The notes below the pieces were generated by a model. It saw only the letters and a program-made list of their open reading frames with translations. It had not been told where the DNA came from and searched no databases. 28,138 bases of DNA from a virus. The position numbers were made by a program, and so were the translations under genes. Each line of letters begins with the position of its first letter. The first letter of the stretch is position 1. The stretch lies in IMG/VR virus record IMGVR_UViG_3300022187_000173, positions 1 through 28,138 of that record. One strand, 5' to 3'. Below are positions 1 through 28,138 of this stretch, one piece after another.

Positions 1-26
1 ACACAATAGACCCAGGAAAAATCTAA

Positions 27-674
27 ATGCCCAGATCACCACTGAAACAAAAACAAATAGAGACCCTCCTCGAGGCCCTCCGGAAGGGGGCGACCTATAC
101 GCTCGCATGTAAAGCGGCCGGGATTTCTCAATCCACCTTTTACAAATACATGAGAGAGGGCAGAGCGAAAAAAAGTAAAGCTCGGATCGAGTTTTTCGAG
201 GCCGTCTCAAATGCAGAATGTGAGAGAGCCGATCTAATGCTCGAGCGGATAGAGGAGGGCTCGAGGAAGGACTGGAAAGCGGCCGCCTGGCTACTCGAGC
301 GGAGATATAATTATCGGAGAGATAGCACTCATGAGATCGAGGAGGCTCCAGAGACGGCGGCGGCGGCGGTGGGCTCTCCAGGGGAGCTCCTCAAAAGTCA
401 GAGCACCTCTCTCCAGGAGGCGATCAATAAAGCGGCGGCGGCGGAAAGTTGGCAAGCCTACGCCGCTCTCCAGAGACAGCTCCTCTCTGTCACTCGAGAG
501 ATCCAGTCTCTCCAGGCGGAGGAAACTCAGGACGGCCTCCAGGCTATGACAGATGAGCAAATCATCACACAAATAGAGGCGGCGGTTCTGGCTATGCCTC
601 CCGTATTGAGACAGCGCCTCCAGAACAGACTATCTATGGATCTCTCGAATGTCGTATCGATCAAAAGGGGATAG
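27..674 (+). CDS. terS: Terminase small subunit (putative)
   Basis: A 215-residue protein with an N-terminal helix-turn-helix at about residues 16-45 (ACKAAGISQSTFYKYMREG), the arrangement expected of a DNA-recognising small terminase that brings the large subunit to the packaging site. After the HTH comes a charged helical stretch (residues 50-100), then a Gln/Glu/Ala-rich helical region likely used for oligomerisation. An AGGA Shine-Dalgarno site lies at 14-17, nine bases before the ATG. It is the first gene of the rightward late block, two genes ahead of terL, which supports the role. The HTH alone could belong to another DNA-binding protein, so the call rests on both motif and position. 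Confidence 0.78.
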   Translation: MPRSPLKQKQIETLLEALRKGATYTLACKAAGISQSTFYKYMREGRAKKSKARIEFFEAVSNAECERADLMLERIEEGSRKDWKAAAWLLERRYNYRRDSTHEIEEAPETAAAAVGSPGELLKSQSTSLQEAINKAAAAESWQAYAALQRQLLSVTREIQSLQAEETQDGLQAMTDEQIITQIEAAVLAMPPVLRQRLQNRLSMDLSNVVSIKRG

Positions 675-675
675 C

Positions 676-1065
676 ATGATCACCAGTATATTAGCCGGCG
701 TCCTCGGAGGGGTGGCTCTCACCTCCTCCATTTGGGTCTATGTCGAGAGACAGAAAGAACCGGAGGAGATAGATCTCAAGGGTCTAATCGAGAGCACTAT
801 CGCAATTCATGAGCCCGCCTCTAATTTGACAGAGCCTGATCTCCTCGAGACGCCTTGTAGCCTCGAGTATATAGAGCAAGCCGGGAACGATCTCCTCTGT
901 CGTGAGATGTTCTGTCGGATGATGACCAGGGGGATAGACGCTAAAGCGAGCGGGGCGGAATGTGAGCAGATATCGAATGTTCAAAATAAAATACTCATTC
1001 TCGAGACATGCCAAAAGACAGAGAGCCCGGAGAGCTGCATATCTTTATTTGATAGGCGTCTCTGA
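676..1065 (+). CDS. Small membrane-anchored protein with six cysteines
   Basis: I do not recognise a family. The 129-residue product starts with a hydrophobic segment (residues 3-22) that can act as a signal anchor. A charged linker follows, then a domain with six cysteines at 61, 75, 80, 96, 112 and 121, an even number compatible with disulfides in a periplasmic or extracellular domain. I chose ATG 676 because AAAAGGGG at 663-670 is well placed as a ribosome site; an in-frame ATG at 649 would overlap terS and lacks one. The gene lies between terS and terL and its TGA overlaps the terL ATG (TGATG). A membrane protein is unexpected in a packaging operon; superinfection exclusion or a lysis accessory role are only guesses. 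Confidence 0.7.
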   Translation: MITSILAGVLGGVALTSSIWVYVERQKEPEEIDLKGLIESTIAIHEPASNLTEPDLLETPCSLEYIEQAGNDLLCREMFCRMMTRGIDAKASGAECEQISNVQNKILILETCQKTESPESCISLFDRRL

Positions 1066-2480
1066 TGATAGAGATCGCTCGATCTATTTTGGAATTGGAG
1101 AGACGGGTCCAGGAGAACCCGCTCTCCTATTTCAGGCCGACACCTCCTCAGGAGGCATTCCTCCGAGACCCCTCTCCAATTAAGCTCCTATTAGGAGGAA
1201 ATCAGGTCGGAAAAACGGCGGCGAATTGTGCGGAGATCCTCTATAGATGTCTCGGGGTTCATCCTTATTTACAAGTGGAGCCGCCTCCGGTCGAGTGTTG
1301 GCTAATTACTCACTCTCATGATCAATCTCGGACCATTCAGGATAAACTCTATCGAATGATACCGGCCGGGGCTTTACATGAGGACTGTGTATTCATTCCA
1401 GGGCGTGGATTTAGAGGACAGGTCCCAATTGTCCGCTTTAAAAACGGAAGTATAGTCCGGATCAAGACAGTAGCTCAGGGCCTCGGACTAGCCTCCGCCT
1501 CAATTCCATTCGTGGCAGTGGACGAACCTATCCCGGAGAGCGCCTGGGGGGAGATCGCCGCTCGAGTACTCCGAGGAGGAGCCGGCGGCAAGACCGGGAC
1601 GATCTCTATTACTATGACCCCGGTCGGATGCGATGTTCAATATTTAAGGGCTATGGTAGAGGACGGCCGGATCTCATGTACCAGAGCGCCCTTAACGGTC
1701 GAGGATACCACTCCGAGAGGATGCGAGCCCCTCCTCTCTCAGGATCAAATCGATCATATCGCCTCCACATATCTCCCAATAGACAGAGACGCCAGGATTA
1801 GCGGTTCGTTCGATGTGGGGATAGACCCGTCTCAATTGGTATTTGATAATTTCAAACCGACTATGATAAGCTCCGCCCCTTGTCCTCCAGGGGACTATAA
1901 ATTCGCTGTGGGGATAGATCATGGCTCTCAACCTGGAACACAGGTCGCCATTCTCTCGGCTATTGATATGAAAGAACCCCAGGAGCCGAGGATCTACATT
2001 CTCGGAGAGTATATCGGAGGAGCCTCCTCTCCTGAAGTACATGTGAGAGGGATCCTGGAGCTCCTCAAAAGATACCAAGTCGATCCGGCTATGTGTACAT
2101 GGACCGGAGACGGGGCGCACTATGCGCAGAGAGGGAACCGAGGATTTAAAATGTCGAACGGTCTCCTCATGAGAGCATTCGAGCGGGTCCTCAATTTACC
2201 GCCTCGAGGGCTCCCCTTCACGATTAGGACAGCTCTCAAGTTTAAAAATTCAGTTTATTATTCGGCAAGTATGATATATAGCATATTAAGCCGAGAGCAT
2301 TTCTGGATCCGTCCAGAATGTCGCCAATTGATTTCCTCTCTCCAGAGATGGACCTTAAAGCGGACAAGTTCGGCAAAAAGCACGGATCCATATGGCCATG
2401 CAATCGACGGATTACGTTATTGCGTCCTCCCGGTTATACATGAGAGGTTTACTCCACCCGCTAAAATTCGGATGTACTAA
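1065..2480 (+). CDS. terL: Terminase large subunit
   Basis: A 471-residue packaging motor that translocates DNA into the prohead and cuts it. The N-terminal ATPase shows an adenine-binding Q motif (Q29 in PTPPQEAFL), a Walker A at residues 44-51 (GGNQVGKT) and a Walker B ending in D153-E154 (FVAVDE). A TMTP element near residue 190 fits the coupling motif. The C-terminal RNase-H-like nuclease has D285 (VGIDHG), D349 (TGDGAH) and D448 (DPYGHAIDGLRY) as probable metal ligands. Length is normal for the family. Its ATG overlaps the stop of the preceding gene and its TAA overlaps the portal ATG, so translation is probably coupled on both sides. Confidence 0.94.
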   Translation: MIEIARSILELERRVQENPLSYFRPTPPQEAFLRDPSPIKLLLGGNQVGKTAANCAEILYRCLGVHPYLQVEPPPVECWLITHSHDQSRTIQDKLYRMIPAGALHEDCVFIPGRGFRGQVPIVRFKNGSIVRIKTVAQGLGLASASIPFVAVDEPIPESAWGEIAARVLRGGAGGKTGTISITMTPVGCDVQYLRAMVEDGRISCTRAPLTVEDTTPRGCEPLLSQDQIDHIASTYLPIDRDARISGSFDVGIDPSQLVFDNFKPTMISSAPCPPGDYKFAVGIDHGSQPGTQVAILSAIDMKEPQEPRIYILGEYIGGASSPEVHVRGILELLKRYQVDPAMCTWTGDGAHYAQRGNRGFKMSNGLLMRAFERVLNLPPRGLPFTIRTALKFKNSVYYSASMIYSILSREHFWIRPECRQLISSLQRWTLKRTSSAKSTDPYGHAIDGLRYCVLPVIHERFTPPAKIRMY

Positions 2481-3943
2481 TGATTAGATATGATTTCCCT
2501 TTAAAGCCTCTCGCTCCTACTAATCTTGATCAAAAAAGATGGGAGCACACCTCATTAAGGCGCCGCATGTTAACCGGAGCCTGGGAGGAGGACCTCGAGG
2601 ACGAATTAGCGAGACACCTCTCCCCGGACCGGAGAGAGAGCTGGGGTCCTTCTGATTTATCATCTAATCCATTTGAGCAAGTGACACGCCAATTAAGCGT
2701 TTTATATATGGAGGCTCCGGCGGTCTCCGCCCCTGGAGATCTCTCGCCTTTATTGGGTCGAGAGGGATATGCTACTCGAGCGGGCCTCTGGCCTCTCATG
2801 TCGAGAGTTCAGCAAATGGTTTTAGGTCTCAGAGAGACGATCGTCCGAGTAGAGGTCGTTCCTCATGTGAGAGGCGGCTCGACCTCTAATCCAGGGCTCT
2901 ATTATCGAATGGTAACTCCGGACTGTGTATATTGTGAGGTCGATAGTGATCAACCGGATATTCCAGTTTACTATCGAGAATATCGTCTCAGGATCCATCC
3001 AGAGACCGGAGACCAGGAATGGATTTGTGATGTATTGGACATTCGAGACATATCAAATCCGGAGTTCGCTCTCTATCGAGTAAATCAGGACGGCTCCCTC
3101 GGGGAAGATGTTTCCGAGATCTATATGGGACACCCGGCGCATAGAGGAGACGAATATCCATTTCGAAATAAAACCGGAGCTCCTTTCCTCCCCTTAACCG
3201 TCTATCATGCTCAAAAGACCGGCGAATTGTGGAATTTTTTAGACGGATTAACGACCGTAACAGGGAGCCTCAATTCGGCAGTGCTCTATTCCATGTATCT
3301 TCACTGTGTAAGGGATAACGCCTGGAGCCAGAAGTATGTTTTAGGAGCCTCGGTCGCCGGTCTCTCACAAATGGATCAAGGCCTCACCTCTCGCCGGGCG
3401 GCTATTGCTACGGATCCATCCTCCATTCTAGTCCTCCAGGCGGATCCGGATACTTCTGGACAGCCGCTAATCGGAACCTTCGCTCCTCCGATTAGTCCAG
3501 GGGATCTCCTAGATAGTATCGCTAAATATGAGATGAGGGTCGCCATATCCTCGGGAGTAAGCCCGGAGAGCCTTACTCGCCAAAATGCGGACCCTCGATC
3601 GGGTTATGCCCTCTCTATCGATCGAGCGGGACAGAGAGAAAGCCAGAGGCGGTTCGCTCCTATCTTTCGTGTCTCGGATGAGGACCTCCTCGAAAAATCC
3701 GCCGCTCTCTGTAATCGATTTCTCGGGACTAATCTCCCGGAGACCGGCTATCGAGTGAGCTATCATAGCCTCGAGCTCTCCCCAGAGGAGCTCCGAGCTC
3801 AGAGAGAGGACATAATCGCAAAACTCGGAGCCGGTTTAATCAGTCCGATAGATGCGGTCCGAATGCTTAACCCCGATCTGGATGAGACCGGGGCGATCGA
3901 TTTATTACAAAAAATCCGCCGAGAACGGGCGGAGTACCTATAA
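2480..3943 (+). CDS. Portal protein
   Basis: A 487-residue protein directly after terL, the usual place and size for the dodecameric portal through which DNA enters and leaves the capsid. The N-terminal half has the helical segment NPFEQVTRQLSVLY, followed by a beta-rich wing-like region. The C-terminal half has a long charged helix after SGYALSIDRAGQRESQRRF (about residues 375-415), resembling the stem and clip helices of portals. The start ATG overlaps the terL stop (TAATG). The call rests on synteny, length and overall pattern rather than on a diagnostic motif. Confidence 0.83.
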   Translation: MIRYDFPLKPLAPTNLDQKRWEHTSLRRRMLTGAWEEDLEDELARHLSPDRRESWGPSDLSSNPFEQVTRQLSVLYMEAPAVSAPGDLSPLLGREGYATRAGLWPLMSRVQQMVLGLRETIVRVEVVPHVRGGSTSNPGLYYRMVTPDCVYCEVDSDQPDIPVYYREYRLRIHPETGDQEWICDVLDIRDISNPEFALYRVNQDGSLGEDVSEIYMGHPAHRGDEYPFRNKTGAPFLPLTVYHAQKTGELWNFLDGLTTVTGSLNSAVLYSMYLHCVRDNAWSQKYVLGASVAGLSQMDQGLTSRRAAIATDPSSILVLQADPDTSGQPLIGTFAPPISPGDLLDSIAKYEMRVAISSGVSPESLTRQNADPRSGYALSIDRAGQRESQRRFAPIFRVSDEDLLEKSAALCNRFLGTNLPETGYRVSYHSLELSPEELRAQREDIIAKLGAGLISPIDAVRMLNPDLDETGAIDLLQKIRRERAEYL

Positions 3944-3956
3944 CCCAGGAGACCCA

Positions 3957-4616
3957 ATGAAAACAATATCACATGAGGGCGAGACCTATGTCCTCAAATC
4001 CGAAATGGAGGCGGCTATCCAGTCCAGGATCCAAAAAATGAGCGCTCGAGCGGCGGAGGCAGAGGCACAGGTCCAGAGCCTCCAAAATGAGCTAGATAGC
4101 GTCTCTGGACGGCTCGGAGCCCTAGATAACCTCCAGGGGCAGATCGAGACCTTAAAAGGTCAATTGGATAATGCGAATGGACGGTTCGATCGCTATCAGG
4201 CTGTTTCTAAATATGGATTGACGGATCCGGACCACCTCGAGTTAGTCGAATGGCAATATTCGAGATCTATGTCTAATCTACCGAAAAAAGATCAGATGCC
4301 GCTCGGAGAATGGCTCGAGGGATTAGTCCAGGATCCGTCTCAGGCTCCCCTCTCTATCCGTCCTCACCTCCAGAGCCTCCAGACCTCCGCTCCTCAGGAG
4401 GCGGCTCCACAGGTCCAGGAGAGCGCTCCACAAATGCAGACTATCCGCCCAGATAGCTCTCTCCAGGCGCCGGCTCCTCCGAAGATGAATTCAGGAGCGC
4501 TCCAGGCTCCTCCAATAACTGATAATCTAGTCGATCGAGGTCTCAAGGATCTTGAGTTCTATCGACAGAACCGAGACGCAATCAAAAACGCCTTTTTTCA
4601 AAACAGGAGATCATAA
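3957..4616 (+). CDS. Scaffolding-like coiled-coil head protein
   Basis: A 219-residue protein between portal and the capsid genes, where scaffolding proteins are found. Residues 15-85 are heptad-patterned and rich in Gln, Glu and Leu, predicting a coiled coil. Residues 135-185 are Pro/Gln/Ala-rich, and the C-terminus (about 190-219) is a basic helical tail that could bind the capsid shell. ATG 3957 is chosen because it follows the sequence ACCCAGGAGACCCA at 3943-3956, which contains AGGAG; an in-frame ATG at 3852 would lie deep inside the portal gene. No protease gene is seen nearby, so if it is a scaffold it is probably released whole or cut by an unseen enzyme. A minor head protein is the alternative. 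Confidence 0.62.
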   Translation: MKTISHEGETYVLKSEMEAAIQSRIQKMSARAAEAEAQVQSLQNELDSVSGRLGALDNLQGQIETLKGQLDNANGRFDRYQAVSKYGLTDPDHLELVEWQYSRSMSNLPKKDQMPLGEWLEGLVQDPSQAPLSIRPHLQSLQTSAPQEAAPQVQESAPQMQTIRPDSSLQAPAPPKMNSGALQAPPITDNLVDRGLKDLEFYRQNRDAIKNAFFQNRRS

Positions 4617-4931
4617 ATGGCTATTGTTGACTTGAGCGCTACCAGCTCCTATCCATCTATTAAATATATCGCCTCGAGCGGTACACTACAGCAAGAGATC
4701 ACACTCCCCCAGGGTAAGCTCCGAGTATCCATCTCAGGAGACGCCGCTTTATATGTCGCCTGGAGTGGCGTCTCGGACGGCGCAGCAATGCCGGCCGATA
4801 AAGTCCGAGTTCCGGCGGATCAAATCCTAGCGTTCGATCTAGGTCACTCAAAAGAGGACCGAGCCTCCTCTCTCGCTGTCGCCTCTCAAACGGGGAGCGC
4901 AAATATAGAGATCATCCTCGAGCGGATTTAG
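4617..4931 (+). CDS. Small beta-rich structural protein, possibly head decoration
   Basis: A 104-residue protein made almost entirely of short beta-prone segments, without cysteine, signal peptide or membrane segment. The ATG follows the scaffold stop directly (TAAATG), with AGGAG about eight bases upstream. Its small size, its place between scaffold and fiber genes and its composition (Ser, Ala, Ile, Val) fit a capsid decoration or stabilising protein. A short virion protein of another kind is equally possible, and no family motif was recognised. Confidence 0.6.
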   Translation: MAIVDLSATSSYPSIKYIASSGTLQQEITLPQGKLRVSISGDAALYVAWSGVSDGAAMPADKVRVPADQILAFDLGHSKEDRASSLAVASQTGSANIEIILERI

Positions 4932-4932
4932 A

Positions 4933-5346
4933 ATGGCCTATTATCGATTAATTGGGGATGATACGGACGCCGAGGTTCTATCTTTTCCCGTAACACTGAA
5001 TGAGAGCGTAAACTCCGGAGACGTTCTCAGGACATATATAGACGGGAGCTCAGGTCTAGCCGAGAGAGCCTCCTCGAATGGAACCTCTGTAATTGGGATA
5101 GCCGTCTCGAGTGGCTCCGCCGGGGCGACAATAGACATTATCCAATTCGGTTTAGCTGTCGTTAACTTTTCAGAGACGCTCTCTGATAGTGATATAGGCA
5201 AGCCGGTTTATTTATCCTCTACTCCAGGGGAGGCGACATTATCTCCGCCCTCCTCCTCCGGGTCCTCTCTCATTCGATTAGGGGTTCTCTCCTCTACAGA
5301 TAGGACCTGTCTAGTCTCACCCCAAACCATAATTCGATATTCATAG
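4933..5346 (+). CDS. Small structural protein sharing a domain with the next gene
   Basis: A 137-residue beta-rich protein. Residues 89-122, beginning GKPVYLSSTPGEATLSPPSS, align clearly with residues 377-410 of the following gene product, beginning GKYVYLSTTPGQVTLTAPAA. The sequence between the motif and the C-terminus also matches in pattern (IRLGVLSS versus VRVGLLAS). It therefore looks like a free-standing copy of that gene's C-terminal domain. This type of Pro-Gly beta domain is common in phage capsid decoration and fiber proteins. No strong ribosome site precedes the ATG, so translation may depend on the upstream gene, whose stop lies one base earlier. Confidence 0.65.
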   Translation: MAYYRLIGDDTDAEVLSFPVTLNESVNSGDVLRTYIDGSSGLAERASSNGTSVIGIAVSSGSAGATIDIIQFGLAVVNFSETLSDSDIGKPVYLSSTPGEATLSPPSSSGSSLIRLGVLSSTDRTCLVSPQTIIRYS

Positions 5347-5354
5347 GAGGCCGC

Positions 5355-6650
5355 ATGGCCACATATACAACGCTCGCATTTGACAGCTCCAATAAACTCC
5401 CAATTGTCCCCTCTAGTAGTGATACGGTATCCATTCCGAATGATCTCACAGTAACAGGAGATACGGTCCTCGACGGTAATCTCCAGGTCAACGGAACAAC
5501 GACTACAGTTAACTCCGAGATCCAGACCGCCGATCGCTCGATCGTCATGAATTCAGACTATACCTCCGCCTCTGTGGAAGATGCGTATATCATGGCGGTT
5601 ACAGATCCTAATCCTCCCTCTACCGCCTGGACAAGTGACAATTATAATATTTTCATTGAAAATTCATCCAGTATCAAATTTCAAGGCTCGACCGCTCCCT
5701 CCAGTGATGCCGCATGGCCCTCCGCCGGGGATCTAGTCCTCATTAAAGGCAATCCGACCGCCGCCGATAATGGGATTTACGAAGTCGAGAACGTGGGGAC
5801 TTTTGGAGGCTCCGCCTATATTGTGATCAGAAACGGAGCGAGTACAGGCTCGCCGGCCTCTGATGTCGCCGGGTTCGTCAATACGACTTTAAATAACTAT
5901 GGCTCTGCGAGTAGTTTCCTCCCCTCCGGATTTGAAATTGTCCCCGTAAAAGTGACCGGTATTAAAACCGATAGTGCGAATGGAGCTATCCAGTCCGTAT
6001 CCGGAGACGCCGGCGGTTCTATGACAGTAACCACTCTTGCCGGGGGCGGAACGGCGGCGGATGATATAACCACAGGAGACGCCGCCGTTTCTATCAGTAC
6101 GACCTCGGGGAATGTCACTCTAAACGCTCCGACCGGATCAAGCGTCCGATTGAGCGTCAACTCGAGCGATCTATTAGTCGCCGATGGAGATAATCTCTCC
6201 GTCCAGGGTGGAAAAAATCTCGTCATTAATGATACAGCAGCTCTAGCCACTCAATTAACAGTAGTCGGATCTTCAGGGGTCGCCGCCTTTGAGGTTCTCG
6301 CCTTTAATACAAGTGGAGAGTTAGTCCGGGCAGATGCGGACGCCGGGTCTCTAATCTATAATGTCGCCGGGGTCTCTCTCGAGGCCGGTCCAAGTGGAGC
6401 CGCCGCCGTTAAGTCTGTAATGTCGACCCCTGGACAACTCGCCGGAATGACATTCACCTCTAATCCCTCGAGTGGAGATCAGGGCAAATATGTATATTTG
6501 AGTACCACTCCCGGACAGGTCACATTAACCGCCCCGGCGGCGAGTGGAGATCAGGTGGTCCGAGTAGGCTTATTAGCCTCTGCGAGCGCAATCAGCACCG
6601 GAGTTTATCCTGTACTGTTTCAGCCTCAATTCATGTACACAGTATCATAA
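5355..6650 (+). CDS. Fiber-like virion protein
   Basis: A 431-residue Ser/Thr/Gly/Ala-rich beta protein. Residues about 28-65 contain TVTGDTVLDGNLQVNGTTTT followed by VNSEIQTADRSIVMN, a module typical of phage head or tail fibers and other trimeric adhesins. Residues about 95-165 form a second beta domain, and residues about 290-431 repeat the domain found alone in the preceding gene. A good AGGAGG site precedes the ATG. Its place before the major capsid gene rather than after the tape measure suggests a head fiber or capsid-attached appendage rather than a tail fiber. That is an inference from gene order. Confidence 0.7.
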   Translation: MATYTTLAFDSSNKLPIVPSSSDTVSIPNDLTVTGDTVLDGNLQVNGTTTTVNSEIQTADRSIVMNSDYTSASVEDAYIMAVTDPNPPSTAWTSDNYNIFIENSSSIKFQGSTAPSSDAAWPSAGDLVLIKGNPTAADNGIYEVENVGTFGGSAYIVIRNGASTGSPASDVAGFVNTTLNNYGSASSFLPSGFEIVPVKVTGIKTDSANGAIQSVSGDAGGSMTVTTLAGGGTAADDITTGDAAVSISTTSGNVTLNAPTGSSVRLSVNSSDLLVADGDNLSVQGGKNLVINDTAALATQLTVVGSSGVAAFEVLAFNTSGELVRADADAGSLIYNVAGVSLEAGPSGAAAVKSVMSTPGQLAGMTFTSNPSSGDQGKYVYLSTTPGQVTLTAPAASGDQVVRVGLLASASAISTGVYPVLFQPQFMYTVS

Positions 6651-6660
6651 ATTTGGATCT

Positions 6661-6685
6661 GAGGGGCCTCTCCGGAGGTCCCCTC
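6661..6685 (+). promoter_or_regulatory. Stable hairpin with UNCG-type loop after the fiber-like gene
   Basis: Eleven bases after the fiber-like gene's stop, GAGGGG pairs with CCCCTC and CCTC with GAGG, interrupted by one bulged T. This closes a TCCG loop on a C-G pair, which as RNA is a cUCCGg member of the very stable UNCG tetraloops. No T tract follows on the + strand (TATACACC), so it is not a classical intrinsic terminator. It could protect a 3' end, mark an RNA processing site, or attenuate transcription before the capsid gene. Confidence 0.55.
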
Positions 6686-6822
6686 TATACACCACAAAAA
6701 AAACATGATATAACTTTTCCAAGGCGATAGCCTTAATAGCGAATTGGGAACGGTCGCACCGGTAGAACAGCAGATAACCCAGAGCACTCTCTTAATTCAC
6801 CGTTTTTTATAGGAGCCTTAAA
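6686..6822 (+). promoter_or_regulatory. Structured leader of the major capsid gene
   Basis: This is the non-coding remainder of a 172-base gap in an otherwise tightly packed block. It contains an A-run (6696-6703), a possible -10 hexamer TATAAC (6709-6714) with no clear -35, a small perfect hairpin AAGGC-GATA-GCCTT (6721-6734), and AACGGT (6749-6754) complementary to ACCGTT (6799-6804) next to a T run (6803-6808). The capsid ribosome site AGGAG lies about ten bases before the ATG. A separate promoter or leader for the most abundant virion protein is plausible; the exact promoter is not resolved. Confidence 0.4.
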
Positions 6823-7782
6823 ATGGCAGTAAATAACATTATTTCGCAAGGGTCACTCGAGACTGACTTGCGCCTGGCGGCGATGCTCTCTCAGGAGATC
6901 CGCCTCCTCCTCACCGATACCAACAACCTCCGCAATTCTCCATTTATTGATTTTATCGGATCGATTAATGGTCTCGGCTCAGATACCATTCGAGTATCTC
7001 TCGCCGGCTTAGACGGCCGAGACGTTTTCAGCGCTACCGCCGCCGAGGATACCGCAGTAGACGCCGCCTCAAATACAAGCCTTACCGATAACTCAGTAGA
7101 TATCGCAGTGGCTCGAGCCGCTCTCCGTTATCAAGTCTCCGACTTGGCTAATATTACCAATTTCCAAGGCGCCGCTAATGGAATTGATGTTTTCCGAATT
7201 GCTCAGAGCATGGCGGGATCATATGAGGCCTACTTCGCAGATCTCACCGCCGCCGCAATTGCGACCTTCACCACCTCCGCCGGCAATACAGGCGCCGCCT
7301 TTACTGTCGACGGCATGTTAGACGGTATTTTCGAGCTCGAGAAGGCAGATAGCAATCGAGGCGTTCCCGGTCCATTCGCCGCCGTCCTCCATCCAAAGCA
7401 GCTTACACAGCTCCAGGACGATCTCCGAAATGAAAGCAATTCTATTTTTGCGTATAGCCCGGCGACACTCGAGGCGATCTCCGCTAAGGGTCCCGGCTAT
7501 GTAGGACGCTTTTTGAATTGTGATCTCTACACCTCCTCATATATTGAGACCTCAGGTGGAGGCGATCTCCAGGGCGGTCTATTTGGAGTTGGAGCTCTCG
7601 GCTATGGAACCGGCGTTCCTCGAGACATGCCTGGAGCCTCTGACTTTATGGCTATGGGTGATATAGTCGTAGAATTCGAGCGTGATGCGGCGACCGCCTC
7701 CACGATCGTAATGGGACATTGCTATCTAGGTATCGGAGTTCTAGACGATAATCGAGGCGTTAAGCTCCTCTCATTAGCATAA
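6823..7782 (+). CDS. Major capsid protein
   Basis: A 319-residue protein, the size of an HK97-fold capsid subunit. It starts with a helical N-terminus (residues 10-45), followed by alternating beta segments and a helical domain with a run of acidic and Ala-rich sequence. It comes after the portal and scaffold genes and before the connector genes, and is the only gene in the head block with its own long leader and a strong AGGAG site, as expected for a highly expressed protein. No propeptide cleavage site or separate protease was identified. The assignment rests on order, size and composition. Confidence 0.78.
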   Translation: MAVNNIISQGSLETDLRLAAMLSQEIRLLLTDTNNLRNSPFIDFIGSINGLGSDTIRVSLAGLDGRDVFSATAAEDTAVDAASNTSLTDNSVDIAVARAALRYQVSDLANITNFQGAANGIDVFRIAQSMAGSYEAYFADLTAAAIATFTTSAGNTGAAFTVDGMLDGIFELEKADSNRGVPGPFAAVLHPKQLTQLQDDLRNESNSIFAYSPATLEAISAKGPGYVGRFLNCDLYTSSYIETSGGGDLQGGLFGVGALGYGTGVPRDMPGASDFMAMGDIVVEFERDAATASTIVMGHCYLGIGVLDDNRGVKLLSLA

Positions 7783-7891
7783 TCTTAAAGAGACCCTTTT
7801 ATTTTTGAGGAAGGGAGACCCCGGAGCATTAGATTTAACCTGGGTCTCAAATCTACCGGCTCTCCCTTTCCTCTCTATATGGAGACCCAAA

Positions 7892-8536
7892 ATGGAATAT
7901 AATAATTTAGCTATGCCCTGGAGCGCCGGTCCGGAGACCGCTCCAATTTTACCTGTCAGACCTAATTCGAAGTTCTTCTTTAAACATCATCCTAAGAATT
8001 GGGCCCTCGAAAAAGTACAGATCCCCGGAAAGAAAAAGGGAGAGGTCGAGATGGTATGGAAATGGCTCCCAATAATCGAGAGCGAGACAGAAAAGCCCGG
8101 AGTTAATGGTATCCGAATGAATGGAAAATTTGTCGACGCCACCGGGAGACAGGCCGCATTAGCTAGGAGAGGATATACAATATTCCTCCCTAATCAGATT
8201 GATTTTTTACGCGTTTATCCATGTCGAGGCGGGCGTTATTATGCTCATAAGTTTATGATCCTCGAAGATGTCGCCGGCGAATTTGTCGAGACCCTGGATC
8301 GCAATTCTTGGAATGAGTGGAGAATGGAATTAGTGAGAGAGGGCAAAATTAAATTACCTCATCCTCAACTATTAAAGCGGCTCCTCTTGAGACGGTCTCG
8401 ACATATCGACCGATACGTTCGTCAACAACACATTCCAGAATTAGCCGCAAAAATGGAGACTATCCGCTCAGAGGTCCAAGCCATGCAAGCGGGAATTACC
8501 GAGCTCCAGGACAAAGGAATAAAATACTATGGATGA
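7892..8536 (+). CDS. Unassigned head or neck protein
   Basis: A 214-residue protein of no recognised family. It has a proline-rich N-terminus, an aromatic and basic middle part (FFFKHHPKNW, VWKWLPI, GGRYYAHKFMILE), and a helical basic C-terminus ending in a short coiled-coil-like stretch (residues about 170-210). I chose ATG 7892 because GGAGACCCA at 7881-7889 precedes it, a ribosome-site motif also used at 3957 and 10423. An earlier in-frame TTG at 7805 has no comparable site. Its place between capsid and connector genes suggests a neck or head-completion role, but nothing in the sequence proves it. Confidence 0.6.
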   Translation: MEYNNLAMPWSAGPETAPILPVRPNSKFFFKHHPKNWALEKVQIPGKKKGEVEMVWKWLPIIESETEKPGVNGIRMNGKFVDATGRQAALARRGYTIFLPNQIDFLRVYPCRGGRYYAHKFMILEDVAGEFVETLDRNSWNEWRMELVREGKIKLPHPQLLKRLLLRRSRHIDRYVRQQHIPELAAKMETIRSEVQAMQAGITELQDKGIKYYG

Positions 8537-8666
8537 TAGAGAGGCCATGAATAGAGCCGCCGCCCGGATACTCGAGGCCCAGAGACGCTCTGGAAACTCG
8601 AGGATCTCTCATGAGGAGATCAAAAACCGGATCATCCAAGCCAGAAAAAAACGAGGTAAAGAATGA
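8529..8666 (+). CDS. 45-residue basic helical protein
   Basis: A short gene that bridges its neighbours precisely: its ATG lies inside the last codons of the upstream gene, and its TGA overlaps the next gene's ATG (ATGA at 8663-8666). The product starts MDDREAMNRAAARILEAQRR and is almost wholly helical, rich in Arg, Lys and Glu. A possible ribosome site AAAGGA is at 8513-8518, and a second in-frame ATG at 8547 is an alternative start. The fit between genes and the codon use typical of this phage argue that it is translated. Function unknown. Confidence 0.5.
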   Translation: MDDREAMNRAAARILEAQRRSGNSRISHEEIKNRIIQARKKRGKE

Positions 8667-9442
8667 CAGCCGGCTCCACTCCTTACGCCCCCCAAATCCG
8701 AATTGTCGAGCTCCTCGAGAGAGAGAAGGCTCAATTAACTACGCTCCCGATCTACCGAGACGGAGCATTAGTCGAGCCGACCTCCGGGACATATACTCTC
8801 AAGACGCCAGGCGGCGGAACACATGTCGACGCCGCCGCCGTTACTATCTCCGGAGGGATAGCTCAATATAGCCATTCGGCCGCTAATCTCACCGGCTCGC
8901 TCGAGCTCGGAGAGGGATGGGTCCAGGAGTGGGCTCTGACTATCGGAGGAGATGTTTATAATTTCCGAAGAATGGCGGCCCTAGTCCGGAGACGGCTCTA
9001 TCCTGTGATCTCGGATGCAGATCTCACCGCCGTTTATAGCGATCTCTCCGCTCTCCGCCCCTCGAGCCTCACAAGTTATCAACAATACATTGATGATGCG
9101 TGGTTCACTATTATTCGCCGGCTCAGGACGGAGGGTGGAGGGCTTGAATATTTGGTCATGAGCTCAGAGGCCTTTTATGAGAGCCATAGACACCTCTCTT
9201 TATATTTGATCTGGAGAGATTTCCATTCCTCCCTGGGTCAATCAAACGGACGCTACCTGGATCTCAGTCAAGAACATTATAGATTGTATCAGGATGAATG
9301 GAAAAGGATATCATGGATCTATGATTACGGGCACGACGGGAGCCCGGATGATCCAGATTTGAGACAGGCAAAAACGCCGGTTATCTACACCTCCTCTCCT
9401 GGCTATCATGGCCGGTTTAGATACCGGAGAGGGCGTTATTAA
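8663..9442 (+). CDS. Head-tail connector-like protein
   Basis: A 259-residue protein with two parts. Residues 1-100 are beta-rich (PIYRDGALVEPTSGTYTL, then LTGSLELGEGWVQEWALTIG). Residues 105-200 are helical with a Tyr/Trp-rich pattern (YPVISDADLTAVYSDL, YQQYIDDAWFTIIRRL), resembling gp6-type adaptor proteins that dock below the portal. The C-terminus is basic and Gly/Tyr-rich. Its position after the capsid gene and before the tail terminator candidate fits an adaptor. Its TAA overlaps the next ATG (TAATG). Evidence is order and fold pattern only. Confidence 0.58.
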   Translation: MTAGSTPYAPQIRIVELLEREKAQLTTLPIYRDGALVEPTSGTYTLKTPGGGTHVDAAAVTISGGIAQYSHSAANLTGSLELGEGWVQEWALTIGGDVYNFRRMAALVRRRLYPVISDADLTAVYSDLSALRPSSLTSYQQYIDDAWFTIIRRLRTEGGGLEYLVMSSEAFYESHRHLSLYLIWRDFHSSLGQSNGRYLDLSQEHYRLYQDEWKRISWIYDYGHDGSPDDPDLRQAKTPVIYTSSPGYHGRFRYRRGRY

Positions 9443-9891
9443 TGGCGATCTCAGTATCACAAATCAGATCGGCGATAGCCTCACAAATCACCTCCGCTCT
9501 CGGAGCTAGTGGGTTCACAGAGAGCCTCATTCCTCCGGAGTATTTTGGACGGAACGAGAATTCTGTAGCTCACAAGAGATTTGGGGTCCAGGTCTCTATC
9601 TCGAATGCATTTCCAGAGAGACAGAGGAGAGCGGTCGGAGTGATGATGGAGACTACAGCTCGGGTTAAATTTGCCTATCGTCTCAGACCAAAGGACGCAT
9701 ATCCGACCGATTACGATCTCGCCCTAGATACTGAGGAGGAGGTAATAGCCGCCGTCCTCAATTCATATCAGAGCATTAGACCAGGCGTAGAAATCCGGTT
9801 TTTCCGGAGCGCTCGAGACATAACGGATAGCATGGAGTACATGTTATTTGATATAGAATTCACGACCTATCACACTATATCCATAACTTAG
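9442..9891 (+). CDS. Tail terminator or tail completion protein (putative)
   Basis: A 149-residue alpha/beta protein located between the connector and the tail-tube candidate, the usual place for the terminator that caps the tail tube and joins it to the neck. The N-terminus is a helix (ISVSQIRSAIASQITSAL), followed by a beta domain with acidic helix segments (LALDTEEEVIAAVLNSY), and it ends with FDIEFTTYHTISI, a strand typical of this fold. No diagnostic motif was recognised. A head-closure protein is the main alternative. Confidence 0.5.
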   Translation: MAISVSQIRSAIASQITSALGASGFTESLIPPEYFGRNENSVAHKRFGVQVSISNAFPERQRRAVGVMMETTARVKFAYRLRPKDAYPTDYDLALDTEEEVIAAVLNSYQSIRPGVEIRFFRSARDITDSMEYMLFDIEFTTYHTISIT

Positions 9892-9902
9892 GAGGATAAA
9901 TC

Positions 9903-10403
9903 ATGGCCTATTCAACAATACCAAAGGCAAAGAAGGACGGCGTTATCAAATTGACGGACGCAACTACTCCGACCGCAGTAGAATTAACGGTCGCTTATGA
10001 GGAGGGCAATTTTACATTTGAGACCCCTCTCCGAGATCAGACTGTCATTCGAGATCGAGGCACGATAACCACAGTCCGAAAAGGTGACGAACAACCTATC
10101 ACCGGATCATTTAATTTCTATTTCCGTCAATTTACGGATAGCTCGAACGCCGGGAGCATTCAGGACTTCATAACCGGGACAGGAAATTATAACGCTAATG
10201 CCTCCACCGGCTCGGGAGTTTCTGTCTATGTGGAGCATTATGCGGTCGATATGGAGTTCACTGTAGCCGGCTCCAGTCTCGGAGACGCTAAGGATCATGT
10301 CGCCACATTCTCTCAATGTGTGTGTACTCTCTCATTCGCAGAGGGAGATCCGGACGCCTGGACGCTTAATTTTACTTGCTACGGCGGTATCACTTACGCA
10401 TAA
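9903..10403 (+). CDS. Major tail (tube) protein
   Basis: A 166-residue, mostly beta protein with the features of a tail-tube subunit: KDGVIKLTDATTP near the N-terminus, a central beta region (GTITTVRKGDEQPITGSFNF) and a C-terminal strand pattern ending in GDPDAWTLNFTCYG. It has a strong ribosome site (TAGGAGGATAAATC before the ATG), suiting abundant expression. It sits immediately before the frameshifting tail chaperone genes, which is the standard order in siphoviruses. Confidence 0.72.
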   Translation: MAYSTIPKAKKDGVIKLTDATTPTAVELTVAYEEGNFTFETPLRDQTVIRDRGTITTVRKGDEQPITGSFNFYFRQFTDSSNAGSIQDFITGTGNYNANASTGSGVSVYVEHYAVDMEFTVAGSSLGDAKDHVATFSQCVCTLSFAEGDPDAWTLNFTCYGGITYA

Positions 10404-10422
10404 ATGACCCAGGAGACCCAGA

Positions 10423-10800
10423 ATGAAAACTATTAAACTCGGAGCCCTGGGGACTATAGATCCCCAGATCCCCTCCTCTCTCGCCTCAATATTTGACATT
10501 ATCTCCGCCTGGAGTGATAAGCCCTCTCAGACTGAGCTCGGGCGGATTTGCGCGGCGGCGATATGTCTCTCTATTTCCTCTCCAGGAGCTCCTAAATATA
10601 ATCCAGTAAAGGATAATATTCTTGGATATGGCGTATCATGCTTAGACTATCTCCTCGGGTCTAATGTCTCGATCGCTGATATTTATTCTCAGGGAGCTTA
10701 TCTCATGTCTCAAATGATAAATAAGCTCCCTAATGGAGAGGAGGTGGAGGAGACGGCGGATTTTTTGTCTCTACCAGAGGCGGCCGCCTCGAGCGATTAG
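10423..10800 (+). CDS. Tail assembly chaperone, short form
   Basis: A 125-residue, mainly helical protein between the tail-tube candidate and the tape measure upstream region, the position of lambda gpG-type chaperones that bind the tape measure during tail assembly. Translation starts after ACCCAGGAGACCCA at 10407-10420, which holds AGGAG. Near its 3' end a T TTT TTG heptamer at 10761-10767 lies in the correct phase for -1 slippage into the next frame. Codons after the slip site encode only the acidic-to-Ala/Ser tail SLPEAAASSD. It should be the major product, with the longer fusion made by a fraction of ribosomes. Confidence 0.82.
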   Translation: MKTIKLGALGTIDPQIPSSLASIFDIISAWSDKPSQTELGRICAAAICLSISSPGAPKYNPVKDNILGYGVSCLDYLLGSNVSIADIYSQGAYLMSQMINKLPNGEEVEETADFLSLPEAAASSD

Positions 10801-11000
10801 ATCTCCAAATGTCGAGACGGTGGAACCGGGACCCTGGATGGTTTACAGCTCTCGACACTAATCTCAAATCGCTATTACTGGCCGATATGACCCTCGAGAA
10901 TGAGACAAAAGAGCAAAGGAACCGGAGACGGGAGCGCATAACCGAGAGACGGATCCAGGCTCAATTTGATAAACTCCAGGAGAGGAGGGATAATGGCTAG
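10423..11000 (+). CDS. Tail assembly chaperone, -1 frameshift fusion
   Basis: Predicted fusion read as 10423-10767 joined to 10767-11000, giving 192 residues: 115 from the short chaperone, 14 linker residues, and 63 from the open frame with an internal ATG at 10809. The frame between the slip site and that ATG has no stop, and the ATG lacks a Shine-Dalgarno site, both favouring frameshift expression over independent initiation. The extension is highly charged and helical (LENETKEQRNRRRERITERR), similar in character to the T domain of lambda gpGT, which links to the tail-tube protein. That similarity is in role and arrangement; sequence similarity was not tested. Confidence 0.78.
10761..10790 (+). 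promoter_or_regulatory. Programmed -1 frameshift site with downstream hairpin
   Basis: The heptamer T TTT TTG (10761-10767) is in the zero frame of the chaperone gene (GAT TTT TTG) and matches the X XXY YYZ slippery rule. Nine bases further on, GAGGCGGCCGCCTC (10777-10790) is a perfect palindrome able to form a GC-rich hairpin (GAGGC, loop GGCC, GCCTC), which could act as a stimulating structure. The -1 frame then leads without stop into the 63-codon open frame ending at 11000. Confidence 0.8.
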
Positions 11001-11442
11001 AAAATTTACAGCAATTAGAGGTAATGCGACCGTTCGTCTCGAGGGTCCTCTCCAGTCTCTATTCGAGGATACGCTTAGAAAGGCATATCCAGAAATCACA
11101 AAAACCCTCGAGACCACTCTCCAAAAAATAAAGCGAGATGCGGAGAGAGAATGGCCAGTTCGGAGACGCAAATCTCAAAGGTCCGTAGATCAATTTGAGA
11201 TCACATTCGGGTTAACCACTGGAGGGATTGTGGTCTCTCTGGAGAATGAGGCGGAGTACGCCGCCGGGATATTAGGTGGCAAATTGAAACCGTCTCTAAA
11301 TCAATTCGGACGGGAGAGCACATTAAAACCCGGCCGCCTGGCGTGGTGGTATTTCCTATATACTCCATCTATAAAAGCGGCGGATAAGGTAGTCCAAGAA
11401 TTAGCAAATGAATTAATGAGAGAAATAGAAAGGGCGGATTAA
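10993..11442 (+). CDS. HK97-gp10-like tail/neck protein (putative)
   Basis: A 149-residue protein. After a helical N-terminus it has WPVRRRKSQRSVDQFEITF followed by a strand pair and VSLENEAEYAAGI, the spacing seen in HK97 gp10-like proteins (a Pro-Val-x-x-Gly/Arg segment, then Asn near Tyr-Ala). I place the start at ATG 10993, preceded by AGGAGGG at 10983-10989. An in-frame ATG at 10966 would only add nine residues and has no ribosome site. In most siphoviruses this family lies before the tail tube, so its place between chaperone and tape measure is unusual. Another tail protein is possible. Confidence 0.45.
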   Translation: MARKFTAIRGNATVRLEGPLQSLFEDTLRKAYPEITKTLETTLQKIKRDAEREWPVRRRKSQRSVDQFEITFGLTTGGIVVSLENEAEYAAGILGGKLKPSLNQFGRESTLKPGRLAWWYFLYTPSIKAADKVVQELANELMREIERAD

Positions 11443-13526
11443 TGGCAGATGTAAACAAGACGATTTCGATATCTTATGAGGCTCGGACCGCCTCCCTCGA
11501 AAACTCATTAAAGCGGATCCCTGGGGTTACTCAGGAGCAAGCTAAGAAGATGGCTAAAAATTTGGACCGAGAGCTCCAAAAAGCCGAGAAACACGCTCAG
11601 AGAGCCTCGAGAAATATAGGAGCCGAGTTCAAAAAGGCCGGAAAAGCGGTCGGAATGATAGCCGGGGGAGCTGCGGTCGCCGGAGCGGCGGTTATCGCAT
11701 TTGGACAGCATATCGCCGATTTAGCAAATGAGTTAACGGACGCCTCCACAAAAACAGGAATTGCGATCGAGACCCTGGGTGGATTGAGATTAGCGGCGGC
11801 GGGTTCTGGGGTCGCCTTTATGAAACTCGAGAGCGGTCTAATCAAATTGACCGGCTCTATTTCAGATGCGGCGGCGGGCTCTGGACCGGCGGCGGAGGCA
11901 TTCGACCAATTAGGGATCTCGGCGACAGATGCGGAGGGTAATCTCCGCTCGAGTGATGAGGTTTTCAATGAGATAGCCGATACTCTCTCTCAGGTGGAGA
12001 ACCAGACCCTTAAAAACTCGCTTGCTATGGATATATTCGGAGCAAAAGCGGGAGCGGCTTTAATGCAGAGCGGCGCCCTGGACAATATGAGCGCCTTTAA
12101 TGAGCTTTCAAAAGAGTTCGGCGTCAATATGGAGCAAGCCGGGGAGATGGCCGGGACATTCCAGAGAGCTATGGCGGAGGTCCAGTTAGTCCTCCAGGGG
12201 GTCGGGGCTAATATGCTCATGACAGCGACCGGAGCGGAGGGTCTTAATAATTCGATATTTGCGCTCTCGGATGCAATTGTCTTTTTTGGATCAATAGCGA
12301 CCGATGTTATCAAAGCGGCCCAGGGGGCGTTCGAGTTTCTGTCTCGGTCGGTCGAGATTACTCTGACCTATATTCTCGGAGTGGCTCGCTCTATAGGGGC
12401 CGTTTTCACTGGTGAATTTGACAAAATAAACGATATTACCACTCAGACTTTATTTGAGGTCGAGCAATTATCAGAACCATTAACCAAAGGAGCGGAGGCG
12501 GTTCTCGATCTCGGTGATAGTTTTGAAAAGGCTAATCAAAAGGTTGCAGACCTCCGAGACCTCCGAGGAAAGATCCTCGAGCAAGCGGAGGAGGAGGCTA
12601 AATCGGCAGAGCGGCGACAGAAGAACGCACAGAGAACCGCAGAGGATGAAAAGGCCGCCGCTAAGGCAGCTCAGGAGAGAGCTAAGGCAGAGGCGGAGGC
12701 TTTAAAGGCTCGAGAGCAAGCGGAGAGAGATCTATTAGCCGCTAAAACGGAGCTCGAGGCTATGACACAGGCCTCTATCCAGTCTCAAATGTCCGAGGAA
12801 GAATTACAGCTCATGAAATTTGAGGCGGAGAAAGAGCGGATAATGGAGCTCGGACTAATCGTCCAGGATCAGGCGGCGGTCCAGGCGGCCCTCGATGCAA
12901 AGGAGGCGGAGCGAGCCGCTTATATGCATAATCAAAAGATGAAACAGATCCAGAAAGAGAAAGAGCTCCGAATGGAGACGCTCAATATTATGATTAACTC
13001 CGCCTCTCAAACGGCGAATGCTCTAATGACCATACAAGCAAATACTGGAGCATTTACGGCCCAGAGCGCAAAAAGAATATTCCGATTAGGACAGGCGGCC
13101 GCCGTCTCTGACATTGCGATTAATACCTCTGTAGCAATAACAAAGGCCGCCGCTCAACTCGGACCGATCGGAGCGGGTTTAGCGACCGGAGCTCTACTCG
13201 CCTCCGGAGCCGCTCAAACCGCCGCCGTTCTCTCTCAACCTGTGCCGACTTATGATATGGGGGGCATGATAGGAAATATGGACCCTCTCCGCCCTGGGGA
13301 GAGACTGGTTCGAGCGCAAGCCGGGGAGGCGATACTGGATGAGGCCACAGTCGGGAGATTAGGTGGAGAGGCCGGGATCGATGCACTCCAGAGAGGAGAC
13401 ACTCCTGGAGATAGAGTGATAGTAATTTCTCCATTTAAACATCTAGATAGATATAATAGGAGTGCACTCCGGAGAGGCTCTGTCTTGACCCGGAGATTTA
13501 AACCTCAAGGCTCCGGAGCGTACTAA
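11442..13526 (+). CDS. Tape measure protein
   Basis: A 694-residue, largely helical protein, by far the longest helical product of the tail block, that sets tail length and is ejected during infection. It shows an N-terminal coiled-coil region (residues 15-65), a hydrophobic Ala/Gly segment (about 70-88), a central part with ANELTDASTKTGIAIETLG typical of the family, a strongly charged Ala/Glu/Lys/Arg coiled coil (about 385-440), and C-terminal hydrophobic Ala/Gly segments (about 555-605). At roughly 0.15 nm per residue the tail would be near 100 nm long. No lysozyme or peptidase motif was seen. Start and stop both overlap neighbours as TAATG. Confidence 0.92.
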   Translation: MADVNKTISISYEARTASLENSLKRIPGVTQEQAKKMAKNLDRELQKAEKHAQRASRNIGAEFKKAGKAVGMIAGGAAVAGAAVIAFGQHIADLANELTDASTKTGIAIETLGGLRLAAAGSGVAFMKLESGLIKLTGSISDAAAGSGPAAEAFDQLGISATDAEGNLRSSDEVFNEIADTLSQVENQTLKNSLAMDIFGAKAGAALMQSGALDNMSAFNELSKEFGVNMEQAGEMAGTFQRAMAEVQLVLQGVGANMLMTATGAEGLNNSIFALSDAIVFFGSIATDVIKAAQGAFEFLSRSVEITLTYILGVARSIGAVFTGEFDKINDITTQTLFEVEQLSEPLTKGAEAVLDLGDSFEKANQKVADLRDLRGKILEQAEEEAKSAERRQKNAQRTAEDEKAAAKAAQERAKAEAEALKAREQAERDLLAAKTELEAMTQASIQSQMSEEELQLMKFEAEKERIMELGLIVQDQAAVQAALDAKEAERAAYMHNQKMKQIQKEKELRMETLNIMINSASQTANALMTIQANTGAFTAQSAKRIFRLGQAAAVSDIAINTSVAITKAAAQLGPIGAGLATGALLASGAAQTAAVLSQPVPTYDMGGMIGNMDPLRPGERLVRAQAGEAILDEATVGRLGGEAGIDALQRGDTPGDRVIVISPFKHLDRYNRSALRRGSVLTRRFKPQGSGAY

Positions 13527-16500
13527 TGGGACAGGATAGAACCCCAAATCGGATGAGAGGATTTATCTCTCCTCTCAAGTTTTCAATTGACAGCTTCTGG
13601 ATGGATCAGACCTCCGCTCTCCAGAGCACGCCTCGAGCCGGCGTTCCGGTCGCCTCACAGAATAGCCCAATGGTTCTCCAGGCGTCCGGATCAATGGAGG
13701 AGGGCGATATAGTCCAAGTCCGAACCGTCCGAGCTGGACATGTCGGATTAGCGGGTCGATCTCAATTGCAATGGCGACCGGGGACAAGTGGTGACTTTTA
13801 CGGGCGAGACGCATATAATATTTGTTCCTGGTGGGAGAAGGTCGCCGGCTCTAATACTCTCAAGTTTAGACCTCGAGACGCTCTCCAGGCTACGGACGGG
13901 AGCGTTTATATTACGGCAGAGAAACAGGACGGCTCCGATTATGATGTAATGGTTATAAAGCGGACCACCTCCGGGACATATGAGAGCCCGATCTCTCTCT
14001 ATACGGTCTCCGATAGTTTAGCGGAGGGGTTTCTCCATTCGGGGATATGTGAGCTCGAGGACGGGTCTATCTTGATAGCGCACTGGACGATCGATCCAGA
14101 TACTGAATTAGCCCAGGTGAATATTCAAAAATCAGAGGACGCCGGGGCGACTTGGTCTCAGGTCTCCACAGATGCGATCCCAAATAATATTTGGGATTTT
14201 CCGATCGATATTCAAAATAAAGGGACATTCGGGAGCGGAACCGCCGGGGCGGAGCTGTCTCGGATACGGATCCGATCGATCGGAGGACAAACCCTAATGA
14301 CCCTCCATATCGTAAAGCATAATAATACACTTAATTTTACACAGAGCGTCCTCTATCAGTATCTCTCCACTAATGGAGGATTGACATTCGAACAGGTTGC
14401 AGAGAATGACGACGGCGGGTTTTTTAATCATGATCTCCAGGTGGTGAACGGTGGATTTAATGTGACCTTCGTAGAATATCCCGCCTCTCCTCGGACCCTT
14501 GTTCTCGCTCGCCTGGCCTCCGCCTCTAGTCCGATCGCCTCCGCCGTCCGATATGATATAGATACAGATACAAATCTCCAGAGCGGAGCGCCCTCCACTC
14601 ATGAGAGCGATCTCTCAGTATGGATAGATAGAGACGGGAAATATTACGCCGTCTCAAGAGTTATCCAGGGGACGACAGCAGATCAGACGATCATTCTCCA
14701 GAGTGAGGACGGCGGTTTAAATTGGTCCAGGATGGGTTCTGGCTCAAGTACTGTTTTTGTAAATTATGAGGATAGCTCTATCCACAATTCGGATAGCGCC
14801 TCAAATCTCTATCTCTCTCCCTTTATTGGATGTTCTCAAGGTGGAGAGGGTCTCCTATTTCATAATACCGCCGGGAGCGCCGCCTCGAGCTATAACGAGG
14901 TTCTCGGATGTTTTCAGCTCGGAGGATACTCCACTCTTACAGCTCCTCCATATAGGACATTCTCTGGAGATACTGAGAGAATGAGATGGGGCGTTAATTG
15001 GATACCTCTCCAATTGCCCGGCTCTCTCGGATGGACAGCAAATGGAGCGGCTACTCAAACTCTACAGAATGGATATGTCAATATATCGACAGGTGCGGGA
15101 GATGAGAGATATTATAGCCGCTCTGGATACACTGGAGGCTTAGATAGTGGGATCATAGCCCGCCTCCATTTCTCCGTTAATACCGGAGTAATTTTAAAGC
15201 CGGTTCTTCAGGTGCAAATCTCGGACGGGAGCTCGACCTCCTATAAAGTATCCATTCGAGCGAGCGCCTCTCTCCTCGATCTTTATGATGAAGTCGCCGG
15301 GGCTCGGATAGGCTCCTTTCGATCGGTAGATAATACCCTGGGGACAGATGTATATTTAGCGGTCTCCGGGTCTAATGTTTATGCTTGGTATCGATCAAAT
15401 GCGAGCGGCTCTCCTCGGACTTGGAGCGAGATAGCAAATAGCTCGAGCCTAACCGCCGGGAGTGCAACCTCGAATTATATCTATTTTGGAGCCATATCCA
15501 CAGGCTCCACTCGAGACCTCGATCTCTATGAATGTCACTTTTCCGCAGACGCCCGGACCGGTCTCCAATTGGCATTCGGTCAGAATGATAGAGAGCTCTG
15601 GAGCCGTCCGTATCCAGGGCTCGGATTTAGCGTCAAATTGGACGGAGATTTATTTATCTCCACTCGAGACGGAGCTACCCAGGAGGTCGATCAATGGCAA
15701 ATAGAACCCAGATTTGATTATCCACTCGAGAACACTATCTACACGATCTCTCCATCCAAGAGGACGCCCTGGAGATCTCCTGTGACCTCTCCGGGGCCTA
15801 ATCCCTCCGCTCGGATTGCTCTTTATGTCGATCCGTCTCAAGAGGTGACGGAGCTCGAGAATGATATTCTCGGAGTGTGCCTAGATAATGTCAATTTTCA
15901 AAACTTCACTATCCAGAGACATAATGGATCCGCATGGATAAATATTGGGACGGTGGATAACTCGGTTTATAGTGGAGGCTTTACTCGGACCGGAGCCTCT
16001 ATCTTTTCGAGCGCCTCTCCTGGAGCTGTTGATTTTCCTTATTTCATGTTTAATGAATGTCGAGGATGGAGGGTCAAATTAGACGACGGCGCCGGGAATG
16101 TAAAGTTCCGAAAAGTGGCGAGTAATTCAGAGGGGCCATTCATCCAGACAAGCTCTAAATTTGCCGTCCTCACTCTCGAGGGGATAGACGGCTCGGAGCC
16201 GACCTCCGGAACGGCGACTATCATTCCGGATAGCGTGGCCGCCGTTATCTATCTAGATAATCAGAGCACCTCCTGGAGAGATACAAAGGCGATCGGGATC
16301 CTAATATCGTCTCAGGAGACCCTCGAGGAGTATCTGGAGATCGGACTAATAACCGCCGGGCCCCTTTTCATTCCGGGGCGTCAATATAGCCGAGGACGGC
16401 AAATAACAGAGACCCAGGGGATCGAGGATATAGAGACCTTAGACGGGACAATATTCTCCAGAAATACCGGAAATAACGGACGGACGGTTCGGATCTCATG

Positions 16501-16852
16501 GACGGATGGAGTAGATATTAGCGCTCTTTATGAGGTCAACCCAGAACCGGATTATTGGAGAGGCTCAAATCGAGGAGACGCTATCGCCAATTATGGAGAC
16601 GCTCCACAGGCTCTCCAGGGCTTTTATCGCTATCTCGAGGGCGGCGTTCATCAAACCGTCTATATCCCCTCATTCGGAGGCTCTATAGATGGAGATAACG
16701 TGGTCCAAGTCTTTAACCGCCGGGCGGACCACATGACCTCCAGGATCTCGAGGCCGGTCCAAATAACCTCCATCCTCGGAGATGAGCTCGAGGGTCTCGG
16801 CTCTGGAGAGGTCTATCGGATAGGCTCGGTTATCCTCGAGGAGATCAAATAG
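13526..16852 (+). CDS. Large tail protein with sialidase-type Asp-box repeats
   Basis: At 1108 residues this is the largest gene product. Three Asp-box (BNR) motifs of the form S-x-D-x-G-x-T-W are visible: SEDAGATW at 203-210, STNGGLTF at 281-288 and SEDGGLNW at 393-400. These mark blades of a beta-propeller of the sialidase type at about residues 100-460. Residues about 500-640 are beta-rich, with a pattern resembling a concanavalin/LamG-like carbohydrate-binding sandwich. The C-terminal third is beta-rich and unassigned. Placed directly after the tape measure, it is probably a tail-tip or receptor-binding protein acting on surface glycans. Whether it is an active glycosidase cannot be told; a clear set of catalytic Arg residues was not identified. 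Confidence 0.75.
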   Translation: MGQDRTPNRMRGFISPLKFSIDSFWMDQTSALQSTPRAGVPVASQNSPMVLQASGSMEEGDIVQVRTVRAGHVGLAGRSQLQWRPGTSGDFYGRDAYNICSWWEKVAGSNTLKFRPRDALQATDGSVYITAEKQDGSDYDVMVIKRTTSGTYESPISLYTVSDSLAEGFLHSGICELEDGSILIAHWTIDPDTELAQVNIQKSEDAGATWSQVSTDAIPNNIWDFPIDIQNKGTFGSGTAGAELSRIRIRSIGGQTLMTLHIVKHNNTLNFTQSVLYQYLSTNGGLTFEQVAENDDGGFFNHDLQVVNGGFNVTFVEYPASPRTLVLARLASASSPIASAVRYDIDTDTNLQSGAPSTHESDLSVWIDRDGKYYAVSRVIQGTTADQTIILQSEDGGLNWSRMGSGSSTVFVNYEDSSIHNSDSASNLYLSPFIGCSQGGEGLLFHNTAGSAASSYNEVLGCFQLGGYSTLTAPPYRTFSGDTERMRWGVNWIPLQLPGSLGWTANGAATQTLQNGYVNISTGAGDERYYSRSGYTGGLDSGIIARLHFSVNTGVILKPVLQVQISDGSSTSYKVSIRASASLLDLYDEVAGARIGSFRSVDNTLGTDVYLAVSGSNVYAWYRSNASGSPRTWSEIANSSSLTAGSATSNYIYFGAISTGSTRDLDLYECHFSADARTGLQLAFGQNDRELWSRPYPGLGFSVKLDGDLFISTRDGATQEVDQWQIEPRFDYPLENTIYTISPSKRTPWRSPVTSPGPNPSARIALYVDPSQEVTELENDILGVCLDNVNFQNFTIQRHNGSAWINIGTVDNSVYSGGFTRTGASIFSSASPGAVDFPYFMFNECRGWRVKLDDGAGNVKFRKVASNSEGPFIQTSSKFAVLTLEGIDGSEPTSGTATIIPDSVAAVIYLDNQSTSWRDTKAIGILISSQETLEEYLEIGLITAGPLFIPGRQYSRGRQITETQGIEDIETLDGTIFSRNTGNNGRTVRISWTDGVDISALYEVNPEPDYWRGSNRGDAIANYGDAPQALQGFYRYLEGGVHQTVYIPSFGGSIDGDNVVQVFNRRADHMTSRISRPVQITSILGDELEGLGSGEVYRIGSVILEEIK

Positions 16853-18544
16853 ATGTTTAGACGGATACTGGATGAGAGGGAATATTCAGGAGCGGATCTG
16901 ATATGGCTCCTGGAGGTCAATTGGGGAGGAGCCCTCTATCGTTTCTCCAATATTCCGATCAAGGTCTCATATAATGGCGGCGAATTACCATTCGAGGGTC
17001 AATTGGACGCCCTGGACTATACAGAGGCCGCCGATCTATTTGATATATCGGTCGAGGCTAATTCGATCTCCGTCTCTGTCATTTTTCCGGTGGATATGGT
17101 CCAAGAGTTTAGAGCGGGGAGAATATTAGACGGCTCCAGGGCGGAGCTCTCCTATATCATGTCTCGAGGTGGAGCTCCTCTCCAGACTTGGGAGGAGCGG
17201 ATCCTATTATTTAAGGGGGAGATTAGTCAGCCAATTATCGGAGATCCAGAGGAGCCGGTCGGATTTGCGGCGTTCTCGATAGAACAACAACCTTATGACA
17301 TGAGCGGCTATCTGATAGACAGAGACGATCTGATCAATACTGGAAAATTTCCATATCTCCCGGAGGATATAGGTCCCGGAAAAGCGTACCCTTTCGTTTT
17401 TGGTAATCCCTCCAATTCTATCCGGTCGGATGGATCGAACGTTCCTAATCTCCACTCCACCCCGGCTTATCCAATTGAGAGCCGACATGGCGGAGGAGAG
17501 GGGGTTCCTAACCATGACTATCTCATGATAGCGGGCCATAAAGTTGAGGCCTCTACAGTAATGATCCGAGATGGAGATTATCGAATAGCTACTGTCTCAG
17601 TCCAGGAGAGCAAGGATAGTAATGGCGTTGTATATTCTTATGTGGATATTCATGGCTCCTCTGTCTATGAACCGGACGATACGGGACATTCGAGCAAATC
17701 CTATTTTACGAAGTGGTATAATCCAGGCGCCGGCGGGAGTTATGCGGGCTCTCATTTAAACCCTTATGGAGAGGGGATCCTCGAGGGCGGAGGAGACCTC
17801 ATTCGATACGCTCTATCAAAGACGGGAATGGAGGTCGATTGGACCGCCTGGGGAGCTGTCTCAGATCTCCTAAATCAGTATCAATTCGCCGGCTATGTGA
17901 ATGATCCGACCGTTACCTCTTGGGACTGGCTAAATCAGAATATTCTCCCCCTTATGCCCGTCTCTGTAGTCTCTGGACCTTATGGCCTCCGCCCGGTGAT
18001 TTATCTCCAGTATTTCCAAGGTACAAAAATACATTTTACTACCCACATTCTCGAGGGCTCAGATTTCCAGAGAGTGTCAGCTCTCGAGGCGGCTAATAGC
18101 CTGGATGAAATATACAATGTTATTGAGCTCCGTTATGCTAAAGATGGATCGGGATCTTTTATGAGCTACTATTCGATCGGATATGATCTCGATTATGAGA
18201 CGGTGACAATAGATCGAGATGGATACGCTAAATTGTCTCAGGAGAGATATGGAGTGAGACGGAATGTGATCGAGAGTGATTATATCTATGATACAGGGAC
18301 CGCCGGGAGAGTGGCTCGCTATCTTCTCCGGAGCTCCTGTCTAGTAAAAAGGCGGATCCAGTATCGAGCGGCTCCGAGATATGGATTTTTAATGGTCGGA
18401 GATGTTATCGGATTGACCTCCGCCTCTCTCTATCTCGAGGAACAGATAGCGACAATTGTATCCAAAAAGTGGGATAGGACCTCCTGGGTCTATGATATAT
18501 TAATCGAGGATAATCCATTCACCACCTCGAGAGGAGTAAGCTAA
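16853..18544 (+). CDS. Tail-tip or hub-like structural protein (putative)
   Basis: A 563-residue mixed protein with no recognised motif. The N-terminal part (residues 1-150) is beta-rich and starts with LLEVNWGGALYRFSNIPI. The middle includes an acidic segment with YLIDRDDLINTGKFPYLPED, and the C-terminal region (about 400-563) carries YAKDGSGSFMSYYSIGYDLD and a final strand-rich domain. It lies between the large Asp-box protein and the lysis genes, so a tail hub, central fiber or tip component is likely. The ATG directly follows the preceding TAG, and its TAA overlaps the amidase ATG. Confidence 0.6.
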   Translation: MFRRILDEREYSGADLIWLLEVNWGGALYRFSNIPIKVSYNGGELPFEGQLDALDYTEAADLFDISVEANSISVSVIFPVDMVQEFRAGRILDGSRAELSYIMSRGGAPLQTWEERILLFKGEISQPIIGDPEEPVGFAAFSIEQQPYDMSGYLIDRDDLINTGKFPYLPEDIGPGKAYPFVFGNPSNSIRSDGSNVPNLHSTPAYPIESRHGGGEGVPNHDYLMIAGHKVEASTVMIRDGDYRIATVSVQESKDSNGVVYSYVDIHGSSVYEPDDTGHSSKSYFTKWYNPGAGGSYAGSHLNPYGEGILEGGGDLIRYALSKTGMEVDWTAWGAVSDLLNQYQFAGYVNDPTVTSWDWLNQNILPLMPVSVVSGPYGLRPVIYLQYFQGTKIHFTTHILEGSDFQRVSALEAANSLDEIYNVIELRYAKDGSGSFMSYYSIGYDLDYETVTIDRDGYAKLSQERYGVRRNVIESDYIYDTGTAGRVARYLLRSSCLVKRRIQYRAAPRYGFLMVGDVIGLTSASLYLEEQIATIVSKKWDRTSWVYDILIEDNPFTTSRGVS

Positions 18545-19137
18545 TGTTAGTTTTTTTGGATAGACAGCACTCCGGACAAATCCGCCGCCTGGATAGTCTC
18601 GGAGCGGTCTCCGATCTGGATGGAGATGGAGTGGAGAGTATAGAGGAGGCGGAGGCTATCTGGACGGGCTATCTCTCGATCGAGATAGAGAAATCTCTCC
18701 GAGCTCTCGATTATCATGTGATACCTATCTCGGACGGCTCCTATTCAGAGAGACACGCTCGAGTTAATGAAATGTCCTCGAGATATGAGGGTCCTCAGGT
18801 CTATCTCGCTCTGCATTTTAACGCCGGGGGCGGTAATTATGGATCGATGTTTTATGATCACCGATCCGGAGCCGGGGCGGATCTCGCCTCAAAAATATGT
18901 GATGCCTTGGAGGATTTAGCCGGTCTCGAGATTACCAAAAAAATACCATGCTCTGGAGCGGACTGGACCAAAAACGCCTATTACACGATTAAAGGAGTAG
19001 GACGCCCGGTCGCTATCTGTAGCGAGCCCGCTTTTATAGACTTCGAGGGTCATAAAAAATATTTTAATAAGGCCGGAATGGCTCAACTCGGATTTGCGAT
19101 AGCCGCCGGGATCCACAAATGGAGGAGAGGTGAATAA
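18544..19137 (+). CDS. N-acetylmuramoyl-L-alanine amidase (endolysin)
   Basis: A 197-residue zinc amidase of the Amidase_3 type that cleaves the bond between the glycan strand and stem peptide of peptidoglycan. H9 (FLDRQHSG), H91 (LALHFNAGG) and E161 (CSEPAF) match the family's metal ligands and catalytic Glu; the second Glu ligand is probably E35 or E37. Between the first His and that Glu lies DLDGDGVESIEE (24-35), a DxDxDG calcium-loop-like sequence. There is no cell-wall-binding domain and no signal peptide, so release through a holin is expected. The next gene is a small membrane protein suited to that task. Confidence 0.87.
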   Translation: MLVFLDRQHSGQIRRLDSLGAVSDLDGDGVESIEEAEAIWTGYLSIEIEKSLRALDYHVIPISDGSYSERHARVNEMSSRYEGPQVYLALHFNAGGGNYGSMFYDHRSGAGADLASKICDALEDLAGLEITKKIPCSGADWTKNAYYTIKGVGRPVAICSEPAFIDFEGHKKYFNKAGMAQLGFAIAAGIHKWRRGE

Positions 19138-19457
19138 TGGATGATAGTATATTGATGATATTAACTGGACCCGCCTCCGCTTTAGCGCTAGCGGTTTCTC
19201 TCCTCTGGGGTCTCGCTCGATACGCCGGAAAGATCCTCCCTGGGGTGATTGATCGACATATGTCTCAAGTCGATGCCATAATCGGACGGCTCGAGCAAAT
19301 GGAGAGAGATAGCCAGGAGAACCGAGAGATATATCGGAAAATGATAAGCGGGCTCCACGCTCGAATTAATCCGGTTGAAAACGATGTTAAAGAAATAAAG
19401 TATTACCTCAAACTCGAGGATAATAAGCAAAAGACCACAAATAGCGATGGAGGCTAA
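19137..19457 (+). CDS. Holin-like membrane protein
   Basis: A 106-residue protein with one hydrophobic segment at residues 5-27 (GPASALALAVSLLWGLA within it), a short basic turn and a long charged coiled coil (about 42-90). It follows the endolysin with a one-base overlap (TAATG), the usual place for a holin or other lysis membrane protein. A single membrane segment fits class III holins, but the long cytoplasmic coiled coil also resembles inner-membrane spanin or hydrolase XhlA-type proteins. The lysis role is inferred from position. Confidence 0.62.
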   Translation: MDDSILMILTGPASALALAVSLLWGLARYAGKILPGVIDRHMSQVDAIIGRLEQMERDSQENREIYRKMISGLHARINPVENDVKEIKYYLKLEDNKQKTTNSDGG

Positions 19458-19459
19458 AA

Positions 19460-19783
19460 ATGGCATATAACAACGAGGCTCCTTTTCAGGTGCGAAAACA
19501 CATTCAATTCTTAGGCGGCGTCCGAGTGGCGTCTATTACCGGAGACGATACTCTCACAGTAGCGAGCTCCACATTCCAAGTTCTAGACGGAGGCGGTTCT
19601 GATTATGATGTCAATCTCCCGGCGGAGGAGGAAGGTATCTATTTCTGGATCACAAATGCGGGCGCTACTAATGCTCTAGTGGTCAAGAATGACGCAGCGG
19701 CGACTATTGTATCATTAGCGGCGGGAGAGGCGGCCCTGGTGGTTTGTAATGGTACAGACTGGAAACAAGTAATCAAGGCATAG
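19460..19783 (+). CDS. Small beta-rich virion-like protein
   Basis: A 107-residue protein with short beta segments: YDVNLPAEEEGIYFWITNAG, followed by NALVVKNDAAATIVSLAAGE and ending in CNGTDWKQVIKA. This pattern (a YDVxLP strand, then a TNA turn and a C-terminal NGTDW strand) recurs in small virion or decoration proteins of phages. It starts three bases after the holin-like gene, in the last position of the late operon, far from the other head genes. It may be a decoration protein or a fiber accessory. Family knowledge is approximate. Confidence 0.55.
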   Translation: MAYNNEAPFQVRKHIQFLGGVRVASITGDDTLTVASSTFQVLDGGGSDYDVNLPAEEEGIYFWITNAGATNALVVKNDAAATIVSLAAGEAALVVCNGTDWKQVIKA

Positions 19784-19786
19784 CCT

Positions 19787-19819
19787 AAAAGTGAAAACCC
19801 CCCGGACTATCCGGGGGGT
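19787..19819 (-). terminator. Intrinsic terminator of the leftward early operon
   Basis: CCCCCCGG (19798-19805) and CCGGGGGG (19811-19818) form a perfect 8-bp stem around the loop ACTAT, extended by an A-T pair (19797/19819). Read leftward, it is followed by TTTT CAC TTTT (19797-19787), a good U tract. Read rightward there is no T run (TACCAATT), though the hairpin may still weaken read-through from the late genes. It separates converging transcription units. Confidence 0.85.
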
Positions 19820-19888
19820 ACCAATTAACCAAATAAACAGAGAGTAGCTCTCCAGAGAATTAATAACATGGTCAAGAGATAGATCTAT

Positions 19889-20083
19889 CTATTTATAAAA
19901 GTTTATCTTGCCCAGGAGATCTCTAATCTCCACTCTCAGGAGACGGATATATCCGACTATCTCCATTCTCTCCTCTCGATCCATTTGGGGCCATTTCTCG
20001 ATCTGATATTCTTGAGCTAATCGGATCTCCTTTACTTTAAAGCGGAGCATTTGGAGAATTGGGGATTTGTATATCGTTTTCAT
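19889..20083 (-). CDS. Small basic helical protein
   Basis: A 64-residue protein rich in Lys, Arg, Glu and Ile, predicted to be mostly helical (EIRLAQEYQIEKW, EERMEIVGYIRLLRVEIRDL). It has no cysteine, signal peptide or membrane segment. It is the last gene of the leftward operon, starting one base after the stop of the annealase gene, with GGAG just upstream of its ATG. No family was recognised; a small accessory to recombination or host takeover would fit its place. Confidence 0.6.
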   Translation of the reverse strand: MKTIYKSPILQMLRFKVKEIRLAQEYQIEKWPQMDREERMEIVGYIRLLRVEIRDLLGKINFYK

Positions 20084-20084
20084 T

Positions 20085-20846
20085 TTATCTCCAGGCCGGC
20101 GGGATCATGTCTGGAGATTTGCCTAATTTCATCACGAAATTTCGACGGCGCTCTGTAGTCCAGGCGGAGGGTTTACCCCAATTATTCTCTAGGGTCCACG
20201 CCTTAATATTAGCGTATCCTCCATATTGATCACATTTGGCACAGAACCATTTCTGATCATTCTTCCACCCTGGGTCTCTCTCCTCCTCCTCTGTCTCCTG
20301 GACAGGCTCTGTCTTTTGGACTGGAGCTGATACTCGAGGAGGCTCTGGAGAGGGGGTCGACGGAGGGAGCGCCTGGAGAGGGAGAGCGGGAATATCTGCA
20401 TATCCAATAAAGCGACCTTTCGAGGAGATATAAATATCGCCCTTATCCTTTATTTGATGCCACCGAACGTCCAAGGTGTACAAATAGCGACCGATCCCCC
20501 AGTGGACCGCCGCTCGCTTTAAGGCGTCCGAATAGGCCCCCTTTATAGGCTCGATATTAGACGGCTCGGCGGCGTCCGTTTTTGTCACCCAGGAGCCGTC
20601 TTTCATTTGGATCGAGAGACGGCATTCGAGGCCCTCTCCAATTGGTGTTTTATGATACTCGGCTCTCCAGTTTTCAGGACCGACCACATTATCCAGGCGA
20701 TCCATTACGGCTCGAGCGGTGATATACGGGAGTAATTGGACCTTATCTCCTTTTTTTGAGACTGAGCCCGCTCTCCACTCGAGATCCCCAGAGGGAAAAG
20801 GGAGGAGGAAATTAGCGAGAGGCTGTTTAAAATGGGTTTTACTCAT
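20085..20846 (-). CDS. Rad52-type single-strand annealing protein
   Basis: A 253-residue recombinase that anneals complementary single strands during phage recombination and replication. Residues 41-60 (YITARAVMDRLDNVVGPENW) are the family's signature, followed by a beta segment (LECRLSIQMKDGSW) and AYSDALKRAAVHWGIGRYLY at 104-123, another conserved block. Residues about 155-195 are a Pro/Glu-rich flexible linker, and the C-terminal 55 residues hold one CxxC (C202, C205), too few for a full zinc finger. Such C-termini often bind SSB. It is separated from the phage nucleases, which are in the opposite operon. Confidence 0.87.
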   Translation of the reverse strand: MSKTHFKQPLANFLLPFPSGDLEWRAGSVSKKGDKVQLLPYITARAVMDRLDNVVGPENWRAEYHKTPIGEGLECRLSIQMKDGSWVTKTDAAEPSNIEPIKGAYSDALKRAAVHWGIGRYLYTLDVRWHQIKDKGDIYISSKGRFIGYADIPALPLQALPPSTPSPEPPRVSAPVQKTEPVQETEEEERDPGWKNDQKWFCAKCDQYGGYANIKAWTLENNWGKPSAWTTERRRNFVMKLGKSPDMIPPAWR

Positions 20847-20977
20847 GAGTTATCTCCTTTGAGGTCGATAGTACAATACGCCCAAAATATAGCGCAGAGA
20901 CAGAGCGCAGAGGCGAATATTAGATAATGGGTCAAGTATGCCCAATTGTGAATGTCTATAATGATTTGTGAGATCAT
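20843..20977 (-). CDS. 44-residue single-pass membrane protein
   Basis: A short gene between two larger leftward genes. It starts at ATG 20977, preceded by an AGGAG site, and its TGA overlaps the annealase ATG (ATGA). The product begins MISQIIIDIHNWAYL and has a hydrophobic stretch (about residues 15-36, LTHYLIFASALCLCAIFWAY) followed by a short polar tail (CTIDLKGDNS). The overlap and ribosome site make it a convincing gene. A small membrane protein in an early operon could act on the host envelope or in superinfection exclusion, but that is a guess. Confidence 0.6.
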   Translation of the reverse strand: MISQIIIDIHNWAYLTHYLIFASALCLCAIFWAYCTIDLKGDNS

Positions 20978-20988
20978 GGTTTCTCCTA

Positions 20989-21321
20989 TTAATTCCATTG
21001 CTCTAAGATTGGGTTTATGAGAGCTTCTGTGTAATCATTCGCCGCATGATCACAAATTACGGATGAGGGTTGATCATAATTATTATCCCAAATTAGGATT
21101 ATCCATCCGAGACGCTCGTTCGTCTCTGCGCAACGGATACGCAATAGATCATGATCAGTACTATTAAGCGCTTTTAAAATATCTAATTTATTTGTGGACT
21201 TGCTAAGGGTCCACTCCTCTCCGTCATTTACTGAGATACTTTTATTTGTTGATAGAATTGTTGTGACAAGCTGAACAACGATCTTTTTTTCATCCAGGGT
21301 GCAATACTTGAGATATGACAT
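20989..21321 (-). CDS. Leftward early protein of unknown function
   Basis: A 110-residue protein, the first gene of the leftward operon, transcribed away from the HTH regulator across the divergent control region. It begins MSYLKYCTLDEKKIVVQLV and contains mixed alpha/beta segments (RLGWIILIWDN, AANDYTEALINPILEQ), with three cysteines and no membrane segment. Base composition here and in the control region is more AT-rich than in the late genes, which can reflect recent exchange of early regulatory genes. No family was recognised. Confidence 0.68.
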   Translation of the reverse strand: MSYLKYCTLDEKKIVVQLVTTILSTNKSISVNDGEEWTLSKSTNKLDILKALNSTDHDLLRIRCAETNERLGWIILIWDNNYDQPSSVICDHAANDYTEALINPILEQWN

Positions 21322-21367
21322 GTTTTCCTCGGGTTTATGTGAGATTGATTTCTCATGATTAAGTTAA

Positions 21368-21391
21368 ATGCAAATATGCAAATATGCAAAT
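21368..21391. repeat. Three tandem ATGCAAAT octamers (putative operator)
   Basis: Three perfect, head-to-tail copies of ATGCAAAT occupy 21368-21375, 21376-21383 and 21384-21391. The TGCAAA core recurs in the adjacent inverted repeat. Repeats of this size within a divergent promoter region, next to an HTH gene, are most simply binding sites for that regulator. Confidence 0.72.
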
Positions 21392-21395
21392 ATAT

Positions 21396-21411
21396 TTTGC
21401 AATTGTGCAAA
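21396..21411. repeat. TTTGCA-ATTG-TGCAAA inverted repeat (putative operator)
   Basis: A perfect 6-bp dyad with a 4-bp centre, sharing TGCAAA with the neighbouring octamers. It is centred about 55 bp before the HTH gene's start codon and suits a dimeric HTH repressor. It could also form a small hairpin, but its position among direct repeats favours protein binding. Confidence 0.65.
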
Positions 21412-21458
21412 TAAAAGTTTAAGTCTGAAAAGTGCACACACTAACCAGGAGGTCATAA

Positions 21459-21701
21459 ATGCACTTTTCAGAATGGCTCCAGGCTCAAATGGAACGCCTG
21501 GATCTCAACTATACGCAGCTCTCTAAATTGAGCGGCGTCGATATTAGTCTCCTCTCTCGATATGTCTCTGGAGAGGTCAAGCCTAAATCGAAAAATATCC
21601 GCCGTCTCTCTACAGCTCTCCACCTTGCTTATCGTGAGAGCGGAGAGGAGCTGTCGACCCTCGAGATTACGGCTCAAATTGTGGAGGTCCTGGATGATTA
21701 G
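21459..21701 (+). CDS. XRE/Cro-type HTH transcription regulator
   Basis: An 80-residue protein with an HTH at about residues 17-45 (LNYTQLSKLSGVDISLLSRY, then SGEVKPKSKNIRRL), the pattern of phage Cro and CI-type DNA-binding domains. There is no C-terminal dimerisation or self-cleavage domain, so it resembles Cro more than a full CI repressor. A very strong site (AGGAGG at 21449-21454) precedes the ATG. The product most likely binds the repeats just upstream and controls both early operons. It overlaps the RusA gene by eight bases. Confidence 0.84.
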   Translation: MHFSEWLQAQMERLDLNYTQLSKLSGVDISLLSRYVSGEVKPKSKNIRRLSTALHLAYRESGEELSTLEITAQIVEVLDD

Positions 21702-22110
21702 ATTAGGGCCCTTTTTCATACTTGGAGAGCCGGTCGCTATGGGTCGCCCTCGATTTACTCGGACCGGGCGTGTCTATACTCCGAAAAAAACGGAGGAGGC
21801 GCTCGAGGGAGTGGTCCAGGCTATCCGAGATTATGAAGATCACACGATGAAGATCGAGACGATCTCTAAACCTGTTCATGTCGTAATGGATTTTACACAC
21901 TCTCGACCAAAAAGAATGAGGAAGGGAGGGAGAGTGATTAAAGGGACTAAACCCGATCTCGATAATCTTATCAAATTAGTTCTGGACGGCATATCTAAAA
22001 GCGGGATCTGGACGGATGATAATATCGTCTCTCAAGTGACAGCAAAAAAATATTACGGCTCCACATTTGATAAACCATATACGGTTTTTTACATTTTCGA
22101 GGCGGAGTAA
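21694..22110 (+). CDS. rusA: RusA-family Holliday junction resolvase
   Basis: A 138-residue endonuclease that resolves branched DNA before packaging. The family core is present: a Gly-Arg-Pro-Arg stretch (GEPVAMGRPRFTRTGRVYTP, residues 11-30), then KPDLDN (86-91) with D88 and D90, K94 and D98, and WTDDN with D108/D109, matching the acidic metal-binding residues and lysine of RusA. ATG 21694 overlaps the HTH gene's end and has GGAGG upstream; an in-frame ATG at 21562 would lie wholly inside the HTH gene. Confidence 0.92.
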   Translation: MIRLGPFFILGEPVAMGRPRFTRTGRVYTPKKTEEALEGVVQAIRDYEDHTMKIETISKPVHVVMDFTHSRPKRMRKGGRVIKGTKPDLDNLIKLVLDGISKSGIWTDDNIVSQVTAKKYYGSTFDKPYTVFYIFEAE

Positions 22111-22961
22111 TGAGAGATCCTCGAGGGCTACATTTAACGCTTTATGCGTCCTGTTTCGACAATAAAGGCGGAGGGTTTACCCTCGAGCCCCCGGAGCGTC
22201 TCGGGACTATCATTCGGCCGGCCTCCTGGAGCAAGCCTCCGAAAAAGAAGGATCTCCTTTGTTGGAGCCCGGCGAGATACGCCCCTGGACAGCTCAGAGC
22301 TAAATCGAATGTGATCTCCGTCTCATGTCTAGTCTATGACATAGACGACGGAGCTCCGTTCGACATGCATAATCTATTTAGTGATTATCGCTATTATGCT
22401 CACTCGACGTTTTCACATAAACCAGAGGCTCCGAAATGGAGACTAATCCTCCCCTTAAAGCGTCCAGTTCCCGGAGCTGAATGGAGGAGAGCCTGGAGAG
22501 CCGGAAAAGAGATCTTTCAATCTCGGACTGGATGCGAGATAGACGGGGTTTGTTCGGACGCCTCCAGGCTCTACTATATAGGAACCAGAGAGGCCCTGGA
22601 GTTTTCAAATCTTCATAACGGCAAATACTTAAAACTCGACTATAGCCACATTCCAGAAAAGGAGGAGAAACCAAAACAAATACAAAAAACATATCAAAAA
22701 GCCGTTTATGCCTATAATGAGGACAAGGCGGTTTATATGTCTCTCAAGACTGATCCGGAGGCTCGGAGAAGGGCGGCGGAGGCATTAGGGGCCAAAATAT
22801 CAGAGGACGGGATAGCCCGTGGGATGATATGTCCATCCTGTGGACGGGAGGATCTATGGTTTGCTATAGATCCGACACAAAAATCTAGCGCCACATGTAA
22901 TCACCTGAATTCATGTGGATATTTCATAAACTTATATGATCTTTTACTGATGGAGAAATAA
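22110..22961 (+). CDS. Primase (prim-pol-like) with C-terminal zinc motif
   Basis: A 283-residue protein probably making primers for replication. D77 and D79 in VYDIDDG are likely catalytic metal ligands, and H98 in HSTFSH with R112 in PKWRLILPL follow the prim-pol pattern, as does the later DASRLYY. At the C-terminus C241, C244, C263 and C269 (CPSCG ... CNHLNSCG, CX2C-X18-CX5C) form a probable zinc ribbon. The middle is a charged linker (about residues 190-225). Its partner helicase is the next gene, overlapping by one base (TAATG). Some phages encode these two functions as one fusion. Confidence 0.78.
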   Translation: MRDPRGLHLTLYASCFDNKGGGFTLEPPERLGTIIRPASWSKPPKKKDLLCWSPARYAPGQLRAKSNVISVSCLVYDIDDGAPFDMHNLFSDYRYYAHSTFSHKPEAPKWRLILPLKRPVPGAEWRRAWRAGKEIFQSRTGCEIDGVCSDASRLYYIGTREALEFSNLHNGKYLKLDYSHIPEKEEKPKQIQKTYQKAVYAYNEDKAVYMSLKTDPEARRRAAEALGAKISEDGIARGMICPSCGREDLWFAIDPTQKSSATCNHLNSCGYFINLYDLLLMEK

Positions 22962-24241
22962 TGGATAGAGATCAAATCGCAGAATTAGCGGGCTTTTTAA
23001 AGCCTATAGATCGAGCCGAGGATAATGTCCTGGCTCAATTGGACCGAACCTCGGATCGGGTGGAGACTGACCACGCCGGGAGACAGGTCATACTCGAGAG
23101 AGGACGCCCTCTCAAGACCAAACTTAACATTTATCGAATTATGAGTTTAGATAGCCGCCTCCGAGATCGCTATCGCTATAATGAGTTCTCGGACGAAATA
23201 TGGGAGGATGATCACCTCCTCGAGGATCACCACATAACGGAGCTGTCTTTATGGCTCTCTCGGATCTATCGTGTCTCAATTGGAAAGGAGCCACTTTATG
23301 ATCTGATCATTCGGAGAGCTCGAGATAACTCTTATCATCCTCTCCAGGATTACCTCAAATCTTTAAAATGGGATAAGGCCGATCGGATCGGGTCCATTCT
23401 ACAAGAATATTGGGGAGTGGAGGATCGACCCCTCCTCCGGGAGATCGGTCTCCGGTGGGCTATCTCCTGTGTCGCTCGAGGCCTCCGCCCTGGATGCAAA
23501 GTGGATACCGTCCTCATTCTATGCGGTCCCCAGGGCGCAAAAAAATCCACCTCTCTCCGAGTGCTAGCCGGGGATGGATATTTCTCGGATAGTCACCTCG
23601 ATATTCGATCCAAGGATAGCTATCAGCTCATACACCAGAGCGGGGTCTGGATCTGGGAATTAGCGGAGTTTTATAGTCTCAAAAATCGAGATAATGAGAA
23701 CGCTAAGATGTTCCTCTCGAGCCCCTCCGATCGATACCGTCCGAGTTATGCTAAGGCTCCAGTCAAGAGACAGCGCTCTCTCGTTTTCACCTCTACGACT
23801 AATGAGCTCGCATTCTTGACAGATAGCACCGGGAACCGCCGTTACTGGCCTGTCAATACTGGAGCGATTGATATAGAGGGCCTCCGGAGAGACCGAGATC
23901 AGATCTGGGCGGAGGCCGTCTATCGCTTTAAAAATGGAGAGAGGTGGTGGCTCGAGGGAGATCATGAGACGGAGCTCCAGGAATATCAGAAGTCTTTTGT
24001 GGTGGACGATCCCTGGGTTCCCTCTATCCAGGGTCTCCTCTCGGAGTTCGGAGACACCGGCGTTCTAATGGATCAAATATTCGACCAATTAGGACTTGAG
24101 AAACCATATCGTAATTCAGGATACGCCAGGCGGATAACGGCTATCCTTCAATCCATAGGAGCGGAGCAATTACGGCCCTCCTCTCATCCTATGACTACTC
24201 AGAAACGGCCTCGAGTATGGAGATTAAAAACAAATGAGTAA
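22961..24241 (+). CDS. VirE-type (SF3-like) replicative helicase
   Basis: A 426-residue ATPase of the virulence-associated-protein-E family, the common helicase partner of small phage primases. Walker A is GPQGAKKST at 189-197, where Lys replaces the second Gly of the textbook GK[ST]; this variant is, to my knowledge, common in the family. Walker B follows at E233/E236 (VWIWELAEF), and STTNELAFLTDSTGNRRYWP (around 287-306) carries the conserved sensor Asn and the Arg-finger-like R. The region before it (residues 100-175) is helical, with a DYLKSLKWD motif. No separate loader or polymerase gene is visible. Confidence 0.88.
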   Translation: MDRDQIAELAGFLKPIDRAEDNVLAQLDRTSDRVETDHAGRQVILERGRPLKTKLNIYRIMSLDSRLRDRYRYNEFSDEIWEDDHLLEDHHITELSLWLSRIYRVSIGKEPLYDLIIRRARDNSYHPLQDYLKSLKWDKADRIGSILQEYWGVEDRPLLREIGLRWAISCVARGLRPGCKVDTVLILCGPQGAKKSTSLRVLAGDGYFSDSHLDIRSKDSYQLIHQSGVWIWELAEFYSLKNRDNENAKMFLSSPSDRYRPSYAKAPVKRQRSLVFTSTTNELAFLTDSTGNRRYWPVNTGAIDIEGLRRDRDQIWAEAVYRFKNGERWWLEGDHETELQEYQKSFVVDDPWVPSIQGLLSEFGDTGVLMDQIFDQLGLEKPYRNSGYARRITAILQSIGAEQLRPSSHPMTTQKRPRVWRLKTNE

Positions 24242-25220
24242 ATTTAAATTATCAGAGGAGGCCCTGGAGCGCCTCGAGGATGGATCCGAGTTAATCGTCT
24301 CGGTCTCCGGTGGAAAAGATAGTACGGCGACATGTCTATTCTTATTTGAGAATGGATATAGTACTTCCGATTTTAAACGCATATTTGCGGATACTGGATG
24401 GGAGAGCCTGGAGACATATAAATATCTCGATGAGCTCGAAAAGACGATCGGTCCAATTCACCGGGTTTCTAATATTACGCCCCTCGATCAATTTGATGAT
24501 GAGACCCAGGCTTTTATTCTGGAGGAGGAGGCTCGATTAGGGCGTCCAAGTGCCATGATCCGTCAAGTATTTAAAAAGTATATGTGGCCCTCATATTTTA
24601 CTAAGTGGTGTACTCGTGAATTAAAACTCGACCCTTTAAATCAATATTTTGAGACGCTCGAAAATGATTTTATTAATGTAGTCGGAGTTCGGAGAGAGGA
24701 GAGCCAGAAACGCTCTCAGGTCTCAGAATTTGAATGGAACCCACATGTGGACGCCTGGCTCTGGAGACCACTATATAATTGGACGGAGGAGGACGTTATC
24801 GACATTCACCACCGGTTCGGATTAGTGCCTAATCAGCTTTATTTAAATGGATTATCTCGGGTCGGGTGCTGGCCTTGTATTTATGCCGATAGTAAAGCAG
24901 CAATTAAGTTATTAGATCAATCTCGTATAGATTTAATCGATAGAGTAGAGCGATTTCTAGCACAAAAAACGAGAGCTCATTATCCGGCGGATCATAAAGC
25001 GCAAAATGTTCTAATCAATGTAGAGGAAAAATTTGGATTTCTGACACGCCCCTTTTATCGGAGAGGGCCTATCCAAGAGGTCTATAAATGGAGCCGAGAC
25101 GAATTATCAGGACAGCAATTAAAGCTTTTTGATATGGAGACAAAAGTTAACCCAGGGTGCGCTAAATGGGGGCTCTGTGATTTCACCGGCTCGATCCGTA
25201 ATTTCGGAGGTGATCAATGA
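24234..25220 (+). CDS. PAPS reductase-like PP-loop protein
   Basis: A 328-residue PP-loop ATP pyrophosphatase, the fold of PAPS reductase and DndC. SGGKDS (25-30) is the PP-loop, and WCTRELK (125-131), VGVRREES (150-157), PLYNWTEEDV and RVGCWPC (209-215) are family motifs. Cysteines C126, C212, C215, C309 and C315 could ligate an Fe-S cluster. It acts by adenylating a substrate, but no DNA-sulfur partner (DndA, D or E) is seen here. It lies between helicase and exonuclease, so a role in DNA modification is more likely than sulfur metabolism. The start overlaps the helicase stop by eight bases. Confidence 0.86.
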   Translation: MSKFKLSEEALERLEDGSELIVSVSGGKDSTATCLFLFENGYSTSDFKRIFADTGWESLETYKYLDELEKTIGPIHRVSNITPLDQFDDETQAFILEEEARLGRPSAMIRQVFKKYMWPSYFTKWCTRELKLDPLNQYFETLENDFINVVGVRREESQKRSQVSEFEWNPHVDAWLWRPLYNWTEEDVIDIHHRFGLVPNQLYLNGLSRVGCWPCIYADSKAAIKLLDQSRIDLIDRVERFLAQKTRAHYPADHKAQNVLINVEEKFGFLTRPFYRRGPIQEVYKWSRDELSGQQLKLFDMETKVNPGCAKWGLCDFTGSIRNFGGDQ

Positions 25221-25810
25221 TTAAAATGTTTATTGATATAGAGACCTCCTCATTAGAGCCGGGATGGAGTAAAGGCTTTTATGGAGAGATCCTGGAGCTC
25301 GCTATCGGTCTCGAGGCGGAGGACGGGAGCTATTCGGAGCATGTATGGCGATTTCTACCTTATAAGCCGGGAGATCATCATCCAGAGGCGCTCTCGGTCA
25401 ATAATTATAATATTCGGATGAAAAGTTATATTTTGTCCTCCTGGCATAAATGCGCAAGGGGGATCCATGAGCTCCTCAATAATAAAAACGCCCTCTATAT
25501 AGGTCATAATATCCAATTTGATCTCCATTATTTGAACGCCTGGTTCGAGCCGGAAAATCTCGAGCCGCTCCCGGTCCGAGGAGTGGATACGATGACGCTA
25601 GTTCATGAGCATTTATCTCCAATTGGGCTAAATCGTCTCGGAATGAGCTCCGCTCGAGCGTTCCTCGGGATGAGTGCGGAGAATGCGCATTGTGCTCTAT
25701 TTGACATGAGAGACGCTCGCTATCTCTATCATAATCTCTCCAGGGCGTCCTTTTTGGATCGGTTGAAATGGAAACTTAAAGCCAAATGGAGGAGTTATGA
25801 CTGGATCTGA
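25217..25810 (+). CDS. DEDDh 3'-5' exonuclease (DnaQ-like)
   Basis: A 197-residue DnaQ-type nuclease. D7 and E9 (MFIDIET) are the first acidic pair, D102 is the second (GHNIQFD) and H158 with D163 (AHCALFD) completes DEDDh. The size fits a free-standing exonuclease domain rather than a polymerase proofreading domain. It removes nucleotides from 3' ends of DNA or RNA. Its start overlaps the previous stop and its stop overlaps the next start, in the replication operon, so use in recombination or in trimming DNA ends is likely. Confidence 0.88.
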   Translation: MIKMFIDIETSSLEPGWSKGFYGEILELAIGLEAEDGSYSEHVWRFLPYKPGDHHPEALSVNNYNIRMKSYILSSWHKCARGIHELLNNKNALYIGHNIQFDLHYLNAWFEPENLEPLPVRGVDTMTLVHEHLSPIGLNRLGMSSARAFLGMSAENAHCALFDMRDARYLYHNLSRASFLDRLKWKLKAKWRSYDWI

Positions 25811-26087
25811 AATAGTCGAGAATGTAATCAAGCTAGGCATTCATGAGCATTCGGAGGCGATCATTCTGGAGCCCCGGTCTCTATTTGATCGAGCTGTTCT
25901 CGGATATGATTTCTTCGGAGATCGGCTAATCTATAGCTATGATGAGATTATCGATCTCCTCACCGTCGAAATTGGAGATCGAGCGAGCGCCCTGGAGCAC
26001 TTCGATTTTAATATCTCTCCTGAAAATCACCTAGGAGAGGAGCGGTGGCCTGTATTTCTGCATGATGATTTCGAGGTGGACGAATAA
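25797..26087 (+). CDS. Acidic protein of unknown function
   Basis: A 96-residue acidic protein with alternating helices and strands (EIVENVIKLGIHEHSEAII, LIYSYDEIIDLLTVEIGD), ending in DDFEVDE. It has no cysteine or membrane segment. It overlaps the exonuclease gene's end and its TAA overlaps the methyltransferase ATG (TAATG), so all three are probably co-translated. Such acidic proteins can mimic DNA or bind partner enzymes, but that is speculation; no family was recognised. Confidence 0.68.
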   Translation: MTGSEIVENVIKLGIHEHSEAIILEPRSLFDRAVLGYDFFGDRLIYSYDEIIDLLTVEIGDRASALEHFDFNISPENHLGEERWPVFLHDDFEVDE

Positions 26088-27199
26088 TGAATATTGAGAG
26101 ACCCAAATATCAAATATTCAGAGGTGATAACCGGGAGACCTTAAAGCGCCTCCCGGACGCCTCGATCGATGCAGTAATAACGGATCCGCCTTATGAGATC
26201 GCCCTGGGTCATGTTAAGTCCTGGGACAGCAGCGGGATAGCGCATGATCCGGAATTGTGGAGCCAAATACTCCGAGTTTTAAAGCCTGGAGGACATTTGG
26301 TCGCTTTTTCGGCTACTCGTACTTATCACCGGCTCGCCGTCTCAATAGAGGACGCCGGGTTCGAGCTCCGAGACATGATCTCTTGGATCTACTCTCAAGG
26401 GTTCCCTAAATCTCAAAATATAGCGCTCTCCATAGATAAACAGGAGGGGCTCATAAAGCAGAGAGGAAAGGGCGCACTTAAACACATGACAAACCAGGCG
26501 AGGCCAAAGAGTGAGGATGGAGCTGATCTCCAGACCGGGCTCCCTCCTTATGAGCCTAAACACTCGGACGCCATTAAATGGAATGGATGGGGGACTAATC
26601 TTAAGCCGTCTCAGGAGCCCGCCGTCCTCGCTCGCAAGCCTCTCCAGGAGAGCTCTATAACGGCTCAAATGAGAGCGACCGGAACCGGAGCTATCAATAT
26701 AGACGCCTCGAGACATGCTCAAGGGGAGGACGCCTGGCCTTTTATGGATCCGAGAGCTAAAATTAATCATCCTCTCGGACTATGGCCGGGGAATATCTAC
26801 TATTGTCCTAAACCCTCCGCCTCCGAGAGAGAGAAAGGTCTAGATCACCTCAAATCTCAGGAGTGCAAATCTAAGTTTAATCTCGGGAATGGAGAGGGCG
26901 CTAGATTTGATGGTCACGCCTCCCCTAATCGAGCTAATCATCATGCTACAGTCAAGCCGATAAAAATCCTTAGATGGTTAATCCGGCTCCTATGTCCTCC
27001 GGGGGGAGTGGTCCTCGATCCATTTGCCGGCTCTGGTTCCACTCTCGCCGCCTCCATCCTCGAGGGGTTCTCCTGTATAGGTTGTGAGCTCCAGGACGAA
27101 TATATCCCAATAATCGAGGGGCGAGCCGATCAAGCTATCGAGGACTATCTGGATAGCAAGGCACAATTAACGCTCTGGGACTATCTGGAGGGTCTATGA
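26087..27199 (+). CDS. Beta-class DNA methyltransferase
   Basis: A 370-residue SAM-dependent DNA methyltransferase. The catalytic DPPY (33-36, motif IV) is near the N-terminus and DPFAGSGST (311-319, motif I, SAM binding) near the C-terminus; this motif order defines the beta class, which methylates the exocyclic amino group of adenine or cytosine (N6-adenine or N4-cytosine). A long middle insert (about residues 115-260) probably holds the target-recognition region. No restriction enzyme is next to it, so it is an orphan enzyme, likely protecting phage DNA or marking it. Target sequence unknown. Confidence 0.92.
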   Translation: MNIERPKYQIFRGDNRETLKRLPDASIDAVITDPPYEIALGHVKSWDSSGIAHDPELWSQILRVLKPGGHLVAFSATRTYHRLAVSIEDAGFELRDMISWIYSQGFPKSQNIALSIDKQEGLIKQRGKGALKHMTNQARPKSEDGADLQTGLPPYEPKHSDAIKWNGWGTNLKPSQEPAVLARKPLQESSITAQMRATGTGAINIDASRHAQGEDAWPFMDPRAKINHPLGLWPGNIYYCPKPSASEREKGLDHLKSQECKSKFNLGNGEGARFDGHASPNRANHHATVKPIKILRWLIRLLCPPGGVVLDPFAGSGSTLAASILEGFSCIGCELQDEYIPIIEGRADQAIEDYLDSKAQLTLWDYLEGL

Positions 27200-27477
27200 T
27201 GATCCGATATTTGATCCATGAATGGAGAAAGTCTCGAGGGCTCTCTAATCGTCAACTCGCCGAGGAGCTGGGGATCCATGTCGAGACGATCTATAAATGG
27301 AGAAACCGAGGAGCGGTCCCCTCTCGCTTTACTTGTCAATGTATCGCTACTCTGTGGGCTCGAGAGGGTAATCTCTCCAGGGCAGAGGAAAAGGAAATAT
27401 TCGAGACCCTCCTGGATCTCCGAGATTTTGAATTGACATTCCGGAGGAGATGGAGATATAAACCTCTCAGGATTTAA
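27199..27477 (+). CDS. Small HTH DNA-binding protein
   Basis: A 92-residue protein with a helix-turn-helix at about residues 13-38 (RGLSNRQLAEELGIHVETIY, then KWRNRGAVPS), followed by a basic, Trp/Arg-rich C-terminal part. I prefer ATG 27199, which overlaps the methyltransferase TGA as TGATG and lies six bases after GGAGGG (27187-27192); ATG 27196 is the alternative. It is the last gene of the early operon, immediately before the origin region, making it a candidate binder of the TGTCCA repeats there or a late-gene regulator. This link is inferred from position only. Confidence 0.78.
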   Translation: MIRYLIHEWRKSRGLSNRQLAEELGIHVETIYKWRNRGAVPSRFTCQCIATLWAREGNLSRAEEKEIFETLLDLRDFELTFRRRWRYKPLRI

Positions 27478-27510
27478 TATCCAAATCTCCGTCAATAGAT
27501 GAAAATCTTT

Positions 27511-27541
27511 AAAGCTCTGGACGCCCCTCCGGAGCTTTTTT
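27511..27541 (+). terminator. Intrinsic terminator of the rightward early operon
   Basis: AAAGCTCTGGA (27511-27521) pairs with TCCGGAGCTTT (27528-27538), an 11-bp stem with one T-G wobble and loop CGCCCC, followed by TTT (27539-27541). It is 34 bases after the HTH gene's stop and ends the replication operon before the origin. The reverse strand carries TTTAAAGATTTT after the stem, so it may also stop leftward transcription. Confidence 0.9.
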
Positions 27542-27596
27542 GGTTATATTACTGGAGAGAGATGGAAAGCCCGTCTTTCATATGTAAGGGAAAGGT

Positions 27597-27622
27597 GAGG
27601 CCCAGGATCCGTCCTGGGTCTC
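27597..27622. other. Stable hairpin next to the origin
   Basis: GAGGCCCAGGA (27597-27607) pairs with TCCTGGGTCTC (27612-27622) over 11 positions with one G-T wobble, closing a TCCG loop. It lacks a T tract on either side, so it is not a typical terminator. It lies between the operon terminator and the origin repeats and might belong to a small RNA, a priming transcript or a protein-binding dyad. Confidence 0.5.
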
Positions 27623-27636
27623 TATCGTTTGGAGGC

Positions 27637-27679
27637 GTCCAAAACTTTTAATAAATGTATATATAGAAAAGTTTTGGAC
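27637..27679. repeat. 13-bp inverted repeat around an AT-rich spacer
   Basis: GTCCAAAACTTTT (27637-27649) and AAAAGTTTTGGAC (27667-27679) are perfect reverse complements. The 17-base spacer (27650-27666) has only two G/C bases. Both arms contain the GTCCA core of the repeats further right. It abuts the first DnaA-box cluster and could be the easily melted segment of the origin or a cruciform-forming protein site. Confidence 0.75.
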
Positions 27680-27682
27680 ATC

Positions 27683-27727
27683 TTATCCACAGAGTTATCC
27701 ACAGAGTTATCCACAGAGTTATCCACA
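27683..27727 (+). repeat. DnaA-box array 1 (four perfect boxes)
   Basis: TTATCCACA starts at 27683, 27695, 27707 and 27719, exactly 12 bp apart, each joined by GAG. All four match the bacterial DnaA consensus without change, and they share one orientation. This marks the region as a site where host DnaA should bind. Confidence 0.9.
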
Positions 27728-27772
27728 GGCTAAACGCCCTCTCTGTCTATAATAGATAGCTATCTCGAAAAG

Positions 27773-27817
27773 TTATCCACAGAGTTATCCACAGAGTTAT
27801 CCATAGGTTTATCCCTA
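27773..27817 (+). repeat. DnaA-box array 2 (two perfect, two degenerate boxes)
   Basis: TTATCCACA at 27773 and 27785, then TTATCCATA at 27797 and TTATCCCTA at 27809 continue the 12-bp period in the same orientation. The array is 54 bp after the last box of array 1. The graded decay to weaker boxes is a feature of origins, where low-affinity sites fill last. Confidence 0.85.
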
Positions 27818-27822
27818 GGGAA

Positions 27823-28061
27823 TGTCCAAGCATGTCCAACTATGTCCAGGATCTAATGGACAGGTCGATCTCGATAAACACTAGATCGTTTATATAATGT
27901 CCAACATGTCCAAGAAAAAACCTAAAAAGAAAATTTACATAGATATAAACCCATTATTAATTAGAATTTGGTGGACATGTTGGACATTCCCTCGAGGATC
28001 CAGTCCTCAAGGGGGTTCGAATGTCCATTAGATCATGGACCTATCTTGGACGCCTTTGGAC
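27823..28061. repeat. TGTCCA iteron-like array
   Basis: Exact TGTCCA or TGGACA hexamers start at 27823, 27833, 27843, 27857, 27898, 27907, 27972, 27981 and 28022; a tenth is at 27675 in the inverted-repeat arm. Several are extended to TGTCCAA. TGGAC cores at 28036, 28047 and 28057 continue the series. The spacing is often 9-11 bp, one helical turn, so the sites face the same side of the DNA. No protein that binds this sequence is known from the window. Confidence 0.85.
27896..27988. repeat. 17-bp perfect inverted repeat flanking an AT-rich segment
   Basis: AATGTCCAACATGTCCA (27896-27912) is the exact reverse complement of TGGACATGTTGGACATT (27972-27988). Each arm holds two TGTCCA cores. The 59 bases between the arms are strongly A/T (lysine- and isoleucine-like codons by chance) and may be a DNA-unwinding element. 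Confidence 0.85.
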
Positions 28062-28064
28062 GGG

Positions 28065-28138
28065 CTATTTTTTGGCTCGGTCTCTCTCGATCTGGCGTTT
28101 CTGTGCCTTAGCAAATCTCCGGCCTGGATTACCTCCCC
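28065..28138 (-). CDS. C-terminal end of a leftward gene (partial, uncertain)
   Basis: Reading leftward from the window edge, an open frame gives 23 residues (GGNPGRRFAKAQKRQIERDR, then AKK) and a TAG at 28067-28065. It is strongly basic and helical, with Arg and Glu codons (AGA, CGA, GAG) typical of this phage. If real, its 5' part lies beyond the window and its transcript would run into the origin. A + strand frame from 28035 is also open, so the strand choice is tentative. Function unknown. Confidence 0.35.
   Translation of the reverse strand, partial: GGNPGRRFAKAQKRQIERDRAKK

Follow-up and report, generated by a model that had tools for sequence, protein, structure and literature searches.

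The region at about positions 27,683–28,061 of the window (the whole stretch of viral DNA that was analysed, a linear record of 28,138 bp) is probably a composite phage origin of replication, where a VapE-like helicase of the phage would act on short GTCCA iterons and the DnaA protein of the host on neighbouring DnaA boxes. This interpretation is based upon a number of characteristics that can be read from the sequence, viz. two arrays of DnaA boxes, a set of iterons in mirror order, the coincidence of their dyad with the weakest DNA, the joint conservation of these elements in related phages, and the family to which the helicase belongs.

Eight DnaA boxes, all on the plus strand, form two runs of four boxes with an exact period of 12 bp. 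In array 1 (27683–27727), the sequence TTATCCACA starts at positions 27683, 27695, 27707, and 27719 with GAG as the spacer, and in array 2 (27773–27817) it starts at 27773 and 27785 and is followed by TTATCCATA at 27797 and TTATCCCTA at 27809; six of the boxes are perfect, one has one mismatch and one has two. The last start of array 1 is 54 bp from the first start of array 2, and the spacer between the two arrays (27731–27772) is 90% identical to that in the relative L233, where the final box of array 2 is also TTATCCCTA. The number, orientation, period and positions of these boxes agree with what was reported in an earlier sequence-only reading of this DNA. Their arrangement is beyond chance: under a first-order Markov null of the window, 0.13 perfect boxes are expected per 28 kb as against the six observed, all in one orientation, and 400 simulations yielded at most two perfect boxes and no 12-bp tandem pair.

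The sequence-only reading had further proposed that a 12-bp step would place successive DnaA molecules on slowly rotating faces of the DNA, giving an unusual filament geometry. This proposal is not supported by an unbiased scan of IMG/VR for three boxes separated by any gaps of 0–28 bp, in which the spacings peaked at 11 (92), 12 (50), 21–23 (79), and 32–34 bp (38). Steps of 11–12 bp and their multiples thus prevail in viral contigs, 12 bp being the second commonest step, and these values suggest that the boxes of viral arrays are positioned on approximately the same side of the helix. In IMG/VR, at least 119 viral contigs have three perfect boxes with a 12-bp step, compared with no matches for a reversed-motif control, and the array in the window is hence a member of a common kind. 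Runs of four perfect boxes at this period are present in 19 viral contigs and, among the 84,980 species of the GTDB genome set, in 14 contigs, a spread that does not indicate any particular host. Tandem DnaA-box arrays were also observed in a noncoding stretch of the T7-like phages Berlinvirus P483 (L257) and VB_Ship_A7 (L258), in the latter about 100 bp from the end of the record, and a bacterial contig from Alysiella crassa (L238, positions 6704–7141) has three arrays of 4–5 boxes in alternating orientation.

Just downstream of the DnaA arrays are twelve GTCCA/TGGAC sites, which were overlooked in the sequence-only reading. The left outer iterons (27822–27861, plus strand) consist of GTCCA at 27824, 27834, and 27844 and an inverted copy at 27857, and they are followed by the left inner iterons (27897–27914, plus strand) with GTCCA at 27899 and 27908. 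The right inner iterons (27972–27985, minus strand) have TGGAC at 27972 and 27981, in mirror positions to 27908 and 27899, respectively, and the right outer iterons (28021–28061, minus strand), consisting of GTCCA on the plus strand at 28023 and TGGAC at 28036, 28047, and 28057, mirror those at 27857, 27844, 27834, and 27824. The spacings between sites are 10, 10, 13, 42, and 9 bp on the left and 9, 42, 13, 11, and 10 bp on the right, and all six of the six possible pairs are mirrored about a centre at approximately 27,942–27,942.5. When the sites were placed at random, six mirror pairs were obtained in 8 of 20,000 trials. Additionally, in an unsupervised search of all 5-mers, the only centre within the 28 kb with at least four mirrored pairs was at 27,942.5, and no such centre was found in any of 20 Markov sequences. 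The stability of the DNA was calculated from nearest-neighbour energies for 60-bp stretches across the whole window, and the least stable of them (27911–27970; 80% A+T, compared with 51% for the window) is centred on the dyad of the iterons, making it a candidate DNA unwinding element. A perfect 13-bp inverted repeat with an A+T-rich loop (27637–27679), located right before the arrays, was also considered for this role, but it was set aside because it is missing from L233.

These elements are also retained in related phages. The relative L232/L093 is nearly identical to the window, L233/L084 exhibits about 78% nucleotide identity to it, and L024 and L069 about 65%. Two DnaA arrays are present in all of these lineages, with 8 boxes in L233, 8 in L024, and 9 in L069, and in these three relatives the succession of arrays, mirrored GTCCA sites and weak centre is unchanged and is bounded by an HTH gene on one side and a convergent ORF of the minus strand on the other, with some of the sites in L024 and L069 being degenerate. 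The centres of the dyad and of the weak spot are at 9694 and 9690 in L233, 12594 and 12593 in L024, and 656.5 and 667 in L069. When the window is compared with L233, the arrays, the spacer and most of the iteron blocks are 85–94% identical (94% for the array 1 region, 27683–27730), whereas identity is 55% in the leader (27480–27682), 55 and 71% in the intervening stretches, 75% in the A+T-rich element, and 71% in the right outer iteron block. The distance between the two arrays is 54 bp in the window, 54 in L233, 44 in L024, and 45 in L069, a difference of approximately one helical turn. The boxes, the mirror sites and the weak spot are thus conserved jointly while their flanks diverge. Among 50,697 phage records no close DNA relative of the window was detected, apart from the array itself in a microvirus, and its large terminase has weak relatives only. 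A microvirus, the single-stranded DNA phage bajarodmic virus 162 (L260), carries a DnaA-box array (1794–1837) adjoining its replication initiator gene.

The early genes of the window encode an Erf/Rad52-type annealing protein, RusA, a primase-like protein, a VapE-like helicase, a protein resembling the exonuclease subunit of DNA polymerase, a DNA methyltransferase and an HTH protein. The statement in the sequence-only reading that no initiator gene is visible is therefore probably wrong, as the VapE-like helicase (22961–24241, plus strand; PF05272, E = 3.7e-70; PDB 7pds, a VapE protein, E = 1.7e-35) is a candidate initiator. The gene for the primase-like protein, which has partial matches to PHROG primases, adjoins that for the helicase (22110–22961, plus strand). 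On its other side, a PAPS-reductase-like gene with SspD/DndC-like matches (24234–25220) is missing at the corresponding place in L233, where the neighbouring genes are conserved. The candidate binder of the iterons is the C-terminal domain of the helicase (residues 347–426; 23999–24238, plus strand), which is predicted by AlphaFold to adopt a winged-helix fold. Modelled alone, this domain (mean pLDDT 75.6; helix-helix-helix-strand-strand) matched winged-helix DNA-binding domains with a best Z of 7.6, with no family standing out, a level that corresponds to a common fold. A sequence search with the C-terminus alone revealed no solved relative, and in the full-length model of the helicase the core was poorly predicted.

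The covariation of this domain with the iterons was examined in two pairs of phages. Between L024 and L069 the N-terminus and core of the helicase are 94–95% identical, whereas its last 80 residues are only 69% identical, and the sequences flanking the iterons differ; the window and L233 share the sequence ATGTCCA, and their helicase C-termini are 85% identical. A rival candidate for binding to the GTCCA sites is the Cro/CI-type HTH protein (27196–27477, plus strand) encoded directly upstream. Because proteins of this type are often associated with symmetric operators, the whole region could be regulatory, with DnaA and the HTH protein controlling transcription and the GTCCA sites serving as operators. 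However, the HTH protein is identical at 81 of 87 positions in L024 and L069 despite the change in the iteron flanks, which argues against its being the GTCCA binder. In addition, a terminator-like hairpin with a T run (an inverted repeat at 27511–27545, plus strand) closes the early operon ahead of the region, and in L233, whose downstream gene is complete, the region is bordered by a plus-strand gene with such a hairpin and, on the other side, by the 3' end of an ORF that runs convergently on the minus strand; it does not precede the start of any gene. An operator of twelve sites that extend over 240 bp and surround the weakest DNA would also be unusual, and a regulatory role for the region is considered very unlikely. 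The convergent ORF, which is conserved, is characterized by the motif AWALWGG and belongs to no Pfam family, is located on the minus strand at 9817–10173 in L233 and at 28065–28138 in the window, where it is cut; in L024, and apparently also in L055, it is again present beyond the iterons.

Mirror-image iterons are also found with VapE-type helicases in other phages. In Marinobacter phage PS3 (L261), twelve GGTCA sites are arranged as mirror images immediately beyond the VapE-type gene (35165–35417; spacing 10, 24, 32, 9, 9 | 81 | 9, 9, 32, 24, 9). This stretch is the predicted origin of this named phage, its predicted dyad being at 35,291. Pseudomonas phage LPPA36 (L264) has a mirror layout of TGTCC sites downstream of its helicase gene (6549–6816) with a spacing close to that in PS3, and both of these phages are without perfect DnaA boxes in the DNA examined. 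Downstream of its helicase gene, L011 has CAGAT iterons in mirror order (10, 11, 10 | 192 | 10, 11, 10) beside DnaA arrays, the boxes facing away from the A+T-rich centre, opposite to their orientation in the window, and L111 has TTCACAC mirror iterons and DnaA arrays in a similar position relative to its helicase gene. CAGAT iterons also flank the weakest DNA in L055, and L109 and L100 have TGTCAC sites with common spacings adjoining DnaA arrays. Under a strict test, no convincing mirror motif was detected in Javan100, BT61P1, QT1, StAB, BKO1-1, S-LBS1, Haddon, or U5. The design thus recurs in some of the VapE phages. No perfect DnaA box was found in the DNA examined from 11 VapE-phage records or loci of the named phage collection, indicating that origins of this type do not generally include DnaA and that the DnaA array is an optional addition to them. 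Mirrored 5-mers were rejected as a general mark of phages with DnaA arrays: they were present at 36 of 218 such loci, and since many of these are palindromic AGATC/CTTAA repeats or repeats within ORFs, our claim regarding mirror iterons is limited to VapE phages. Clusters of the AGATC/CTTAA repeats lie beside weak DNA in a number of contigs with DnaA arrays (L008, L020, L043, L051, L068, and others; also L125, L126, L195, L196, and L210), and it is possible that they represent another type of origin with a different initiator.

These observations bear upon two other roles for the DnaA boxes. The region could be an origin of a purely host type, in which DnaA alone melts the DNA and loads the host DnaB, the VapE helicase aids only in elongation, and some other phage protein makes use of the iterons. 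The dense and conserved DnaA arrays, the position of the weak spot 3' of the boxes, and the TTATT motifs within the A+T-rich element are consistent with this possibility, but mirror iterons accompany VapE helicases even in PS3 and LPPA36, which have no DnaA boxes, and the C-terminus of the helicase varies together with the iterons. For these reasons, such an origin seems decidedly improbable. Alternatively, as also suggested in the sequence-only reading, the arrays could be a decoy that titrates host DnaA and delays or blocks initiation in the host, with the GTCCA sites serving some other purpose. The datA locus is likewise a cluster of DnaA boxes, extra copies of which impair initiation in E. 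coli (PMC5742627), and eight boxes at a high phage copy number could sequester DnaA. Although titration of this kind may occur, it accounts for neither the iterons nor the weak spot: it provides no reason why four lineages should keep the arrays beside mirror iterons and the least stable DNA, or why a like arrangement with other iterons exists in L011 and L111. A decoy as the main function of the region is thus unlikely. The recruitment of host DnaA, which the sequence-only reading had also proposed, is the best-supported of the predicted uses of these boxes in view of their conservation in three relatives and their location beside the mirror iterons and the least stable DNA.

The location of the region within the genome raises a further alternative. 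Two related contigs, G001 and G003, start shortly before the small terminase gene and stop at a common point some 1 kb downstream of the iterons, and the origin may therefore lie near a genome end; judging from contig ends only, the right end of the genome is probably near the array. The end of L024 (13430–13457) has what resembles a sequencing-adapter sequence, CTGTCTCTTATACACATCT, at a point that nearly coincides with the end of L233 and may mark a physical genome end. Hence, a role as an end-related element, marking a stop in DNA injection or a site for packaging or end processing, as proposed for the injection stop signal of T5, was considered as a minor alternative. The T5 signal has been described as consisting of repeats and DnaA boxes (PMC13250531), and T5-like and T7-like phages carry such boxes. 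However, T5-type pre-early genes were not found among the proteins scanned, the position of the genome ends is inferred solely from those of contigs, and a role of this kind leaves unexplained both the presence of mirror iterons at the weakest DNA and their link with the helicase. It is therefore regarded as highly improbable. The cumulative GC skew, for which the sequence-only reading had proposed a search for a minimum here, instead reaches its maximum near the end of the contig, at position 27,677, and its minimum at 7,553, and it gives no support for a bidirectional origin at this site.

Of the known systems, the composite origin proposed here most closely concerns those that employ initiator helicases. 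In SaPI and SCCmec elements, the helicases Rep and Cch2, respectively, use their C-terminal domains to bind to short iterons at the origin, and SaPI Rep apparently does so as two hexamers (PMC7581432). The window resembles these systems in having an initiator-type helicase of a mobile element, very short repeated sites and a C-terminal domain as the expected binder, and PDB 7pds is a VapE protein related to its helicase. As in VapE/SaPI-type origins, a helicase of the VapE, D5, or DUF927 type is present together with multiple short iterons, here in mirror arrangement around an A+T-rich stretch. In contrast to these systems, the window is from a phage and not from a satellite, and two DnaA arrays are added. 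Moreover, in PS3, LPPA36, L011, and L111 the origin is directly or closely downstream of the helicase gene, whereas in the window the two are 3.4 kb apart; hence, we describe the window as working like the VapE/SaPI type without assigning it to that type.

In the iteron plasmids P1, F, RK2, and pSC101, DnaA boxes beside iterons are usual (PMC4980987), and the window shares with them the adjoining iterons, DnaA boxes and A+T-rich element. However, the iterons of these plasmids are direct repeats on one side, while those in the window are mirrored on both sides of the weak DNA and their probable binder is itself a helicase; no plasmid-type Rep family was found among the early proteins scanned, nor among the genes just past the end of the window in L233. 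The several head-to-tail, graded DnaA boxes near an A+T-rich element are similar to those of a bacterial oriC, from which the region differs in being part of a phage genome, in the absence of a GC-skew minimum and in its additional phage-specific iterons. With datA and other DnaA-titration loci, the role of which is to sequester DnaA or to stimulate the hydrolysis of ATP bound to it, the region has in common the cluster of DnaA boxes, but not the mirror iterons and the least stable DNA. In the first-step-transfer region of T5-like phages, the injection stop signal of which halts the transfer of DNA part-way, DnaA boxes and noncoding repeats likewise lie close to an end of the genome, but the window provides no evidence of a two-step transfer.

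Based upon these results, we infer that replication would start in this region by the following series of events. The VapE-like helicase would bind to the twelve GTCCA iterons by means of its C-terminal winged helix and assemble into two complexes that face each other head to head across the A+T-rich centre. The DnaA of the host, which would also be needed, would occupy the eight boxes of the two adjacent head-to-tail arrays and bend or strain the DNA; this would assist the melting of the A+T-rich element and allow the loading of the helicase onto both strands. The primase-like protein encoded beside the helicase and the host polymerase would act next.

The two parts of this design are already known separately, DnaA boxes beside iterons in plasmids and self-loading helicases that read iterons in satellites and cassettes. 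No description of the two together in a phage was found in the open-access literature that was searched, an absence that is weak evidence in itself. We tentatively suggest, while regarding the matter as somewhat short of an even chance, that there is a class of tailed phages whose origin is fired by two unrelated initiators, viz. a self-loading VapE helicase placed in mirror fashion and host DnaA on a phased array. In such a class, the iteron word would vary with the C-terminus of the helicase while the design remained constant, and the DnaA module would be optional and may tie replication of the phage to the state of initiation in its host. These results provide a testable rule for locating the origins of VapE phages, namely a search for the weakest DNA with short repeats in mirror order on either side, and since PS3 and LPPA36 are named phages with known hosts, the iteron design can be tested at the bench. 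Some VapE phages may pair a self-loading helicase with host DnaA, which raises the question of what DnaA adds to the origins of these phages.
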